Shown here: positions 1 through 64,000 of the stretch, piece by piece | Position numbering within the stretch: the stretch's first letter is position 1 | Layout of the letters: every line of letters starts with the position of its first letter | IMG/VR virus record: IMGVR_UViG_3300032287_003559 | Coordinates: 111,136-175,135 of that record | Strand: one strand, 5' to 3' | DNA length: 64,000 nt | Origin: a virus | The notes under the pieces: model-generated | What the model was told of the DNA's origin: nothing | Databases searched by the model: none | Seen by the model: the letters and a program-made list of their open reading frames with translations, nothing else | Translations under genes and position numbers: made by a program

Positions 1-774
1 TTCCCTGCTCTGAACAACCGTGCAACTCTGACCCTTGGTGCTAAGGTCCGTAACACCGAAATGGCTTGGTTGCCTACTGCATACAAGTCGGAAGTTCTTG
101 ACTTCTTTGCTGTTGCTGGTGCTCCTGGCGTTTATAACAAGGCAACTGGTGCTGGTTTCGGTGCTCTGTGGAGTCAAGGTAAGACTGGTTTCGTTGCTGG
201 TGTAAACTATGTTGCTCAAAAGGGTGACGACAGCGAAACTGGTGTCTTTGATGAAACCAGCGGTCTGAACACTCTGGCACAAATCGGTTACCGTGGTAAG
301 AACTGGGGTATCGGTGCTGGTTACCGTTATGGTACTGAAGGTACTCGTGTTCGCACCTACAACGGTCTGAATGGAGCTGGTGGTACTCTGGTTCCTGGTC
401 AAACCTCTAATGGTTATGCCGTGAACGCATACTGGCAACCTACTAAGTCTGGTATCGTTCCTTCCATCTCTGCTGGTTATGGTTGGAACACCGTGAGTGG
501 TACTGCAAGTGCTGCTACCGATAGTCAGTCGTGGTTTGCTGGTCTCCAGTGGGCAGATGTACTTGCTAAGGGCAACTCTGCTGGTATTGCTATCGGTCAA
601 GCACCTACGGGCGAAGACCTTGAGGCAGCAACGATGCTTGAAATCTTCTACAAGTATCAAGTTTCGGATAACATTAGTATCACTCCTGCGATCTTTTACG
701 CAAGTGATAATCAACGCCTGATTGGTGATGCCTCTAAGTGGGGTGGCGTGATCCAGACCAAGTTTACGTTCTGA
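1..774 (+). CDS. Outer-membrane porin, C-terminal part (5' end outside window)
   Basis: The frame is open from base 1, so the gene begins upstream. About 257 residues are visible, made of alternating hydrophobic/polar, Gly- and aromatic-rich strands (for example NWGIGAGYRYG and SISAGYGW), and the protein ends in a terminal Phe (IQTKFTF). This is the pattern of a beta-barrel with a C-terminal aromatic outer-membrane insertion signal. It looks like the barrel half of cyanobacterial SomA/OprB-type porins, which move small solutes or iron across the outer membrane. Codon use is richer in G and C (gct, ggt, ctg, cct) than in most neighbouring phage genes, suggesting recent transfer from a host. 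A terminator follows directly. The SLH domain expected upstream cannot be checked. Confidence 0.7.
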   Translation, partial: FPALNNRATLTLGAKVRNTEMAWLPTAYKSEVLDFFAVAGAPGVYNKATGAGFGALWSQGKTGFVAGVNYVAQKGDDSETGVFDETSGLNTLAQIGYRGKNWGIGAGYRYGTEGTRVRTYNGLNGAGGTLVPGQTSNGYAVNAYWQPTKSGIVPSISAGYGWNTVSGTASAATDSQSWFAGLQWADVLAKGNSAGIAIGQAPTGEDLEAATMLEIFYKYQVSDNISITPAIFYASDNQRLIGDASKWGGVIQTKFTF

Positions 775-777
775 TAA

Positions 778-2085
<1,308 letters not shown>

Positions 2086-2087
2086 AC

Positions 2088-2132
2088 CTTAACCAATTCT
2101 TAGTGGACTTTAATTTTTTTCTCTAGTAGAAT
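2088..2132 (+). promoter_or_regulatory. Pho-box-like element and promoter for pstS
   Basis: CTTAACCA (2088-2095), CTTAGTGG (2099-2106) and TTAATTTT (2110-2117) lie at 11-bp steps, as in cyanobacterial PhoB boxes (8-mers with 3-bp spacers, consensus near CTTAACCT). The first matches well and the third is weak. A TAGAAT -10-like box follows at 2127-2132 with no good -35, as expected of an activator-dependent promoter. Host PhoB control of cyanophage pstS is established in related phages; here it is inferred. Confidence 0.65.
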
Positions 2133-2168
2133 TACTTACGAAGTCGTTACTTTTACTTCAAACTTTTT

Positions 2169-3134
2169 ATGAAACTCAAAAACTTTATTGCTATTGGTCT
2201 GGTTGCTGCTCCTGTTGGTGCTATTGCTGGACCTGCTTTGAATGGTGCAGGTGCCACCTTCCCTGCACCTCTTTATCAACGTTGGTTCCAAGATTATGCA
2301 CGAACTTCTGGGAGTAGGGTTAATTATCAGTCCGTTGGTTCTGGCGCTGGTATTCGTCAATTTGTTGCAGGCACAGTTGACTTCGCAGCAAGCGACGAAC
2401 CAATCAAACCCGCAGAAGCAGCAAAAGTGAAGCGTGGTGTCGTTCAGTTCCCTGCTGTGGGTGGAACGATCGCTGTTGCTTATAATAAACCCGGTTGCAC
2501 TCTGAAACTCACTCAGAAGCAGACTGTAGATATCTTTGCTGGACGCATTAAGGATTGGAACAAACTACCTAACTGTGGTAATGGTCCCATTCGCGTTGTT
2601 CATCGTTCTGATGGTTCTGGAACCACCTTTGCTTTCACTAACTCTCTGGAAGCATTTGGTGGTTGGACTTATGGCGTTGCAAAGGCAGTCAACTGGCCTA
2701 CTGGTGTTGGTGCAAAAGGTAATGAAGGTGTTTCTGGAACTATTCGTAACACTCCTGGTGCGATTGGTTATGTGAATACTGGATTTATAAAAGCAAACAA
2801 ACTTCAAGCAGCAGCAATTCAAAATAAGGCAGGGCAGTTTGTTCTTCCTTCTGCTAAGTCTGGTGCTGCTGCTCTGAATAGTATTTCTCTGGATAGCAAT
2901 CTTGCAGGAGAAAATCCTAATCCTGCAGGTGCTGGTGCATATCCTATCTCCACACTTACTTGGATTCTTGCTTATAAGACTGGTAATGGTGCTGAGACAG
3001 ATGACCTCCAGAAAACCTTTAACTATATTCTGAGCGGTAAGGCACAGATGATTGCTGATGATCTGGGTTATGTTCCTCTTGCAGGAAGCGTTCTAAACAA
3101 GTCTCGTATTGCTGTGAAGCGTATTGGTCAGTAA
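2169..3134 (+). CDS. pstS: Periplasmic phosphate-binding protein PstS
   Basis: Captures phosphate in the periplasm for the host PstCAB importer. The 321-residue protein begins with a signal peptide (MKLKNFIAIGLVAAPVGAIA) and then has the PstS phosphate-contact segments GAGATFPAPLY, SVGSGAGIRQF, DFAASDEP and VHRSDGSGTTFAF in the right order. A Pho-box-like promoter lies upstream and a terminator with an embedded promoter lies downstream, so it forms its own transcription unit. Confidence 0.95.
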   Translation: MKLKNFIAIGLVAAPVGAIAGPALNGAGATFPAPLYQRWFQDYARTSGSRVNYQSVGSGAGIRQFVAGTVDFAASDEPIKPAEAAKVKRGVVQFPAVGGTIAVAYNKPGCTLKLTQKQTVDIFAGRIKDWNKLPNCGNGPIRVVHRSDGSGTTFAFTNSLEAFGGWTYGVAKAVNWPTGVGAKGNEGVSGTIRNTPGAIGYVNTGFIKANKLQAAAIQNKAGQFVLPSAKSGAAALNSISLDSNLAGENPNPAGAGAYPISTLTWILAYKTGNGAETDDLQKTFNYILSGKAQMIADDLGYVPLAGSVLNKSRIAVKRIGQ

Positions 3135-3142
3135 ATGTTAAC

Positions 3143-3180
3143 AGGAGGGGCTTGACGGTCCCTCTTTTTTTCTATATAAT
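3143..3180 (+). promoter_or_regulatory. Composite terminator (pstS) and early promoter (hli operon)
   Basis: Arms 3143-3151 and 3158-3166 form an imperfect GC-rich hairpin followed by a T-run. The hairpin loop contains TTGACG (3152-3157), and 17 bp further on is a perfect TATAAT (3175-3180). One stretch thus looks able to end pstS transcription and start the hli operon. The same design recurs at 17623-17661. Confidence 0.75.
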
Positions 3181-3207
3181 ACTGTAACAATTCGTAATAA
3201 AACGAAA

Positions 3208-3417
3208 ATGACTGTAACAAAAAATGAATTTGGTCAAATGAATATGTGGGCAAAAGAACCCTCTATGTATATGACAAAAGAAGATCTTGAGCGTTATGGA
3301 ATTGAACCATATGCTGAAAAGGCAGAAAAAATGAATGGTCGTTGGGCAATGATGGGATTTGTTGCTGGTGTTATTTCTTATGCTATCACTGGTAACTTCT
3401 TCTTTGGTGTATTCTGA
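3208..3417 (+). CDS. hli: High-light-inducible protein (Hli)
   Basis: Single-helix thylakoid protein of 69 residues related to light-harvesting proteins; it binds chlorophyll and protects photosystems from excess light. The hallmark AEKMNGRWAMMGFVAG helix with E/N/R chlorophyll ligands occupies roughly residues 38-53. It is first in a string of overlapping small genes (next start at 3417 overlaps its stop), all downstream of the 3152-3180 promoter. Confidence 0.95.
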   Translation: MTVTKNEFGQMNMWAKEPSMYMTKEDLERYGIEPYAEKAEKMNGRWAMMGFVAGVISYAITGNFFFGVF

Positions 3418-3503
3418 TGACTGAGTTTATTTTCACTTTCACTGGTATTGCATTTTTGGTTCTTCTGAGTTATTCTGTAGAGAAAGTTTGCGAAACATAC
3501 TAA
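3417..3503 (+). CDS. Tiny single-span membrane peptide
   Basis: 28 codons, ATG overlapping the hli stop (TGATG) and its own TAA overlapping the next ATG (TAATG). The product begins MTEFIFTFTGIAFLVLLSY, a single hydrophobic helix with a short charged tail. Position between two hli genes and stop-start overlaps on both sides argue for a real translated gene. No family recognised; a photosystem-associated small subunit is only a guess. Confidence 0.6.
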   Translation: MTEFIFTFTGIAFLVLLSYSVEKVCETY

Positions 3504-3778
3504 TGAGTGCTGATATGCTCGGGCAATTTTCAATTGCTCTTGAAAAACTTGGATGGTCTAATGATGATGTAATCTCAGTTGAAATTGGTGGTGTAGCAGT
3601 CACAGGAACTGCAACTCACTCAGATGCAAATCCAAAGTGGGCAAAGCCATACGGAACTGTAACTTATCAGAATGATGCATTTATTGTCATCAAAAATAAA
3701 ACCAGAAATCCTGTGGTTTCGTCCCAACCAAATCCTGAACTTAAACAACAACACCCTTATAAAGGAGAAAACAAATGA
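3503..3778 (+). CDS. Conserved-looking hypothetical protein in the hli operon
   Basis: 91 residues from the ATG at 3503, chosen because it overlaps the previous stop; a TTG at 3488 would add five residues. The protein is soluble and beta-rich (VISVEIGGVAVTGTATHSD) with a polar tail ending KGENK. Its stop overlaps the next hli start (ATGA). Function unknown. Confidence 0.75.
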   Translation: MSADMLGQFSIALEKLGWSNDDVISVEIGGVAVTGTATHSDANPKWAKPYGTVTYQNDAFIVIKNKTRNPVVSSQPNPELKQQHPYKGENK

Positions 3779-3894
3779 ACAAAATTTTTACTGAGCGCGC
3801 AGAGCGTATTAATGGATGGGCTGCAATGATCGGATTTGTTGCTGCTGCTGGTTCTTATCTGGTTACTGGGCAAATTATTCCCGGTGTATTTTGA
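3775..3894 (+). CDS. hli: Second, short high-light-inducible protein
   Basis: 39 residues. TERAERINGWAAMIGFVAAA is the Hli chlorophyll-binding helix, with E, N and a conserved aromatic; it ends GQIIPGVF like the longer hli product (NFFFGVF). AAGGAG lies upstream. ATG overlaps the preceding stop. Confidence 0.9.
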   Translation: MNKIFTERAERINGWAAMIGFVAAAGSYLVTGQIIPGVF

Positions 3895-3905
3895 TGGAGG
3901 TTCCT

Positions 3906-4433
3906 ATGCGTAAAGAAGGTTATCAAATTCCTCAAGTTGAGTTTGTGTTCCGTGAAGCAGGTGAGTTTGTAACACGTACTTCTACCGAACTTTTCAATAG
4001 CAAGCGTGTTGTAATCTTCTCTCTTCCTGGTGCGTTTACTCCTACATGTAGTGCCTATCAACTTCCTGGTTTTGAGGAAAAGTTTGAAGACTTTAAAGCA
4101 CTTGGTATTGATGAGATTTATTGCATCTCTGTGAATGATGGTTTTGTAATGAATGCTTGGGCACAAGATCAAAATATTCAAAACGTAAAACTAATTCCCG
4201 ATGGAAATGCATATTTCACCCGTTCGATGGGTATGCTCGTCAATAAGTCGAACCTTGGGTTCGGTGAGCGTAGTTGGCGTTACGCTGCTGTGGTAAAAGA
4301 CGGTATTATTGAAAAACTGTTTGTTGAACCTGGAAAGCGTGATAATTCCCCAGAAGATCCTTATGGTGAAACAACTCCAGAAAATGTTTTGAATTATATT
4401 AGATCATCTGTATTAGAGATGGAACTTGTTTGA
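3906..4433 (+). CDS. Peroxiredoxin (Prx5/AhpC-TSA type)
   Basis: Thiol peroxidase of the thioredoxin fold that reduces H2O2 and organic peroxides. The 175-residue protein has the Prx active-site segment LPGAFTPTCS with peroxidatic Cys48, followed by LPGFEEKFEDF typical of the Prx5 branch. ATG 3906 is chosen because GGAGG sits at 3896-3900; an ATG at 3894 would add four residues. It closes the hli operon, consistent with protection from photo-oxidative stress (inference). A terminator follows immediately. Confidence 0.9.
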   Translation: MRKEGYQIPQVEFVFREAGEFVTRTSTELFNSKRVVIFSLPGAFTPTCSAYQLPGFEEKFEDFKALGIDEIYCISVNDGFVMNAWAQDQNIQNVKLIPDGNAYFTRSMGMLVNKSNLGFGERSWRYAAVVKDGIIEKLFVEPGKRDNSPEDPYGETTPENVLNYIRSSVLEMELV

Positions 4434-4437
4434 TTTT

Positions 4438-4460
4438 AAGGAGGGTTTAACCCTCCTTTT
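4438..4460 (+). terminator. Rho-independent terminator after the peroxiredoxin gene
   Basis: Perfect GGAGGG/CCCTCC stem (4440-4445 with 4451-4456), extended by A-T pairs, loop TTTAA, then a T-run. Confidence 0.9.
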
Positions 4461-4461
4461 T

Positions 4462-4469
4462 ACTAAATA
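4462..4469 (+). promoter_or_regulatory. T4-type late promoter ACTAAATA
   Basis: Late-promoter core just after a terminator and about 24 nt before the C39 peptidase start. Confidence 0.55.
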
Positions 4470-4492
4470 CATTTACTCTATGTTTGGGAAAG

Positions 4493-5188
4493 ATGAGAGT
4501 AGATCTTCATAACTTCTTTAAGCATTATGATGAAAATAATCCAAAACATGTTGCAGCAGTAGAGCAACTTGAAGTGGATCTTGCAAGTAAGAATCCAGAT
4601 TTGATCGATGATGCCTCAAACTGGGTTCGCATCTATAGAACAGTTCCTGCAGTTCCGGGAATTCTTCCAGTTCCTTATTATCCACAGACAGATAACTACA
4701 GAGACGCACAAAGAACCTGTAACTCATCTTCTTGTGCGATGTGTCTAGAATACTTTAAACCAGGCACGTTACAAGGGGCAAAGGGCGATGATGCCTATAT
4801 TCAAAAGGTATTTGCTATTGGTGATACAACTGATCACTCCGTCCAGACGAAAGTTCTGGAAGGTTATGGAGTTAAGTCACACTTCAGTTACAATCTTTCT
4901 TTCTCTGATCTTGATCGTGAGCTTGCCGCTGGGAGACCTGTCGTTATCGGGATTCTTCATAGGGGCACTTTATCTGCACCTACTGGTGGGCACATGGTTG
5001 TAGTCATCGGTAAAAAGGGTGAAGACTACGTAGTAAATGATCCGTATGGATCTTTGAATGATGGTTATACGGGAGCAGTAACCAACGGTAAAGGTGCTGT
5101 ATATAAGAAATCAGATCTGATGTATCGTTGGTTAGATCATGGTAAGGATAGAACTGGTTGGGGTCGTATTTTTGATATAAAAAAGTAG
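4493..5188 (+). CDS. C39-family papain-like cysteine peptidase; zero-frame product of a frameshift pair
   Basis: 231 residues from ATG 4493 (a TTG at 4484 is in frame). The C-terminal two thirds match peptidase_C39-like domains: catalytic Cys76 in RTCNSSSCAMCLEYF, His167 in GGHMVVVIG and Asp183 in VVNDPYG. The N-terminal ~50 residues are helical and polar. It likely cuts a peptide bond in the host wall or in a structural precursor (inference). The frame ends with codons AAA AAG TAG, and that AAAAAAG is a -1 slippery heptamer in the correct phase. A shift would bypass the stop and add a lysozyme domain, giving a protein of about 394 residues. Confidence 0.85.
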   Translation: MRVDLHNFFKHYDENNPKHVAAVEQLEVDLASKNPDLIDDASNWVRIYRTVPAVPGILPVPYYPQTDNYRDAQRTCNSSSCAMCLEYFKPGTLQGAKGDDAYIQKVFAIGDTTDHSVQTKVLEGYGVKSHFSYNLSFSDLDRELAAGRPVVIGILHRGTLSAPTGGHMVVVIGKKGEDYVVNDPYGSLNDGYTGAVTNGKGAVYKKSDLMYRWLDHGKDRTGWGRIFDIKK

Positions 5189-5260
5189 AACCAACACCAC
5201 CACCAAAAAATGACATCCCTTTGTGTGGTGTTGAATTAATTAAATCTTTTGAGGGATGTC
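5179..5260 (+). promoter_or_regulatory. Programmed -1 ribosomal frameshift signal: slippery heptamer plus H-type pseudoknot
   Basis: Slippery site A AAA AAG (5179-5185) is in phase with the C39 frame, one codon before TAG. After a 6-nt spacer, stem 1 pairs CAACACCAC (5192-5200) with GTGGTGTTG (5225-5233), nine perfect pairs. Loop bases GACATCCCT (5212-5220) pair with AGGGATGTC (5252-5260), nine more perfect pairs, which makes an H-type pseudoknot. Loops are 11, 4 and 18 nt. Heptamer, spacer and pseudoknot match the textbook layout for -1 frameshifting. Confidence 0.85.
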
Positions 5261-5676
5261 GTTTAAATGCATATCCTGATCCATTAACCGGAGGTCTTCC
5301 AATCACAATCGGTTGGGGGAGTACAAAAGATTTTGATCGAACTCCTTTTAAGATGGGTAAAGTGATTACTCAAAAGTATGCAGACACTCTACTTGAGTTT
5401 GAGTTAAGAAATAGATACCTTCCTTCCCTACAAAAAATACCATATTGGGACGAAATGAATGAAAATCAAAGAGGGGCTTTGCTTTGCTTTGCTTACAATC
5501 TTGGTGCAGATTTTTATGGTAATTCTAACTTCAGTACTATTACAAGGATCTTAAAGAATAGGGAATGGAATAAAGTTCCTGATGCACTATACCTTTACCG
5601 TAATCCAGGAACTAAAGTTGAAGCAGGATTAGTAAGAAGAAGAGTTGCTGAAGGAAATCTTTGGTCTAGACCATAA
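5185..5676 (+). CDS. T4-type lysozyme domain (GH24), expressed as -1 frameshift extension of the C39 peptidase
   Basis: After slippage the reading continues through a proline-rich linker (VEPTPPPKNDIP) into a GH24 muramidase. LIKSFEGCRLNAYPD holds the catalytic Glu and the Asp nine residues later, as E11/D20 in T4 lysozyme, and TIGWG gives the catalytic Thr. The C-terminal part (RGALLCFAYNLG, GLVRRRVAEGNLW) also fits. It hydrolyses peptidoglycan glycan strands. No ATG occurs in this frame before the catalytic Glu; the only candidate start is TTG 5221, which has no Shine-Dalgarno and lies inside the pseudoknot. Expression is therefore most likely by frameshifting from the C39 gene. The end overlaps the convergent nuclease gene by about 11 nt. 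Confidence 0.85.
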   Translation, partial: VEPTPPPKNDIPLCGVELIKSFEGCRLNAYPDPLTGGLPITIGWGSTKDFDRTPFKMGKVITQKYADTLLEFELRNRYLPSLQKIPYWDEMNENQRGALLCFAYNLGADFYGNSNFSTITRILKNREWNKVPDALYLYRNPGTKVEAGLVRRRVAEGNLWSRP

Positions 5677-6007
5677 AAGGAACTGCTACACCTTCATTAA
5701 TCATTCTTTCATTTACCGTGACTGGATCTCCTACAAAATAAAGAGTTCCAAGTATTCTTCCGTACTTATCTTCTTTTGTAGTCTCAATAATCCATTCACC
5801 TTCTTTTGCGAGTTCTTTTTTTAACCATTCTTTTGCTGCAAGACCTCTTTCTTTTTCTTCTATGTCCAAAGTTCTTGTTTCTGCGGCATTAATACCTTTA
5901 AGGCGAACTCTTTGAGATAAGGTAATTCCAAATCCCAAATCAATATCAACGTCAACTGTATCACCATCAATGATTCTTTTGATTTTCTTTATTTTGTATT
6001 GATACAT
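5666..6007 (-). CDS. Staphylococcal-nuclease-like thermonuclease
   Basis: 113 residues from the ATG at 6007 (a TTG at 6022 would extend it). SNase OB-fold motifs are present: IIDGDTVDVDI (calcium-binding Asp residues), RVRLKGINAAET (active-site Arg and Glu) and KYGRILGTLYF (second Arg). Ca-dependent endonuclease of DNA or RNA; no signal peptide, so probably cytoplasmic, perhaps for host DNA breakdown. Last gene of a leftward operon, overlapping its upstream neighbour. Confidence 0.9.
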   Translation of the reverse strand: MYQYKIKKIKRIIDGDTVDVDIDLGFGITLSQRVRLKGINAAETRTLDIEEKERGLAAKEWLKKELAKEGEWIIETTKEDKYGRILGTLYFVGDPVTVNERMINEGVAVPFMV

Positions 6008-6107
6008 TTTCTTGATTTGCAATGAGTAATATTTTATAAATGACCCAAGCGACTCCTATGAGTCCAATACCCAATAGTATATTTACACTCCAGACTACCT
6101 CTTTCAT
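5967..6107 (-). CDS. Small membrane protein
   Basis: 46 codons with one hydrophobic span (NILLGIGLIGVAWVIYKILL) after a short N-terminus, and an Asn/Gln/Glu-rich tail. Its ATG overlaps the preceding stop (ATGA) and its 3' end overlaps the nuclease gene, indicating translational coupling. Function unknown. Confidence 0.6.
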   Translation of the reverse strand: MKEVVWSVNILLGIGLIGVAWVIYKILLIANQENVSIQNKENQKNH

Positions 6108-6295
6108 TTTCCCTCTTGGCGATGTATCCAAGTTTTAAGTTCATGTAAATATTGTCTAAGCATGTCTGCTTTTTGCAGATGCCAAGTATCGCCACTCTTA
6201 AAGTACTCTTGAGTGTGATTGTCTATTGCTTTAAGGATATTGTGGATGGGAGCATTCCAAGGAGCTCTTTCATCCGTGTTCCATTCTCTGGGCAT
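6104..6295 (-). CDS. Hypothetical protein
   Basis: 63 residues, charged and helical, Trp-rich (MPREWNTDERAPWNAPIHN at the start, LKTWIHRQEGK at the end). No recognised family. Lies between two coupled small genes in the leftward operon. Confidence 0.6.
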   Translation of the reverse strand: MPREWNTDERAPWNAPIHNILKAIDNHTQEYFKSGDTWHLQKADMLRQYLHELKTWIHRQEGK

Positions 6296-6298
6296 ATA

Positions 6299-6400
6299 TC
6301 ACTTTTTCTTACCTCCATTCTTTGCCTTTTTCGCAGTCGCATTACCTTGATTCTGCTTTGAAGGTCCTTTCTTGGACTTCTTGTTGGGCGACTTAGACAT
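6299..6400 (-). CDS. Very basic small protein
   Basis: 33 residues, about 40% lysine (MSKSPNKKSKKGPSKQNQGN onward), no hydrophobic segment. First gene of the leftward operon, 20 nt downstream of a late promoter on the minus strand. Nucleic-acid binding is a guess from charge only. Confidence 0.55.
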   Translation of the reverse strand: MSKSPNKKSKKGPSKQNQGNATAKKAKNGGKKK

Positions 6401-6419
6401 TTTAGTTTTTATATTTAAA

Positions 6420-6427
6420 TATTTATG
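6420..6427 (-). promoter_or_regulatory. T4-type late promoter CATAAATA (leftward)
   Basis: On the minus strand, 20 nt before the first leftward gene; paired head-to-head with a rightward late promoter at 6432. Confidence 0.7.
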
Positions 6428-6431
6428 TTAG

Positions 6432-6439
6432 AATAAATA
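6432..6439 (+). promoter_or_regulatory. T4-type late promoter AATAAATA (rightward)
   Basis: 30 nt before the GTG start of the fibre gene at 6469; forms a divergent late-promoter pair. Confidence 0.7.
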
Positions 6440-6468
6440 TAGTAAAAGATAAGCAGATAGTATTATAA

Positions 6469-8829
6469 GTGGCACTCAAAAAACCGTCAGACCTATTTAA
6501 TAAAAAAGAATCTTCTGGAGTTTTCGATCGTTTAGAAGTATCTATGGATATTTCAGAAACTTATGATCGTTTTCGTGATAACTTAGATAGAGTTAATGTT
6601 TTATCTGAAAAAGTAGAAGAACTATCCAACCAACTATCTCAAAAATTGGATAGAGATGATCTTGAGAATGCAATGCTATCTCAGTTGATGATTCTTGATG
6701 AAAATTTTAAATCTTTTCAGAATCAAATTAAGGGATTAAACAAAGAAGATTTAAAAGAGTTTAAATCAACAGTTTTAAGTCTTACTGAAATTGTTGAAGA
6801 ACTTTTTGAAAAAGAACTTCCAAGATACAAAAAACAAGTTACCAATACAGATATTCGTATTGGCGAAAAGTTTGATGATCTAAAAAAAGAAGTAAAAGAA
6901 AATATTATTAGCATTAAAGAAGATGTAGATTCTAAGGTAGAAAATATCGCTGAAGTAATTGATAATAATTTAGAATATTTTAACCGACAACTTGAAGAAA
7001 CATCTTTAGAAGTTAAGGAGAATATTAAAGAAACCAAGGATAGTTATCATAAACTCTATGATCTTCAGAATAAATTAGAAACATCTGTTGATTTATCTTT
7101 AGATGATTATCGTAAAGAACTTTCTGTTGCGAAGGCAGATATTCTAATTAATGATCAGCACATCAAAAATGTAGATCGATATATTCAAGAATATCATCAA
7201 GAACTTATTGAACTTAAAGAAGAAGTTTTTGATGAACTTGAAAAACTTCCAGTTGGAAATATTCAAGAAAATATTAAAAGACTTGAAAAGAAGATTGACT
7301 ATATTAAAGAGACATATTCTAGAATTGAACCGGAAGTTATTGTAAAGGAAGTCATTAAGGAAGGACTTCTTAATGAACCGCCAGAAACACAAAATACTGA
7401 TTCATTAACGCCATTAAATAAAAACTTTGTTACCCTAGATCAGCTTCAGGAACACTATAGATTATTCATTAATCGTATTCAACAGCAACTCTCTACATTA
7501 GGTGGAGGTGGTGAGACTCGTCTTGAATTTTTAGATGATGTTGATAGAAACTCTGTAAATCAAAATGGTTATGTTCTTCAATATAATTCTGCTCAAGGAA
7601 AGTTCATTGGGACAAGTTATATTTCTGGAAGTGGAATAGGATCCTTTACTCAACTTCAAGTTGCTGGCGTATCTACCTTTACTGCTGGTCCAGTTTTAAT
7701 TGGATCTGGTACTTCTACAGGAACGGCAACACAGAGACTTCAAGTTACTGGTGGTGGTTATGTTTCTGGTAATCTTGGTATTGGGACCACAAATCCAATA
7801 CAAAAAGTCGAAGTTATTAGTACAGATACTGATATTGTTAGGATTAGAGGAGCAAGTTCTGGAGTTCGTTTTCAGTCCAATCCTAGTTCAATGGACATTA
7901 TTTCTCATAATGGAAGTGATACTGGTACTAGGAATTTATTTATTAGACAATACTCTCAATCGGTTGGAATATTATTAGATACAAATAATAATGTTGGTAT
8001 TGGGACTACAAATCCATTAGCACTTTTGCAAGTTGGTGCTGGAACATCTGCAGTTGTTGTAACTGGTATTGGATCTGTTGGTATTGGGACTACAACTCCC
8101 GGTGCAATGTTAAATGTGAATGCACCGAGTGCGTTTGTGGGGAACCTGCTGGATTTGCAGGTTAATGGGACGAGACAGGTAAGTGCGAATAGCTCAGGCG
8201 TGATACGGTTAAAGCAATTACAGGCATCAAGTGCAGTAAGCAATGCTTGCAGCGCCGTAAACCTTGATTATTTTGGGACCGGAAACGCTGTTGGCGTTGC
8301 ATTTGGCAGGGAAGACGGAACATACTACGCAGCCCTGGGCCAGTTTAGCTTTGGCGCGCCTACTTGGGCCTTTTCCAGCACCCTTCTGCTTTCGTGGACG
8401 AACGGCACGGCAACTGGGGGCACGGCCGATCTCACCATTACTCGCGACGCCGCCAACACCCTCGCCCAGCGCAACGGCACTAACGCACAAGTCTTCCGGG
8501 TCTATAACACATACACTTCAGCATCACAATACGAAAGAGCATATCTGGGTTGGAACAATAATATATTCCAAATAGGTGTTGATACTGCTGGTATTTCTAC
8601 AGCAAGACAAATGGAATTCCAGACTGATGGAATCACTAGAGTTGCTATTAGTACTATCGGTTCTGTTGGTATTGGGACTACAACACCAACATCAACACTT
8701 CAGGTAATCGGTGACGCTCGCATTGGAATCAATACCTCTCAAGGAATTATTTTAACTTCTCCAAATGGAACAAGATATCGTTTAATAGTTGATAATAGTG
8801 GAGTTATAAGTACAGTTCTTGCGCCCTAA
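6469..8829 (+). CDS. Coiled-coil tail-fibre-like structural protein
   Basis: 786 residues, GTG start (ALKKPSDLFNKKES). Residues ~15-310 are a long heptad-rich coiled coil (Lys/Glu/Asp/Leu). From ~330 on, the protein is made of fibre modules with repeated VGIGTT(N/T)P and the cassette TSTGTATQRLQVTGGGYVSG, also found in the fibre genes at 52-56 kb. The C-terminus (SPNGTRYRLIVDNSGVIST) resembles end domains of cyanophage fibres. Probably a trimeric fibre or whisker used in host contact. Residues ~546-680 are encoded by a GC-rich stretch unlike the rest. Late promoter upstream. Confidence 0.8.
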   Translation: MALKKPSDLFNKKESSGVFDRLEVSMDISETYDRFRDNLDRVNVLSEKVEELSNQLSQKLDRDDLENAMLSQLMILDENFKSFQNQIKGLNKEDLKEFKSTVLSLTEIVEELFEKELPRYKKQVTNTDIRIGEKFDDLKKEVKENIISIKEDVDSKVENIAEVIDNNLEYFNRQLEETSLEVKENIKETKDSYHKLYDLQNKLETSVDLSLDDYRKELSVAKADILINDQHIKNVDRYIQEYHQELIELKEEVFDELEKLPVGNIQENIKRLEKKIDYIKETYSRIEPEVIVKEVIKEGLLNEPPETQNTDSLTPLNKNFVTLDQLQEHYRLFINRIQQQLSTLGGGGETRLEFLDDVDRNSVNQNGYVLQYNSAQGKFIGTSYISGSGIGSFTQLQVAGVSTFTAGPVLIGSGTSTGTATQRLQVTGGGYVSGNLGIGTTNPIQKVEVISTDTDIVRIRGASSGVRFQSNPSSMDIISHNGSDTGTRNLFIRQYSQSVGILLDTNNNVGIGTTNPLALLQVGAGTSAVVVTGIGSVGIGTTTPGAMLNVNAPSAFVGNLLDLQVNGTRQVSANSSGVIRLKQLQASSAVSNACSAVNLDYFGTGNAVGVAFGREDGTYYAALGQFSFGAPTWAFSSTLLLSWTNGTATGGTADLTITRDAANTLAQRNGTNAQVFRVYNTYTSASQYERAYLGWNNNIFQIGVDTAGISTARQMEFQTDGITRVAISTIGSVGIGTTTPTSTLQVIGDARIGINTSQGIILTSPNGTRYRLIVDNSGVISTVLAP
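7711..7797 (+). repeat. Dispersed fibre cassette, copy 1
   Basis: DNA encoding STGTATQRLQVTGGGYVSG plus GIGTTNP; near-identical wording recurs at 52831, 53123, 55227 and 55585 in other fibre genes. Confidence 0.75.
8105..8510 (+). other. GC-rich foreign patch inside the fibre gene
   Basis: Reading frame is unbroken, but the bases switch abruptly to GC-rich codons (ggcgcgcctacttgggcc, ctcgcccagcgcaacggc) and back to AT-rich code near 8510. It covers about 135 residues of a fibre domain. It looks like a domain swap from a high-GC phage or host. Confidence 0.75.
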
Positions 8830-8834
8830 GGGGG

Positions 8835-8868
8835 TTGACAGATTCGTAAAGGACTGTTACAATAAATA
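8835..8868 (+). promoter_or_regulatory. psbA promoter: sigma70 box overlapping a late promoter
   Basis: TTGACA (8835-8840), 17-bp spacer, TACAAT (8858-8863). The -10 overlaps AATAAATA (8861-8868), a T4-type late core. psbA could thus be read by host sigma70 polymerase early and by the late machinery later. Confidence 0.8.
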
Positions 8869-8920
8869 CATCAACAAGTTAAGAAATGTAACTGTTCTTA
8901 ATGTTGTCCTCTTCCTAACC

Positions 8921-9008
8921 GAGACCTATGGGGAGGTTAAACACAGTCTCTCATATCCACACTGGAGGGTGGTGTGGAGCATACTGATACCTGTTCGTCC
9001 CCCCGAAC
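8921..9008 (+). promoter_or_regulatory. Structured psbA leader
   Basis: Between promoter and start codon are about 160 nt holding three short hairpins: 8921-8925 with 8946-8950 (GAGAC/GTCTC), 8957-8962 with 8972-8977 (CCACAC/GTGTGG) and 8993-8997 with 9004-9008 (GTTCG/CGAAC). No clear Shine-Dalgarno precedes the ATG at 9030. Translational or stability control is inference. Confidence 0.45.
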
Positions 9009-9029
9009 TTCTATCTAACACTCTTACAA

Positions 9030-10320
9030 ATGACTGCTTCAATTGCTCAACAACGACAACTTAATACTTGGGACCAGTTCTGTGACTGGGTTACTTCAAC
9101 GAACAACCGACTTTATGTTGGTTGGTCGGGAACTATTATGATTCCGTGTCTTCTTGCTGCTACTGCATGTTTTATTCTTGCATTTATCGCAGCACCGCCG
9201 ACAGACATTGATGGAATTAGGGAACCAGTTGCTGGTTCTCTTATGTGGGGAAACAATATTATCTCTGGTGCTGTTGTTCCTTCGTCCAATGCGATTGGAC
9301 TACACTTTTATCCAATCTGGGAAGCACAATCTCTAGATGAATGGGCATATAATGGAGGTGAATACCAACTCATTGTTTTCCACTTCCTTATTGGTATTTG
9401 GATGTATGCTATGCGAGAGTGGGAACTCTCTTATCGTCTTGGTATGCGTCCATGGATTTTTGTTGCCTATTCTGCTCCTGCTATTGCTGCAACTGCCGTA
9501 TTTCTCCTTTATCCAATTGGACAAGGAAGTTTTAGTGATGGTATGCCTCTTGGTATTTCTGGAACCTTTAACTTTATGCTTGTATTCCAAGCAGAGCACA
9601 ACATCTTGATGCACCCATTTCATATGATGGGAGTTGCGGGTGTATTTGGTGGTGCCTTTGCTGGAGCAATGCACGGTTCTTTGGTTACTTCTTCACTTGT
9701 TCGTGAGACGACTGAAACTGAATCTCAAAACTATGGATATAAGTTTGGTCAGGAAGAGGAAACATATAATATTGTTGCTGCACACGGATATTTCGGTCGT
9801 TTGATTTTTCAATACGCATCATTTAATAACTCCCGTTCTCTGCACTTCTTTCTTGCTGCACTTCCAGTAATTGGTATTTGGTTTACTTCTCTTGGTATTG
9901 CTACTATGAGTTATAATCTTAACGGATTTAATTTTGTTCAAAGTATTACTGATCACCAGGGACGAGTAATTAAAACCTGGGCAGATGTGCTAAATGGGGC
10001 AAATCTTGGAATAGAAGTAATGCATGAGCGTAGATTTGGGTATTGCGTTCTTTAAATCGGATGAATTGCTGGAAACCCCAAGTGGGCAATCAGCAGCCAA
10101 GTCCAAAGTACACTTTGGAAAGGTTCAGAGACTACCTGAGGAATAAAGTTTCCTTAATAACAGGCACGAGCGTCCGACACCAGAAATGGTGATGATATAG
10201 TCCAATCCTGGTAGTAATACCAGAAAACCAAAGGAATAAAAGAATGCCCATAATTTTCCTTTGGACCTTGCATCAGTTGAAGCAACTCCTGTTGCCTTGA
10301 CTGCTCCAACCATCGGGTGA
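9030..10320 (+). CDS. psbA: Photosystem II D1 protein, split by a group I intron
   Basis: D1 reaction-centre protein of photosystem II, a five-helix thylakoid protein that is rapidly photodamaged; the phage copy keeps photosynthesis going in infected cells. Exon 1 (9030-10031, 334 codons) begins [20 protein letters not shown] and runs through the Mn- and quinone-binding regions to EVMHER. Without splicing the frame ends eight residues later (RFGYCVL). Exon 2 (10243-10320) gives [20 protein letters not shown] and ends APTIG, the normal D1 C-terminus, for a 359-residue spliced protein of standard length. Dual early/late promoter; terminator at 10331. Confidence 0.97.
10032..10242 (+). ncRNA. 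Group I self-splicing intron in psbA
   Basis: 211 nt interrupting psbA between the HER and NAH codons. Exon 1 ends in U, the intron ends in G, and exon bases GAGCGU (10026-10031) pair with GCGUUC (10045-10050), leaving the U.G pair required at the 5' splice site (P1). Size and place match the ~212-nt psbA intron of cyanophage S-PM2. It has no internal ORF. Confidence 0.93.
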
Positions 10321-10330
10321 TATAATAAAG

Positions 10331-10357
10331 GGGAACTCTTCGGAGTTCCTTTTTTTA
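10331..10357 (+). terminator. Terminator after psbA
   Basis: GGAACTC-TTCG-GAGTTCC hairpin with a UUCG tetraloop (10332-10349) and a long T-run. Confidence 0.93.
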
Positions 10358-10363
10358 TAAATA
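10356..10363 (+). promoter_or_regulatory. Consensus T4 late promoter TATAAATA
   Basis: Overlaps the end of the psbA terminator T-tract, 24 nt before the endonuclease start. Confidence 0.75.
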
Positions 10364-10386
10364 ATTATGCACGAAAGAAAACACGA

Positions 10387-10815
10387 ATGACTAAACTATA
10401 CTCTGAACTTTATAGAACTTGTATGACCTGCGGTAAAGAAAAACTTGCTACGGATTTTTATGTGAGAAATAAAGTTTCTATGGTTCGCCATTCATCTTGT
10501 AAAGAGTGTGATAAAATAAGAGTTAAAAAAAGACATCAAGATAATCCTGAACGCACAAGAAATAATGACCTAAAAAGGAATTATGGCATAACTCTCCAAG
10601 AACATCAGCAAATGTTTGAGGAACAAAAAGGAGTTTGTGCTATTTGTAAAGGTGAAGGTGATGGTAAGTGGAAAAAACTTTGTGTAGACCACGACCATAA
10701 AACTGGAAAGGTTCGTCAATTACTTTGTAGAAATTGTAATATGGTATTGGGTCAGGTTGGAGATAATATAAATCTCTTAGAAGAAATGATTAAATACCTA
10801 CAGAAACATCAATAA
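10387..10815 (+). CDS. Free-standing HNH / endonuclease VII-like homing endonuclease
   Basis: 142 residues. An N-terminal zinc-knuckle-like part (CMTCGKEKLATDFYVRN, then CKECDK) is followed by the endonuclease VII type core: CAICKGE, the catalytic LCVDHDHKTGKVRQLLCRNCN with Asp-His, and Cys pairs for zinc. It lies directly behind the intron-bearing psbA, as does F-CphI in S-PM2, which cuts intronless psbA and spreads the intron (collaborative homing). Same role inferred here. Own late promoter. Confidence 0.88.
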   Translation: MTKLYSELYRTCMTCGKEKLATDFYVRNKVSMVRHSSCKECDKIRVKKRHQDNPERTRNNDLKRNYGITLQEHQQMFEEQKGVCAICKGEGDGKWKKLCVDHDHKTGKVRQLLCRNCNMVLGQVGDNINLLEEMIKYLQKHQ

Positions 10816-10816
10816 A

Positions 10817-10891
10817 ATGTTCTTCATCTTAACAGTTTTCATACTTTTCGGTGTCTTTATGTTTATAATGTCTCTTACTCAAGATTTATAA
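10817..10891 (+). CDS. Tiny membrane peptide
   Basis: 24 residues, almost wholly hydrophobic (MFFILTVFILFGVFMFIMSL), starting one base after the endonuclease stop. A single transmembrane helix. No family recognised; short length keeps confidence low. Confidence 0.4.
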   Translation: MFFILTVFILFGVFMFIMSLTQDL

Positions 10892-10892
10892 T

Positions 10893-11012
10893 ATGTCTCA
10901 TAATAATCAACACGAACCTATGGAACCCTGGGTCTTTTGGGCTGGTATGGGTATTATGATGTTTACAGTTATTATTTTTGTTGTATTCACCCTTTCCATG
11001 ATGTATTGGTGA
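10893..11012 (+). CDS. Small membrane protein
   Basis: 39 residues: polar N-terminus (MSHNNQHEPMEPWVFWAG) then one Met/Phe/Val-rich transmembrane helix ending MMYW. Starts one base after the previous stop. Unknown function; position between psbA and the carbon-metabolism operon suggests a thylakoid role only weakly. Confidence 0.5.
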   Translation: MSHNNQHEPMEPWVFWAGMGIMMFTVIIFVVFTLSMMYW

Positions 11013-11050
11013 TAATATGTTCGATTCATAACAAAATCTCACACTTAACC

Positions 11051-11086
11051 AAGAACTCATTATAATTAGCAATGAGTTCTTTCTTT
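11051..11086 (+). terminator. Terminator hairpin directly before talC
   Basis: Perfect 11-bp stem (11051-11061 with 11071-11081) and TTCTTTTT. The T-run ends only four bases before the talC ATG, so talC has almost no leader; TATAAT (11061-11066) lies at the start of the loop with a weak CTCACA 17 bp upstream, so a talC promoter may overlap the hairpin. Confidence 0.75.
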
Positions 11087-11090
11087 TTGT

Positions 11091-11756
11091 ATGAAGATCT
11101 TTCTAGATACAGCAGACGTTTCACTTATCAGTTCAGCATACGACACGGGATTACTTGATGGAGTCACTACAAATCCCACTCTAATCCTCAAAAGTGGCAG
11201 ACAACTTCAAGAAGTTATTAATGAGATTGCAAATATATTCCCAGAGTTAGAAAGCATTTCGGCAGAAGTCGTTGCAGATACTGCAGAGGAAATGCTTACA
11301 GAAGCAAAGTATTATTACACAATTTCTCCAAGCGTTACTATCAAAGTTCCTTGTACTGTAGAAGGACTGAAGGCATGTAAGTTCCTATCAAAGCAAGGTA
11401 TTAAAACAAACGTAACCTTGGTGTTCTCAGTCGCACAGGCAATTCTTGCATCAAAAGCAGGAGCAACATTCATCTCACCATTCGTAGGTCGTTGGATGGA
11501 TAACTCAATTGATGGTATTGAGTTGATTAAAAATATTCGTAAGGTATTTGACCGTTCAGGTACAACCACACAGATTCTTGCAGCATCTCTTCGTGATGTA
11601 AGGCAGGTAGAACAATCTGCTCTTAATGGCGCAGATGTGGTTACAATTCCTCCAGTAGTATTCTGGGCAATGTATAAGAACATTATGACTGAAAAGGGAC
11701 TGGAGTTATTCCAAAGGGATTGGGAGGAAGTTCTTAAGTCTAAAGGGGAAAAATGA
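11091..11756 (+). CDS. talC: Transaldolase (TalC/fructose-6-phosphate-aldolase-like)
   Basis: Interconverts sedoheptulose-7-P and glyceraldehyde-3-P with erythrose-4-P and fructose-6-P in the pentose phosphate pathway. 221 residues, the short TalC form usual in cyanophages. DGVTTNPTLI near the N-terminus, the Schiff-base Lys85 in SVTIKVPCT, and TNVTLVFS / AGATFISPFVGR are the diagnostic segments. First gene of talC-PTOX-zwf-gnd; its stop overlaps the next ATG. Confidence 0.96.
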   Translation: MKIFLDTADVSLISSAYDTGLLDGVTTNPTLILKSGRQLQEVINEIANIFPELESISAEVVADTAEEMLTEAKYYYTISPSVTIKVPCTVEGLKACKFLSKQGIKTNVTLVFSVAQAILASKAGATFISPFVGRWMDNSIDGIELIKNIRKVFDRSGTTTQILAASLRDVRQVEQSALNGADVVTIPPVVFWAMYKNIMTEKGLELFQRDWEEVLKSKGEK

Positions 11757-12253
11757 AAAAGTTTAACGATATAGTTTTATCGGTTACGATTGGAATCATA
11801 GATTTCCTGTATCGTAATCATCCAATACAAAGATTCTGGGTGCTTGAGACTATTGCACGAGCACCATACTTTGCATTTTTAAGTGTTCTTCATTTGAAAG
11901 AATCATTAGGATTAAGGGGAGAAGACCACTTATACCTTATGAAAGAACACTTTGCTCAGACAGTAAATGAAACTGAACATCTGGAGTATATGGAAAGCAT
12001 CGGTGGTGCTGATCGTTGGGTGGATCGTTTATTCGCTTGGCACTTGGTTCTGGTCTATTACTGGATTATGGTTGGTTACTATTTTGTTGATGCTGTGGAT
12101 GCTTACCATATAAATGCAGGTATTGAACTGCACGCAACTAAAACTTATCTAAATTACCTCTGGGAACATCCAGACGATAAAAAGATTGCTAGTATTGCCG
12201 CTGATGAAATGAATCACTATATTGAACTCACACGGGCTATGGAATTAGTTTGA
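11753..12253 (+). CDS. Plastoquinol terminal oxidase (PTOX)
   Basis: Di-iron membrane oxidase that passes electrons from plastoquinol to oxygen, relieving over-reduction when carbon fixation is shut down. 166 residues, with LETIARAPYFAFLSVLHLKE, the ExxH iron-binding NETEHLEYM, a hydrophobic stretch (VLVYYWIMVGYYFV), HATKTY and the second ligand motif ADEMNHY. Coupled by ATGA overlap to both talC and zwf. This position fits electron and carbon rerouting together. Confidence 0.93.
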   Translation: MKKFNDIVLSVTIGIIDFLYRNHPIQRFWVLETIARAPYFAFLSVLHLKESLGLRGEDHLYLMKEHFAQTVNETEHLEYMESIGGADRWVDRLFAWHLVLVYYWIMVGYYFVDAVDAYHINAGIELHATKTYLNYLWEHPDDKKIASIAADEMNHYIELTRAMELV

Positions 12254-13578
12254 TGAAAAATATAATAATCTTTGGTGCAACAGGAGACCTATGCCGTAGG
12301 AAACTAATTCCTGCTCTTTATGAGCTGCATAAGAAGAATCTACTTTCAGAAGATTTTGTGATTACTGGAGCATCCAGAACACAACACAGTAAGCAGAGTT
12401 GGTTACACACGCTTGGTTCTTATCCAGAAGATTTCATTAATCGCTTGGATTATGTTGTTTGTGATTTGTCTGATGCAGAAAGTCTAAAGAAACTGAATAT
12501 GGGAGAAGATGCAACATTCTTTCTCTCAGTTCCTCCAGAACGATATGGTGATGCAGTTCTCAGTTTGAAATCAACAGGTTTCATTGATGATCCGAAAACT
12601 AGTAGGATCATTATTGAAAAGCCTTTTGGATATAATCTACAATCTGCAGAAGAACTGCAAGTAATTGTAGAAGAAAATCTTCGTGAAAATCAGGTTTATC
12701 GTATTGACCATTATCTTGGAAAGGATACAGTCAATAACATTCTTGCTACAAGGTTCAGTAATATTCTTCTTGAACCTCTGTGGAATCGTGATTATGTTGA
12801 GGAGGTTCAAATCTTTGCAACTGAAACGATTGGTTGTGAAGGACGAGCACAGTATTATGAAACTGCTGGTGCTGTAAGAGATATGTTACAGAACCATATG
12901 CTTCAATTGCTTGCCCTGATTGCGATGGAAGCACCTTGTAAGAATAATGCAAAGGAGATTCGTAGAGAGAAGGTCAAAGTTCTTTCTGCAGCACGTCTTG
13001 GAACTAAACTGGTCTGCGGTCAGTATTCTGGATATAAGAATGAAAGTGGTGTAGACTACAACTCCCAGACTCCTACATTCGTTGCTGGTGATATTTACAT
13101 TGATAATTGGAGATGGCAGGGAGTTCCTTTCTACTTTATGACTGGTAAGAAACTACCAGTATCTTGCGTTGAGGTTGTAATCAAACTTAAAGCACCACCA
13201 GTTCGTTTATTTGGCGAACATCAATATAATGATCGTATTGTGATGAGGTTCCAACCAGATCCTCATTTTGATATTCAGATCGATATTAAATCTCCTGGAC
13301 TTGATGATAAGATTGAAACTGCTATCTTGAAACATAATTATCCTGAAGGTGCTATTGATGGATATGTAAAACTTTTTTATGATGCGGTCAATCAAGACCA
13401 ATCACATTTTGTTCATTCAGAAGAAGTGCTAGAATCCTGGAGAATTGTTGATGAACTTCTTTGTGTTGGGGATTCTTGTCCTATCAACACAAGACCTTAT
13501 TCTTATTCTGGAACTTGGGGTCCAGAGAAACAAATACAAAAAATTACTAAGTGGGATTATCCACTAAAACTTGTTTAG
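12253..13578 (+). CDS. zwf: Glucose-6-phosphate 1-dehydrogenase
   Basis: First oxidative step of the pentose phosphate pathway, making NADPH. 441 residues from ATG 12253, which overlaps the PTOX stop; an in-frame TTG lies one codon earlier. NADP-binding FGATGDLCRRKLIPALY at the N-terminus and catalytic YRIDHYLGKDTVNNIL in the middle are intact. The protein is about 65 residues shorter than typical host Zwf. Confidence 0.97.
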   Translation: MKNIIIFGATGDLCRRKLIPALYELHKKNLLSEDFVITGASRTQHSKQSWLHTLGSYPEDFINRLDYVVCDLSDAESLKKLNMGEDATFFLSVPPERYGDAVLSLKSTGFIDDPKTSRIIIEKPFGYNLQSAEELQVIVEENLRENQVYRIDHYLGKDTVNNILATRFSNILLEPLWNRDYVEEVQIFATETIGCEGRAQYYETAGAVRDMLQNHMLQLLALIAMEAPCKNNAKEIRREKVKVLSAARLGTKLVCGQYSGYKNESGVDYNSQTPTFVAGDIYIDNWRWQGVPFYFMTGKKLPVSCVEVVIKLKAPPVRLFGEHQYNDRIVMRFQPDPHFDIQIDIKSPGLDDKIETAILKHNYPEGAIDGYVKLFYDAVNQDQSHFVHSEEVLESWRIVDELLCVGDSCPINTRPYSYSGTWGPEKQIQKITKWDYPLKLV

Positions 13579-13587
13579 GAGAAAGTT

Positions 13588-14631
13588 ATGAGAGTAGGAT
13601 TAATTGGTTTAGGGCGGATGGGAGAAGGAATGTCCCGTCGTATGATGAAAGCAGGTATCGAAGTTTGGGGATATCGAAGGAATTATGAAAAAGCAAAAGA
13701 AGCATTTGAAAACGGATATGTTAACGGTGTTGCAGATTCTATTCAAAGCCTTGTTCAAATAGTTAAACATAAACAAAGTGGCGTGTCTGATGTATATGGG
13801 TCAGGTATCTTTATGATGGTTGTACCAGCAGAAACAGTAGAGGAAACAATCGATGAGTTACTACGATTTTGTGGTGAAGGAGATATTATTATTGATCATG
13901 GCAATAGCAATTTTAAAGACAGTCGGAAGAGAGCAGAACGTTTGGCAAAGATGGGTATCCAATATATTGATTGCGGTACTAGCGGTGGTGTTTATGGTCT
14001 GGATCGTGGATACTGTCTTATGGTTGGCGGTGGAAATACTGCAGTCGCCACTTGTAAAAGCATTTTTGATGCCCTCTCCCCAGATATTCACTCTGCCCCA
14101 AGGACTAACCCCTGCGACAACGTAACCTCTGCAGAGCACGGTTGGTTGCATTGTGGTGGTCCAGGAGCAGGACATTTTGTGAAGATGGTGCATAATGGTA
14201 TTGAGTATGGTATTATGCAGGCATATGCTGAAGGGTTCAACATTCTAAAGAGTGCAAACAATGGAGCACAATACGTCAAAGAAGGAGATGCAGAGGTCGC
14301 ACCTATGGCAGATCCAGAAAGTTACTGCTATGATATTGATGTTGCTGAAGTGGCTGAGTTATGGCGTCGCGGTAGCGTTGTTAGTAGCTGGTTACTTGAC
14401 CTTACTGCTGATGTGTTGCGCAGCAGCCCAGAGCTTAAACAATTCTCTGGTGGAGTATCCGACAGTGGTGAGGGTCGCTGGACTGTTACTGCCGCTGTGG
14501 ATCTGGGGGTTCCCGCTCCTGTCATCACCACTGCTCTTTATGAAAGATTTAATTCACGCAATCTGGGCACTTTCGCTGCCAAGATTCTAAATGGTATGAG
14601 ATATATGTTTGGGGGACACCACGTTAGATGA
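13588..14631 (+). CDS. gnd: 6-phosphogluconate dehydrogenase (decarboxylating)
   Basis: Oxidises 6-phosphogluconate to ribulose-5-P with NADPH and CO2 release. 347 residues, the short Gnd type. Rossmann start VGLIGLGRMGEGMSRRM, then IDHGNSNFKDS, CGTSGGVYGLDRGYCLMVGG and the catalytic GAGHFVKMVHNGIEYGIMQA with Lys, His and Asn. AGGAG precedes the ATG. Last gene of the carbon operon. Confidence 0.95.
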   Translation: MRVGLIGLGRMGEGMSRRMMKAGIEVWGYRRNYEKAKEAFENGYVNGVADSIQSLVQIVKHKQSGVSDVYGSGIFMMVVPAETVEETIDELLRFCGEGDIIIDHGNSNFKDSRKRAERLAKMGIQYIDCGTSGGVYGLDRGYCLMVGGGNTAVATCKSIFDALSPDIHSAPRTNPCDNVTSAEHGWLHCGGPGAGHFVKMVHNGIEYGIMQAYAEGFNILKSANNGAQYVKEGDAEVAPMADPESYCYDIDVAEVAELWRRGSVVSSWLLDLTADVLRSSPELKQFSGGVSDSGEGRWTVTAAVDLGVPAPVITTALYERFNSRNLGTFAAKILNGMRYMFGGHHVR

Positions 14632-14688
14632 TTAGTTCGGAGACATCTTATAAACTGGCTGAGATCATTCGTGATACTTGGCCAGGTC

Positions 14689-14736
14689 TTTACAGGAACT
14701 CAAAAGTATCGTATAATAAAACACCTTCCATAAATA
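14689..14736 (+). promoter_or_regulatory. Early promoter and adjacent late promoter for nrdC
   Basis: TTTACA (14689-14694), 17-bp spacer, TATAAT (14712-14717), followed by late core CATAAATA (14729-14736), 20 nt before the chosen start. Confidence 0.7.
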
Positions 14737-14756
14737 ATTTTCAAAACTTAAATCAT

Positions 14757-14996
14757 ATGAAATTCACAGTATATTCGAAAGATGGTTGCCCCTATTGCAG
14801 TAAAATCGAACAGGTGCTACAGTTATCCAATCTTGAGCATGTAGTGTATAAGCTTGGAACTGATTTTAATCGAGATCAATTTTATGCTGAATTTGGAGAA
14901 GGATCTACATTTCCACAAGTGATTTTAAATGATCAAGAACATATTGGTGGTTGTACTGATACTGTTCAATATTTAAAGGAGCAAAATCTGGTTTAA
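14757..14996 (+). CDS. nrdC: Glutaredoxin
   Basis: 79-residue thioredoxin-fold reductant, probably for ribonucleotide reductase. MKFTVYSKDGCPYCSK holds the CPYC active site at the usual place after strand 1; TFPQVILND has the cis-Pro and HIGGCTD the glutathione-binding GG. The frame stays open back to 14628, but ATG 14757 is chosen because it begins the domain and lies just after both promoters. Confidence 0.92.
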   Translation: MKFTVYSKDGCPYCSKIEQVLQLSNLEHVVYKLGTDFNRDQFYAEFGEGSTFPQVILNDQEHIGGCTDTVQYLKEQNLV

Positions 14997-15355
14997 TGGA
15001 AAACACTTTTCACGAAGTTTATTTTGATGTAGAAAAGGCAATTGATCTTGCCTTTAATGGACAATTTGTTTTAAAATTTTATGATTATTTAAAAATTCGC
15101 AAAACACTTAGGCGTGAAGTAGAGGAATTTATTGAAAGTTCTACTGCATCTAATATAAGTAACGTTGTTATGGATTTGGATGAATATCTTGAAGGTGGAT
15201 CAGATAATGCTCATAAACAACTTCGTGAAGGTTATGGTCATATTTCAAAACCTCAAGCAAGAAAAATAAGAAACTATCTTTATAGTATTCTTGAAGATGC
15301 CTGGAGATACAGCGATGACAAAAGACCAGGAAGGAGAAAAAAGAAAACTAAATAA
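14996..15355 (+). CDS. Hypothetical protein
   Basis: 119 residues, helical and charged, ending in a basic run (GRRKKKTK). ATG overlaps the nrdC stop (TAATG). No known domain seen; probably co-expressed with its neighbours. Confidence 0.75.
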   Translation: MENTFHEVYFDVEKAIDLAFNGQFVLKFYDYLKIRKTLRREVEEFIESSTASNISNVVMDLDEYLEGGSDNAHKQLREGYGHISKPQARKIRNYLYSILEDAWRYSDDKRPGRRKKKTK

Positions 15356-15521
15356 CTCAGAGCCTCAGATTAATCGAGGTGTTGAATTATTATTACGGAA
15401 TAGGAGGAAGAGAGCATCAGAACCAAAAACTTTTCAAATGAAGTTTGGTAAAATGATCTCTCTATTCCGTAGAGAGTTTCATTTCTTTATAGAATTTCAT
15501 TTTGATATTAAGAAAAAATAA
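15315..15521 (+). CDS. Small basic hypothetical protein
   Basis: 68 residues from ATG 15315, overlapping the preceding gene by 41 nt in another frame. Arg/Lys-rich middle (LLRNRRKRASEPK) and aromatic C-terminus (FRREFHFFIEFHFDIKKK). Upstream codons to 15291 are open but unlikely used. Confidence 0.6.
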   Translation: MTKDQEGEKRKLNNSEPQINRGVELLLRNRRKRASEPKTFQMKFGKMISLFRREFHFFIEFHFDIKKK

Positions 15522-15539
15522 ACTCTCTGGAGAGAACAA

Positions 15540-15773
15540 ATGGGAACAGCATATGTAATAACATTCATAGTAATGTTCACTTTGCTTTTTTTTATGGTTG
15601 GAGGTATAATTGGCTGGTTAGTTTATAGACATCTGTTAGAAAATAAACCTCCTTATTTACATCCAGAGTTTTTTGATGAGAATGGTCAGATAATACCTGA
15701 CGAAATAGTATCTGTAAGATTTGAAAATAGCGATTACGATTATGAGTACGACGAAGACGAGGAAGAAGACTGA
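15540..15773 (+). CDS. Membrane-anchored acidic protein
   Basis: 77 residues: one N-terminal transmembrane helix (VITFIVMFTLLFFMVGGIIG), then a soluble part ending in a strongly acidic tail (DYDYEYDEDEEED). GGAGAG lies before the ATG. The acidic 3' end overlaps the next gene. Function unknown. Confidence 0.75.
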   Translation: MGTAYVITFIVMFTLLFFMVGGIIGWLVYRHLLENKPPYLHPEFFDENGQIIPDEIVSVRFENSDYDYEYDEDEEED

Positions 15774-16308
15774 AGATAATATCGAATCTCTTCCCACAAA
15801 TCCTTTTGTGTTTGAAGTTTTAGAACTTGCTTCAAAACAAAGATCAAATGTTAAAAAGGTTGAAGTTCTTAAAGCATATGAACATGATTCTCTTAAAACA
15901 ATTTTTGTTTGGAATTTTGATGAATCTGTAATCTCAATGCTTCCAGAGGGCGATGTTCCTTATGCTGATACAAATGAGCAAACAATTTATTCTGGAACTC
16001 TGTCTGAAAATTTAAAAAGAGAAACTGACGGTGGAGAGTCTGCAACAGGTCAAGATCTTGATGGGAGAGGTAAGACTTCCCTAAGAAAAGAGTATCAAAA
16101 TCTCTATCATTATGTAAAGGGTGGAAATGACTCCCTTACAAATATTCGCAGGGAGATGATGTTTATTAATCTTTTAAGAGGACTTCATTCTAAAGAAGCA
16201 GAGATTTTGATTCTAGTTAAGGATAAAAACCTTACGGATAAATATAAAATAACTCAAGAAATTGTTAAACAAGCCTACCCCGATATTACTTGGGGAGGTC
16301 GTTCGTGA
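15742..16308 (+). CDS. Conserved-type hypothetical protein
   Basis: 188 residues from ATG 15742 (a start at 15721 is possible). Mixed helices, with a Gly-rich mid-section (GGESATGQDLDGRGKTS) and helical C-terminal half (RREMMFINLLRGL). Resembles a protein common in T4-like cyanophages of unknown role; no motif allows a functional call. Confidence 0.75.
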   Translation: MSTTKTRKKTEDNIESLPTNPFVFEVLELASKQRSNVKKVEVLKAYEHDSLKTIFVWNFDESVISMLPEGDVPYADTNEQTIYSGTLSENLKRETDGGESATGQDLDGRGKTSLRKEYQNLYHYVKGGNDSLTNIRREMMFINLLRGLHSKEAEILILVKDKNLTDKYKITQEIVKQAYPDITWGGRS

Positions 16309-16658
16309 ATTCTATGAGAAGTTTAATTGATAGAGTAAAGGGAGAAAATATGACTGAATCTGACAGAAAAGAAAAGCAAGTTCTCCCTCATGAATATGGA
16401 TGTCAGATTCTCTTAGAAAAAACATCAATTGAAAAAGTAAAGGATCCTTCATTTCCAAACGATGCTTATTTAATCTGGTATATTGTTGATGGTAATCAAC
16501 ATATGGACCTAACACGTTGTAGTAGGAAAGTAAATTTATTTGATATGTATTATGATAAGTATGGTCCAGGTGCAGTTCAAAAAATTGATTTTGGTTATGG
16601 AAGAGTGAATCCCCGACTTTGGGGATATAAACAACCTGAGAAAAAGAAAAGAAAATGA
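16305..16658 (+). CDS. Hypothetical protein
   Basis: 117 residues from GTG 16305, which overlaps the previous stop (GTGA) and has GGGGAGG seven bases before it; ATG 16314 is the alternative. C-terminus is basic (PEKKKRK). No recognised family. Confidence 0.7.
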   Translation: MNSMRSLIDRVKGENMTESDRKEKQVLPHEYGCQILLEKTSIEKVKDPSFPNDAYLIWYIVDGNQHMDLTRCSRKVNLFDMYYDKYGPGAVQKIDFGYGRVNPRLWGYKQPEKKKRK

Positions 16659-16867
16659 GTGCTGGATTTGGTGGTCAAGGAAAAGAAAATAGAATCGGTA
16701 AAGATGCTAGCATTACTATTGACCTAGATAATATAGATATTGTTCTAAAACAATATAAAAAAATTAAAAAGTATCAAAAATCATCTCTGTACGCTATCAA
16801 AACAATGGACGGAACAGAAGATATTGTGAGTTCATTGATAAAGGAAGCGGAGGAAAATCCACTGTAA
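16655..16867 (+). CDS. Hypothetical protein
   Basis: 70 residues, ATGA overlap with the gene before and stop directly abutting speD. Gly-rich N-terminus (MSAGFGGQGKENRIGKD) and Lys-rich helix. Function unknown. Confidence 0.65.
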   Translation: MSAGFGGQGKENRIGKDASITIDLDNIDIVLKQYKKIKKYQKSSLYAIKTMDGTEDIVSSLIKEAEENPL

Positions 16868-17194
16868 ATGGGGAAGCATTATCTACTCAATTTGTATGGA
16901 TGCTCGTTTGTTCTTTTGGACGACGAGCGTTGTCTTATAGACTTACTAGAAAACGCAGCGATAGCGAGCGGAGCAACTGTAGTTCAAACAATTTCAAAAA
17001 AGTTTGATCCACAGGGAGTTACTGTTATTTGTTTATTATCGGAAAGTCATATAAGCATTCATACATGGCCTGAGGAAGGTAAAGCAGCAGTGGATGTGTA
17101 CACTTGTGGGGATTGTAATCCAAAGATTGGTTGTGATATAATCATTCAGCAACTCTATGCATCCAACCATACATTGAGTTACATAGAACGGTAA
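16868..17194 (+). CDS. speD: S-adenosylmethionine decarboxylase proenzyme
   Basis: Makes decarboxylated SAM, the aminopropyl donor for spermidine. 108 residues, class 1b type. Self-cleavage occurs at the Glu59-Ser60 bond in SESHISIHTWPEEG, where Ser60 becomes the pyruvoyl group; TCGDC supplies the catalytic Cys. Starts directly after the preceding stop. Spermidine may help package or stabilise DNA (inference). Confidence 0.95.
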   Translation: MGKHYLLNLYGCSFVLLDDERCLIDLLENAAIASGATVVQTISKKFDPQGVTVICLLSESHISIHTWPEEGKAAVDVYTCGDCNPKIGCDIIIQQLYASNHTLSYIER

Positions 17195-17229
17195 CAAAAG
17201 TTACACAATAAAAATCTAATATATTAATA

Positions 17230-17325
17230 CGTTCATCGCTTATTGCGACGGAAGTAAGTTGACGCGGAACGGATCGTTCATTCGCTATTCGCAAATAGCG
17301 AACGCAAACGCCGACTGAAGGAACG
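17230..17325 (+). promoter_or_regulatory. Glutamine riboswitch (glnA / downstream-peptide motif type)
   Basis: P1 pairs CGTTC (17230-17234) with GAACG (17321-17325). The conserved core CGTTCATC...GACGGAAGTAAG...CTGAAGGAACGC follows the glnA/downstream-peptide consensus. P2 is TCGC/GCGA (17236-17239 with 17245-17248). A long extra hairpin (17281-17289 with 17294-17302) fills the variable arm. It sits 34 nt before a short peptide gene, the typical place for this class in cyanobacteria and cyanophages. Confidence 0.78.
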
Positions 17326-17358
17326 CTCTTTAACCTAAAAAACTAAGGAGAAAACCTA

Positions 17359-17520
17359 ATGTCAAAAGTAGTCTATCGTGGTGTCGAATATGATACCTCA
17401 GATCGTCCTAATCAAACATTTAAGCGTGAACCACGAGTAGAAATCTATCGTGGGTCTATGTTTTATGTTGATGAGAATGGAAACAAACTCTCTATGCAAA
17501 AAGCAGGAGGGCAAAAATGA
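17359..17520 (+). CDS. Small peptide controlled by the glutamine riboswitch (DUF4278-like)
   Basis: 53 residues; AAGGAG precedes the ATG. The start MSKVVYRGVEYDTSD resembles the Y-R-G-V-x-Y opening of cyanobacterial DUF4278 peptides, and a second YRGSMFYVD segment follows. In cyanobacteria this riboswitch class also controls glutamine-synthetase inactivating factors. A role in nitrogen or photosystem regulation is inferred from the leader, not shown. Confidence 0.7.
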   Translation: MSKVVYRGVEYDTSDRPNQTFKREPRVEIYRGSMFYVDENGNKLSMQKAGGQK

Positions 17521-17618
17521 ATACTTACTTCGTTCGTTACCTTAAAAGAAAGGCAAAGAAGGAGAAACTTCTCAAAGACGCACAACTGAATATGGCTAAG
17601 CAACCACAAGTTGCTTGA
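17517..17618 (+). CDS. Small basic peptide
   Basis: 33 residues (MNTYFVRYLKRKAKKEKLLK onward), Lys-rich amphipathic helix. ATGA overlap with the riboswitch peptide gene, so likely under the same riboswitch. Unknown function. Confidence 0.6.
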   Translation: MNTYFVRYLKRKAKKEKLLKDAQLNMAKQPQVA

Positions 17619-17622
17619 TTCT

Positions 17623-17661
17623 AGAGAGGGACTTGACTCCCTCTCTTTTTTTATCTATAAT
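17623..17661 (+). promoter_or_regulatory. Composite terminator and early promoter
   Basis: Perfect 9-bp stem (17623-17631 with 17638-17646) and T-run. Its six-base loop is CTTGAC, so TTGACT (17633-17638) is a -35 box; 17 bp later stands TATAAT (17656-17661). Confidence 0.85.
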
Positions 17662-17684
17662 TATTTGTGTGAGGGTTTATAAAA

Positions 17685-17927
17685 ATGGATAAAGAAAAAC
17701 TTAAATTCATAGTAAGAAATCTTGAGTCTCTTGTTGACTGTCTTAAGTCGGAAATTTACTCTGATGTTGATGTGAATTCATACAAGCAAGAATTTCAATA
17801 CGAAGAAATTGCCCCTTATATCGATGATTATGATGAAGTTTTTTATGATGAGGAAGATGATAATGAAAAATATGAATCAGTAAAAATTAATAAAAAAAAT
17901 ACAAATAATGATGGAGATGGACTGTGA
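17685..17927 (+). CDS. Acidic hypothetical protein
   Basis: 80 residues, very acidic in the second half (DDYDEVFYDEEDDNEKYE), Asn-rich tail. First gene after the composite promoter; its stop overlaps the thyX GTG start. No family recognised. Confidence 0.7.
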   Translation: MDKEKLKFIVRNLESLVDCLKSEIYSDVDVNSYKQEFQYEEIAPYIDDYDEVFYDEEDDNEKYESVKINKKNTNNDGDGL

Positions 17928-18646
17928 AGGAACTCAACGAAGAATTCGAATTCATGAAACCAGAAGTAAAACTTGTTTCAGTAACACCAGATGCAGAAAA
18001 GCATATGGCATACTGTGCAAGAGTAAGTAACCCAAAGAATCAAGACAATGAAAGTTTTGATGGATTGCTCAAGTATTGTATTAAACATCAGCACTGGAGC
18101 ATCTTTGAGCAAGCAACGATGACTGTAGAGATTAATACTACAAGAGGTATCGCGGCTCAGATTTTACGTCACCGTTCTTTTACATATCAAGAATTTTCAC
18201 AACGATATGCAGATACTAATCTTCTGAATCAAACTATCCCTCTTCCAGAACTTCGTCGGCAGGATGATAAGAATCGCCAGAATAGTATCGACGATATTCC
18301 TGACTATTTGAAACTCACTCTACTAGAAGACATCAGAATGCATTTTGAGCAGTCTCAGAGACTCTACAACCGCCTTCTAGACAAGGGAGTAGCAAAGGAG
18401 TGTGCAAGGTTTGTACTGCCCTTAGCGACGCCCACACGCCTCTATATGACCGGTTCTGTAAGGTCATGGATACACTACATTGATTTGCGTTCTGCACATG
18501 GTACACAGAAAGAACATATGGAGATTGCAGAAGCAGTTCGTTGTATTTTTACTTGTAAATTTCCAGCAGTGTCTGCTGCTCTTGGTTGGACTCGGGATAA
18601 TTGTGATGATTGTGAAAGTATTCAACCCTCAATTCGTATAGACTAA
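17924..18646 (+). CDS. thyX: Flavin-dependent thymidylate synthase
   Basis: Makes dTMP from dUMP using FAD, NADPH and methylene-folate. 240 residues from a GTG that overlaps the previous stop. The ThyX signature RHRx7S is present (Arg82-His83-Arg84 to Ser92, in LRHRSFTYQEFSQRY). CARFVLPLATPTRLYMTGS and WIHYIDLRSAHGTQKEH supply the nucleotide-binding part. Confidence 0.97.
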   Translation: MKELNEEFEFMKPEVKLVSVTPDAEKHMAYCARVSNPKNQDNESFDGLLKYCIKHQHWSIFEQATMTVEINTTRGIAAQILRHRSFTYQEFSQRYADTNLLNQTIPLPELRRQDDKNRQNSIDDIPDYLKLTLLEDIRMHFEQSQRLYNRLLDKGVAKECARFVLPLATPTRLYMTGSVRSWIHYIDLRSAHGTQKEHMEIAEAVRCIFTCKFPAVSAALGWTRDNCDDCESIQPSIRID

Positions 18647-18649
18647 ATA
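18642..18649 (+). promoter_or_regulatory. T4-type late promoter ACTAAATA
   Basis: Overlaps the thyX stop and lies 27 nt before the next start. Confidence 0.5.
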
Positions 18650-18675
18650 TTCTCATATAAAATGGAGGAGTAAAC

Positions 18676-18918
18676 TTGGCGATTTATCCGATTATTCATA
18701 AAGAAACTGGTGAGAAAAAAGTTATTGAAATGAGTGTCCATGACATTCAACAATGGTATAAAGACAATCCCGAATGGCAAAGGGATTGGTCTGAAGGGTG
18801 TGCATCTCCAGGAGAAGTTGGAGAATGGCAAAATAAACTCATCCAGAAAAACCCTGGATGGAATGATGTTTTAGGTCGTGCGGCAAAGATGCCGGGTTCA
18901 AAAGTCAAAAAAATCTAA
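18676..18918 (+). CDS. Hypothetical protein with TTG start
   Basis: 80 residues. No ATG fits the start; TTG 18676 is preceded by GGAGGAG at good spacing, which decides it. Product opens AIYPIIHKETGEKK and has Trp-rich turns (QQWYKDNPEWQRDWSEGC), ending in a Lys-rich tail. Resembles a small protein commonly seen beside phoH in cyanophages. Function unknown. Confidence 0.75.
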   Translation: MAIYPIIHKETGEKKVIEMSVHDIQQWYKDNPEWQRDWSEGCASPGEVGEWQNKLIQKNPGWNDVLGRAAKMPGSKVKKI

Positions 18919-18924
18919 CTTTAT

Positions 18925-19677
18925 ATGGCAAGAAGAAAAAGAGAAGACCAACCAATCGGAGTTGGAATGACTACAAAGCAAATGAAGCGTAAGAAGCCAA
19001 TCAATCTTGATTTGATGAGAGAGATTGAACCTCTCACTGAAAATCAAAAACTTTTATATAAAGCATATGAAAAAAATCAAAACATCGTTGCTTATGGATG
19101 TGCAGGAACAGGTAAAACATTTATTACATTGTACAATGCACTTCAAGATGTTTTAGATGAAAGAAGTCCTTATGAAAAAATTTACATCGTAAGGTCTCTT
19201 GTTGCTACTCGCGAGATTGGTTTTCTTCCAGGAGACCATGAAGATAAATCGTCACTTTATCAAATTCCTTATAAGAATATGGTAAAGTATATGTTCCAAA
19301 TGCCCGATGATGCATCTTTCGAAATGCTCTATGGAAACCTCAAAACTCAAGGAACTATTAGTTTTTGGTCTACTTCTTTTATTCGCGGAACTACTTTGGA
19401 TAATTCAATTATCATAGTAGACGAATTTCAAAATCTGAACTATCATGAACTTGATAGTATCATCACTCGTGTTGGTGAAAATAGTAAGATTATGTTCTGT
19501 GGTGATGCTACTCAAAGCGATCTTATTAAGACCAATGAAAAGAATGGAATTATTGACTTTATGAAAGTTCTTCGTATTATGCCTTCAATTGATATTGTTG
19601 AATTTGGAGTTGATGATATTGTTCGCTCAGGTCTAGTTAAGGAGTATATTTTGGCTAAAATGGAAGTCGGTGTATGA
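18925..19677 (+). CDS. phoH: PhoH-like P-loop ATPase
   Basis: 250 residues. Walker A YGCAGTGKTFITL and Walker B IIIVDEFQN, with the PhoH-type GENSKIMFCGDATQSDL between the core helicase-like motifs. An ATPase of uncertain role, very common in marine phages; an RNA-related function is often proposed. Overlaps the nuclease gene after it by 4 nt. Confidence 0.95.
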   Translation: MARRKREDQPIGVGMTTKQMKRKKPINLDLMREIEPLTENQKLLYKAYEKNQNIVAYGCAGTGKTFITLYNALQDVLDERSPYEKIYIVRSLVATREIGFLPGDHEDKSSLYQIPYKNMVKYMFQMPDDASFEMLYGNLKTQGTISFWSTSFIRGTTLDNSIIIVDEFQNLNYHELDSIITRVGENSKIMFCGDATQSDLIKTNEKNGIIDFMKVLRIMPSIDIVEFGVDDIVRSGLVKEYILAKMEVGV

Positions 19678-20354
19678 CATTTATTCATCATAATTACTTG
19701 GGTGATCTTGAATTAGAAAAGAAAGAAACAAACGGCACTCGCTTTTACCATCTTCCTGATGGGCAGTGGGTGCCTTCAATTACCTCAGTTACCTCATTTT
19801 ACAATCGTCAAATTTTTGTTGATTGGAGAAAGCGTGTTGGTATTGAGGAAGCAAATCGTATTACAAAAAAAGCAACTTCAAGAGGAACAGATTTTCACCA
19901 AGTATGTCAGGATTATCTAGAAAATAAAGAACTTGACTGGAATAATTATCAACTCCTAACAAAACATATGTTTTATCATGCTAAATCAGAGCTTGATAAG
20001 ATAAATAATATTCACGCGATTGAAAGAACTCTCTATTCAGAATATCTTGGACTTGCAGGAAGAGTTGATTGTATCGCAGAATATGATGGAGAACTAGCAG
20101 TTATTGACTTTAAAACCTCAGAAAAAATTAAACCAGAAGCGTGGATTGAAAATTATTTTGTTCAAGAAACATTCTATGCAGCTGCTTACTACGAACTAAC
20201 AGGAAAGGTTGTAAAAAAACTTATTACATTGATGGTTACTCCTGGAGGAGAAGTCAAGGTATTTGACAAAAGGAATAAAGGGGACTATATTAAGTTATTA
20301 GTTCGCTATATTAAAGAATTTGTACATCACAATACTAGGCCAGATGGAGAATGA
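19674..20354 (+). CDS. PD-(D/E)XK-family exonuclease
   Basis: 226 residues of RecB-nuclease/Cas4-like type. GRVDCIAEYDGELAVIDFKT contains the catalytic Asp and the D-x-K pair; an upstream RGTDFHQV His-containing segment fits the RecB nuclease motif I. Likely processes DNA ends in recombination-dependent replication, in keeping with gp59 and gp32 next door. Confidence 0.85.
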   Translation: MTFIHHNYLGDLELEKKETNGTRFYHLPDGQWVPSITSVTSFYNRQIFVDWRKRVGIEEANRITKKATSRGTDFHQVCQDYLENKELDWNNYQLLTKHMFYHAKSELDKINNIHAIERTLYSEYLGLAGRVDCIAEYDGELAVIDFKTSEKIKPEAWIENYFVQETFYAAAYYELTGKVVKKLITLMVTPGGEVKVFDKRNKGDYIKLLVRYIKEFVHHNTRPDGE

Positions 20355-20601
20355 ATTAGAAAAAGTATTAGAAAATAAGTTCTTCTGCCCATCACGTTTT
20401 GCACAAGAGATCGAAAATCTTGTGCAAATAAATGTTGATATGAATTATATTGATGCTATTATTTACTTCTGTGAACAAAATAGTATTGACTTAGAATCGG
20501 TTCCAAAACTTATTTCAAAACCACTGAAAGAAAAAATTAAGTACGAAGCAATGGAACTGAACTTTTTGAAAAAAACATCGCGTGCAAAATTAATTTTTTA
20601 A
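20344..20601 (+). CDS. 33: Late-transcription co-activator gp33
   Basis: 85 residues from ATG 20344. The arrangement ENLVQINVDMNYIDAIIYFC, then EQNSIDLESVPKLISKPLKE and KYEAMELNFL, follows T4 gp33. gp33 links the late sigma (gp55) and sliding clamp (gp45) on host RNA polymerase. Its presence fits the many ATAAATA late promoters. Overlaps the nuclease gene by 11 nt. Confidence 0.85.
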   Translation: MENELEKVLENKFFCPSRFAQEIENLVQINVDMNYIDAIIYFCEQNSIDLESVPKLISKPLKEKIKYEAMELNFLKKTSRAKLIF

Positions 20602-21198
20602 ATGGCTCCCTTTGATGCTTATAAATGTTATCTGTCTTTGAAAAATCATTTTACCAAAGACAGTTATGATTACTTTAAATATTGCGGAAAATCAAGAGCA
20701 ACTGTTCAATCATTTTATAAAAGAAAAGATAGATTTTGGTTTGAAAAAGTATCAAGACAAAAATCAGATCAAGAAGTTATAGATTTTTTTGTTGCTAATT
20801 TTGTATCTTGTCCAGATCCAGAAACACTTTGGATTGGAGAAATGATCAAAGAGGGAGAGGAAAGATACCAAAACTGGCAGAAGAAAATTCAATCACTTTC
20901 TTATGTCTTCAAGGAAGAAAGTCAATCTTTATTTGAAGAAAATAAATTTCAGGATGTTTTTAAATGTTCTAAAGGACATCCAGTTCTTTTAAAGAAATTT
21001 TTAAGTGGTAAAGTTTCTTTGGAAACAATGGTTCTTCTTGATAGAGTATTTGCATATTCGAATAACTTTGATAAAAAACTGCAAGATCCTGTGTGGAAAA
21101 CCGTCAGTCGTAGAATTAAAAAATACAGCCCTTTCATAAATACTGACGTATTTCGTTATAAAAAAATTTTGAAAGAAATTATTCTGGAGGATCAATGA
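20602..21198 (+). CDS. 59: Replicative helicase loader gp59
   Basis: 198 residues, all-helical, parallel to T4 gp59: DAYKCYLSLKNHFTKDSYDY at the start, KRKDRFWFEKVS, and KKFLSGKVSLETMVLLDRVF in the C-terminal domain. It loads gp41 helicase onto gp32-coated forks. Lies between gp33 and gp32 genes and starts right after the gp33 stop. Confidence 0.88.
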   Translation: MAPFDAYKCYLSLKNHFTKDSYDYFKYCGKSRATVQSFYKRKDRFWFEKVSRQKSDQEVIDFFVANFVSCPDPETLWIGEMIKEGEERYQNWQKKIQSLSYVFKEESQSLFEENKFQDVFKCSKGHPVLLKKFLSGKVSLETMVLLDRVFAYSNNFDKKLQDPVWKTVSRRIKKYSPFINTDVFRYKKILKEIILEDQ

Positions 21199-21539
21199 GT
21201 TTTTTTAGTTCCGAAGTCGTTCGTGCAGAGATGACGGAAATTGCAGAACTTCAAGAACAAATTTACGGAAACATTTTTAAGTTTCCAACAATGAGTAAAG
21301 AAGAAAAGCTTGAGCATGTTGAAGTTTTAGAAAAACTTTTGGATAAGCAAAAAATTCTCTACACAAGAATGAGTTTGTCTGATGATCCCGAAGCAATTGA
21401 AATGAAAGAACGTATCGTTCGGTCTGCAGTTATGATGGGAATGCCCCCAGGAACTGATATGAATATCATTCTTAATAATATGTCTAAGATGCTTGATGTA
21501 ATGAAAGAAAAAATTGACAAGACAGGTTCTGACCTGTAG
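21195..21539 (+). CDS. DUF1825-like conserved protein
   Basis: 114 residues, helical. The start MSFFSSEVVRAEMTEIAELQ and the Met/Gly-rich MGMPPGTDMN section resemble cyanobacterial DUF1825 proteins. Role unknown; position between gp59 and gp32 suggests recombination or replication. ATGA overlap with gp59. Its 3' end carries the gp32 promoter. Confidence 0.7.
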   Translation: MSFFSSEVVRAEMTEIAELQEQIYGNIFKFPTMSKEEKLEHVEVLEKLLDKQKILYTRMSLSDDPEAIEMKERIVRSAVMMGMPPGTDMNIILNNMSKMLDVMKEKIDKTGSDL

Positions 21540-21542
21540 AAT
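21514..21542 (+). promoter_or_regulatory. Early promoter for gp32
   Basis: TTGACA (21514-21519), 17-bp spacer, TAGAAT (21537-21542), inside the end of the upstream gene. The spacer holds a 6-bp inverted repeat (ACAGGT/ACCTGT). Confidence 0.75.
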
Positions 21543-21587
21543 AACGAAGTACACAAAAGCCAAATCCTATTAATACGGAGTAATCTA

Positions 21588-22535
21588 ATGTCTTTCGAAA
21601 ATCTCAAGAAACAATCCAAACTGGGTTCTCTGACTTCTAAACTGGTAAAAGAAGTAGAGAAAATGAGCACTACTTCTGGAGGTGCTGATGAGCGTCTCTG
21701 GAAACCAGAGATGGATAAAACAGGTAACGGTTTCGCAGTAATTCGTTTTCTTCCTGCTCCTGAAGGAGAGGAACTTCCTTGGGCAAAGATGTATTCACAT
21801 GCTTTCCAAGGACCTGGTGGATGGTATATTGAAAACTCTCTGACCACAATCGGTCAAAAAGATCCTCTTGGAGAATACAACCGAGAGCTGTGGAATACTG
21901 GTACTGAATCTAATAAAGAAATTGTACGTAAGCAAAAGCGTAAACTATCTTATTACAGCAACATCTATATTGTAAAGGATCCTGTAAATCCTCAGAATGA
22001 AGGTAAAGTCTTTCTGTTTAAGTATGGTAAGAAAATCTTCGATAAGATCATGGAAGCAATGCAACCTGAGTTTGAGGATGAAACTCCTATCAATCCTTTT
22101 GATTTCTGGCAGGGTGCTAATTTCAAACTCAAGATCGTAAAGAAAGATGGATACTGGAATTACGATAAGTCCGAATTTGGTTCCATTGAACCACTACTGG
22201 ACGATGATGATGCGATGGAAGCAATCTGGAAGAAGCAGTATTCTCTGACTGCAATCACTGCTCCCGATCAGTTCAAGTCATATGAAGATCTTGAGCGTCG
22301 TATGAATATGGTTCTGGGCATCAAAAATTCTTCTCCTGCTCGCTCCCGTGCTGTGGTTGAACAGGAAGATGACCTAGAAGAGTTCTCTCAAACCCCTACT
22401 GTTCAAGATCGTGTAGTGGAAGAACTGGAACAATCTTATGCTCGTTCTAAGTCTCCTTCTCTTCCCAAAATTGCAACGGAAGATGAAGATGAAGATGATG
22501 CTCTTGCATATTTCTCACGTCTTGCTGAAGAATGA
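21588..22535 (+). CDS. 32: Single-stranded DNA-binding protein gp32
   Basis: 315 residues. N-terminal cooperativity region (MSFENLKKQSKLGSLTSKLV) then the OB-fold core: ENEGKVFLFKYGKKIFDKIM and FDFWQGANFKLKIVKKDGYW match T4 gp32, and the C-terminus is acidic (TEDEDEDDALAYF) for partner binding. The zinc-ligand His-Cys3 cluster of T4 is not there; the equivalent segment reads NSLTTIGQKDPLGEYN. Own promoter; terminator downstream. Confidence 0.95.
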   Translation: MSFENLKKQSKLGSLTSKLVKEVEKMSTTSGGADERLWKPEMDKTGNGFAVIRFLPAPEGEELPWAKMYSHAFQGPGGWYIENSLTTIGQKDPLGEYNRELWNTGTESNKEIVRKQKRKLSYYSNIYIVKDPVNPQNEGKVFLFKYGKKIFDKIMEAMQPEFEDETPINPFDFWQGANFKLKIVKKDGYWNYDKSEFGSIEPLLDDDDAMEAIWKKQYSLTAITAPDQFKSYEDLERRMNMVLGIKNSSPARSRAVVEQEDDLEEFSQTPTVQDRVVEELEQSYARSKSPSLPKIATEDEDEDDALAYFSRLAEE

Positions 22536-23207
22536 TTAGCTAGTTAATTTTATATTATCTCCTCTCTTAAGGGTCTCGCTAACATATTGCGAAGACCCTT
22601 TTTTATATTCCATAAGATCGCTCATGTTATCTAATATAATACTTAGATATTCTTTTTTAATTACATAAATGTTTCTCTTATCATTTTCTATTTTATCTTC
22701 ATATTCATAATTTGTTACTTCTAATGTTATATCTCCAGTATCAATCTGCTCATCAGTAAAGTAATCATAATAACTTACAGAATATCCTGATGGAACTTCA
22801 AGACCTGCAGGTACAATTATAACTCCTTGACTATTTTTAACTTCTGTAGTTTCATAATGATGAATTCCACTGTAAAGAGTTTCATAATCACCATACTTAT
22901 TCATCAGATAACTATCAAAGGAATCTTGAGTTAATGGCCACTCTGTTTGAATATTGACTATATTGTTACAGATAAGAACTAACCAGTCTAATGTTGAATC
23001 ACCATAAACATCAAAAGCGACATTATCTGGGCGATCATTTCCTCTAATTTTATATCTTTCAAAGAAAGTTAAATCTTGAAAAATATCTTCACGAAGTTTA
23101 CCTCTTTTAAAGATATTTTTTACTTGAATATAATCCCCAATATTACTGTTTGGTAGTCTATTAACATAGTCAAAGTTTGGGACTTGGCGGAAGTATGGAT
23201 TAGACAT
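22536..23207 (-). CDS. 53: Baseplate wedge protein gp53
   Basis: 223 residues, related to T4 gp53: IFKRGKLREDIFQDLTFFERY, RGNDRPDNVAFDVYGD and LDWLVLICNNIVNIQTEWPL fit the wedge fold that locks the baseplate. Ends back-to-back with gp32. Last gene of the leftward gp4-X-gp48-gp53 operon. Confidence 0.85.
   Translation of the reverse strand: MSNPYFRQVPNFDYVNRLPNSNIGDYIQVKNIFKRGKLREDIFQDLTFFERYKIRGNDRPDNVAFDVYGDSTLDWLVLICNNIVNIQTEWPLTQDSFDSYLMNKYGDYETLYSGIHHYETTEVKNSQGVIIVPAGLEVPSGYSVSYYDYFTDEQIDTGDITLEVTNYEYEDKIENDKRNIYVIKKEYLSIILDNMSDLMEYKKGSSQYVSETLKRGDNIKLTS
22569..22604 (+). terminator. gp32 terminator embedded in the 3' end of gp53
   Basis: AAGGGTCTCGC pairs with GCGAAGACCCTT with one bulge, then TTTTTT. 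It lies wholly within the coding sequence of the opposite-strand gp53 gene. Confidence 0.75.
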
Positions 23208-23208
23208 T

Positions 23209-24591
23209 TTAGTAACCTATGAAGTTATCTTGATCTTTATCTAGATCTGTGTAATCATCATTAAAGATTGGTTCTAGTTCTTGGAATTGTAATTGCAATT
23301 CATAAGAAGTCATAGATGGTTCTCCTGCGTAAGTCATATATTGACCATCTGGAGTGTAATTAACATTGCATTGGGTTAATGCACACTCTTTAAATGTATT
23401 TAAGTATGGGTGCTTTTTTTTACCTGCGGTTAAATATTCTATACCAAAAGTATTTGGTGCTTTTAAAAGAAGAATAGATTGGCTCCTTTGAACAGACATT
23501 GCTTGTTTAAAATATCTAATAATTGTTCTAACAATTTTTGCTTCACTTGCACTTCTTGGAGATAATCTAAATGAAAAACTAAAACTTCTTAATTGAGGTC
23601 CCGTGAATAATAACTCTGAATTTGGGTTTAATACCTGACCATATGCTCTTGAAAGCACATTTGTTCCCGTTACTGCTTGATTAGTTTTTACTGCTACAAT
23701 AGAAGCAAGAGTTTTTTTATCAGTTGCATTTATAGCACCGATTGTATTTTGTGCTGAGGCAGTACCTGCTTCTACACCACCAGAAACAAAACTAGTAATA
23801 AAGTCCGAAATTCCTTGAGTTGCAAGATCTAAATCATCTCTCTGCCAATCGGCACTGTTTGAGTCGCTAATTCCTCCAGGAATAGGTAAAAAAATAGTTC
23901 CTATTGGAGTCTTGTTCTTTAATCTTCTTCTATCGTAATTTTCCGTAAAACTCAATCCTCTTGCCTCATAATTAAAAATTGTAAATTTTATACAATCTTG
24001 GTGTTCAAGTTGAAGATTTTCTGGATATCTTATGTTTGTTGATGCTTCGTTATATTTTTTTCTTGCTATTGCTTCTTTTTTAGATTCTTCATCAAGTGCA
24101 GTAAGATCTTCTTTCTTTATGCCTGATGCGTTTGGAGATTCTTCTTGTTGTTGTGGAGTATTATTAAGTGCTGCTTCTGTCTGTACTGGAGTTGCTCCTT
24201 GCTTCGGTAATGCTGCTCTTACAGATCCAACCACTGCTTTATTTAAAGAACCTCCAGGTTTAATAGAGCTAATTTCCTCAGCAGTAAGATTGGTATTAGA
24301 TGTTGTTATTGGTTGATTTTCATTTGTCCCTCTTCCTGAACCTGGAGTAAACCAAGTTTTTCCACCATCTCTAGTAACAGCAGTATCTGGATAATCTGGA
24401 GTGCTTCCTCTCCCTTCAACTGCTTTTTGAATCCTAACTTCAGAACTTATTACCTTACCATCTTTTAGAGTTGCTACTGTTTCTGTTCTATACTTAATAC
24501 CATTTAAAATAAATGGTTCGCTAATAGTATTTCTCTGCCCACTGGCTCCACCAGGATTTCCACCAGATTGGTATGTTTGTGAAGACGGCAC
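23209..24591 (-). CDS. 48: Baseplate tail-tube cap gp48-like
   Basis: 460 residues, GTG start. N-terminal ~200 residues are Gly/Ser/Gln-rich and low in structure. From ~200 the protein looks like gp48: LSFTENYDRRRLKNKTPIGT, PNSELLFTGPQLRSFSFSFR, IVRTIIRYFKQAM, MTYAGEPSMTSYELQLQFQE. It caps the central baseplate and starts the tube. A minus-strand late core lies just upstream (24608-24615). Confidence 0.78.
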   Translation of the reverse strand: MPSSQTYQSGGNPGGASGQRNTISEPFILNGIKYRTETVATLKDGKVISSEVRIQKAVEGRGSTPDYPDTAVTRDGGKTWFTPGSGRGTNENQPITTSNTNLTAEEISSIKPGGSLNKAVVGSVRAALPKQGATPVQTEAALNNTPQQQEESPNASGIKKEDLTALDEESKKEAIARKKYNEASTNIRYPENLQLEHQDCIKFTIFNYEARGLSFTENYDRRRLKNKTPIGTIFLPIPGGISDSNSADWQRDDLDLATQGISDFITSFVSGGVEAGTASAQNTIGAINATDKKTLASIVAVKTNQAVTGTNVLSRAYGQVLNPNSELLFTGPQLRSFSFSFRLSPRSASEAKIVRTIIRYFKQAMSVQRSQSILLLKAPNTFGIEYLTAGKKKHPYLNTFKECALTQCNVNYTPDGQYMTYAGEPSMTSYELQLQFQELEPIFNDDYTDLDKDQDNFIGY

Positions 24592-24606
24592 TTTTACACG
24601 TAGTTT

Positions 24607-24999
24607 TTATTTATTTAGACGGAATTTTGCATATTGAAGAGATAGAAGTTCATCAAGTTCTTCATACTTAACTACATGCAGTTGTCCTGCTATCTCTTCC
24701 CAAGTATAATTTCTAGGTTGTCTCCAGTGAAAATTAATTGCTTTAAATCCCCATTTTTGTATTTCTGTACAAGCAATTAGTGGATGTTGATCATAATCAA
24801 TTCCTGGAGTTTTGGGATTGTAGATAAAAGTATAAAACTTTCCCACCTCTGGTATCCAAGTCTTTTCAGTAAAAAATTGCATAATTAAAATCATTATATC
24901 TTCTGGATCTTTTATACCCAACCTTTCAACTTCCTGCTTGAGTTTTTTAACTCTTGCAGTTGAACCAGAAGAAACATATTGTCCAAATCCTCCTGCCAT
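24607..24999 (-). CDS. Unknown protein in the baseplate/head operon
   Basis: 130 residues. N-terminus MAGGFGQYVSSGSTARVKKL, then a beta-rich middle (VGKFYTFIYNPKTPGIDYD, INFHW) of a kind seen in several T4-like phages. ATG adjoins the gp4 stop. Probably structural or assembly-related from position; no firm family. Confidence 0.65.
   Translation of the reverse strand: MAGGFGQYVSSGSTARVKKLKQEVERLGIKDPEDIMILIMQFFTEKTWIPEVGKFYTFIYNPKTPGIDYDQHPLIACTEIQKWGFKAINFHWRQPRNYTWEEIAGQLHVVKYEELDELLSLQYAKFRLNK
24608..24615 (-). promoter_or_regulatory. T4-type late promoter AATAAATA (leftward)
   Basis: Within the 3' end of the upstream gene, 17 nt before the gp48 GTG start. Confidence 0.55.
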
Positions 25000-25442
25000 T
25001 ATTTTATACCCAATTGATCTTCTGTGATAACTTTGAACTCTATAAGTCTATCCTTACAAAACTCATCTGCTGCTTTCCACTTTGCTTGATTTATTGCATA
25101 TGTTTTTGCTTCATAAAGATATGATTTAGTTATTCTTGATTTTTTTTGTGGAGGAATTGTTTGTTTTTTTGGCTTCACTTCAATAACATAAGTTTTTATT
25201 TCTCCAGTTTGTTCTTTGACTTTAACTATAAAATCTGGAAAATACCTATGTATCTTATTATCAACTGGCGATCTATATGGAATTGAAAATTCCTCACTTC
25301 CCCACTCTAAAATATTTTCATTGTGATCGCACCAATAGCAAAATTTCCTTTCCCAGCTACTTCTGCAAATAATATTATTTGCATCACCTTTATATTTTTG
25401 GGGAAATGATGGTTTGTATTTGCTTTTAATACTTTCTGCCAT
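24999..25442 (-). CDS. 4: Head completion protein gp4
   Basis: 147 residues, strongly like T4 gp4 (gp50): CRSSWERKFCYWCDHNENIL, EWGSEEFSIPYRSP, HRYFPDFIVKV and TYVIEVKPKKQTIPP. The fold is TnsA/PD-(D/E)XK-like (Asp, then E-x-K), and T4 gp4 is needed to finish filled heads before tail joining. First gene of the leftward operon. Confidence 0.92.
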   Translation of the reverse strand: MAESIKSKYKPSFPQKYKGDANNIICRSSWERKFCYWCDHNENILEWGSEEFSIPYRSPVDNKIHRYFPDFIVKVKEQTGEIKTYVIEVKPKKQTIPPQKKSRITKSYLYEAKTYAINQAKWKAADEFCKDRLIEFKVITEDQLGIK

Positions 25443-25474
25443 TATCTTTACTACATAATATATCAGTCAAAAAA

Positions 25475-25482
25475 TATTTATA
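25475..25482 (-). promoter_or_regulatory. Consensus late promoter TATAAATA (leftward)
   Basis: 33 nt before gp4 on the minus strand, in the 41-bp divergent gap. Confidence 0.75.
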
Positions 25483-25483
25483 A

Positions 25484-26278
25484 ATGCCTACCAAAAGGAC
25501 AGTAGATCAAATTAAAGCAAATTTACTTCGTCCAGCACTTACTTCTTATTTTGAAGTTGAGATTCCAAAAATATCATCTAGAACTGGTGAATTTGAATCA
25601 TTCTTAAGTAATAATGGCGTTTTATTCAATCAAGAAAAACTTAATTTACTATGCTCCGAAACTTCTCTTCCAGGTTCTTCACTTGCCACCCATGAAATCA
25701 ATAATGATTATATGGGAGTAACTGAAAGACATGCATATAGAAGAATATATGATGATCGTATTGATTTTTCTTTTTATGTAGATGCTGAAAATTATTTACC
25801 CATCAGATATTTTGAGTCATGGATAAAGTGGATTGTGGATGAGAGTATTGCATCTGGAGATAAAGGTCCTGTAGGAGTACTGAATAAATCATATTTTTAT
25901 AGAATGAAATATCCTGATGATTATGTTTGTGATAGTGGATTAAAAATTACAAAATTTGAAAGGGATCATACTAATAGATCATTGGAGTATGAATTTGTAA
26001 GAGCATATCCAATATCTATTACATCAATGCCAGTTTCGTATGATACATCATCTCTTCTAAAATGCACAGTTTCATTTACATATCTAAGATACGTTCTTAA
26101 ACCTTCAAACGGAAATAGAGATAATGTATCCTCTATTCAGAGAGAAATAAAATCTGGAGATCCTTCATCGCCAGTAACACAAGCAGCAATAAATGGATCA
26201 TATTATGGTCCTGCCTTTCAAACGAATGAAGAAGCAAATAGGCAGGCTGCAATTTTAAGAGGGGAGAATGTGCAATAA
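25484..26278 (+). CDS. Tail-tube-fold protein (gp54/gp19-like)
   Basis: 264 residues. LLCSETSLPGSSLATHEINN and the beta-rich RIYDDRIDFSFYVDAENYL resemble the tail-tube family that includes gp19 and baseplate gp54; gene order beside gp48 favours the baseplate tube initiator. The N-terminus (PALTSYFEVEIPKI) is also typical. Exact assignment uncertain. Confidence 0.65.
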   Translation: MPTKRTVDQIKANLLRPALTSYFEVEIPKISSRTGEFESFLSNNGVLFNQEKLNLLCSETSLPGSSLATHEINNDYMGVTERHAYRRIYDDRIDFSFYVDAENYLPIRYFESWIKWIVDESIASGDKGPVGVLNKSYFYRMKYPDDYVCDSGLKITKFERDHTNRSLEYEFVRAYPISITSMPVSYDTSSLLKCTVSFTYLRYVLKPSNGNRDNVSSIQREIKSGDPSSPVTQAAINGSYYGPAFQTNEEANRQAAILRGENVQ

Positions 26279-26281
26279 ATA
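26274..26281 (+). promoter_or_regulatory. T4-type late promoter AATAAATA
   Basis: Overlaps the preceding stop, 29 nt before gp26. Confidence 0.65.
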
Positions 26282-26310
26282 ATCACACCTGAATTTTTCT
26301 ATAGGTCATT

Positions 26311-27030
26311 ATGCCTTTACCTAAAATTGCTACTCCAATATATCAACTTGAATTGCCATCAACAGGAGAGTCAATTCAATATAGACCATTTTTAGTAAAA
26401 GAAGAAAAAGTATTAGTAATTGCTTTGGAAAGTGAAGATACTAAGCAAATTACTACTGCGATTAAAACAGTAATCAAAAATTGTATTCTTACCAAAGGGA
26501 TCAAGGTAGAATCTCTTCCAACCTTTGATATTGAATATTTGTTTTTGAATATTCGTGGTAAGTCTGTTGGGGAAGAAATTGAAGTAAACGTTATTTGTCC
26601 TGATGACCAAGAGACAAATGTTTCTATAAAAATTGATTTAGATTCTATCAAAGTAGAAAAGAGTGAGAATCATACAAATAAAATTAAAGTAGATCCAAAA
26701 ATTATGATGGAGATGAAATATCCATCATTGGATCAGTTTATTAAAACAAACTTTGATTTTAAAAATGATAATGCAATGGATCAATCATTTGAATTGATTG
26801 CATCATGTATTGATAAAATTTATACTGAAGATGAGGTGTGGGTTGCAGCGGATGTGACTAAAAAAGAACTGATTGAATTTTTGGAACAAATGAATTCATC
26901 TCAGTTTAAGGAAATTGAGAAATTTTTTGAAACAATGCCAAGACTTTCGCATAAAATTTCAGTAACAAATCCAAAAACAAAAGTTGAAAGTGAAGTTGTT
27001 CTGGAAGGGTTAGCATCTTTTTTCGCATAG
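26311..27030 (+). CDS. 26: Baseplate hub assembly protein gp26-like; zero frame of a candidate frameshift pair
   Basis: 239 residues of the T4 baseplate gp26 family: MPLPKIATPIYQLELPSTGE, YRPFLVKEEKVLVIALESED, and the central VNVICPDDQETNVSIKI. Helps assemble the baseplate hub. The gene ends TCT TTT TTC GCA TAG; T TTT TTC (27018-27024) is a slippery heptamer in phase, and a -1 shift leads straight into the next ORF. Confidence 0.85.
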   Translation: MPLPKIATPIYQLELPSTGESIQYRPFLVKEEKVLVIALESEDTKQITTAIKTVIKNCILTKGIKVESLPTFDIEYLFLNIRGKSVGEEIEVNVICPDDQETNVSIKIDLDSIKVEKSENHTNKIKVDPKIMMEMKYPSLDQFIKTNFDFKNDNAMDQSFELIASCIDKIYTEDEVWVAADVTKKELIEFLEQMNSSQFKEIEKFFETMPRLSHKISVTNPKTKVESEVVLEGLASFFA

Positions 27031-27048
27031 CCCTGGTCCATATGGACC
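27018..27048 (+). promoter_or_regulatory. Candidate -1 frameshift site between gp26 and the gp51-position ORF
   Basis: Heptamer T TTT TTC (27018-27024) in the gp26 phase, two codons before the TAG stop. Ten bases later GGTCC/GGACC (27035-27039 with 27044-27048) forms a short GC stem. The -1 frame reads through R-I-A-L-V-H into the downstream ATG with no stop. Confidence 0.6.
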
Positions 27049-27218
27049 TTGAGAATTACTTTAGACTTAATTTTGCTTTGATTCAGTACCATAAATATTC
27101 ACTATGGGAGATTGAAAACATGATTCCCTGGGAAAGGGATATTTACGTTGAGTTATTAAAGCAACATTTAGAAGAAGAAAAACTAAAACAACAATCAAAT
27201 GGCGGTCAATCCTTCTAA
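27042..27218 (+). CDS. gp51-position baseplate hub / tail-chaperone-like small protein
   Basis: 58 residues from ATG 27042 (MDLENYFRLNFALIQYHKYS, then MIPWERDIYVELLKQH). Lacks a Shine-Dalgarno. In T4 gene 51 follows 26; the PWER-x-Y pattern is also seen in proteins paired with tail chaperones by frameshift. Overlaps the next gene by 20 nt. Either a separate product or a gp26 C-terminal extension. Confidence 0.65.
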   Translation: MDLENYFRLNFALIQYHKYSLWEIENMIPWERDIYVELLKQHLEEEKLKQQSNGGQSF

Positions 27219-29373
27219 AAATTTGAATGCCTTAGTTCCATATAAGGGAAAAGGAGGGACTGATCTTGTTAGTGAAAAAATAGATGAAAGAATATTAAGA
27301 CTTCTTGGTCTAGAGGATGTATTTGATATCGATTATGATACTTATATTTCTCTTCTTAGAGAAAGAATGGCTTCTGCTAGAATGTCTAAACAATCCATTC
27401 CAACAGAAGAAGTTGAATTAATAACTGAAGAATGGAAAAGAATAAAGAAAAAAAATGGTAGGTTTAGAATAAAAAAAATTACTGCAGAGAGTTTTAAAAA
27501 AGGTAGTTCTGTAGGAATTCAGTTAGGAAAGCAAAAGTTTCTTAATGGTCTATCTATATCATCTAAGAAATTAGCATTACCTCCAGCAATTAATAAAATG
27601 TCTGGTGGGAATGATATTGAAGATATTAAAAATGCTCTCGCAGAAATTATTAGCAATTTAACCATACAGAATAAAGATCAGAAAAAAATATTAGAAAGAC
27701 AAAGATTTGATAGTGAAAAAGAAAGAAGAGCATCTAGAGAGGCACTTTTAGAAAAAGGTTTTTCTAAAGCAATAAGTGCTGCTCAAAAGATGTTAGCACC
27801 TGTTAAATCTTTGCTTGATAAAATTATTGATGCGATTGTTGCTATTTTTATTGGAAGATCTATTGTAAAACTTATTGAATGGTTTTCTAATCCAGACAAT
27901 AAAGAAAAAGTAAAGAGCATTTTCAAATTTCTTGGAGAACATTGGCCAAAACTTCTTGCTCTGTATTTGAGATTTGGAACAGGTCTTGGAAGATTTATTG
28001 GTGGATTATCATCACTCCTAATTAAAGGTACGTTAAGACTTGTTCAGGTAGCAGCAAGACTAGCAGCAAGGGCAGGATTAAAAGGTGCTGGTAAAGTTGC
28101 TGGATTTTTAGGTGGTCGTGGTGGAAAATTTCTAGGTGCTGGACTAGAAGTTGCTGCCACCGTTGGATCAACAATGGCATTGAGTAAAGGTATAGAAAAT
28201 TTTAGTGGATTTAAATTTGCTGGAGGAGGATTAGCAAACTTTAAAAAGTTTTTTGGATTTTCTGGTGGTGGGACTAGACCTGGATATATCAGTGGACAGA
28301 AAGGAATAGATAAAATTCCTGCTATGTTAAGTGATGGTGAATTTGTTATGTCTCGTGGTGCTGTTGAAAAGTATGGTACAGATACCTTAGAAGCAATGAA
28401 CGCTGCTGGTGGTGGAACTAATAGACCACGAATGATTAGTGGGACAACTTATGCTGCTGGTGGAGGGCAAATTGGAACTCGTAGTGTTGCGCCTTCATTA
28501 TCTGGGAATGAAAAAATTGCTTATAATCAATTGCAAATGAATTTCCCAACAGCAAAACCTTATCATATTGCTGCTGCTCTTGGAAACTTTTCAGTTGAAG
28601 CTCCTGGATTAAAACCAAATACTGCTCAATACGGTGGAGGTCCTGGTAGAGGAGTGGCGCAATGGGAAACTCCTGGAAGATGGGATACTGCTGTAAAGAG
28701 ATACGGTCCAGGAATTTTTAACAGCTTAAGTCAGCAAATGGATTATGTTAAGTATGAAATGGATACTGGTAATCCAGATTCTCAAGGAAGACCTCAACTT
28801 CCATGGGGAAGAAATGCAAAGAGCTCTTGGTTAGGTTCTAAAAACTTAATTGAAGCAACCAAAAATTTTATGATCGGATACGAGGCACCTGGTGTTCCAC
28901 ACGAATCTGAGAGAATAGCATCTGCTAAAAGAATATTAAATTCAGGATCTCCAGCATCTTCAAATATTGCAGCGAATCCAAAGGTTCAACCGACACAGAA
29001 ACCAAATATATTCCAGAGATTGGGATCTGGAGTTGCATCTATATTTGGTCTTAATCAACCAGCAAAAGCAGAACCAATTATTAAATCAAAACCAAAACCA
29101 AGATTTGCGGGAGGACTTGCACCAGATTCTTCACAAAGAAAATCATCATCAATTCCAACATTGACTTTTTCTGCATCAAAGTCTAGGGCATCTCAAAGAA
29201 ATATTTCTGCTCCAATGAATTTAATGCCTGAAATTGTATATGAAGTTGTTGCACCTAGCACAACAAAACCATCTGGAGGTGGAACTGGTGGTTCTCCTCA
29301 AATACCTTCATTTAGTAATGTTCATGCATCTAATAATGCAGGTAGAAATGCAAAGTTACTTGGAGTAAGATAA
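27199..29373 (+). CDS. Tape-measure-like protein with phage tail lysozyme domain
   Basis: 724 residues. Residues ~200-360 are hydrophobic, Gly/Ala/Leu-rich helices, followed by the tape-measure signature KGIDKIPAMLSDGEFVMSRG. Residues ~434-575 look like a tail lysozyme: HIAAALGNFSVEAPGL with the catalytic Glu, then GRGVAQWETPGRW. Pro/Lys/Ser-rich tail. Likely sets tail length and helps penetrate the wall. Confidence 0.75.
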   Translation: MAVNPSKNLNALVPYKGKGGTDLVSEKIDERILRLLGLEDVFDIDYDTYISLLRERMASARMSKQSIPTEEVELITEEWKRIKKKNGRFRIKKITAESFKKGSSVGIQLGKQKFLNGLSISSKKLALPPAINKMSGGNDIEDIKNALAEIISNLTIQNKDQKKILERQRFDSEKERRASREALLEKGFSKAISAAQKMLAPVKSLLDKIIDAIVAIFIGRSIVKLIEWFSNPDNKEKVKSIFKFLGEHWPKLLALYLRFGTGLGRFIGGLSSLLIKGTLRLVQVAARLAARAGLKGAGKVAGFLGGRGGKFLGAGLEVAATVGSTMALSKGIENFSGFKFAGGGLANFKKFFGFSGGGTRPGYISGQKGIDKIPAMLSDGEFVMSRGAVEKYGTDTLEAMNAAGGGTNRPRMISGTTYAAGGGQIGTRSVAPSLSGNEKIAYNQLQMNFPTAKPYHIAAALGNFSVEAPGLKPNTAQYGGGPGRGVAQWETPGRWDTAVKRYGPGIFNSLSQQMDYVKYEMDTGNPDSQGRPQLPWGRNAKSSWLGSKNLIEATKNFMIGYEAPGVPHESERIASAKRILNSGSPASSNIAANPKVQPTQKPNIFQRLGSGVASIFGLNQPAKAEPIIKSKPKPRFAGGLAPDSSQRKSSSIPTLTFSASKSRASQRNISAPMNLMPEIVYEVVAPSTTKPSGGGTGGSPQIPSFSNVHASNNAGRNAKLLGVR

Positions 29374-29377
29374 GTAG

Positions 29378-32206
29378 ATGGAACCAAAAGCATTAGCACC
29401 TGCAAAAATAAATCCAACAAAACTTTTAGGTGGTTCTATTTTTTCTACTAAAAAAATTAATACATCTAATCTTATAGATGATACTGTTACAATTCGAAGA
29501 AGTGATTTATCAATCATTAAAGGTCAAGTTATAGAAGTAAAAAACTTGATTAAAAGTTCTACTTTATTAAAACAAGCAGAATTGGAAAGGAAAAGAAAGG
29601 AAAAAGAAAAAGATAAATTTACAAAAAAAGAAACAGGACTTGAAGCAAAGAAAGAAGAACCTGGTGCAAATAAAGTTAAAGTTCCTGGACTTCCTAAATT
29701 AGGATTTTTAGATAGAATTAAAAATATTATCTTTACTGTTTTGCTTGGAAGATTTATTGTTAAGATGCTTCCAAATCTTCCAAAACTGGTTGGAATTGTA
29801 AAAGCAGTTAGTACTGGAGTAGAATTTGCTGCTGATTTTGCTGTAGGTTTGATTAATGCCTTAGGTACTTTTATTCAAAAAGCAGATGAGGCATCTATAC
29901 AAACTCGTAAGTTTCTTAAAACTGTAGGTGGTGATAATACTGTTAAACTTTTTGATGGATTTACTAGTGCAATAGACAAAGTTATTGAAGCAAGTATTAT
30001 TGCTGCTCTTGCTGTTGCTGATTTGGGTGGTGATGGTAAAGAAGTATCAATTAAAAGAGGATTTGATCGATATGGGAGAAAGGTTGGAACAGAAGTGCAA
30101 GAAAGATATCTGCAAAGATATGGTGAAAAACAATTTGTAGGGAGATTCGGGCAAAAGGCACTCCAAAGAGTTGCTACAAGAGGAGCAGGACAAACAATAG
30201 AAAAAGGATTATTAAAAACTCTTGTTAAGAGAATACCAATAGTTGGAGGATTGCTTGACTTTGCACTTAATTATTTTGTTTTTAAAGAACCTCTTGGAGA
30301 ATCTGCATTTAGAGCAGCTGGTTCAACATTAGTCAGTGTTCTTGGAGGAGCGATAGGAAGTATTTTTCCTGGTCCAGGAACTATTGTTGGTGCAGCACTT
30401 GGAGGAGTTGCGGGTGATGCACTTGCATCCACATTATATGATATGATTTTTAAAAATAAAGTACCGACCCAAAAGAAAGTTCAAGGTCGTGCTCAAGGTG
30501 GTCCTGTAACTAGAGGTGGAAAACTTGTTGGAGGTCCTGCAAAAAGAGGAGTTTCTAAAACCAAAAAGAGAGGAGTAACTGCTCAACCAACAAAATTAAA
30601 ACCGGGTGTTGATATTGGTGGTCAAAAAAATATTGAAAAAGTCTTTCCATCACCAACTGGTAAAGATAAAGATAAACAAGTAAACCCTCTTGAATATATT
30701 AAAAAGAGTTATGATAGAGTTAGTAAGGCACCATTCTTTGGTCCTTTATTATCATTAACTACTAAGGCATTATCAGGTCAAAAACCATCACAGTTAGATT
30801 ATTTTATTGCTGCTCAGGGAATTAATAACTGGATGAATATAACATTTAGTTCTGGTGTCTTAAGAACTGGAGGCGCATTTGCTGGGGGAGGGGAGGCAAA
30901 TGCTGAAATGTTCTTAAAAGGTGAAGATCTTACTCAAGTAATTGCAAAATCTTTAGAGGATAATGCATCGCAACAACTTGAAGGAAGTATTCAAGATTTG
31001 ATGAAGCAGATGATGTTGAAACCGAGTGAGGAATCAAAGAAAGAACCTAGCACAGGACAACCTAGTGTTGGTGGAGAATATTCTCCAGAGGGAATTCAGG
31101 GTGAGATATATCAATATCTTCTTTCCAAAGGTCTGGATGATAATAAGGCACTTGGTATTATGGCGAACATATTTCGTGAAAGTGGATTTAGACCCGGAGT
31201 TTCTGAATCTGGTGGTCCTGGAGTTGGTTTATTCCAATATTCAAGTGCGGGAAGAAAGGATGCATTCTTAAAAGCAGTACCAGACTACGCTACGAATTGG
31301 AAAGGGCAAATTGATTTTGCATTAAAAGACGATGTAGCTCCACAATATTTACAAAAACAGTTTTCTTCTCCACAAGAAGCTGCAGACTGGTGGATGAGAG
31401 AATGGGAAAGACCTGCGGAATATATTCAAAATACAGAAGGACCAAGAATACACAGAGAATATCTTGCAAGTCTTGAAAAATATAGAACTAAAAAAGGATA
31501 TGAACTCCCTACCGGAGTTGCAAAAGGTTTTGATGGATATATTACTGGAGATCCGTCAAGTCCTAACTATGATCCATCTCATGGTGGTGGTAATTATCAT
31601 GATCATTTATCATTTAAAGATAGAGCAACTGCCGAAAGAGCATATAAATTTTTTACATCTAAGGGATTTAAAGTTACTGAATTTAAAGGATATGGTGCTG
31701 GGGTTACTGGACCACACAGCGGAGCTGGTTCTTTACATCATTCTGGACTTGCATTTGATATTCCTGGATATCAGTGGGGAGGTGTTGGTGCTATAGGACA
31801 AAAAGAATACAGTGGTTCAGCAAAAGTTAGAGAAGCACTATCACAATTTAGATCAGGAAAATCTTTATTTGGTGGTGGTCTAACTGGAAAGGGTGGACTT
31901 ACCATGACACATCCTGGAGAATATATTATTGATAAAGATTCTGTAGATGCTTTTGGAATTGATTTCTTTGATATCATTAATCAAACTGAAAGTGTTGCAC
32001 AAAGAAAAAATTCAGCAAAACAACTGATGAGTATTCTTCAGTTCTATGCTGGTTATGAGGCAGGTGGAAGACAAAAAATTAAAGTGAAAGTTCCTGCTCC
32101 ACAAGTATCATATGTTACTGTACCCGTTCCTATTGGTGGAGGAATGGTGATGACTGGTAGTTCTTCTGTAGACTCTGATTATGATTCGACATATGCTGGA
32201 CATTAA
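29378..32206 (+). CDS. Large tail/baseplate protein with lysozyme and M15-like peptidase domains
   Basis: 942 residues, a partial parallel of the gene before. Charged N-terminus (KERKRKEKEKDK-like helix), hydrophobic helices ~100-360, then a tail lysozyme-like domain ~568-704 (GIMANIFRESGFRPG with Glu; GVGLFQYSS). Residues ~707-804 hold SLHHSGLAFD, an exact fit to SxHxxGxAxD of M15-type zinc carboxypeptidases, with a second His in YHDHLSF. The C-terminus has TMTHPGEYIIDKDSVDAFG as in tape-measure ends. Two different wall-cutting activities are predicted. Confidence 0.72.
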   Translation: MEPKALAPAKINPTKLLGGSIFSTKKINTSNLIDDTVTIRRSDLSIIKGQVIEVKNLIKSSTLLKQAELERKRKEKEKDKFTKKETGLEAKKEEPGANKVKVPGLPKLGFLDRIKNIIFTVLLGRFIVKMLPNLPKLVGIVKAVSTGVEFAADFAVGLINALGTFIQKADEASIQTRKFLKTVGGDNTVKLFDGFTSAIDKVIEASIIAALAVADLGGDGKEVSIKRGFDRYGRKVGTEVQERYLQRYGEKQFVGRFGQKALQRVATRGAGQTIEKGLLKTLVKRIPIVGGLLDFALNYFVFKEPLGESAFRAAGSTLVSVLGGAIGSIFPGPGTIVGAALGGVAGDALASTLYDMIFKNKVPTQKKVQGRAQGGPVTRGGKLVGGPAKRGVSKTKKRGVTAQPTKLKPGVDIGGQKNIEKVFPSPTGKDKDKQVNPLEYIKKSYDRVSKAPFFGPLLSLTTKALSGQKPSQLDYFIAAQGINNWMNITFSSGVLRTGGAFAGGGEANAEMFLKGEDLTQVIAKSLEDNASQQLEGSIQDLMKQMMLKPSEESKKEPSTGQPSVGGEYSPEGIQGEIYQYLLSKGLDDNKALGIMANIFRESGFRPGVSESGGPGVGLFQYSSAGRKDAFLKAVPDYATNWKGQIDFALKDDVAPQYLQKQFSSPQEAADWWMREWERPAEYIQNTEGPRIHREYLASLEKYRTKKGYELPTGVAKGFDGYITGDPSSPNYDPSHGGGNYHDHLSFKDRATAERAYKFFTSKGFKVTEFKGYGAGVTGPHSGAGSLHHSGLAFDIPGYQWGGVGAIGQKEYSGSAKVREALSQFRSGKSLFGGGLTGKGGLTMTHPGEYIIDKDSVDAFGIDFFDIINQTESVAQRKNSAKQLMSILQFYAGYEAGGRQKIKVKVPAPQVSYVTVPVPIGGGMVMTGSSSVDSDYDSTYAGH

Positions 32207-32209
32207 ATA
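32202..32209 (+). promoter_or_regulatory. T4-type late promoter ATTAAATA
   Basis: 20 nt before gp27, overlapping the preceding stop. Confidence 0.5.
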
Positions 32210-32228
32210 GTGTAGGAAGTAAAGTCTT

Positions 32229-33578
32229 ATGAATAATCAAGTATTAACTACAAGAGATATTAGAAGTATTGATGTTCCCACTATCAATATTCTTTCAAAC
32301 GATCAGAAAACAAATTCTGATATTAAAAATGTTTGGACAGATCTCTATTATTATGAAAGCGTTTTGCAAGAAACCATTAGAGCATCTGTGATGTATGTTG
32401 ATGCAGGTACTTCTATCGAAAAGGAAGGCAAACAAAAAACAATTCTTGAAGGATTGCCTATTGTTGGTCAGGAAAAAGTTTCATTAAAAATGAAAGATGC
32501 GAATAATATTGAATTGAACTTAAACTTATACGTCAATAAAATAACACCAGTAAAACAAGATACTACAAAATCTTTTGTCGGTCTTGATTTGGTTTCTAAA
32601 GAAGGAATTTTAAATCATCAAATAAGACTCAACAGTAGATTTGATGGAAAGATATCGGATCATATTAGAAGAGTATTGACCGATTCAAAGTATTTGAATA
32701 CTGATAAAAATATTGATATTGAAGAGACTGATAATAATTATAATTTTATTGGTAACAATAAGAAACCTTTTTATACTGCTATTTGGTTATCAAAAAAAGC
32801 AGTTCCCAAAGGAGTTCAACCTGGAAATACTGCAGGTTACTTTTTTTATGAGACTTCTGATGGGTTTAAATTTAAATCTGTGGATAATCTTTTATCTGAG
32901 GTAGACTTAAATACGGGTAAAAAAAAGAATTATAAAAGTTTGATTTATACACAAACTCCTGATGGAGCAGGAAAAAATATTCCACTAGGATATTCTGCAA
33001 AAATACTGGAGCATAATGTAGATGATGTAAGTGGAAACATGCAATCAAAACTTGAGATCGGATCTTATTCAACAAAGACAATACTTTTCGATCCATTTAA
33101 TTGTTATTATGAAGTTGTGTTACCAAAAACAGAACTTACTGAAAAGAAACTTAAATTAGCCGCAAAAGAACTTCCAAAGTTTAATCTAGAATTTAAAAAT
33201 AGTTTTACAAGAACTCAATACATGCTGATTGATACTGGAACACTTCCTACAGGTGATACAAAACAACAGATAGAAAAATCAAAGGAAAAAAACTTTGACC
33301 CAAAAAATATTTTGAATCAATCTACAATGAGATATAATCAGTTGTTTAGTACAAGAACGACTATTACAATCGTTGCAGACTTTAGTTTACATGCAGGTGA
33401 TTTAGTTTTTATTGATGCTGGTGTACCTGGACAAGAATTAGGAACTCTTCATAGTGGACTTTATCTTATTGCCGATTTGTGTCATTATATTAATAAAAAA
33501 GAAGGTGGGTGGACAAAATTAACTTTAGTTAGAGATTCTATAGGTAAAAAAGGATCTCCAACATATAATGCAATTTAA
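32229..33578 (+). CDS. 27: Baseplate hub protein gp27-like
   Basis: 449 residues. Beta-rich hub protein: NVWTDLYYYESVLQETIRAS, the double-barrel-like KMKDANNIELNLNLYVNKIT and the C-terminal STRTTITIVADFSLHAGDLV agree with gp27-type hubs, which sit at the tube base and hold gp5. Lies two genes before gp5. Confidence 0.75.
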   Translation: MNNQVLTTRDIRSIDVPTINILSNDQKTNSDIKNVWTDLYYYESVLQETIRASVMYVDAGTSIEKEGKQKTILEGLPIVGQEKVSLKMKDANNIELNLNLYVNKITPVKQDTTKSFVGLDLVSKEGILNHQIRLNSRFDGKISDHIRRVLTDSKYLNTDKNIDIEETDNNYNFIGNNKKPFYTAIWLSKKAVPKGVQPGNTAGYFFYETSDGFKFKSVDNLLSEVDLNTGKKKNYKSLIYTQTPDGAGKNIPLGYSAKILEHNVDDVSGNMQSKLEIGSYSTKTILFDPFNCYYEVVLPKTELTEKKLKLAAKELPKFNLEFKNSFTRTQYMLIDTGTLPTGDTKQQIEKSKEKNFDPKNILNQSTMRYNQLFSTRTTITIVADFSLHAGDLVFIDAGVPGQELGTLHSGLYLIADLCHYINKKEGGWTKLTLVRDSIGKKGSPTYNAI

Positions 33579-33581
33579 TCT

Positions 33582-33589
33582 GTTAAATA
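33582..33589 (+). promoter_or_regulatory. T4-type late promoter GTTAAATA
   Basis: 22 nt before cp12. Confidence 0.5.
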
Positions 33590-33611
33590 GTAATACTATA
33601 CAGGCACTAAA

Positions 33612-33824
33612 ATGGATAGTGTAGAAAAGCATATAGAACACGACAAAAGCATACTTGATGATCCACTAATCTCTCCACAATCTCGTCGTCATACTGAACA
33701 AGAATTAGTAGCGTTGGAGAATTGGGTCAAGAATCATCCAGAGGATCATCGCGATCCATCACCGCTAGAACTATACTGTGATAGTAATCCAGAAGCACCC
33801 GAATGTAGAATATATGAGGATTGA
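33612..33824 (+). CDS. cp12: CP12-like Calvin-cycle inhibitor
   Basis: 70 residues. The C-terminal SPLELYCDSNPEAPECRIYE is the CP12 C-domain with its two redox Cys and the terminal E-C-R-x-Y-E/D tail that binds GAPDH. The N-terminal half is helical and lacks the second Cys pair of plant CP12. It would tie up GAPDH and phosphoribulokinase, blocking the Calvin cycle, and so complements talC, zwf, gnd and PTOX. Unusually it sits among baseplate genes; stop overlaps gp5 start. Confidence 0.85.
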   Translation: MDSVEKHIEHDKSILDDPLISPQSRRHTEQELVALENWVKNHPEDHRDPSPLELYCDSNPEAPECRIYED

Positions 33825-35581
33825 TGACTGAAGGAACTTTATTTAACTCAGGTTTTCTTGGAGCACATTTTAATTGGTGGATCGGTCAGATCGCTAGTGA
33901 TTCAACTTGGCGAGATAATATTTTGCCAGGAAAATTTGAAAGTAAAGATCAAATTCCAGGATGGGGATATAGGTACAAAGTTAGAATCATAGGTCTCCAT
34001 GATCTTGGAGAGACTGAGATTAGTTCTGATCAACTGCCTTGGGCACAAATAATGTATCCTGTTACTGCAGGTGGTGGTCAAGCAAACGCAAGTGCTACTG
34101 CAAACCTAAGGCAGGGAATGTTTGTCTTTGGATTCTTTTTGGACGGGCAGGATCAACAAGTTCCTGTTATTATGGGAGTTATTGGAAACAATTCACAAAC
34201 AGATCTTGCAACAAAGATTGGCGATAATCGTGTAACAAATACTCAACCTGGAAGTCTAGCAACAAGTGGTTATGCAACTCCTGCAGATGGAAATAAAGAC
34301 ACAAACATAAAAGTTCCTGATGAAGGACTTAGAATTAATAAACCAACATCAAAAAATCAATCTGAAGAGTGCGCTCCAATACCACCAGGAACAACTCTTG
34401 ACAAATATGGTCTTCCTTATGGAAAAGCTAATTCGTTTCAATTAAAAGATATACAAAGTGCTTCTGCTGAAGCAATAGCAAGAAATTTAACAGGAACTGC
34501 TTTTGATGACTTTGTTAAAAATGCAGTCCAAAATGGTATTAAAGCAAGATGCGAAGCAGCAAATTCTCCGATTTCTCCTTCTCAACCTGGAGCAACAAAA
34601 GAAAATGATGCTGTACATGAGCAAACAAAAGCAGACGTTGTTAGGAATGATTACTACAGCAGAAAAACTGTTTTAATGTCTCCATGCGATGCTGTTAAAT
34701 CTGCTCTTAAAGCAATTCAAACTGAATTGGAAAATCTAACAAAAGATATTGATAAAGTTCTTAATGCTGCCCAATCATACGTGGATGCAGTTTCAAATTT
34801 ACTTGGAAGTATTCAAGATTTGATTGCAGATTTTGCATGTAAAATTGCAAAATATATGAAAATAGTTTTCAACAAAATTATGGAATATATCTTAAAGCAA
34901 ATCAATAAAGGACTAGCACCAACAATAGAACAACTTCCACCAAATCAAAGACATAGATATTTTGATATCAAGACATCTATTACAGAATTAATTACTTGTT
35001 TATACAATAAGATATCAAATAATTTGTGTGGTCTGATACAAGATATTTTAAATAAACAAATTACAAAAGAACTCCCTGAAGAAGTCGTAAAGGAAAAGAA
35101 AATAAGAATTCCTACTACTCCAATTTGTTCTGTTGAAATACTAACTGGAAATGTAATCGCATTAAATATGAACGATATGAATACTGGAATTAATGGAATT
35201 TTAGATAATGTAAATAATTTTTTAAATGATATTCAATCAGAATTGGGGATGGTTACTGATATAATAGAAGGAACGAAAAGTTTAGTTGATGGAATTAGTG
35301 GAAGTATTACGTCTGCTCTTAGTTTTGAAAATATAAAACTTAATGTTTTTGGATGTGACTTAAAACCAAACTGTGCCGCGTCAGATTATTATACGATTCA
35401 AAACGGAAGTGGTGCTGCGGAAGATCCACAACAACCAAGAGTTGCAGAAGTTGATAAAGCATCTCAAAAGAACATAACTGCAACTCAAATAACTGAAAAA
35501 CCATATGCCCAACCTGGACAGAATCAGCCAGATATTCTTACTACCGTAAATCAAACTACAGATTTTATAAGATCAATATAA
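33824..35581 (+). CDS. 5: Baseplate hub/spike base gp5-like without lysozyme domain
   Basis: 585 residues from ATG 33824, overlapping the cp12 stop. The N-terminal ~130 residues form a gp5-type OB-fold: GWGYRYKVRIIGLHDLGETE, LPWAQIMYPVTAGGGQ, GMFVFGFFLDGQDQQVPVIMG. The remainder is a long helical region (ELENLTKDIDKVLNAAQSYV) and no lysozyme motif is seen, unlike T4 gp5. The beta-helical needle seems to be encoded separately at 39315. Confidence 0.82.
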   Translation: MTEGTLFNSGFLGAHFNWWIGQIASDSTWRDNILPGKFESKDQIPGWGYRYKVRIIGLHDLGETEISSDQLPWAQIMYPVTAGGGQANASATANLRQGMFVFGFFLDGQDQQVPVIMGVIGNNSQTDLATKIGDNRVTNTQPGSLATSGYATPADGNKDTNIKVPDEGLRINKPTSKNQSEECAPIPPGTTLDKYGLPYGKANSFQLKDIQSASAEAIARNLTGTAFDDFVKNAVQNGIKARCEAANSPISPSQPGATKENDAVHEQTKADVVRNDYYSRKTVLMSPCDAVKSALKAIQTELENLTKDIDKVLNAAQSYVDAVSNLLGSIQDLIADFACKIAKYMKIVFNKIMEYILKQINKGLAPTIEQLPPNQRHRYFDIKTSITELITCLYNKISNNLCGLIQDILNKQITKELPEEVVKEKKIRIPTTPICSVEILTGNVIALNMNDMNTGINGILDNVNNFLNDIQSELGMVTDIIEGTKSLVDGISGSITSALSFENIKLNVFGCDLKPNCAASDYYTIQNGSGAAEDPQQPRVAEVDKASQKNITATQITEKPYAQPGQNQPDILTTVNQTTDFIRSI

Positions 35582-35585
35582 GAAC

Positions 35586-35593
35586 AATAAATA
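35586..35593 (+). promoter_or_regulatory. T4-type late promoter AATAAATA
   Basis: 20 nt before the large structural gene. Confidence 0.65.
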
Positions 35594-35612
35594 TCAGTAG
35601 TCAAAAAGAGAT

Positions 35613-38600
35613 ATGTCTTTTAATTTATTTGCTTCACCATCTAAAGACGATATCAGTGTTGGATACATTGATCCAACACTTGGATATGTTGATGGAGTTT
35701 CTATATGCGAAGCAAATAATTACGCAAAAGATAATCCAGGAACAACATTCATTTTTGTAGATGGAGATAATAATATTCAGTATTTGAATATTAATGAAGT
35801 AAATCGTCTTACAACAAACAATCTTGTTTCTACAGCAACTACTTGTGCAGGGATTCAAGCATATAAGGAGTGTGGTCCACCGAGGATTCAATTTTTTGGA
35901 GGGGGTGGAATAGGAGCAGTTGGAAACCCTGTAATTGGTAAAGACGGTGCTTTACTTGCAGTTGATCTTGTATATGGAGGTAATGGATATCAGTATCCTC
36001 CAATAGTAGCAGCTAAAGATGACTGTCAGTTTGGTAATGGTGCAGTTCTCACTGCAATTCTTGGCGAAACTGCTGACGAAATAGAAGTTTATGAGGGTGA
36101 AGATGATTTTGAAGAATATGAGTTATGTGAAGATACTGATGTTGGATATGGAACTGTCTATGGAAGAGATGGGGAAGAGATAGGACCTTGGGAACCAAAA
36201 ACATATACTAAAATTGGCGAAGATCCTATTAAAAGAGAAATAGAAATATATCAAAGAGCATTAGAAAATCCTTTCTGGACTACAAGAAAAACTCAACCTG
36301 ATAGAATCATCGCTCTCGGAGAAGAGTATTCTAATTCATATAACGCAACTCATCCCGAATGGGGTGAGTTTATGAATCAATATGCTATTTCTCCAGTGAA
36401 ACCATCAGATTTAGTAGGATCTGACGAAGCTGGTAAGGTTTTTACTCTTGAATGGGAACAAAATTTTCCAATCAGCGGAGAATATATTTTTAGAGGTGTC
36501 TGCGATAACTCAGCTCAAGTTTATATTGATAATAGTTTAATCGGAGATTTGCTTTCATTTAAACAAAATCCTTCTCCTTTACAGAAAACAATTAGAGAAG
36601 GAAATCATATTATTCGTATTGATCTATTCAATGCTCCGATTGAAGAGAACGTATCAAAAACTACAACTACTTCAACAGCAACAAATCTAAATGCAAAGTT
36701 CGTTCAAAAAGGATCTAATTTTTATCTTCAGGTTGATGGATCTGGAACAGGTGAAATATCATTTGTAATGGATGTAAATGATGCCTCTTACATTGCAGGG
36801 CTTGCTGCTAAAGAAGTTAGAATACCTTCAGATAATGGAAAGGTTGCATTTAAAAGGACAACATTTCAATATAGTAATATAACAAATCTTATTCCTGAGG
36901 CACTCACTGAAGAAACTATAAAGAAATCAGGAACATTTAGTGGTGGTAAAACCTATGGTCCTATCGAAATTATAGGAGCAGCACCTGGGGCAAGAGGACC
37001 TATACCTATAAAAAACAGTTCTAATAAGTTAGCACTCAGAGATGCTGATGGTGATGATGCAAATATTAAAATTACCATCACTAAAGTATCATCAACCAGC
37101 TCTACATCTACAACCACCACAGAAAAAATAATTTCTTCAAAGTCTTGGAATCAAAATCCAGTAGGTGTTTCTATGTTGATTGAGGCACCTACACCAATTA
37201 TTCCTCAAGAGCAACCACCAATACAAACTGGAAGGTGTCCGCCCAATCCTATTTGGTCTACAAGATTTCCAGGATCAGTTCAAAAATGGTATCCAGTTAG
37301 ATTTACTAAAAATAATGCTTGGAGTACCTTTATGAATAGGTACGCAATTTCACCAGTTCCACCTCTTAATACTCCGGGAAGTGATACTTCCGGATCTACA
37401 TTCTCAAATTCTTGGGATGTTGATTTACCTTATGCTGGATATTATGGTGTTAAAGGAACTAGAGATAATAGAGGCAGAATATTAATCGATGGAAAAGAAA
37501 TATCGACGTTAGATGGATTCAATACAAATAATCCAAAATTAACAAAAGTATATCTAACGAAAGGTAAACATACGATTACAGTAGAAGTTTATAACATTCC
37601 TATTGAAACAAATTCTTCAGTAGATACTAAAATTTTTAGTACTCAAGATTGGAGAGTTCCTGCTCCTTTATCTTCAGGATCTTTATCAGCAAAATTTATT
37701 CAAGAAGGAACAAACTTTTATTTGAAGGTTGATGGATCTGGAACTGGTAAAATATCATTTGTAATGGATGTAAATGATGCTTCTTATATTGCAGGGCTTG
37801 CTGCTAAAGAAGTTCAGATTCCTTCCGATTCGGGTAAAGTAAAGTTGCAGAGAACAATATTTCAATATAGCGATATAACAAATCTTATTCCTGATGCACT
37901 CACTAAAGAAACCATAAAGGGATCTGGAACTTTTACAGGTGGAAAAAAATACGGACCTATTCAAATTATAGGAGCAGCACCTGGGGCAAGAGGACCTATA
38001 CCTATAAAAAATGGTTCTAATAAACTTGCACTTAGAGATGCTGACGGTGATGATGAGAATATTAAGATTACTATTAGCAATGTTTCAGCAAGTTCTGTTA
38101 ACAACGCTGTTACAAATACTTCACAGAGTCCAACAAAGAATGGAGTTAATTATGATGGACCTGAATTATTTGGATATGTTGATAGCAGGTGGAGTAAATT
38201 TATGAATGATTATTCAGTTTCTCCAAAGGTATTTACTTCTATCAACTCACCTGATGAAAGAGTAGTTGGAAAATATATATTAACTTGGAAAAATATAAAT
38301 TTCCCACAAGATGGAATTTATAAATTTAATTTTCAATCAGACAATATTGCAACACTAAAAGTTGGTGGAAAAGAAATTTATAAAACATCTGATTTTAATG
38401 GCGATAAAGTTCAATATACATTTAATGCATCTGCAGGAACATATGATATTGTAATTGAGTTGGAAAATATAAGATCTTCAACAAATAAGGGAAAAGATAC
38501 TACATTCTCTATTAATCCTATGGGAGTAGCCCTTTATATAAGTAAAGATGTTACTTTCTCTGATTCAAATAAAACGCCTTGGACTGATAATCCAATGGCA

Positions 38601-39278
38601 ATATCTGCTATTTTAATCCCACCTCCATGTGCTAAAAAAATTGGAGGAAAGGGAGTTGTTAATAGGGTTATTGTAGAGGACCCAGGAAATGGATATCTGC
38701 CTGTCGAAAAACCTGGTACTGGATATCCAGTTACTCTTGTTTTAGATCAAGTAATTGTAGAAAGTCCTGGAATTAATTATCGTTGTGGGGAGGATCAAAT
38801 TCAAATCACTCCCAATAATGGAGCTGCCTTAGATTACACATGTGATTCTTTTGGAAGAATCACTGAAGTTAAAGTATTAAATTCTGGAGTTGGATTTAAT
38901 GCTTATCCACAAATAAGTATGCCTTCCGAAACAGGAGTAAATGCATCATTCCGTCCAGTATTTCGTATCGTTAGAGATCCTCTTCTTCCACCAGAAAAAA
39001 TAATTCAGGTTACTGATCTCGTTGGTCTTAAGCAAACTGGATATGTGGATGGAAGATCATATTATGGTGCTGTTTATTATGATCAAGGTATAAGATATGC
39101 TGGATACTATAAGACTATAGGAACTCAGATTAGAGTTTATGATACTCTACAGGAGAGCATTACTGCGAAAGTTACTACAACCCCAAGTGCTATTCAGAGA
39201 TCTGGTACTGATATTACAAGTAATGATCCTACACTTAACATTCCAGGAACTCCCCAATCAGCAACAGAGCAACCTTAA
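35613..39278 (+). CDS. Very large virion structural protein with duplicated module
   Basis: 1221 residues. Acidic linker (~150-185), then PA14-like repeats (GEYIFRGVCDNSAQVYID; AGYYGVKGTRDNRGRILIDG; DGIYKFNFQSDNIATLKVGG), three times with an FMN(Q/R/D)Y(A/S)(I/V)SP lead-in. A second module (FVMDVNDASYIAGLAAKEVR ... LALRDADGDD) is present twice and almost identical. C-terminal Gly-rich beta repeats (VVNRVIVEDPGNGYLPV). Probably a baseplate-associated or carbohydrate-binding structural protein. Confidence 0.75.
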   Translation: MSFNLFASPSKDDISVGYIDPTLGYVDGVSICEANNYAKDNPGTTFIFVDGDNNIQYLNINEVNRLTTNNLVSTATTCAGIQAYKECGPPRIQFFGGGGIGAVGNPVIGKDGALLAVDLVYGGNGYQYPPIVAAKDDCQFGNGAVLTAILGETADEIEVYEGEDDFEEYELCEDTDVGYGTVYGRDGEEIGPWEPKTYTKIGEDPIKREIEIYQRALENPFWTTRKTQPDRIIALGEEYSNSYNATHPEWGEFMNQYAISPVKPSDLVGSDEAGKVFTLEWEQNFPISGEYIFRGVCDNSAQVYIDNSLIGDLLSFKQNPSPLQKTIREGNHIIRIDLFNAPIEENVSKTTTTSTATNLNAKFVQKGSNFYLQVDGSGTGEISFVMDVNDASYIAGLAAKEVRIPSDNGKVAFKRTTFQYSNITNLIPEALTEETIKKSGTFSGGKTYGPIEIIGAAPGARGPIPIKNSSNKLALRDADGDDANIKITITKVSSTSSTSTTTTEKIISSKSWNQNPVGVSMLIEAPTPIIPQEQPPIQTGRCPPNPIWSTRFPGSVQKWYPVRFTKNNAWSTFMNRYAISPVPPLNTPGSDTSGSTFSNSWDVDLPYAGYYGVKGTRDNRGRILIDGKEISTLDGFNTNNPKLTKVYLTKGKHTITVEVYNIPIETNSSVDTKIFSTQDWRVPAPLSSGSLSAKFIQEGTNFYLKVDGSGTGKISFVMDVNDASYIAGLAAKEVQIPSDSGKVKLQRTIFQYSDITNLIPDALTKETIKGSGTFTGGKKYGPIQIIGAAPGARGPIPIKNGSNKLALRDADGDDENIKITISNVSASSVNNAVTNTSQSPTKNGVNYDGPELFGYVDSRWSKFMNDYSVSPKVFTSINSPDERVVGKYILTWKNINFPQDGIYKFNFQSDNIATLKVGGKEIYKTSDFNGDKVQYTFNASAGTYDIVIELENIRSSTNKGKDTTFSINPMGVALYISKDVTFSDSNKTPWTDNPMAISAILIPPPCAKKIGGKGVVNRVIVEDPGNGYLPVEKPGTGYPVTLVLDQVIVESPGINYRCGEDQIQITPNNGAALDYTCDSFGRITEVKVLNSGVGFNAYPQISMPSETGVNASFRPVFRIVRDPLLPPEKIIQVTDLVGLKQTGYVDGRSYYGAVYYDQGIRYAGYYKTIGTQIRVYDTLQESITAKVTTTPSAIQRSGTDITSNDPTLNIPGTPQSATEQP
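36693..37078 (+). repeat. Internal duplication, copy A
   Basis: 386 nt matching 37689-38074 without gaps at a 996-nt offset; protein copies differ at a few positions. Confidence 0.85.
37689..38074 (+). repeat. Internal duplication, copy B
   Basis: Partner of 36693-37078. Confidence 0.85.
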
Positions 39279-39284
39279 AATTCT

Positions 39285-39292
39285 ATTAAATA
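39285..39292 (+). promoter_or_regulatory. T4-type late promoter ATTAAATA
   Basis: 23 nt before the spike-like gene. Confidence 0.5.
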
Positions 39293-39314
39293 GTACTATA
39301 TTGAATTTTCAATA

Positions 39315-39959
39315 ATGGCTACAGCCCAAAACAGTAACAATACAAAATTAACAGTTCCTTTAGGTAAAGAAGGAACATCTATTAATCAAACTGCAAAACA
39401 AAATTATACTGCTATTCGCTATGGAAATGATCATGGTTCAATTAGTTTTGGGCATATTCATAAACAAGCTGACGTAGTTGCTGATGTGATGCTTCAGGCA
39501 TCTGACGGTAGACATTCTATTATTCTTGATAAAGATGGACCAAGAAAAGGATGTACTCAAATTACTTCTCCTGGACGCATATCAATCGAATCTGGGATTG
39601 ATAAGAAGGAAGCAGAAGATACTCTATTCATTCATTCGTATAATGGTAACATAGATATTATTGCATCAAATGGAAAAATAAGACTTCAAGGAACTGATAT
39701 TGAATTAAATGCTGTTGGTGAAGGTGGATCAAAAGGAAATATTAGAATAAATGCATCTCAAAATATTGCATTGGATGCTACAGAGATTACCATCAATGCT
39801 AAATCTTATTATAAACTAGCAACTCCAGGTACTGCAGAAATTGCTGCAAATGCTGGAATGTCTTTATATGCTTCACTCATTCGTGGAGTAAGTGATGCTG
39901 TTTGTAATAAAGATTCAAAAGTTGGTGGAAGATCAATTCAAAAGAAAAATACAAAATAA
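39315..39959 (+). CDS. Spike-needle-like beta-helical protein
   Basis: 214 residues. Short periodic strands (TLFIHSYNGNIDIIASNGKI, LQGTDIELNAVGEGGSKGNI, ASQNIALDATEITIN) resemble the gp5 C-terminal / VgrG beta-helix needle. As gp5 here lacks that part, this may be the separate needle (inference). GGAG follows before the next gene. Confidence 0.6.
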   Translation: MATAQNSNNTKLTVPLGKEGTSINQTAKQNYTAIRYGNDHGSISFGHIHKQADVVADVMLQASDGRHSIILDKDGPRKGCTQITSPGRISIESGIDKKEAEDTLFIHSYNGNIDIIASNGKIRLQGTDIELNAVGEGGSKGNIRINASQNIALDATEITINAKSYYKLATPGTAEIAANAGMSLYASLIRGVSDAVCNKDSKVGGRSIQKKNTK

Positions 39960-39970
39960 GGAGAAAAATC

Positions 39971-40633
39971 ATGGCGTTTTTAATGGATGATAATGCAGTA
40001 GGTGGACAGATGATGGTTGGTGCTGGAACACCAAAAGCACTTGGTATTGGACCAGCAAAAATTAATGGGTCTGCATATGTTGAGGGTCCATTACAAACTG
40101 GTGCTGCAGGTGAACATAACACTTGTAAAGCAACTTTAATGGTTGGACAATTAAGGAATAAAGATGCAAAGACAATTCCATTATATTCTTTGTGGGTAAG
40201 ACTTTATTCAAGGTTTCAAAGTTTTGTAAGAGTTGATTTACTTCTTAAGTCAACTTATATTGAAGCAAAAGTTATAAGAACTAAAATTCTTCAGGCATCT
40301 ATTAAAAATTTTGTAATTGATCACCCAACTAAAGAGGGTAAAAAATTAGTCCATACTTGTCTCGAAGGTCCAGAAAACGGAGTTTATGTTCGCGGAAGAT
40401 TGTTAAATAGGACTGAAATTGAACTACCTGAGTATTGGACTGGACTAGTTGATGAAACAACCATCACAGTATCAATTACTCCTATAGGAGCTCATCAAGA
40501 CATTATTGTTAAAAGGATAGGAGATAATAAAGTTTATCTTCAAGCAAAACCTGGAGTTCCTATTAACTGTTTTTATCATATTTTTGGAACGAGAAAAGAT
40601 GTACCTAGATTAATTACGGAGATTGAGGAATAA
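39971..40633 (+). CDS. Structural protein with shared C-terminal fibre module
   Basis: 220 residues. The N-terminus (AVGGQMMVGAGTPKALGIGP) is Gly-rich. The C-terminal ~115 residues (LVHTCLEGPENGVYVRGRL, ELPEYWTGLVDETTITVSI, INCFYHIFGTRKD) match those of the next gene. Likely spike- or baseplate-associated. Confidence 0.65.
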   Translation: MAFLMDDNAVGGQMMVGAGTPKALGIGPAKINGSAYVEGPLQTGAAGEHNTCKATLMVGQLRNKDAKTIPLYSLWVRLYSRFQSFVRVDLLLKSTYIEAKVIRTKILQASIKNFVIDHPTKEGKKLVHTCLEGPENGVYVRGRLLNRTEIELPEYWTGLVDETTITVSITPIGAHQDIIVKRIGDNKVYLQAKPGVPINCFYHIFGTRKDVPRLITEIEE

Positions 40634-41352
40634 TGGCTTATACATTTGAAAAGTACGGAACTTTTGCTGGTCCAGGAGTCAGTATTGAATATAGAGATAA
40701 TGATGATTTCTCGGTAGAACCATTTGAGGGTTACTTTAATTTAAGTGATGTATCAATGGTTCTCGTAAATACTTCGGAATCTCCCTCAGATTATGTTTAC
40801 ATGCACTTAAATGGAACCAGCACATCAACCGTTACTTTGGAGAGAAACTCTGGGACTATACCAAATTTTATTGTAAATGCTGATAATTCCACTTTTAGTG
40901 GTGAAGTAAAATCGAATGGTGGAGTGCATAAACTTTCCAACAAGAAAAACTTTGATATCCCACATCCAAATAAACCTGGATGGAGACTTCGCCATACCTG
41001 TCTAGAAGGTCCTGAGAATGCTGTATATTTTAGAGGAAAGTTAAAAGATACTAATATAATAGAATTTCCAGAATATTGGAAAGGATTTGTTGACCCAGAA
41101 AGTATTACAGTTACTCTAACTCAAATAGGAACATCTCAGGATTTAATTATTGAAAAAATTGAGTTAGAGACTGGTATTAGTATAAAATCCGGAAATGCTT
41201 CAAGTATTAATTGTTATTATCTAGTACACGGAACTCGTTCGGATGGGGAAAACTTAATTGTTGAGTATGAGGGTAATTCTCCAGCAGATTATCCTGGAGA
41301 TAATAGTGAATATTCTGTTGCTGGATATCATTATGATACCAAAGGGAGATAA
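40633..41352 (+). CDS. Structural protein, paralogue by its C-terminal module
   Basis: 239 residues, ATG overlapping the preceding stop. Different N-terminus (TFEKYGTFAGPGVSIEYRDN) but the same C-terminal module (RLRHTCLEGPENAVYFRGKL, EFPEYWKGFVDPESITVTL, INCYYLVHGTRSD). Probably a fibre or tip protein. Confidence 0.65.
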   Translation: MAYTFEKYGTFAGPGVSIEYRDNDDFSVEPFEGYFNLSDVSMVLVNTSESPSDYVYMHLNGTSTSTVTLERNSGTIPNFIVNADNSTFSGEVKSNGGVHKLSNKKNFDIPHPNKPGWRLRHTCLEGPENAVYFRGKLKDTNIIEFPEYWKGFVDPESITVTLTQIGTSQDLIIEKIELETGISIKSGNASSINCYYLVHGTRSDGENLIVEYEGNSPADYPGDNSEYSVAGYHYDTKGR

Positions 41353-41355
41353 TAA

Positions 41356-41715
41356 ATGCCGATAAACATATTATATAAGACTGGTTCGCCTGGAATCGTT
41401 ACCGTAGGAACTTATACTACAAATACTGATCCAACATATGATACTTATTATTCTACACAGAATATTGATGTAGGAATTACTACCGCAACATCTGTAAATG
41501 TTTCTGGAATGATAACTTCCAGCTCTTTGAACGTTTCTGGAATGATAACTTCAAGTTCTTTGGTTGTTTCTGGAATAACAACTGTTGGACTCGGAACAAC
41601 TTCATCTCCTCTAAATTCTCAACTATCATTTGAACTTACTAGTAATACTAATTTGAGAATTAAAGTTCGTGGAAGTGATGGAATTTTGAGATCTGCAAAC
41701 ATTACCCTCGCATGA
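41356..41715 (+). CDS. Small fibre-like protein with tandem repeats
   Basis: 119 residues. VSGMITSSSL occurs in tandem (33-bp units at 41500, 41533 and a partial at 41566), then LRIKVRGSDGILRSANITLA, a typical short fibre C-terminus. Confidence 0.65.
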   Translation: MPINILYKTGSPGIVTVGTYTTNTDPTYDTYYSTQNIDVGITTATSVNVSGMITSSSLNVSGMITSSSLVVSGITTVGLGTTSSPLNSQLSFELTSNTNLRIKVRGSDGILRSANITLA

Positions 41716-41718
41716 CCC

Positions 41719-41747
41719 TTGACTTTGGGGGATGGACCTGCTATGAT
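41719..41747 (+). promoter_or_regulatory. Early promoter of the accessory island
   Basis: TTGACT (41719-41724), 17 bp, TATGAT (41742-41747), 25 nt before the next ORF. Confidence 0.75.
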
Positions 41748-41772
41748 ACCTAGGTAATCAAGAAACGAACCA

Positions 41773-41955
41773 ATGCAAGACGAGTACCTGACACGATGCG
41801 TGGTCGATCCCCTGAAGCGTACTGTTTATCTGTATTCTAATGAAGGTGGAGAAAAGCAAGTGTCCTGTGATACTGTTGAAGAGTTTATGAACGTGCTAGA
41901 CTTTGTTCGTGCTACAGTGGATGAAGAGACTCTCTCATACGCAAATCCACTTTGA
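41773..41955 (+). CDS. Small hypothetical protein
   Basis: 60 residues (MQDEYLTRCVVDPLKRTVYL opening); strand-turn-helix pattern, acidic. Early promoter directly upstream. Unknown family, of a type common in T4-like cyanophages. Confidence 0.7.
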   Translation: MQDEYLTRCVVDPLKRTVYLYSNEGGEKQVSCDTVEEFMNVLDFVRATVDEETLSYANPL

Positions 41956-42018
41956 GTTCCATTTTTGGTCGAAAAAAATCCCGGCAAATTTTCTCACACG
42001 ATACTTTTTTGAAAAAGT

Positions 42019-42225
42019 ATGAATTTACACAAAATCTCATATAAAAACCTCAAAGAGGAACCAGTCAAAACAACACCAGAAAATGTAAAAGAGGCAAATG
42101 AATCCCTCTTTACTGCAAAATGGAATCTTCCTCAAGCAGCAAAACACTGCGGAATGTCACAAAAAGAAATGAAGTTGACATTCTGGGAGTATCTCAAGTA
42201 TAATCCTATCACCTATAAAGGGTGA
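42019..42225 (+). CDS. Small hypothetical, possibly helix-turn-helix
   Basis: 68 residues. AKWNLPQAAKHCGMSQKEMK looks like a helix-turn-helix (NLPQAAKHCGMSQKEM), so DNA binding is possible. 9 nt before the first tRNA. Confidence 0.65.
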   Translation: MNLHKISYKNLKEEPVKTTPENVKEANESLFTAKWNLPQAAKHCGMSQKEMKLTFWEYLKYNPITYKG

Positions 42226-42233
42226 TTTTTCTT

Positions 42234-42308
42234 GGGCGGGTAGTCCAACTGGCAGGAGACACCAAACTTAAAATTTGTACAGTGCGGGTTCGAATCCCGC
42301 TCCGCCTA
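42234..42308 (+). tRNA. tRNA with anticodon UAA (tRNA-Leu-like) and short variable loop
   Basis: 75 nt. Acceptor GGGCGGG/TCCGCCT (two G.U), D stem GTC/GAC, anticodon stem of 4-5 pairs with loop CTTAAAA (anticodon UAA at 42269-42271), T arm GCGGG-TTCGAAT-CCCGC. UAA normally means Leu, but bacterial Leu tRNAs have a long variable arm and this one has 5 nt. Confidence 0.85.
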
Positions 42309-42322
42309 TTAGGAGACATTAT

Positions 42323-42330
42323 TATAAATA
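42323..42330 (+). promoter_or_regulatory. Consensus late promoter TATAAATA
   Basis: Only three bases before the first ATG of the HNH gene, so late transcripts would start at or after that ATG; a later ATG (42340 or 42352) may be used. Confidence 0.6.
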
Positions 42331-42333
42331 ACT

Positions 42334-42813
42334 ATGGTTATGTCTTCTAAAATGATACGAAACGCATATAAATCTACCGATGCTGAATTTATTCAAGCAG
42401 TAAAATCTTCTAATTCTATTAGAGAAGCACTGATGAAATTAAATTTAAAAGCAGCAGGAGGAAATTATGAATGCTTTCATAAAAGAGTTAAAGAGTTAAA
42501 TCTTTCGATAAAACACTTTACAGATCCTAAAGCGTGGAACAAAGGTAAAAAATTTGGTCCAAAAAGATCATTAGAAGAATATTTAAGTGGAGTTCCAATT
42601 CAATCTCATAAACTTAAGTTAAGACTTATCGCTGAAGGAATAAAGGAACATAAATGCGAAGATTGTGGTATAATTGAATGGAGAGGAAATCCAACTCCAA
42701 TCGAATTAGATCATATAAATGGTAATCATCACGATAATCGTTTAGAAAATCTCCGTTTGTTATGTCCCAACTGCCACGCACAGACACCAACCTATCGTGG
42801 TAGAAATAAATAA
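42334..42813 (+). CDS. HNH homing endonuclease
   Basis: 159 residues. C-terminal HNH core: KCEDCGIIEWRGNPTPIELD, HINGNHHDNRLENLRLLCPN and CHAQT with the Cys4 zinc site and catalytic His. N-terminal half is a helical DNA-binding region (SNSIREALMKLNLKAAGGNY). Probably selfish, next to the tRNA. Confidence 0.88.
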   Translation: MVMSSKMIRNAYKSTDAEFIQAVKSSNSIREALMKLNLKAAGGNYECFHKRVKELNLSIKHFTDPKAWNKGKKFGPKRSLEEYLSGVPIQSHKLKLRLIAEGIKEHKCEDCGIIEWRGNPTPIELDHINGNHHDNRLENLRLLCPNCHAQTPTYRGRNK

Positions 42814-42832
42814 TCAAAAGTAGGAACATCCT

Positions 42833-43102
42833 ATGAAGTACCGTATTGATGCAAGATATTGCTGGTACAATAGAGGAACTCAATTAGTTCTGATGTACTT
42901 TATAAATCAGGTTCCTTTTACTTTTGATGATCTTCCAGATAGTTATTTGTACGATTTGGAACTCATAGAATTAGCAGACAAAGAAAGACGCTTCGAACCA
43001 GAGGACTTATATAGATCATCATTCTATTTGATTGATGAAGAGTGTCATCCAATGTTATTTGAAGTTGAACTGGAAAACCCAGAAATGATGCCTGCTGATT
43101 AA
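42833..43102 (+). CDS. Hypothetical protein
   Basis: 89 residues (KYRIDARYCWYNRGTQLVLM), acidic C-terminus. AGGA upstream of ATG. Stop adjoins the tRNA-Thr gene. Unknown function. Confidence 0.65.
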   Translation: MKYRIDARYCWYNRGTQLVLMYFINQVPFTFDDLPDSYLYDLELIELADKERRFEPEDLYRSSFYLIDEECHPMLFEVELENPEMMPAD

Positions 43103-43103
43103 T

Positions 43104-43175
43104 GCCCTTGTAGCTCAGTGGTAGAGCAACGGTTTTGTAAACCGTTGGTCGCTGGTTCAAATCCGGTCGGGGGCT
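43104..43175 (+). tRNA. tRNA-Thr (UGU)
   Basis: 72 nt, normal cloverleaf: acceptor GCCCTTG/CGGGGGC, D arm GCTC...GAGC, anticodon stem ACGGT/ACCGT with loop TTTGTAA (UGU), T arm with GTTCAAAT. No encoded CCA. Confidence 0.95.
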
Positions 43176-43197
43176 TTAGTTCTTATAAAACTATAAA

Positions 43198-43371
43198 ATG
43201 AAAATCAATCTTTGGTACTGTGAATCTATGCAACAATGGCGTTGGACTTTATCTGACGACTCACGACCGATTGTGAAACAAGAATCAGGGCAGCAACCAT
43301 TTCTTCGTGATGCTATGAATGATGTAGCAAATACGGTGGAATATATGTTAAAATGCAAACAAAGTGAGTAA
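43198..43371 (+). CDS. Small hypothetical protein
   Basis: 57 residues (MKINLWYCESMQQWRWTLSD start), tryptophan-rich beta strand followed by an amphipathic helix (LRDAMNDVANTVEYML). Resembles a small protein widespread in cyanophages. Unknown role. Confidence 0.7.
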   Translation: MKINLWYCESMQQWRWTLSDDSRPIVKQESGQQPFLRDAMNDVANTVEYMLKCKQSE

Positions 43372-43387
43372 TTGGAGGCAGCAACTA

Positions 43388-43461
43388 GTGTCTTGGCGGA
43401 TTTAGTTGTGTAAGACCTCCTTTTATAGTATAATAAATATTATTAGTCAACGCCAAGACAC
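43388..43461 (+). promoter_or_regulatory. Inverted repeat enclosing promoters, abutting the GIY-YIG start codon
   Basis: GTGTCTTGGCG (43388-43398) is perfectly complementary to CGCCAAGACAC (43451-43461), which ends one base before ATG 43463. Between them lie TATAAT (43429-43434, weak -35 TTGTGT at 43406) and late core AATAAATA (43432-43439). Long transcripts can fold and hide the start; those begun inside cannot. Confidence 0.6.
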
Positions 43462-43462
43462 G

Positions 43463-44134
43463 ATGAACGAATATTATACATACGCATATCTGCGTGAAAA
43501 CGGAACTCCCTATTACATTGGTAAAGGTAAAGGAAGAAGAGTCTATAGAAAAGATAGAAGAATAAAACCACCAATAGATAAATCAAGGATTATTTTTCTC
43601 AAACAAAATCTCACTGAAGAGAAAGCATTTAAGCACGAAATTTATATGATTTCTGTGTTTGGAAGAAAAGATTTAGCAACCGGAATACTTCAAAATAGAA
43701 CAAACGGTGGAGAAGGAACTTCTGGTTCTCCGAGAGTTATTAGTGATGAGCACAAAGAGAAATTGAGAAAAATTGCAAAAGGAAGAAAAGTTGGAGAAGA
43801 AACTAGAAGAAAATTAAGAGAAATTCATAAAAATAAAAAATTTTCCGAAGAATCTAGGAAAAAAATGAGTGATAGTAAAGTCGGTAGTAAATTATCAGAA
43901 GAACATAAAAATAATATATCAAAATCTCAAAAAAATAGAAATAATGAACTTTACAGAAAATATGTTTATACTTTTACTTCTCCTTCTGGCGAAACTATAA
44001 TTACCACAGAAATATCAGATTTTTGTTTTAAACATAATTTAACATACTCTAAAGTTAATTATGTTGCTAGAGGGATTTATAGTCAACATAAAGGATGGAA
44101 AGTAACCAGAAAATTAAAAGATGTCAGCAAATAA
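43463..44134 (+). CDS. GIY-YIG homing endonuclease with NUMOD3 repeats
   Basis: 223 residues from ATG 43463. YTYAYLRENGTPYYIGKGKG is the GIY-YIG motif, with Arg (RRVY) and the Glu of KAFKHEIYMI. Then NUMOD3 DNA-binding repeats (SDEHKEKLRKIAKGRKVGEE, SEESRKKMSDSKVG, SEEHKNNISKSQ). T4 Seg-type mobile gene. Confidence 0.92.
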   Translation: MNEYYTYAYLRENGTPYYIGKGKGRRVYRKDRRIKPPIDKSRIIFLKQNLTEEKAFKHEIYMISVFGRKDLATGILQNRTNGGEGTSGSPRVISDEHKEKLRKIAKGRKVGEETRRKLREIHKNKKFSEESRKKMSDSKVGSKLSEEHKNNISKSQKNRNNELYRKYVYTFTSPSGETIITTEISDFCFKHNLTYSKVNYVARGIYSQHKGWKVTRKLKDVSK

Positions 44135-44152
44135 GCACAAATACTCATTTTT

Positions 44153-44773
44153 ATGAAAAGTCAGTACTACATAGAACGGGTGACAAAAAAAGAACTTGAA
44201 TCACTCTTTTTAACTCATCATTACCTTAAGGATGAAAGTAAAACTTTTAAGTCTTGGTATAATTATGGACTTTTCAAACATACTGACTGGGAATGCCCTC
44301 TTAATATTGGCGGCTGTCTTGGTGGGATTGTTTTCACTAGTCTCCCAGTTCCAGAAATTGCCGTAGGTGCGTTTGGTTTAGAAAGAAATCAGCAGGAAGG
44401 AATATATGAGTTATCAAGACTTTGTATTCATCCTGATATTCAAAAAGAAGAATACAATATTACTTCTTGGTTCGTTAGTCGTTGCATAAGGAGATTTAGG
44501 AAAGATGCCACAGTTCGTGCTATTCTTAGTTACGCTGACTCTAATCACCACTCTGGAATTATATACAGAGCTTGTAATTTTCAATACTACGGTTTAACAG
44601 ATTCTAAGAAAGATTTCTATTATGCCGATGGTACAAAACACTCTAGAGGGTCTGTAAAGGGTGTTGACGGTGAATGGAGATCTCGTAGCAGAAAACATAG
44701 ATACTTAATGATTTTTGATAAAGAACTTCAAAAAAAGTTGACTTGGAAGGAAGAGAAGTGGTATAATAATTAG
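44153..44773 (+). CDS. Mom-like DNA modification protein (GNAT fold)
   Basis: 206 residues. THHYLKDESKTFKSWYNYGL, GGIVFTSLPVPE, YELSRLCIHPDIQKEE, SWFVSRCIRRF and LSYADSNHHSGIIYRACNFQ follow the arrangement of Mu Mom-type proteins, which convert adenine to an acetamido-adenine to resist restriction enzymes. Could also be another acyltransferase; chemistry here is inferred. Confidence 0.75.
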   Translation: MKSQYYIERVTKKELESLFLTHHYLKDESKTFKSWYNYGLFKHTDWECPLNIGGCLGGIVFTSLPVPEIAVGAFGLERNQQEGIYELSRLCIHPDIQKEEYNITSWFVSRCIRRFRKDATVRAILSYADSNHHSGIIYRACNFQYYGLTDSKKDFYYADGTKHSRGSVKGVDGEWRSRSRKHRYLMIFDKELQKKLTWKEEKWYNN

Positions 44774-44824
44774 GTGTGAAGGAAGTACGCTGAAGAGACT
44801 GAGATTAATCTCAGTCTCTTTTTT
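44738..44824 (+). promoter_or_regulatory. Promoter closely followed by a strong terminator (possible tiny RNA)
   Basis: TTGACT (44738-44743), 18 bp, TATAAT (44762-44767) in the end of the Mom-like gene; then an 11-bp hairpin GAGACTGAG/CTCAGTCTC type (44793-44803 with 44810-44820) and T-run. A transcript of about 50 nt is predicted. Confidence 0.6.
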
Positions 44825-44829
44825 CTTGT

Positions 44830-44837
44830 AATAAATA
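44830..44837 (+). promoter_or_regulatory. T4-type late promoter AATAAATA
   Basis: 32 nt before the 1945-residue fibre gene. Confidence 0.65.
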
Positions 44838-44868
44838 ACTTATAACGGAAACTATAAGTGCTAATAAG

Positions 44869-47800
44869 ATGGGTCTCTCACGTCTAGATAATTTTTTAAA
44901 GTCAGTTCGCGGAACGATTCTCTACGTTGATCCAAATAGTCTTGATGCTACAGACAGTATCGAAAATCAAGGAAATTCTCTAACTCGTCCGTTTAAGACG
45001 ATTCAAAGAGCATTAATCGAGGCAGCAAGATTTTCATATCAAAGAGGATTGAATAACGATAGATTTGGTAAAACAACCATCCTTCTTTATCCTGGAGACC
45101 ATGTTGTTGATAATCGTCCTGGATGGATTCCAGACGGATCAAATAATTTTAGATTGAGAAATGGTTCAACTTCTAATGATTTTCCGCCATTTGATCTAAT
45201 AACAAATTTTGATGTTACTACACAAGACAATCAACTTTATAAGCTTAATAGCATTTATGGCGGTGTAATAGTTCCCCGTGGTACTTCTATTGTTGGATTG
45301 GATTTAAGAAAGACAAAGATTCGTCCAAAATACGTACCAGACCCAACAAATAATAGTATCGAAAGATCGACCATTTTTAGAATTACTGGTGGATGTTATT
45401 TCTGGCAGTTTTCTATGTTCGATGCTGATCCAAATGGACAGTGTTATATTGATTACACGAGTAACTTATTTGTTCCCAATTTTTCTCACCATAAGCTTAC
45501 ATGTTTTGAATATGCTGACGGCGTAAACAATGTAAGTATTAATGATGACTTTATTTCAGGATATACATCAGATCGTACTGATCTTGATATGTATTATGAA
45601 AAGGTTGGTCTTGCCTATGGGCAATCTTCTGGTCGAGCAATTGAACCAGATTATCCATCAACTGGACTTGATATTCAACCTAAGATTGATGAATATAGAA
45701 TTGTTGGTCCAACAGGAGGTTCTGTAGGAATCACAAGCATTAAGGCAGGTAATGGTGTAACTCCTACGACAATAGTCACAGTAACAACATCTTCTTCGGT
45801 TGATGGTTTAGATGTAGATACTTCATTCCGTATTCAAGGAATTTCTGTAACTGGATATAATGGGCAATTTACAGTTTCTGAAAAATTAAGTGATACGCAA
45901 TTTACATATCAAGTTCAGAATGCACCAGCATCTGCATTACCAAGTGTAGCAGGAGCAACGTTATCTCTAAGTTCAGATACAGTTGCTTCAGCATCTCCAT
46001 ACATTTTCAATATTTCTTTACGTTCTGTTTATGGAATGTGTGGTGTTCTTGCTGATGGTGATAAAGCTTCTGGATTTAAATCAGTTGTTATTGCGCAATT
46101 CACTGGAATTGGATTGCAAAAAGATGATAATGCTTTTGTAGTTTATAACTCAAGCACTGGACAGTATGATGATACTACAGTTGCTGGAAATGAGACAATC
46201 AGTAATAACTCAAGAGCAATCTTTAAACCTTCATATCGAAATTTCCATATTAAAGCAATTAATGATGCATTTATTCAGAATGTTTCTATCTTCGCAATTG
46301 GATATGCAGAACATTTTGCGGTAGAAAGTGGTGGAGACTTTTCCGTAACTAACTCAAACTCAAACTTTGGCGCAAAGGCACTTGTTGCAACAGGTTTCAG
46401 AAGAAATGCTTTCCCACAAGACGATCAAGGATATATTACTCACATTATTCCGCCAAAAGAAGTTTCAATAACAGAAACCGCGATTGAATTTAATTCGATT
46501 GATGTAAGCAGAACTGTTGGCGTTGCATCAACTGGAAATCTTTATCTTTATAACCAAACAAACTTTGATGTTCCACCTGAAAATGTTTTAGAAGGATATC
46601 GAATTGGTGCGAGAGAAAATGACCAGTTAAAAGTTTTAATTTCAACTGCTGGAATTGTAACTGAATTCACTTCTCGTATCGTAATGCCTGGTTCTCAATC
46701 CAGTTCTGAGAAAAGATTTTATGTAAACAGAAATGCTGTTGGTATTAATAGTATTAGTAATAATACCTTCACATTAACACAAAATCATACTCTATTCAAT
46801 GGAGAATCAATTCGTATTATAAGTGATACCGGACAAATTCCCGATGGATTATCTCCAAATACTGTTTACTATGCAATTACAAGTGATAATACTTCAAGTG
46901 GACTAACAACTACTTCTCAAATTAAAGTTGCAAAAACAAAAAATGATGCAGTAAATGCTACTGCGATTTCAGTTAACAACAAAGGTGGTCTTTTAAGTAT
47001 TGTAAGTAGAGTTTCTGATAAAGATTCTGGTGATATTGGACACCCAATTCAATATGATTCCACTAATTCTCAATGGTATATTAAGGTAGCAGCTGCAGCA
47101 ACTGAAAACTCAATATATTCTCGTGTTGTAAGTCTAGGAACAGCATTGCTCGGAGCAGCAACACCAAGAACCTATATTACACGTAAACAAGATAATAGAA
47201 GTTCAACAGACACTATCTACCGTGTTAGATATGTAATTCCACAATCCACAGGTTCGGTTGCCGCAAGACCTCCGAGTGATGGATTTATTCTTCAAGAATC
47301 TAATACATCAATTGGATCAACAAACGGAGAAATTCAAACATACTTCGGCAGTGGATCTATTACAAATGTAAATCAACAAAGAAACTTTAGATTTATTGCT
47401 GGAGCAAACTGGTCTGGTTCTGTTGCAAATATAACCACAGAACTTCCACACAATTTATCTGTTGGTTCTATTGTTGAACTTGTAAATGTTAAAAGTTCAA
47501 CAAACCCAACAGCAGCAAGCAATTCTGGATTCAACGGAACTTATGTTGTTAGCGGAATTAGTAGTTCAAAGAATTTCTCTGTAGGACTTACTACAAATCC
47601 AGGAACATTTTCTAACGATACTTCTTCAAGGACAACTGCTCTTCCATATTTTAAGAGAAAGAATTATAAAAATACATACTATGTTTATAGAAATCAAGAA
47701 GCACAAAAGTATATTAGTGGGCAGCAAGACGGTATCTATTACCTAACTCTTGTTAATTCATCAAATTCACCAATAGTTACACCATTTACTCAAGAAAAAT

Positions 47801-50706
47801 ATGCACAACCAGTAAAAGAACTTTATCCACAAATTAATCGCGACAATCCAGTTTCTGATCCAGACGAAACAACTTGTTTTGCATCATCATCGACAATCGG
47901 AGAAGTTGTTGTTGATGATGTCCGTAAGAGTGTCACGAAAGAAACTCTTTCTAAAGTTCTAAAAGATATTGATGTTGGAGTTGGAATTACAAATATTGTT
48001 ACAGGAACTGCAACAACTCATACAATCTACACTGCGATTGATCATGGTCTTAATAGAATTACCACAGTCAGTATCGGAAATAGTGGTGCTGGATATGGTT
48101 CTGGTTCTGGAGGTACTCTTTATAATGCCAGACTTGTAGGATTTGCAGGTTCTACAACAGGATTTAACGCAACCGCAAAATTAACCTTAAATGCATCAGG
48201 AAATATTACTGATGTTAAGATTATGGACGGTGGTAGTGCATATGGTATTGGTAATACTCTTGCTGTTGTTGGGGTTGCAACCACAACTGGTTATTCGCAA
48301 GCATATGTAACGGTTACTCAAGTTTATAATAATGTTGGAGATACAGTCAGAGTTTCTGGAGTATCTTCAATTGCATATCAACCATTTAATGATCTTTACA
48401 GAATTACAAACGTTGCTGTAGGTGCCGCAAATAGTTTCACAGTATCCTCAGCATCTTCAATTTCAGTTGGTTCTGCAACAGGAATTGGCGCAACGATTAC
48501 ATCAAATGCATTTGTTTATCTTACAGGAGAAGCAATTCGTATTAGTGCATTAACTTATGATAGAAACGCTGGAATTGCAACTGTTACTACAGTAAACAGA
48601 CATGGATTAAAGGTTGATAATAAAGTTCGCTTTACTGGCGCAAATGAAAGTGTTTATAATGGCGATTTTGTTGTTAAACAAAACATTAGCTTGAATTCAT
48701 TCTCTGTTACTGTTGGTGTCGGCACAACTGCACCTGCAGCAACAGGAACACTATATGCATATAGAGGTGGTGTAACATCCAATAGTGGAGTGATTACCAG
48801 AGAAGATGAAAATCTGAATGGTAGAATGATCACAAATTATGCAGGAATTACTACTACACTATCCGCACTTATTGCCGATGCAACCATAGATCAAATTAAC
48901 ATTCAAGGAGTTGGTAACCTTGATATTAATATTGGAGATTACTTGCAGATTGATGATGAAATTGTAAGAGTAAAAACAACTGTACCAAGCACACCAACAA
49001 ACCCAATTTATGTTTTCCGTGGAGTTCTTGGAACTAGGGCAGTTGCGCACGTAATCAACTCTGTTGTAAGAAGAATCGCAGTAAATCCAGTCGAACTTCG
49101 TAGACATTCAATTATTCGTGCATCAGGTCACACTTTTGAATACGTTGGATTTGGTCCAGGAAACTATTCCACTGCATTCCCAGACAAGCAAGATCGTCAG
49201 ATTTCTGCTACGGAAGAACTTTTGGCTCAATCAACCAGAAGAGATGGTGGAATTAATTTCTATACTGGAATGAATGATAAGGGTATTTCATACTCTGGTA
49301 ATAAGAAGCTAAGCACAGTCACAGGTCAAGAAGAGATTTTTGATACTCCCATTCAAACAATTACTGGTGAAGATATTGGTTCCTTACCATCTCTGAATGT
49401 TATCAATCCTGTTGAAGGATCATTTAGTCGTTCAATTCGTGTTGAAGGTGGTTCTGATAACAAATCAATTTCGGAATTTAATGGTCCTGTAGTATTCAGT
49501 AACAAGGTAACTTCAACTGCATCTGGCGGTATTGAAGCAAATGTAATTTTCTTGCAGGGAGATTCAACTGTTTCCAGAAGATATACTGTTGGAATCTCAA
49601 CACCTTCTCTCGCAGGTAACCCAGGAGACGTAATTTATTATGAAAGACCAACTAGAGGTGGTTATCTTGGATGGGTCTATACGGCAGATAATGATTGGTA
49701 TCGTTTCGGTCCTGTAAGTCTTGATAAGAACTCAAATATTGGTTTATTTGATCAAGTTGGAATTGCAACCACAGGTCCTGCAACAAATCGTCTTCAAATT
49801 GGATCAGGATCTTCTCTTGTTGCGATTACTACAACTGGTGGTGTTGGTATTGCGACTACTGCAAACCAATTTAAACTTCATGTAAATGGTAACACTAATA
49901 TTATAGGTACGTGCTATGCATCTTATTTTGCTGGAGATGGAAGTGCTTTAACAAACCTAAATGCAAGCGCGACTGGTTGGACTAACATATCTGGTGGACT
50001 TTATAACACTAATTTAAATAACGTTGGTATAGGTACATCAGTTCCAAGATTTAACTTGGAAGTTGGTGCAGTTGGATCTTCTTCCACAACATTATATGTA
50101 AATGGTAGAGCAGTATTTGCGGGAATTGTTACTGCGAATAATGCATTTGTAAGTGGAATGTTAACTGCGACTGCATTTGATCTTAAAGCAGCTGCTGGAC
50201 AAATTACTGCTGGTATAGTCACTGCCACTACATTATCTGTTGGTAGTAATGGAATTACTCTCACAACTAGTGGTGCATCAGTTGGTGTAGGTACACTCTC
50301 ACCAAGAACAAAATTTGATGTTGAGGGATTAACAAGACTAAAAACATATGCAGAATCAGTTCAAACTGTTTCAAGTTCTTTCAATGTTGTTACTTTAGAC
50401 CTTTCACAATCACAAACATTTAATCTGACTGTGACTGAAGCGATTAATCAATTTACAATTACAAACCCACCAGCAGATTCAAGTTCATTCACGATTAAAA
50501 TCACACAAAATGCGACTGGTGGATATGCGGTTGGAATTGATACATTTAAAACTTCTGGAGGTGTAGATATTCCGGTTTACTGGCCAGCTGGTGGGGTTTT
50601 ACCAATCGTAACACCAACAGCAAACAGATCAGATATCTATTCATTCAAGACATTTGATAGTGGTTCAACATGGTACGGAGTGGTTGTTGGACAAAACTTT
50701 AACTAA
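44869..50706 (+). CDS. Giant tail-fibre-like virion protein
   Basis: 1945 residues. The N-terminus (GTILYVDPNSLDATDSIENQ, RPFKTIQRALIEAARFS) is the opening of pectate-lyase-like right-handed beta-helices. The rest is beta-rich, with Ig-like repeats (VDNKVRFTGANESVYNGDF) and fibre-tip elements near the C-terminus (VGIGTSVPRFNLEVGAVGSS). Likely a long fibre or baseplate fibre; begins the 19-kb adhesin array. Confidence 0.8.
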   Translation: MGLSRLDNFLKSVRGTILYVDPNSLDATDSIENQGNSLTRPFKTIQRALIEAARFSYQRGLNNDRFGKTTILLYPGDHVVDNRPGWIPDGSNNFRLRNGSTSNDFPPFDLITNFDVTTQDNQLYKLNSIYGGVIVPRGTSIVGLDLRKTKIRPKYVPDPTNNSIERSTIFRITGGCYFWQFSMFDADPNGQCYIDYTSNLFVPNFSHHKLTCFEYADGVNNVSINDDFISGYTSDRTDLDMYYEKVGLAYGQSSGRAIEPDYPSTGLDIQPKIDEYRIVGPTGGSVGITSIKAGNGVTPTTIVTVTTSSSVDGLDVDTSFRIQGISVTGYNGQFTVSEKLSDTQFTYQVQNAPASALPSVAGATLSLSSDTVASASPYIFNISLRSVYGMCGVLADGDKASGFKSVVIAQFTGIGLQKDDNAFVVYNSSTGQYDDTTVAGNETISNNSRAIFKPSYRNFHIKAINDAFIQNVSIFAIGYAEHFAVESGGDFSVTNSNSNFGAKALVATGFRRNAFPQDDQGYITHIIPPKEVSITETAIEFNSIDVSRTVGVASTGNLYLYNQTNFDVPPENVLEGYRIGARENDQLKVLISTAGIVTEFTSRIVMPGSQSSSEKRFYVNRNAVGINSISNNTFTLTQNHTLFNGESIRIISDTGQIPDGLSPNTVYYAITSDNTSSGLTTTSQIKVAKTKNDAVNATAISVNNKGGLLSIVSRVSDKDSGDIGHPIQYDSTNSQWYIKVAAAATENSIYSRVVSLGTALLGAATPRTYITRKQDNRSSTDTIYRVRYVIPQSTGSVAARPPSDGFILQESNTSIGSTNGEIQTYFGSGSITNVNQQRNFRFIAGANWSGSVANITTELPHNLSVGSIVELVNVKSSTNPTAASNSGFNGTYVVSGISSSKNFSVGLTTNPGTFSNDTSSRTTALPYFKRKNYKNTYYVYRNQEAQKYISGQQDGIYYLTLVNSSNSPIVTPFTQEKYAQPVKELYPQINRDNPVSDPDETTCFASSSTIGEVVVDDVRKSVTKETLSKVLKDIDVGVGITNIVTGTATTHTIYTAIDHGLNRITTVSIGNSGAGYGSGSGGTLYNARLVGFAGSTTGFNATAKLTLNASGNITDVKIMDGGSAYGIGNTLAVVGVATTTGYSQAYVTVTQVYNNVGDTVRVSGVSSIAYQPFNDLYRITNVAVGAANSFTVSSASSISVGSATGIGATITSNAFVYLTGEAIRISALTYDRNAGIATVTTVNRHGLKVDNKVRFTGANESVYNGDFVVKQNISLNSFSVTVGVGTTAPAATGTLYAYRGGVTSNSGVITREDENLNGRMITNYAGITTTLSALIADATIDQINIQGVGNLDINIGDYLQIDDEIVRVKTTVPSTPTNPIYVFRGVLGTRAVAHVINSVVRRIAVNPVELRRHSIIRASGHTFEYVGFGPGNYSTAFPDKQDRQISATEELLAQSTRRDGGINFYTGMNDKGISYSGNKKLSTVTGQEEIFDTPIQTITGEDIGSLPSLNVINPVEGSFSRSIRVEGGSDNKSISEFNGPVVFSNKVTSTASGGIEANVIFLQGDSTVSRRYTVGISTPSLAGNPGDVIYYERPTRGGYLGWVYTADNDWYRFGPVSLDKNSNIGLFDQVGIATTGPATNRLQIGSGSSLVAITTTGGVGIATTANQFKLHVNGNTNIIGTCYASYFAGDGSALTNLNASATGWTNISGGLYNTNLNNVGIGTSVPRFNLEVGAVGSSSTTLYVNGRAVFAGIVTANNAFVSGMLTATAFDLKAAAGQITAGIVTATTLSVGSNGITLTTSGASVGVGTLSPRTKFDVEGLTRLKTYAESVQTVSSSFNVVTLDLSQSQTFNLTVTEAINQFTITNPPADSSSFTIKITQNATGGYAVGIDTFKTSGGVDIPVYWPAGGVLPIVTPTANRSDIYSFKTFDSGSTWYGVVVGQNFN

Positions 50707-50717
50707 AGGAGTTTAAG

Positions 50718-52343
50718 ATGTTAAGCAAACAAACTACATTAGATCTTAACGGTCCTTTTCTATCGTTTGTCCAACAACCAACTTCAGTATCTGTTGCAAA
50801 CTCTGGAATTGCAACGTTTATTGGAGTTGCAACAGCAACATTTCCAACTCAATCTCCAATAAATCCAGCATCAAACAGTGGATATATTTCTTATCAATGG
50901 TACGAATCAGATCAAGCATTAACAGATAATGCAAATATAACTGGTTCTGCTACAACAACTCTTACGGTTTCTAACATCGTAAGTCCAACTGATAATGGTC
51001 GGTCATTCTATCTGCAAGCAGACTATGTTGCTTCTGCATATGGACAATCACCAATTACAGTTGGAACTGCAAGGTCTACAGGTAACGCAGTAAATGACCC
51101 TATCAGCACAAATTCTGTTTCATTAACAGTTTATCCTTTAGTTTCAGTTACAACACAACCAACATCACAAACTGCATCTCAAACAAGAACTGCAACATTT
51201 ACTGTAAGTGGAACGTCAAATGATGGATCTGCCGTCACATACCAATGGTATATTAATAACGTTGCAGTTAATAATGGATCAAACTCTATTAGTGGAGCAA
51301 TTTTCACTGTTTCTGGAGCAACATCACAAACTCTCTCTGCATCTGGAGATACTATAGGAACATATAATATTACCGCAAAAATCTTCCATCCAACAGCAAG
51401 TAATTCTCCAGTAACAAGTAACACTGCGATCTTTTCAGTTGTTTCTGCAAGGCAAATTATTAGTGTAGAACTTGTTCCAGGAAATGGTGGTAATGCAACA
51501 TTATATACATGGAATCTTTTTAGTCAAGGGCAATTTAGCATTGGTCCCGGAGAAGTACCTGCACCAAATATCATGTCTTTTTATGCTTCAGAAACTGATC
51601 TTGACGTTTTTATTGATATTTCTGCAAATGCTGGATCAGATTATGGTAGTTATAAAGGTGGGCACGGTGGAATGTCTACGATTAGACTAACACTTCAAAA
51701 AAATATAGAATATGTGATCACCTCTATAGCTCAGGTTAATGCTGGAAGTGGAATTTTCTTCTACAGAAAATCGAGATTAATTGCATGTGTTGGTGGTGGA
51801 GGGAATGCTGGATCTGCAGGAAATGGTGGCGATGGTGGTGGAGTGAATGTCGCAGGTGCAGATGGTTCTGGTAGAGGTGCTGGAACTGGTGGTTCGCTAT
51901 ATCTTCCAGGCACATTACCTTCCAATGGTATTTTTGGATCTATTACTGCTATTACTCCTAAAGCAGGAGACACTCAAGCATCTGCTCCTAATGGTGGTAG
52001 ATGTATTCCTTGTCCTAGGGGAGATTATTGGTATAATCTTGGATATAGTGCTTGTTCTGATCTTGGTGATATTCAGTTTCGTGTTGCGAATGGTAGTCTA
52101 AGCTCAAATACTGCAGTTGTATCCAGAGGATTTAAAGCGGGTTATGGTATTCGTAATACTGCAGGTGCTGGTTTAAGTGGTGGTGGAAATGGTGGAAATG
52201 GTGCTACTGGTGGAAATGGCGGAAATGGTGGTGGAGGAGGTGGAGGAGGATCTGGATATACTGATGGATCTGTGACTGTAGTTTCTACTCGCCAAGGTGG
52301 AAATACAACCACAGGAAGAATTATAATTAGAAGTGCTATCTAA
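50718..52343 (+). CDS. Ig-like and glycine-rich adhesin
   Basis: 541 residues. Two Ig-like repeats (ISYQWYESDQALTDN; VTYQWYINNVAVNNGSN) then a polyglycine region from ~350 (GGGGNAGSAGNGGDGGGVN; GGNGGNGATGGNGGNGGGGG) like the PG-II lattices of phage receptor-binding adhesins. GGAG before ATG. Probably a variable receptor-contact protein. Confidence 0.75.
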   Translation: MLSKQTTLDLNGPFLSFVQQPTSVSVANSGIATFIGVATATFPTQSPINPASNSGYISYQWYESDQALTDNANITGSATTTLTVSNIVSPTDNGRSFYLQADYVASAYGQSPITVGTARSTGNAVNDPISTNSVSLTVYPLVSVTTQPTSQTASQTRTATFTVSGTSNDGSAVTYQWYINNVAVNNGSNSISGAIFTVSGATSQTLSASGDTIGTYNITAKIFHPTASNSPVTSNTAIFSVVSARQIISVELVPGNGGNATLYTWNLFSQGQFSIGPGEVPAPNIMSFYASETDLDVFIDISANAGSDYGSYKGGHGGMSTIRLTLQKNIEYVITSIAQVNAGSGIFFYRKSRLIACVGGGGNAGSAGNGGDGGGVNVAGADGSGRGAGTGGSLYLPGTLPSNGIFGSITAITPKAGDTQASAPNGGRCIPCPRGDYWYNLGYSACSDLGDIQFRVANGSLSSNTAVVSRGFKAGYGIRNTAGAGLSGGGNGGNGATGGNGGNGGGGGGGGSGYTDGSVTVVSTRQGGNTTTGRIIIRSAI

Positions 52344-52350
52344 CTAAATA
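52343..52350 (+). promoter_or_regulatory. T4-type late promoter ACTAAATA
   Basis: 31 nt before the next fibre gene, overlapping the preceding stop. Confidence 0.5.
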
Positions 52351-52381
52351 ATAATAACTAACAGGTTGGCGCTCTCCACCT

Positions 52382-53884
52382 ATGGCTATTAATAAGGCTT
52401 TTGTAGTCAAGAATTCTTTAGAGGTTAATCAGAAACTTATCCTTGCCGATGCTACAACTGGTAGAGTAGGTATCGGCACTTCTCAACCAAAGTATTTGCT
52501 TGATGTTGCAGGTGGTATTGGTGTAACTGATATTTACGCAGTAGGTGTTGCGACATTTACTGGAAGATTAAATGTAGGAACTGGTGGAACAGTAATAACT
52601 GCATTAGGTACTGGTTTAATCGGTGTTGGAACAATAAATCCAGTTTATCTATTAGATGTTCGTTCTCCAGTTTCTATAGGGCAAACTGCACTTTATGTTA
52701 GAGGTGATGCAAGAATTACTGGAGATTTAGTCGTTGAAGATGATTTAATTCTTGATGAAATTACAACACGCAATATTAATGTTACTGGTGTTTCAACATT
52801 TAGTGCTGGACCGGTAATTATTGGTGCTGCTACATCAACAGGAACCGCATCACAAACACTTCAAGTTACTGGTGGTGGTTATGTTTCTGGTTCTGTTGGT
52901 ATTGGTGTTACTAATCCAGTGGCAACATTAGATGTTGGTGGAAATATAAAACTTGGTGCTAATAATGTTATTTGGGGACTAAATCAAAGCACTAATTATT
53001 TACGTTTATATAACACTTCAACTAATGGGGTTGATTTATTTTCATCTAGTGTATTAACTTTCAATACTAATTCACTAGAAAGAGCAAGATTTGATGCTGG
53101 TGGCAATTTCTTAGTTGGCTCAGCAAGCACAACAGGAACAGCATCACAACCACTTCAAGTCACTGGTGGTGGTTATATTTCTGGTTCTGTTGGTATTGGA
53201 ACCACAAACCCACAAGGAAAACTTCATGTTCAGGATGGAACTATTGTATCATACAATGGTCCATTAGGAGGAATAACGACTGCAATACAATTATTTCCAT
53301 CTACATTATCCAATACTTCTGGAACTGGACAAAGAATTGAATTTAGAACTGATGTACTTTCTGGTTATATTGAAGGTGTAAGGGATACTGCAGGTGGTCC
53401 CACCGTGTCTATGAGACTTGGAACCTATGGTGGTGAAGCAATAAGAATTTTAGGAACAGGTAATGTTGGTATTGGATCTACTATACCCCAAGTTAGATTA
53501 GATGTTGTAGGAAATGCTGCAATTAGTGGATTTGCAACAATTTCTGCATTAGGAGTTAGTGGAATAACCACTACAAGAAATCTTCAAGTAATTGGCGTAT
53601 CAACATTAGGAACTGTTCAAGTTTCTTCAGGAATTGTTACGGCATCTGCAGGTATTGTTACATATTATGGTGATGGATCTAAATTAACAGGTGTAATTGC
53701 ATCTGGTGGAGGTACAATCGGTGTTCGTTCTGAGGGTTCTTATGTTGGTGGTGGAGTTACAACTCTTGATTTTAAAACAACAACAGGAACAAACGTCGCA
53801 GTAAGTGCGCCAGTTTCTGGTGTTTCAACTGTTACAATACAACCCGGGGTATCACTTGGACTTGCAATCGCTTTAGGCGGTTAA
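52382..53884 (+). CDS. Tail-fibre protein with repeated cassettes
   Basis: 500 residues built of VGIGT-x-P units and two copies of the STGTASQ(T/P)LQVTGGGY(V/I)SGS cassette. Ends VSTVTIQPGVSLGLAIALGG. Fibre shaft/tip protein. Confidence 0.78.
   Translation: MAINKAFVVKNSLEVNQKLILADATTGRVGIGTSQPKYLLDVAGGIGVTDIYAVGVATFTGRLNVGTGGTVITALGTGLIGVGTINPVYLLDVRSPVSIGQTALYVRGDARITGDLVVEDDLILDEITTRNINVTGVSTFSAGPVIIGAATSTGTASQTLQVTGGGYVSGSVGIGVTNPVATLDVGGNIKLGANNVIWGLNQSTNYLRLYNTSTNGVDLFSSSVLTFNTNSLERARFDAGGNFLVGSASTTGTASQPLQVTGGGYISGSVGIGTTNPQGKLHVQDGTIVSYNGPLGGITTAIQLFPSTLSNTSGTGQRIEFRTDVLSGYIEGVRDTAGGPTVSMRLGTYGGEAIRILGTGNVGIGSTIPQVRLDVVGNAAISGFATISALGVSGITTTRNLQVIGVSTLGTVQVSSGIVTASAGIVTYYGDGSKLTGVIASGGGTIGVRSEGSYVGGGVTTLDFKTTTGTNVAVSAPVSGVSTVTIQPGVSLGLAIALGG
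52831..52919 (+). repeat. Dispersed fibre cassette, copy 2
   Basis: Shares VSTF(S/T)AGPV(I/L)IG lead-in with copy 1 at 7711. Confidence 0.75.
53123..53213 (+). repeat. Dispersed fibre cassette, copy 3
   Basis: Same cassette within the same gene as copy 2. Confidence 0.75.
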
Positions 53885-53890
53885 TAAATA
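53883..53890 (+). promoter_or_regulatory. T4-type late promoter AATAAATA
   Basis: 21 nt before the next gene. Confidence 0.65.
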
Positions 53891-53910
53891 ACACTAACAC
53901 ATAAAGAACA

Positions 53911-54441
53911 ATGGCAGAGTCATTTACAAACGCACTTAGAAAAGCAGTAGGAGTGGTAACAACCAGTTCTTCAGGTTCAATTGGTGTCAATGCAACAACA
54001 ATTACTGGAATTTCAACCGCAGGAGTTGCAGTTGGATACCTTGTAGATAATGGAAACTTTATTGGTGGATCAAGAGTTTCTGTAGTTGGGGTATCTCAAG
54101 TTACTGTTGATAGCACTTCAACAAATACTACAGCAACATCTTCACAGGTAGTTAATTTTGTTGGTCTTACTACAGTTTATGCATCAACGGGACAGAAGAG
54201 TATTTTGATTGGTGGTACTTTAGCAAACAATACAACTAATCAGGTTTCTGCGACTGTTCAAATATCAAGTGGTTCAACAAGTTATAACTTACTTTATAAA
54301 GTTCCTATACCTGCAGGAAGTTCTGTTGTTATTAGTGATGCTGGTAAAACACTTTTAGCTTCAAATGATGAAATTCGTGTCGGATCAAGTGTCGCAAGTT
54401 CTCTTGATGTGACTCTTGCGATTTTACAAGGAGTTAGCTAA
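53911..54441 (+). CDS. Virion structural protein
   Basis: 176 residues, N-terminus MAESFTNALRKAVGVVTTSS, then beta-rich Ser/Thr/Val-rich strands. ATG of the next gene overlaps its stop. Probably a fibre-associated structural protein. Confidence 0.65.
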   Translation: MAESFTNALRKAVGVVTTSSSGSIGVNATTITGISTAGVAVGYLVDNGNFIGGSRVSVVGVSQVTVDSTSTNTTATSSQVVNFVGLTTVYASTGQKSILIGGTLANNTTNQVSATVQISSGSTSYNLLYKVPIPAGSSVVISDAGKTLLASNDEIRVGSSVASSLDVTLAILQGVS

Positions 54442-56174
54442 TGACTGCAAAATACGGTTATATTGGATACGGTCCCGATACATCTCCAATTGTTGTTGCA
54501 AAACAAGTATTTTCTCCAACAGGAGTTCAGACGAATTTCACATTCGCTGCAGGATATCAAATTGGATATATTGATTTATATTTGAATGGCGCAAAGCAGA
54601 TTGAAGGTCAAGATTTTAATGCAACCGATACTTCAACGGTAAGTTTAATATCTCCAGCTCAAAGTGGTGATGTTGTTGAATTAGTAGCATATAAAGCATA
54701 CAATCTTGCTGCTCCAAGTTCTGTTGGTAATTTTACTGTTGGCGGAAATCTTACTGTTACTGGTAATGAAACAGTAACAACACTTGCAGCAACAAGTTCT
54801 GTTGGTATCGGTACTACTTTCACTGTATTTTCAACACCACCATATCAATTAACAGTTACTGCTCCAGGTGCAATACCAACACCAGCACTTTCTTATTGTG
54901 TTGCTGATTTTACAAATAATATTAATGGATATTCTCAGGTTAATATCCGAAATGCAAATACAAGTTTTAATGCATCCGGTGATTTAGTAATTACAACTGA
55001 TAATGGTACTGATACTACTAACTTTATTGATTTAGGTATTAATAATACCGGTTTTAATACTTCAACATGGACAGTGAATGGTGCATTAGACGGATACTTA
55101 TATTCCTCAAATACTAACTTTTCAATCGGTGTAGGACTACCAAACCGCTATCTTTCATTCTTTACTGGTGGAACACTAGCAGCAAACGAAAGAATGCGAA
55201 TTACTGATACTGGTGTTAGTATAGGTTCAACAACTACAACAGGAACAGCATCACAACCACTTCAAGTTACTGGTGGTGCTTATTTTTCTGGAGTTGGAAC
55301 CACTCCTGGAAGTATTGGTGTAGGCATTACTCTTCCTCAAGGTGGTATTGATATTCGTACTTCTCCGCAATGGAGTACTTTTAACTATGGTGCAAATCTT
55401 ATTCTTGGTGGATCAAGAAATAATGGACTTGGTATTTTAGATTTTAGTAATAGTAATCCATGGGCAATTGTTAATGGAAGTGGTACATTAGTAATTGCCG
55501 CAATGCCTTCTTTGGGAGATACTACTAGTGCTGCTAATAGTGGAATTTTCAATATTCAAAGAAACGGAAATATATTAATAGGGACTGGTTCTTCAACAGG
55601 AACCGCATCACAACCACTTCAAGTTACTGGTGGTGCTTATGTAAGTGGTAATGTTGGAGTTGGAACCACAAATCCAACATCAACTCTACAAATTACTGGA
55701 GGAGATTCAAGATTTGGTGGTGTTATAGAGACCGTTTCAACAGCAACGACATATACTTCTACATCTGGTGCATTAGTTGTTGAGATGGATGTGAGAAGGG
55801 CAACAACTTATACGTATACAATACCAACTAATGCTAATATTGGTATTGTTTCATTCAGGAATATGCCTGCACAAACAAATAATCCAAGCGGAACAACTAT
55901 TACATTAATTGCCACTCAAAATGCTGCAGGAAGTGCAAATACAACTGCTGGAACAGGTATTGGAACAAATATTACTGTTAATGGTTATGAAAATGGTGTA
56001 GCAGTCGCAGGTATTTCAACTAGAGCACTTGTGAGTGCTGGGTCTACTATTACACTTTCGACATCTGGTAGTGATAGAGATTTTATTTCTTTCTTTATCA
56101 ATTATACGGGCGGTACAAATACAAGTGCTGCAAGTTATCAAGTTTATGCTACGAGAAATGGTGGATTTAGGTAA
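54441..56174 (+). CDS. Tail-fibre protein
   Basis: 577 residues. N-terminal attachment region (KYGYIGYGPDTSPIVVAKQV), two fibre cassettes (copies 4 and 5), and a C-terminal domain ending SYQVYATRNGGFR that resembles the end of the 62591 gene. Confidence 0.75.
   Translation: MTAKYGYIGYGPDTSPIVVAKQVFSPTGVQTNFTFAAGYQIGYIDLYLNGAKQIEGQDFNATDTSTVSLISPAQSGDVVELVAYKAYNLAAPSSVGNFTVGGNLTVTGNETVTTLAATSSVGIGTTFTVFSTPPYQLTVTAPGAIPTPALSYCVADFTNNINGYSQVNIRNANTSFNASGDLVITTDNGTDTTNFIDLGINNTGFNTSTWTVNGALDGYLYSSNTNFSIGVGLPNRYLSFFTGGTLAANERMRITDTGVSIGSTTTTGTASQPLQVTGGAYFSGVGTTPGSIGVGITLPQGGIDIRTSPQWSTFNYGANLILGGSRNNGLGILDFSNSNPWAIVNGSGTLVIAAMPSLGDTTSAANSGIFNIQRNGNILIGTGSSTGTASQPLQVTGGAYVSGNVGVGTTNPTSTLQITGGDSRFGGVIETVSTATTYTSTSGALVVEMDVRRATTYTYTIPTNANIGIVSFRNMPAQTNNPSGTTITLIATQNAAGSANTTAGTGIGTNITVNGYENGVAVAGISTRALVSAGSTITLSTSGSDRDFISFFINYTGGTNTSAASYQVYATRNGGFR
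55227..55290 (+). repeat. Dispersed fibre cassette, copy 4
   Basis: TTGTASQPLQVTGGAYFSG form. Confidence 0.75.
55585..55680 (+). repeat. Dispersed fibre cassette, copy 5
   Basis: STGTASQPLQVTGGAYVSGN form followed by VGTTNP. Confidence 0.75.
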
Positions 56175-56184
56175 GGGGTAAGTT

Positions 56185-56883
56185 ATGTCTCCAATTTTTA
56201 CTGGATCAAAGATTGGATTTAGTCGAAATCCTATCACACCATTTGGTCTCACTTCACCCACAACAATTTACACATTTGATAATACAGATGTTGCAACTAT
56301 TGGAAGTTTTGGAACTTTATCAGTTTCTGGGACATATACAGCAACCTCTTCAACTGGAGCAAATGCATCAAACACTTATTTGAGAAGCAATGCAGTATAC
56401 TTTACATATTCAGCACCTTCGGTAATTACAGTTGAACAAACTTTATATGTAACTGGAAATTTAAGAGGATCAACTGCCTCATATGTTGATGCTGGATGGG
56501 CAATGGGAATATCAAATAGTCTAGGATCTACTACAGGTGTTATAGCAGCAGCAGTTCAACTTTGCAGTAATGGTATTATATTTTGGGTTAATGGTTTAGA
56601 ATCACATACTTTATCGAAAACAATAAATTTAAATGATCCTATCGCAATCAGAATAGAAAAAAACGGAACTAGTTATACTGCTAGATATGCATTTTCTGAT
56701 GGAACAACCAGTAAAACTACCACCTCTACTAGTGCTACAGCAGCATCGTATCTTTCATTTGGTGGGTATGGTCCAGTTTATAGTAGTGTAACTGGATATT
56801 GGGGACAATCTGCGGCAAAAAATACTGCTTCAATTGATGACCCAATGCAATTGATTAATAAAAGATTTATTAATTATATTTAA
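56185..56883 (+). CDS. Fibre-tip-like structural protein
   Basis: 232 residues opening MSPIFTGSKIGFSRNPITPF; beta-sandwich pattern throughout (IIFWVNGLESHTLSKTINLN). Lectin-like role possible. A late promoter follows. Confidence 0.65.
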   Translation: MSPIFTGSKIGFSRNPITPFGLTSPTTIYTFDNTDVATIGSFGTLSVSGTYTATSSTGANASNTYLRSNAVYFTYSAPSVITVEQTLYVTGNLRGSTASYVDAGWAMGISNSLGSTTGVIAAAVQLCSNGIIFWVNGLESHTLSKTINLNDPIAIRIEKNGTSYTARYAFSDGTTSKTTTSTSATAASYLSFGGYGPVYSSVTGYWGQSAAKNTASIDDPMQLINKRFINYI

Positions 56884-56914
56884 ATTGATTTTTTAATCTC
56901 TTATTTATTTTTAC

Positions 56915-56922
56915 CATAAATA
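56915..56922 (+). promoter_or_regulatory. T4-type late promoter CATAAATA
   Basis: 18 nt before the next gene. Confidence 0.65.
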
Positions 56923-56939
56923 ACTAAAAAAGTAATACT

Positions 56940-57530
56940 ATGGCAATAGGTAATCCCGTATCACTCACGGGTAATATTTCATCAAAATCTATAAGTGTTA
57001 CTGCTACTGCTGGACAAACTCTCTTTATCGTTACTGGTGGATATAGAGTTAATCAGTTAGAAGTATATAAAAATGGTGTTTGTTTAATTGATAGTTCAGA
57101 TTATAGTGCTCGTGATGGATCATCTGTAACTTTACTCTCTGCAGCAAATGCAGGAGACGTGATTGAATTTCGTATTTTCGATACATTCCGCGCTGCTGAT
57201 GTAGTTAGTGCGAACGATCCAAGTGTAAATTTTGCAGGAAATCTTGGTGTTGGTGGAACTGTAACAGCAAGTAATTTTTCAGGCAATGGTTCAAGTCTTA
57301 CCAATGTTAACTCTGGTTTTGGTATTCCTGTAAATGATGCAGATAGATTATTCAATTATGTTTCAGCATCATCCACAGTAACTGCAAATCTTGTTCTAGA
57401 TACAACTAATGCAGGATTAAGTAGTTCGTATGTTTTTACAGTGTCTCCAACTATTACTGTTGCATCTGGTATTGGAGTCACCGTACAAACTGGCAAAACT
57501 CTTATAATTGATGTACTAAAAATAGAATAG
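56940..57530 (+). CDS. Fibre protein
   Basis: 196 residues; TGGYRVNQLEVYKNGVCLID and the VGGTVTASNFSGNGSSLTNV segment are typical of phage fibres, with a T-V-x-T-G-K-T end. Confidence 0.65.
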   Translation: MAIGNPVSLTGNISSKSISVTATAGQTLFIVTGGYRVNQLEVYKNGVCLIDSSDYSARDGSSVTLLSAANAGDVIEFRIFDTFRAADVVSANDPSVNFAGNLGVGGTVTASNFSGNGSSLTNVNSGFGIPVNDADRLFNYVSASSTVTANLVLDTTNAGLSSSYVFTVSPTITVASGIGVTVQTGKTLIIDVLKIE

Positions 57531-57540
57531 GAGATACTTA

Positions 57541-58230
57541 ATGTCAAAAATTACTGCAAGTTCTATTACTGGACTAACAGGAGCACCTAATTTTACAAAT
57601 GGAGCAGTAGTAACTGGTGTTATTACTTCCACTACTTTTAGTGGTATTACAACATCGCTTAATGTAACAAATCCAAGCATCGGAATTGGTTTTACAACTA
57701 CACCATCCGATACTTTTGCAGATGGTGATGGAATTGTAATTTATGGAACAACTAATAAAACTTTAACGTATAGTAATACGAAAAAAGCATTTGAGTCAAA
57801 TATTCCTTTTGCAACAAATGAAAGTAGATTTATTACTGGCGCAGAAAAGATAACATTAATTAGCGGAAACACTGTAAATTTAAGTTATAATTCATCTTCA
57901 TCGAATGTAGGATATTGTAGCAATCCAACAGGAGATATTACATTAAATGTAACTGGTATTCCAACAACATCCGACTTTGATAATCATGCAGTTACTTTTA
58001 CTGTGATTGTTAATTCTACAGGAACTGCAAGAACTTGCACCGCAGTTAATTTGAACGGAGTTTCAAGACCTATTCGTTGGTATAATGGTTCTCTTTCTGC
58101 ATCTCTTTCTGGAGTTGCAAATACAATAGCGCAAACAATCTTCAGTTTTACTGGAATTAATACAGTTGGATCTGCATCAACAACTTCTAATTATATTGTT
58201 CTAGGTAACATTAGTGGGGGATATTGGTAA
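57541..58230 (+). CDS. Fibre protein
   Basis: 229 residues. SIGIGFTTTPSDTFADGDGI with VIYGTTNKTLTYSNTKKAFE shares a module with the 62591 gene (GGLTFYGTTNKTITWN). GGAG upstream. Confidence 0.65.
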   Translation: MSKITASSITGLTGAPNFTNGAVVTGVITSTTFSGITTSLNVTNPSIGIGFTTTPSDTFADGDGIVIYGTTNKTLTYSNTKKAFESNIPFATNESRFITGAEKITLISGNTVNLSYNSSSSNVGYCSNPTGDITLNVTGIPTTSDFDNHAVTFTVIVNSTGTARTCTAVNLNGVSRPIRWYNGSLSASLSGVANTIAQTIFSFTGINTVGSASTTSNYIVLGNISGGYW

Positions 58231-58232
58231 TT

Positions 58233-59111
58233 ATGGCTCCTATATTATCAAGGTTCTCTAATATTGGCGGTGGTACTGGTGGATTTGGATTTGGAAACAT
58301 AAAAAGCAACTTTTCAGTATTTGCAACAGGATCTTATGCAACTTCCATTCCAGGAAATGGGTATATTTATTATTTTTTTACAGGACCTGGAAGTTTTAAT
58401 GTAACTTCTGGTGCGAGGTCTGTTGATTATGTTGTTGTTGGTGGTGGTGGAGGTGCTGGAAGTACATTTGATAATTGGGCTGGTGGTGGAGGTGGAGCGG
58501 GTGGATTTAGAACAGGAAATATGTTTCTCCTAGTTGGTACTTATCCAGTTACTGTTGGTGCTGGAAGTGCATCAAATACTCCAGGAAATCCTTCCACATT
58601 TAATAATATAACTTCTACTGGTGGTGGAAACGGAGGTCCTGGAACTGCAAGTCCCACCCCCGGAGGGTCTGGAGGATGTGGTGGTGGAGGTGCTACTAGT
58701 GGTTCAGGAGGGATAGGAAATACTCCAGCAACTACTCCCAGTCAAGGTAATCCAGGATTTTCTTGCGTAACTCCCGGAACTGGATGGCCAAGTGGTGGTG
58801 GAGGTGGTGCAGGAACAGGAGGACCTGCTACCCAAACTCCCGGTGGAAATGGTTTAGCAGCATTTTCTGGAGATACTGGTGTTCCAGCTTCTTATGGATC
58901 TCCAGGACCAACTCCAGGCAGATGGTTTGCTGGTGGAGGTTCTGGGTATCCTGGAACTGGCGGTGTTGGTGGTGGTGGAAATAGTCCTGGTGTAAGTGGA
59001 TCCACCAATACAGGAGGTGGTGGAGGTAGTGCGTGGCCGAGTGGAGCAGGAGCCACCATACCTGGAGGATCTGGTGGTCCTGGAATAGTTATCATTCGTT
59101 ACTTAGCATAA
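58233..59111 (+). CDS. Glycine-rich adhesin
   Basis: 292 residues from ATG 58233. From ~70 on, long polyglycine runs interrupted by Ala, Ser, Pro and Asn (SVDYVVVGGGGGAGSTFDN; GGGGSAWPSGAGATIPGGSG), ending GIVIIRYLA. Fits polyglycine-helix receptor-binding proteins; likely a hypervariable host-range determinant. Confidence 0.72.
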   Translation: MAPILSRFSNIGGGTGGFGFGNIKSNFSVFATGSYATSIPGNGYIYYFFTGPGSFNVTSGARSVDYVVVGGGGGAGSTFDNWAGGGGGAGGFRTGNMFLLVGTYPVTVGAGSASNTPGNPSTFNNITSTGGGNGGPGTASPTPGGSGGCGGGGATSGSGGIGNTPATTPSQGNPGFSCVTPGTGWPSGGGGGAGTGGPATQTPGGNGLAAFSGDTGVPASYGSPGPTPGRWFAGGGSGYPGTGGVGGGGNSPGVSGSTNTGGGGGSAWPSGAGATIPGGSGGPGIVIIRYLA

Positions 59112-59114
59112 ATA
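59107..59114 (+). promoter_or_regulatory. T4-type late promoter CATAAATA
   Basis: 19 nt before the next gene. Confidence 0.6.
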
Positions 59115-59132
59115 TTTAAAAACTATACGAAA

Positions 59133-59315
59133 ATGTCGCAACTACAAGTTGACAGAATTATTAACAATGCAGGAACTGGTGCTCCAACTTGCCCTAGTGG
59201 ATTAGTTGTATCAAGCGCATCAACTGTCGGATTTGCTTTAACAGTGACTGGTAATTTAAACGTAACAGGAAGTATTCCTAAAGCAGTTGCGTTTTCTATC
59301 GCATTAGGAGTATAA
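59133..59315 (+). CDS. Short fibre-like protein
   Basis: 60 residues, sharing its start (MSQLQVDRIINNAGTGAPTC) with the larger 62591 gene (MSQLNVDLIKNRAGTGGPTL) but ending soon after in AVAFSIALGV. A reduced paralogue or separate tip. Confidence 0.6.
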   Translation: MSQLQVDRIINNAGTGAPTCPSGLVVSSASTVGFALTVTGNLNVTGSIPKAVAFSIALGV

Positions 59316-59319
59316 AAAA

Positions 59320-59517
59320 ATGGTATCCACAAATACAACATATAGAATTTTTACTGAAAAAATGGGAGCAACCGATCCAACACTTTTTGTTGGAGATGAA
59401 GGAGAGATTTTTTATAATCCTTTAGATGGAAATATTAGATATTCCAATGGAGTAATTCCTGGTGGAATAAACAAGCAAACATCAATGATTGCATTTTCTG
59501 TTGCTTTTGGTATATAA
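59320..59517 (+). CDS. Short structural protein
   Basis: 65 residues; PTLFVGDEGEIFYNPLDGNI is a common fibre segment. Ends MIAFSVAFGI, like its neighbour. Confidence 0.6.
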   Translation: MVSTNTTYRIFTEKMGATDPTLFVGDEGEIFYNPLDGNIRYSNGVIPGGINKQTSMIAFSVAFGI

Positions 59518-59529
59518 ACCAATAAAGAG

Positions 59530-59537
59530 AATAAATA
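59530..59537 (+). promoter_or_regulatory. T4-type late promoter AATAAATA
   Basis: 26 nt before the 1000-residue gene. Confidence 0.65.
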
Positions 59538-59562
59538 ACCTTAACGAACAAAGTTTTCTCAG

Positions 59563-62500
59563 ATGGCAAAAAAATTAAGATATAACTACACATTTACTCC
59601 AGCAACTAATACAGTTGTATTAAATGGGTATACTGATGCGAAAAGATTGCTATTAATTACGAATACAAAAAATAATACAATCATTTATAATTTTGCAGAT
59701 ACTTCTTTAACTGCGACTTCGGTATCATATAGTGCAGTAACAGATACTACAACTATTGTATTATCATATAACTGCTCTTCAATGCTTTCTACTGATCCTC
59801 TACAAATCTTTACAGAAGAGGATTCAGTAGCATTTTCTCCAGGAGAAGTTCTTCAAGATCCTGTTAATAAATTCCGCACATCACAGCCACAGGCACTGAT
59901 TGATACTGACTTTGAATATGGAATTCAGACAACTAAGTGGGAAAACTTAGCAGCAGTCAATAATCGCCCATTTGCATTCCCTTCTTCATTTGGTATTGTA
60001 CCTGTTAATACCATTACCATTCCAACAAACTCAAGAACAGTAACTGTTGGATTAGCAACTGCTGCACCAGGTATTGGATCAGCAATCTATGTTCAGGATG
60101 CGATCTTAAATATTGCAAATGGAAATTTTGTTGTAGAAAGCAATAGTGGCGCAGGAAACACAATTTTTACATATACTGCGAGAGCAACCAATACTACAGC
60201 AATCACTAACATATTTGATCCAACTAAAACGGGTATTTACTCAGGCACAACTTACACTGGTGCTGCGATTGGAGGTGCTCCAACATTCGTTACGACTACA
60301 GTTGGAACTGCGGTTACGGTTACCACAACTATTCCACATGGTCTAGCACTTGGAAGTGAAGTTGCTATTGTTGGATCTTCAAGAACAGAAGCTAATGGTT
60401 CATTTGTTGTTTCCACAATCAATAACAACACCACGTTTACATGTTACTCAAACTTTGCACCAGCAGCAAACCCAACTGGCGGTCTTGTTTATGTAAGACC
60501 AAGAGCTCAATTCTTACATCGTCCATTTGATGGTGGAGTTATTTTCTCATCTAATGCAGTTGCTAACTATGAAACAGCAACAAGACAGACCAGAAGATAT
60601 TTCCGTTATCAATCAGGTAAAGGTATTCAGATCAGTTCAGGTACAATTCTGAAGCCAAACCTACAAATTGATAGCCTAACTTCATCAGGAACGACAGTTA
60701 CTGTTCAAACAAAAGAGCAACACAATATTCAAGCAGCAATTCCAGGAACAACAGTCACAATTTCTGGTGCAAATGAGTCTGCATATAATGGTACTTTTGC
60801 TATTACATCCGTCACAGGATATAATACCTTCCAATATACTGCACTAACTACTCCTTCATCATCTGTTGCATCGGGCATGTATTATTGCTCAGTCTCCGGT
60901 TGGTATGGGTGTTCTAATCGTTTGGGTGCATTTGATTCTCAGAATGGAGTATTCTTTGAATTTGATGGACAAACTCTTTATGCAGTTCGTCGCTCTTCTA
61001 CTTTCCAAATTGCAGGTAAAGTTTCAGTCACAAATGGATCCGCAACAGTCACTCAAACAAATGCAGCATTCCCAACATATTTTACCAAACAATTAAATAT
61101 TGGTGATTATATTGTTCTTCGTGGTCAATCATATCGTATTGCTGATATTGCAAGCGATACTTCACTAACTATCACTCCAGGATATCGTGGAACATCTGCA
61201 GATTATGTGATTGCTTCAGAAACAGTTGATGTTAGAATTCCACAATCGCAATGGAATCTTGATAGATGTGATGGAACTGGTCCATCTGGATTTAATTTGG
61301 ATCTCACCAAGATGCAAATGTTTTATATTGATTATTCTTGGTATGGTGCAGGATTTATTCGTTGGGGATTTAGAGGAACGAATGGAGATGTTATTTACTG
61401 CCATAAGGCACCAAATAACAATGTTAATACAGAAGCATACATGCGTTCTGGTAACTTACCAGCACGTTACGAAAGCGAAAGTCGCCCTCCAATAACATAT
61501 CTAACTTCAACGCTCAGCAATACTGCTACAACTGTTGGCGTTGCATCTACTGCAGGATTCCCAACTTCGGGAACACTTGTTATTCGTAATGCTGGTACTT
61601 ATGAATATGTCAATTATTCAGGACTTACTACAAATAGTTTCACAGGACTGACAAGAGCAAGATCCGGAATTTTAACTTCATTACCTTTAACTGTTGCAGC
61701 TGGTTCAAACGTAGCAATTGGAAGCACTGCTAATCTTCAAGTCGGTCAAAGAATTATTAATGGATTCCCTAACGGAACTTATATTAGTTTTATTGGGAAT
61801 GGTACAATTACTGCAAGTCAGGCAGCAACATCAACAAACCCATCAGTAATTGTTCCTCCGATGGGTGCAGTTGGTCTTGGAACAACATTTACATATTCTG
61901 CTTCCGACCCAGTAGCGATTGAACTTGCATATCCAACCTATGGTCCTTCAATTTCTCACTGGGGAACATCAGTTATTATGGATGGAAGATTTGATGACGA
62001 CAAATCTCTGATCTTTACTTATGGTCAGACAGGTACAACTAACATTGCATCTGGTGCATCAAGAGCACTTTTCTCCATTCGTGTCGCACCTTCAATTGAT
62101 AATGGCGTTACTGGTGCATTTGGTGCTAGAGAACTGATTAACAGAATGCAATTGAAGTTAGTTGCACTTGATATTTCTGTTGTTGGTGTTACTACTGGTT
62201 CTCTACTTGTTCGTGCATATCTAAACGGATCTCCATCATCAGCAACCAACTGGACAAATGCTGTCGGCAACGCAGCAAACAGTGTAAATTCATCTCTTGC
62301 ACAAATTGCCGACTATGGTGGTGGTAGCACTACCATTTCTGGTGGTGAGGTCACTGCTGGATTCTTCGTTGGTTCAGGTGCAAACTCTATTGATCTTTCT
62401 AACGTTCGTGATTTGGGTAACAGTATTCTCGGTGGAGGTGGTGCAACCGCAAATACTCAAATTTATCCTGATGGACCAGACACACTTACGATTGTTGCTA

Positions 62501-62565
62501 CAAACTTAAGTGCTGGATCAGTTAATGTTGCGGGAAGATTGTCCTGGACTGAAGCACAAGCATAA
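59563..62565 (+). CDS. Large fibre-like virion protein
   Basis: 1000 residues. Ig-like repeats (TVTISGANESAYNGTFAITS; HGLALGSEVAIVGSSRTEAN) related to those in the 1945-residue protein. Middle part SWYGAGFIRWGFRGTNGDVI and DGRFDDDKSLIFTYGQTG are frequent in cyanophage structural proteins. Probably a long-fibre segment. Confidence 0.78.
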   Translation: MAKKLRYNYTFTPATNTVVLNGYTDAKRLLLITNTKNNTIIYNFADTSLTATSVSYSAVTDTTTIVLSYNCSSMLSTDPLQIFTEEDSVAFSPGEVLQDPVNKFRTSQPQALIDTDFEYGIQTTKWENLAAVNNRPFAFPSSFGIVPVNTITIPTNSRTVTVGLATAAPGIGSAIYVQDAILNIANGNFVVESNSGAGNTIFTYTARATNTTAITNIFDPTKTGIYSGTTYTGAAIGGAPTFVTTTVGTAVTVTTTIPHGLALGSEVAIVGSSRTEANGSFVVSTINNNTTFTCYSNFAPAANPTGGLVYVRPRAQFLHRPFDGGVIFSSNAVANYETATRQTRRYFRYQSGKGIQISSGTILKPNLQIDSLTSSGTTVTVQTKEQHNIQAAIPGTTVTISGANESAYNGTFAITSVTGYNTFQYTALTTPSSSVASGMYYCSVSGWYGCSNRLGAFDSQNGVFFEFDGQTLYAVRRSSTFQIAGKVSVTNGSATVTQTNAAFPTYFTKQLNIGDYIVLRGQSYRIADIASDTSLTITPGYRGTSADYVIASETVDVRIPQSQWNLDRCDGTGPSGFNLDLTKMQMFYIDYSWYGAGFIRWGFRGTNGDVIYCHKAPNNNVNTEAYMRSGNLPARYESESRPPITYLTSTLSNTATTVGVASTAGFPTSGTLVIRNAGTYEYVNYSGLTTNSFTGLTRARSGILTSLPLTVAAGSNVAIGSTANLQVGQRIINGFPNGTYISFIGNGTITASQAATSTNPSVIVPPMGAVGLGTTFTYSASDPVAIELAYPTYGPSISHWGTSVIMDGRFDDDKSLIFTYGQTGTTNIASGASRALFSIRVAPSIDNGVTGAFGARELINRMQLKLVALDISVVGVTTGSLLVRAYLNGSPSSATNWTNAVGNAANSVNSSLAQIADYGGGSTTISGGEVTAGFFVGSGANSIDLSNVRDLGNSILGGGGATANTQIYPDGPDTLTIVATNLSAGSVNVAGRLSWTEAQA

Positions 62566-62571
62566 TAAATA
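62564..62571 (+). promoter_or_regulatory. T4-type late promoter AATAAATA
   Basis: 19 nt before the next gene, overlapping the preceding stop. Confidence 0.6.
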
Positions 62572-62590
62572 CTAAAAAGTATCCAGAGAT

Positions 62591-63355
62591 ATGTCACAGT
62601 TAAATGTTGATTTAATCAAAAACAGAGCAGGAACTGGTGGTCCAACTCTTTCTGCTTTAACTGTGACTGATGGTGTGGTTGTTGGTGGTGCATTGACTGT
62701 AACTGGAAACCTTACAGTCAATGGTACGCAAACGATTGTTAATACTACTGTACTGGATGTAAAAGATACCAATATTGGTATTGGATCTACATCCAGTCCA
62801 AATGATGCATGGATCAATGGTGGTGGTTTAACATTTTATGGGACCACCAATAAAACTATTACATGGAATCAAAGCTCTGATGATTTTACGTTTAGTAATG
62901 GTATTGATATTAAAGGTGCTGTAGAAACAGTATCAGTTGCTACTACAATTGGTATTGCAGGAACAAATAGAATTGTATTGGAATGTGATGCAAGAAATGG
63001 TACTGTTTTTACTCATGATCTAACAAATGGAATTGTTGGAATTACCTCTCTTAAGAATTTTCCAGTAACCAAAAATTCAGCAACTACATATACAGTTATT
63101 TTCACGCAAAATGCAACAGGAACTGGAAATACAACTGCAGCAACTGGAATTACAACAAATATATTTCTAACTCCTTATGGAGTATCTGGATTCACAACAA
63201 CCTCTAAAGTTTCGGCAGCATCTACAATTACTCTCTCATCAGTTTCTCTTGATGTTGATATTGTAAGCTTTATGGTTCATTACAATGGTTCTGGTACTGG
63301 TAATGTAAATAACTACAAGGTTTATGCAACAAATAGTGGATTCTTTAGGTATTGA
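62591..63355 (+). CDS. Tail-fibre protein
   Basis: 254 residues. Start MSQLNVDLIKNRAGTGGPTL, module GIGSTSSPNDAWINGGGLTF, and C-terminal domain ending NYKVYATNSGFFRY, the latter two shared with neighbouring fibre genes. Confidence 0.72.
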   Translation: MSQLNVDLIKNRAGTGGPTLSALTVTDGVVVGGALTVTGNLTVNGTQTIVNTTVLDVKDTNIGIGSTSSPNDAWINGGGLTFYGTTNKTITWNQSSDDFTFSNGIDIKGAVETVSVATTIGIAGTNRIVLECDARNGTVFTHDLTNGIVGITSLKNFPVTKNSATTYTVIFTQNATGTGNTTAATGITTNIFLTPYGVSGFTTTSKVSAASTITLSSVSLDVDIVSFMVHYNGSGTGNVNNYKVYATNSGFFRY

Positions 63356-63376
63356 TAAGAATTAGGAGAAATTATT

Positions 63377-64000
63377 GTGGCACCATTTTTTACTGGGGTT
63401 TCGAGAAGTCTAAGTAGTTTTGCATCTAATAATTCATTTGTTGCAACTGGTGGAAATGTTGTAGAAATTTTTACTGATGTTAATGGCGTAAGATGGAAGG
63501 TTCATATTTTCACTTCTTCTGGAAATTTTACCATAGTTTCATTAGGAATTTCTGGAGTAACTAGACCTACTTCGCTCACATCTTTAGTTGTTGCTGGAGG
63601 AGGAGGTGGTGGTAGAGATGGTGGTGCAGGTGGTGGTGGCGGTGGAGTAATAGAAACAGTACATCCAATATCATCAATATCTCCATACTTAGGAACTAGA
63701 ATTCCAATCACTGTTGGTTCTGGAGGAGTAGGTGGAGGAGCAAATCCCGGTCAAGGAGTAAATGGAAATCCATCATCGTTTGGATCACTTATAACTTCTG
63801 CTGGTGGTGGAGGTGGTGGATCTCTCAATAAAGCTGACCCAACAACACAAACTTCAAATGCAGGATCGCCCGGAGGCTCTGGCGGTGGAGGTGGAGCTGG
63901 ATTTCGTCAAGGTTCTGGGGGAGGAACGGGAAATACTCCACCAGTTGCACCTCCGCAAGGAAATCCCGGAGGAACTGGAACATTTTCTTTTGATGTAAAC
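63377..64000 (+). CDS. Glycine-rich adhesin (3' end outside window)
   Basis: 208 codons to the window end, open frame. GTG start preceded by AGGAG, giving MAPFFTGVSRSLSSFASNNS. Polyglycine region begins near residue 70 (SLVVAGGGGGGRDGGAGGGG) and continues to the end. Paralogue of the 58233 gene in layout. Confidence 0.72.
   Translation, partial: MAPFFTGVSRSLSSFASNNSFVATGGNVVEIFTDVNGVRWKVHIFTSSGNFTIVSLGISGVTRPTSLTSLVVAGGGGGGRDGGAGGGGGGVIETVHPISSISPYLGTRIPITVGSGGVGGGANPGQGVNGNPSSFGSLITSAGGGGGGSLNKADPTTQTSNAGSPGGSGGGGGAGFRQGSGGGTGNTPPVAPPQGNPGGTGTFSFDVN

Follow-up and report, generated by a model that had tools for sequence, protein, structure and literature searches.

Many cyanobacterial viruses appear to make two wall-degrading enzymes from one gene, a C39-like cysteine peptidase and a longer peptidase-lysozyme. 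The clear best explanation, which we regard as very probable, is a programmed -1 frameshift that would yield a recoded bifunctional endolysin. This reading was proposed for a single locus in a first-pass annotation of the DNA studied here, and the comparison of relatives described in the following supports it. The -1 frameshift at A_AAA_AAG is already known, and for a wall-lysis enzyme of a phage its use appears to be undescribed; if the reading is correct, it would be a case of conserved recoding in a phage lysis enzyme.

The peptidase-lysozyme junction in the window

The window is a stretch of 64,000 nucleotides (bases 111136-175135 of a virus record of 175,135 bases), and its gene content is that of a T4-like cyanophage, including psbA, transaldolase-like and peroxiredoxin-like ORFs identified by eye. 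The zero-frame ORF on the plus strand (4493-5188 including the stop codon) begins with ATG at 4493, ends with TAG at 5186-5188 and encodes 231 amino acids. The product is a predicted member of Peptidase_C39_2, because both the Pfam profile match (E 4e-14, residues 58-185) and the catalytic Cys/His/Asp are present; Cys76, His167 and Asp183 are invariant, their roles being assigned by analogy. In addition, the ORF matches phrog_3617 and the endolysin family phrog_10051 of PHROG, and a sequence search of the PDB gave no relative of the peptidase. The ORF in the -1 frame (5176-5676, plus strand) is predicted to encode a GH24 (T4-type) phage lysozyme on the basis of a Phage_lysozyme match (Pfam, E 9e-23) and the catalytic Glu, and it resembles GH24 lysozymes of the PDB by sequence. 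The part that would be read downstream of the slip (5185-5673) comprises 163 residues, namely the linker VEPTPPPK and then the lysozyme. The fusion would thus have 231 + 163 = 394 residues, with the joint ...KK/VEPTPPPK..., and would stand next to the 231-residue peptidase, in agreement with the lengths given in the first-pass annotation. On the opposite strand, the last 11 bases of the lysozyme ORF are shared with an ORF for an SNase-like nuclease (5666-6022, minus strand; 3e-12 for the Pfam family SNase).

The peptidase ORF ends with ATA AAA AAG TAG, as had been noted, and the slippery heptamer A AAA AAG (5179-5185, plus strand) is in phase, has the form X_XXY_YYZ within the overlap of the zero and -1 frames, abuts the stop codon (5186-5188, plus strand; TAG here, TAA or TGA in some relatives) and is kept in most -1 relatives. 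After a spacer of 6 nt (5186-5191) follows the stem S1, made of the arms CAACACCAC (5192-5200) and GTGGTGTTG (5225-5233), whose pairing is supported by covariation. Inside the loop of S1 lies the 5' arm of a second stem, S2, GACATCCCT (5212-5220), and its 3' arm AGGGATGTC (5252-5260) covers the catalytic Glu-Gly-Cys codons; S2 is supported by conservation of its core and, in the 3' arm, also by the choice of GAG as a codon. All four arms are on the plus strand, and both stems were found where they had been placed before, each of them a perfect 9-bp helix. S1 was matched in strength by none of 200 mononucleotide shuffles. When the RNA of the window is folded with nested helices only, S2 alone is favoured; the coexistence of S1 and S2 requires a pseudoknot, which reconciles both stems with that preference. 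A selected stem or pseudoknot of a frameshift site is expected about 5-9 nt downstream of the heptamer; the spacer of the window falls within this range, and the helices at the junctions compared start mostly at 2-8 nt.

The lysozyme frame of the window contains no ATG or GTG ahead of the catalytic Glu codon (5251-5253), and a TTG at 5221 is the sole codon there that could serve as a start, upstream of which no Shine-Dalgarno-like sequence was visible by eye. This agrees with the earlier claim of a lysozyme frame without ATG before the catalytic Glu and without a ribosome site.

According to the frameshift reading, the majority of ribosomes would translate the C39-like peptidase and terminate at TAG, and the stem 6 nt downstream, which in the window lineage is probably an H-type pseudoknot, would stall a fraction of them. 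The stalled ribosomes would shift one base back on A AAA AAG, with tRNA-Lys re-pairing with AAA AAA, and would read on via the short linker into the T4-type lysozyme, so that a single message would give peptidase and peptidase-lysozyme at a set ratio, presumably to cleave peptide cross-links as well as glycan strands. The frames, the heptamer, the stem with its covariation, the missing lysozyme start and the alternative architectures are seen in the sequences and their comparison; slippage and its efficiency, the activities of the enzymes and their role in lysis are inferred. The heptamer A AAA AAG is very shift-prone where the sole tRNA-Lys species is tRNA-Lys(UUU) (PMC5009743). When the family of Cyanobium was taken as a proxy for the host of the window, 128 of 151 genomes matched the tRNA-Lys pattern, which may miss divergent tRNAs, and a CUU-type tRNA-Lys occurred in only 4 genomes among the matches listed. 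ARAGORN was run on 4 loci for tRNA-Lys, and the window has only 2 tRNAs, neither of them for Lys.

Relatives and the start of the lysozyme

Relatives were collected by means of peptidase and lysozyme queries from phage records and in three scans of IMG/VR, and identical junctions were removed; L012, identical to the window across 5,693 nt, was left out as independent support. Most relatives are metagenome contigs that are only partly independent, so all counts are those of distinct junctions and not of events. The lysozyme is in the -1 frame in 95 distinct loci, and in-frame, reversed, separate and lysozyme-free types were also found. Among the 95 loci, 73 have a slippery heptamer in phase and no ATGA joint, and in the remaining 22 the lysozyme start and the peptidase stop overlap as ATGA. 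The stop codon directly follows the heptamer in 67 of the 73 heptamer loci and is TAG in 63, otherwise TAA or TGA. No ATG precedes the lysozyme domain in 69 of the 73, the remaining four having an incidental upstream or nearby ATG, and no ATG, GTG or TTG at all is found there in 59; conversely, every one of the 69 -1 loci that lack a lysozyme ATG has the heptamer in phase. An upstream stimulator of the dnaX type is mostly missing, a Shine-Dalgarno-like motif preceding the heptamer in only 6 of 69 loci.

The ATGA loci constitute a natural control, since they have the same genes with the lysozyme ATG placed over the peptidase stop. A significant stem, as judged against mononucleotide shuffles, is present in 68 of the 73 heptamer loci (the other five scoring weak stems in the scan) versus 1 of the 22 ATGA loci (Fisher p about 2e-15). 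Five ATGA loci, S-SRM01 among them, keep A AAA AAG without the stem, so the heptamer by itself is no proof; as far as these sequences indicate, a heptamer without a stem is accompanied by a start codon.

It is also at this point that the possibility of two separate proteins has to be considered, in which the lysozyme would start by termination-reinitiation or from a non-AUG codon close to where the peptidase ends, the presence of the heptamer being incidental. Such a two-protein form is viable, as the sister class with the ATGA overlap demonstrates, the window does possess its one TTG, and the lysis gene of MS2, expressed via coupling to termination of the coat gene, has long served as a precedent (cited in PMC5009743). 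However, the lack of any ATG, GTG or TTG in most heptamer loci, the fact that stem and joint ATG hardly ever occur together and the presence of the same joint in in-frame fusions all speak against it, and we consider it quite improbable. As a general rule, an independent lysozyme start was rejected, because start codons are mostly absent and a locus has either the stem or the joint ATG. Separate initiation had been named in the first-pass annotation as an outcome that would overturn the frameshift; as far as sequence allows, the test failed to do so, the loci with a lysozyme ATG being those without the stem.

Stem families, covariation and the probable pseudoknot

The stems downstream of the heptamer fall into three registers, between which the stem sequences are unrelated: the CAACACCAC-type (25 distinct loci including the window), the GTTCTACTCC-type (17 loci) and the GCCAACTAAC-type (16 loci), plus outliers. 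Core positions are paired in nearly all loci and include double-sided changes, for example A-U/G-C, C-G/U-A and A-U/U-A. The paired cells amount to 96.3% in the CAACACCAC-type and 97.2% in the GTTCTACTCC-type, and the cells changed on both sides number 5 versus 1.4 in shuffles for the former and 10 versus 2.9 for the latter, with 0 of 500 shuffles as high. Moreover, the helix score of cognate arms is 23.1, compared with 13.6 (sd 0.72) when the 3' arms are permuted between loci; the effect is also present within registers 3 and 6 and is not significant within register 0, where the arms are nearly uniform. Heptamer and S1 are retained in dozens of relatives, with compensatory changes, and isolates share the arrangement; the comparison of relatives proposed in the first-pass annotation did not refute the frameshift.

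The H-type pseudoknot, which had been claimed for the window, is supported in the stem family of the window only. Within this family, a 7-bp S2 core is kept in 19 of the 20 loci that have loops of at least 15 nt, one of them (L067) with two compensating changes in the core. The catalytic Glu codon inside S2 is GAG in 19 of the 20 long-loop loci versus 11 of the 53 other heptamer loci (Fisher p about 6e-9). This is the only family in which S1 and an S2 from the loop to downstream bases are both conserved; a convincing S2 is absent from the loci with 8-12 nt loops and from the other registers, and no S2 excess was found in registers 6 and 0. The pseudoknot as a universal feature was rejected on the last result and because the loop measures only 5-12 nt at many of the loci. 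It is thus supported in one of the three stem families only, and the other lineages would use hairpins.

Efficient polymerase slippage usually takes a run longer than A6. Slippage of RNA polymerase on the A6 run, with insertion of one A and translation of the fusion from an edited message, would yield the same protein and is used in the related dnaX case of T. thermophilus (PMC5009743). But the run is short here, the conserved stem lies 3' of it and is still untranscribed at the moment of slip, the phase of the heptamer is that of X XXY YYZ, and the sampled cyanobacteria, among the matches listed, appear to have mostly tRNA-Lys(UUU) only, so that this route is very unlikely. Least credible of all is that the true sequence is A7G, a plain in-frame fusion that was misread or misassembled here or that is decaying, as the first-pass annotation had also envisaged: homopolymers are error-prone and A7G does occur in the contigs L069 and L193 (where it gives the predicted in-frame KKVE joint, with homopolymer error possible in both), whereas A6G is found in the genome of S-PM2 and in about 70 distinct loci, the S-CAM7 isolates have a heptamer without A, the lysozyme frame is intact and the stems covary exactly at the position of a frameshift stimulator. 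An artefact was rejected on the isolates and dozens of loci; for S-PM2 and S-CAM7 it would require these genomes to be wrong at the site.

Isolates, probable module exchange and known systems

The programmed frameshift is also predicted for isolate genomes. The junction of S-PM2 reads GCA AAA AAG TAA, and its publicly annotated "lysin" is a 72-aa internal ORF. The S-CAM7 isolates have the heptamer T TTT TTT (GTT TTT TTT) and an 8-bp stem of their own, and their lysozyme is annotated as ORFs of 72-90 aa. These ORFs of S-PM2 and S-CAM7, publicly labelled as lysin or hypothetical (L002 2454-2672; L008 1467-1739; L009 and L010 2104-2322), have internal starts and no catalytic Glu, that is, the predicted frameshift is overlooked in the annotations. 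S-CAM7 and the A6 loci would thus arrive at the same outcome via different slippery sequences. The frameshift would account for cyanophage "lysins" annotated as truncated ORFs without the catalytic Glu, and isolates, S-PM2 for example, would allow a direct test of whether lysis needs a given peptidase:fusion ratio.

A mirror form is found in the ACG-2014f isolates (L006, near 2025, and L324-L326) and in the contigs L184, L121 and L126, in which peptidase and lysozyme are fused in frame, A AAA AAG and the downstream stem are retained, and a stop is reached within about one codon after a -1 slip. This form suggests selection for both products and not for either alone. The heptamer and stem of ACG-2014f could also be a relic, since several related in-frame fusions have no heptamer. 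Furthermore, in L207 (near 1082-1639), L235 and the near-identical L415-L418, the heptamer is followed by TAG, a hairpin and an unrelated domain, which has no ATG and one TTG 10 codons in and matches endolysin/chitinase families of PHROG; Pfam gave no match for that of L207.

In a quick tree of the peptidases, 23 changes between the heptamer type and the rest are needed, well supported branches requiring at least 11 of them, and the peptidases nearest to that of the window (up to 92% identical) have a different stem register. Both stem arms are on the lysozyme side, so this pattern is what would be expected if lysozyme modules were exchanged downstream of the peptidase. It is likely, though less firmly so than the frameshift itself, that this cyanophage family tunes the ratio of peptidase to peptidase-glycosidase by frameshifting and that the joint is a modular socket, into which lysozyme- or chitinase-type modules bring their own stem, with mirrors that have the fusion as default and with repeated interconversion with ATGA-coupled genes.

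Among known systems, E. coli dnaX (tau/gamma) is like the window in its A_AAA_AAG, downstream stem, presumed single tRNA-Lys(UUU) and two products with a common N-terminus, and the dnaX logic, a slip leading to a stop, is followed by the ACG-2014f-like loci. The window differs from dnaX in the gene concerned and in that the slip gives the long product; most of the loci, unlike dnaX, are without an upstream Shine-Dalgarno-like stimulator, and one stem family has a pseudoknot. The phage tail assembly chaperones G/GT are likewise a short and a long protein, the long one made when ribosomes slip by -1 shortly before the first ORF ends, but they are unrelated proteins serving tail assembly instead of wall lysis. 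Two products per lysin locus are also known from Ms6 (Lysin384/241), the overlapping lysin genes of phi-vML3 and PlyC; the second endolysin of Ms6 is embedded in frame, and of the two overlapping proteins made by phi-vML3, one resembles a lysozyme and the other a holin (PMC3111421). PRFect counts lysins among frameshift-containing genes, with reference to phi-vML3, whose lysin consists of two overlapping genes (PMC10885494). The profile of phrog_3617 (peptidase-lysozyme, 405 positions) has both domains in the identical order and covers them as a single protein, whereas the frames differ in the window and recoding would be needed. The open-licence literature yielded no frameshift in a cyanophage lysin and no described case of a heptamer and stem joining two catalytic wall-degrading domains, in line with the earlier remark that no phage wall-lysis enzyme of such origin was known to have been described. 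The natural variants, that is, different heptamers, hairpins, pseudoknots and the mirror form, would be useful for the study of bacterial frameshift stimulators.

Other arrangements of these genes were also observed. In L033 (from 3190), L073, L077, L080 and L081, an ATGA-coupled ORF of 224 aa replaces the lysozyme after the peptidase, and the L033 copy has no Pfam match. Reverse-order fusions, lysozyme then peptidase, occur in S-CREM1 and in contigs (L003 1480-2661, L084, L087 and L089). In DSL-LC02/03 (L004 2531-3202 and L005 2274-2942), the lysozyme gene has its own copy of the N-terminal DLHNFF domain of about 50 residues found in the peptidase, possibly a shared targeting domain.

Follow-up and report, generated by a model that had tools for sequence, protein, structure and literature searches.

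In the 64,000-nt stretch of viral DNA analysed here (the window, which is part of a 175-kb IMG/VR virus record and comes from a T4-type marine cyanophage), the end of gp26 very probably carries a programmed -1 ribosomal frameshift site that yields two isoforms of a tail assembly chaperone (TAC), TAC-N and TAC-NC, in the manner of lambda G/GT. We base this reading on the signal itself, its conservation, a covarying RNA structure, the gene architecture and a fold resemblance, and from these we infer the shifting, its efficiency and its role in assembly. Most ribosomes would end at the gp26 TAG and release the 239-aa short form (TAC-N), and a minority would pause at T TTT TTC, aided by an upstream Shine-Dalgarno (SD)-like element and a downstream hairpin. 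Both tRNA-Phe would then slip back one base and 64 more codons would be read in the -1 frame, for a predicted fusion (TAC-NC) of 238 + 64, or about 302, aa. The lambda gpG/gpGT pair suggests a division of labour in which TAC-N would cover the tape measure protein, with tail tube subunits being brought in by the C-terminal domain.

Sites of this kind are already known. Vladimirov, Gautam and Davidson (Virology 2022, 566:9-15) are said to have identified the TAC genes of T4-like phages. Two papers cite Vladimirov et al. 2022, one for a short gene accompanied by a longer, fused one in T4-like phages (PMC10885494) and the other for poly-T slippery sequences in T4-like TAC-N genes (PMC12846349). 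The original prediction had called such a frameshift not usually described for T4-like genes 26/51. That statement was too broad, in that T4-like gp26/gp51 had already been proposed as tail assembly chaperones according to these two papers. Our literature search, outside the full text of Vladimirov et al. 2022, found no description of a frameshift in cyanophages. The annotated phage records that we examined show two genes at this place or omit gp51. On sequence grounds, we regard the window site as a well-supported, unannotated case. Under this reading, two neighbouring annotations ("baseplate hub" and "hub assembly catalyst") would become one frameshifted chaperone gene in hundreds of marine phage genomes, and the short, often startless gp51 of cyanophages would be accounted for. 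The compact, strongly conserved U UUU UUC signal could additionally be used for tests with cyanobacterial ribosomes.

Layout and conservation of the junction

Table 1. Features of the gp26/gp51 locus, in window coordinates.
Feature	Position	Strand	Evidence
gp26 (TAC-N), predicted zero-frame product, 239 aa	26311..27030	+	PF12322 E 6e-75; phrog_150 E 4e-80; predicted fold pLDDT 85
Internal Shine-Dalgarno-like element GGAAGGG, 8 nt 5' of heptamer	27003..27009	+	SD-like 4-mer statistics across relatives
Slippery heptamer T TTT TTC	27018..27024	+	78/78 near relatives; 197 T TTT TTC + 16 T TTT TTT of 217 distinct junctions
Predicted -1-frame extension (gp51 / TAC C-terminal domain), 64 codons + stop	27024..27218	+	phrog_634 E 3e-28; phrog_150 profile 238-281
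gp26 stop TAG, bypassed by a -1 shift	27028..27030	+	reading frames
Hairpin GGTCC-ATAT-GGACC, 10 nt after heptamer	27035..27048	+	pairing across 76 relatives; synonymous-codon control z -2.3
Annotated-style gp51 ATG, lacking a Shine-Dalgarno, overlapping hairpin loop and stem	27042..27044	+	ORF reading
Tail tube-like gene upstream of gp26	25484..26278	+	phrog_45 tail tube E 4e-35; Phage_TTP_2 E 1e-15
724-aa gene downstream: weak tape-measure similarity and tail lysozyme domain	27199..29373	+	PF18013 E 2e-16; several tape-measure PHROGs E 4e-5 to 4e-3

The original prediction placed an in-phase T TTT TTC shortly before the gp26 stop, a stop-free -1 frame from gp26 into the next ORF, and a GGTCC/GGACC stem 10 nt downstream; coordinates and reading frames bear out all three, and our analysis supports its candidate -1 frameshift. 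The 3' end of gp26 reads TCT TTT TTC GCA TAG, with the heptamer in X XXY YYZ phase. The codon after a -1 slip would be CGC at 27024, from which the frame is open to a TAA at 27216-27218; read backwards, it extends, still free of stops, to 34 nt upstream of the gp26 TAG. The hairpin comprises a GGTCC (27035-27039) and GGACC (27044-27048) stem with an ATAT loop, and a 10-nt spacer (27025-27034) separates it from the heptamer. The gp51 ATG lies partly within this hairpin, 11 nt past the gp26 stop, and tblastn matches of the -1-frame product in relatives start ahead of it, at residue 1. Profile matches of the -1 frame are to phrog_634 ("baseplate hub assembly catalyst") and to the far end of phrog_150, and the latter match hints that fused forms may exist. 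Because the 175-kb record contains one gp26-like and one gp51-like place, and no second place of either type, there is no separate long gene, and we rejected the idea that a long gp51 is encoded somewhere else in the genome.

The gp26 site is the single in-phase T TTT TTC of the window, which has 59 putative genes with 18,756 codons. All 78 intact near relatives have the heptamer unchanged and exactly 10 nt ahead of the gp26 stop. A wider set, drawn from viral contigs and annotated phages, spans cyanophages to KVP40 and Aeromonas, Cronobacter, Stenotrophomonas, Sinorhizobium, Agrobacterium and Pelagibacter phages, with protein identity to the window gp26 of about 22-91%. Its 217 distinct junctions, which are to be counted as related sequences and not as independent events, place the gp51 domain in the -1 frame in all but one case (216) and have an in-phase heptamer in 213 (T TTT TTC in 197, T TTT TTT in 16), the conservation in relatives that the original prediction had proposed as its check. 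The other three of the 216, from Ackermannviridae, lack a canonical heptamer, and the one junction outside the 216 is of the T4 type, lacking the -1 arrangement. Beyond the 217, TTTTTTC is present in both phiWae14 and the jumbo phage Atu_ph07; a viral-contig scan with the Atu_ph04 protein found no relatives. In Pelagibacter phages of the Mosig type (five examples and similar ones) 31 nt separate the heptamer from the gp26 stop: the zero frame is seven codons longer, and the slip site and -1 domain are unmoved.

Conservation of the site is far beyond chance, as is evident at the level of individual codons. In the 213 junctions with a heptamer, the codon that holds its first T is AGT, TCT, GAT, AAT, GCT or GGT, thus T-ending in every case, for the amino acids Ser, Asp, Asn, Ala and Gly. 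The Phe pair that follows is TTT TTC (197) or TTT TTT (16) and never begins with TTC, the commonest pair elsewhere in gp26 being TTC TTT. The near clade has 126 columns with a conserved amino acid, of which 4 use a single codon; the heptamer codons account for 2 of these 4, and of the single-codon columns codon 238 alone is fixed on TTC. One might suppose that a Phe-Phe pair near the gene end is merely encoded TTT TTC by chance or amino-acid constraint, given that the phage is A+T-rich and that TTT is its preferred Phe codon. However, TTT TTC would be expected in about 20% of Phe pairs, as against 197 of 213 observed with TTT TTT as the remainder, and the heptamer is unique in phase within the window. 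Codon statistics and conservation rule this explanation out, and we assign it next to no probability.

Start of gp51 and the putative stimulatory elements

Two separate proteins would also be obtained if gp51 were translated from its own ATG (27042) by coupling to gp26 termination, with the heptamer incidental. This would agree with the database records, which annotate two genes, and with the short distance between the gp26 stop and the ATG; many genes of the phage likewise lack a Shine-Dalgarno sequence. The latter fact bears on the original prediction too, which had pointed to the missing Shine-Dalgarno of the gp51 ORF: the observation is true of its ATG, but alone it says little because so many window genes are without one. 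A survey of the first ten -1 codons, a stretch that lies ahead of the conserved gp51 core or overlaps with it, was more informative. Among the 213 junctions, 85 have no ATG there and 76 have no ATG, GTG or TTG, and only 13 of the 128 relatives with an ATG have an SD core. With start codons missing in 76 of 213, gp51 is not generally makeable from its own start, and this answers the objection, raised with the original prediction, that the product might come only from its own ATG. Restart would moreover need no T TTT TTC with a T-ending codon before it, yet this is found in nearly all relatives; nor would it need a covarying hairpin over the ATG, and the long gp51 of T4-type phages contains the N-terminal domain. 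We rejected independent gp51 initiation as disfavoured by the missing starts, and consider the coupled two-protein account very unlikely. In the window phage, the ATG at 27042 could permit some free gp51 to be made in addition to the frameshift product.

Over 76 relatives, 85% of cells in the window hairpin are paired; sliding the register by one leaves no more than 53%. Compensatory changes are present, with pairs such as GC/AT and CG/TA taking each other's place. Predicted RNA structure peaks directly 3' of the heptamer. It is more stable than in synonymous -1-frame codon randomisations, with a mean z of -2.4 (n=213) and -2.3 for the window, against a mean z of -0.16 at a control site 60 nt further on. 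Other clades have hairpins in other registers, including a 12-14 bp stem in the S-PM2 group that also has double changes; one hairpin common to all clades is ruled out by these differences in register. At 10 nt, the spacer is long by the standard of stimulatory hairpins at bacterial -1 sites, and this counts against the frameshift reading.

Upstream of most sites there is an SD-like GAGGG or GAAGGG. An SD-like 4-mer falls 7-18 nt upstream of the heptamer in 181 of 213 junctions, compared with 9.8% of in-phase background windows. The enrichment is explained in part by a conserved Glu-Gly; the Glu codon at the element is GAG in 112 cases and GAA in 38, and the gene-wide ratio is 1675:3498. The -1 signal of E. 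coli dnaX consists of an SD-like element about 10 nt upstream, the heptamer A AAA AAG and a downstream hairpin. The window site has the same three-part layout, but with U UUU UUC as the heptamer, and the proteins are unrelated. Elsewhere in the window, a gene at 4493-5188 (+) has A AAA AAG in phase 10 nt from its 3' end; the -1 frame there runs on without a stop for 488 nt into a lysozyme-like ORF, and this may be the first frameshift candidate of the original prediction.

Probable identity of the predicted products

The original prediction likened the site to the tail assembly chaperones of lambda, Mu and P2, and the possible TAC fold of gp26, together with the domain make-up of T4 gp51, supports the likeness. 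In the PDB, the highest-probability fold match of the gp26 AlphaFold model was the HK97 tail assembly chaperone (2ob9; probability 0.84, with a weak E of 0.85), and YqbN (3klu) was also among the matches, ranked lower. A sequence search of the PDB with gp26 and gp51 returned nothing relevant and no sequence-level homolog. As in lambda G/GT, and also P2 E/E', HK97 and similar phages, two ORFs overlap in the -1 frame near the end of the first, a slippery heptamer is present, and short and extended isoforms are predicted. The placement may likewise be that of the lambda type, with a tail tube-like gene on one side and large genes akin to tape measures on the other, although the tape-measure matches of the large downstream ORFs are weak here (E 4e-10 to 4e-3); in the phiM12 record, tape-measure similarity is annotated downstream. 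The window site differs from the lambda type in its sequence family (PF12322), its larger N-domain and its covarying downstream hairpins. The lambda slippery heptamer is G GGA AAG, versus T TTT TTC in the window. The adjoining large tail genes at 27199-29373 and 29378-32206 (+) both have weak tape-measure matches and lysozyme-like domains.

It is also conceivable that the frameshift is real and that it yields genuine parts of the baseplate hub, in line with the database names, rather than tail assembly chaperones. T4 gp26 was indeed placed in the hub by genetics (PMC3004832), but the same review counts gp26 and gp51 among the chaperones of hub assembly and has gp51 missing from the particle. 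The highest-probability, though weak, fold match of gp26 is to the HK97 chaperone, the order of tail tube, gp26/51 and large tape-measure-like genes would fit a TAC, and Vladimirov et al. 2022 are said to name the TACs of T4-like phages. We believe that hub parts are an unlikely identity for these products, and we retain the chaperone assignment. A further comparison can be made with the TAC frameshift of Pakpunavirus and Vandenendeviridae (PMC12846349), which likewise belongs to a myovirus TAC and combines a poly-T slippery sequence with conservation of the -1 frame; it differs in that its motif is GTTTTT.

T4-type phages and Ackermannviridae

T4 gp26 and gp51 are homologous to the window pair, and the family relationship holds for both parts (PF12322 for gp26 and phrog_634 for the -1 frame; Table 1). 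In T4-type phages (two examples), gp26 and gp51 are paralogs transcribed in opposite directions, away from each other, without a slippery site; in one such phage they measure 208 aa and 249 aa, and both match PF12322 full length. Of this T4-type gp51, the first 201 residues align with PF12322, and the match to phrog_150 covers 13-280 of 282; the protein therefore consists of the N-domain plus the domain encoded by the -1 frame of the window, that is, a fused protein. The short and long forms thus come from two genes in T4-type phages, whereas the window phage has no separate full-length gp51. This suggests that duplication and inversion replaced the frameshift in the T4-type lineage, and the proposed exchange of frameshifting for gene duplication in T4 provides a natural comparison.

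More broadly, we see about equal grounds for and against the view that a frameshift cassette (SD-like element, T TTT TTC and clade-specific covarying hairpins) was ancestral to the TACs of the T4-like superfamily, with T4 derived by gene duplication and Ackermannviridae keeping the -1 fusion with a non-canonical slip site. In Ackermannviridae (ten examples), the gp51 C-domain lies in the -1 frame of gp26 without a canonical heptamer, and the junction before the stop has a conserved ATTTTCAT(T/C), or CTTTTTC or CTTTTC in Vibrio phages. The -1 product of phage Maynard matches 282 phage records, many of them unannotated at this place.
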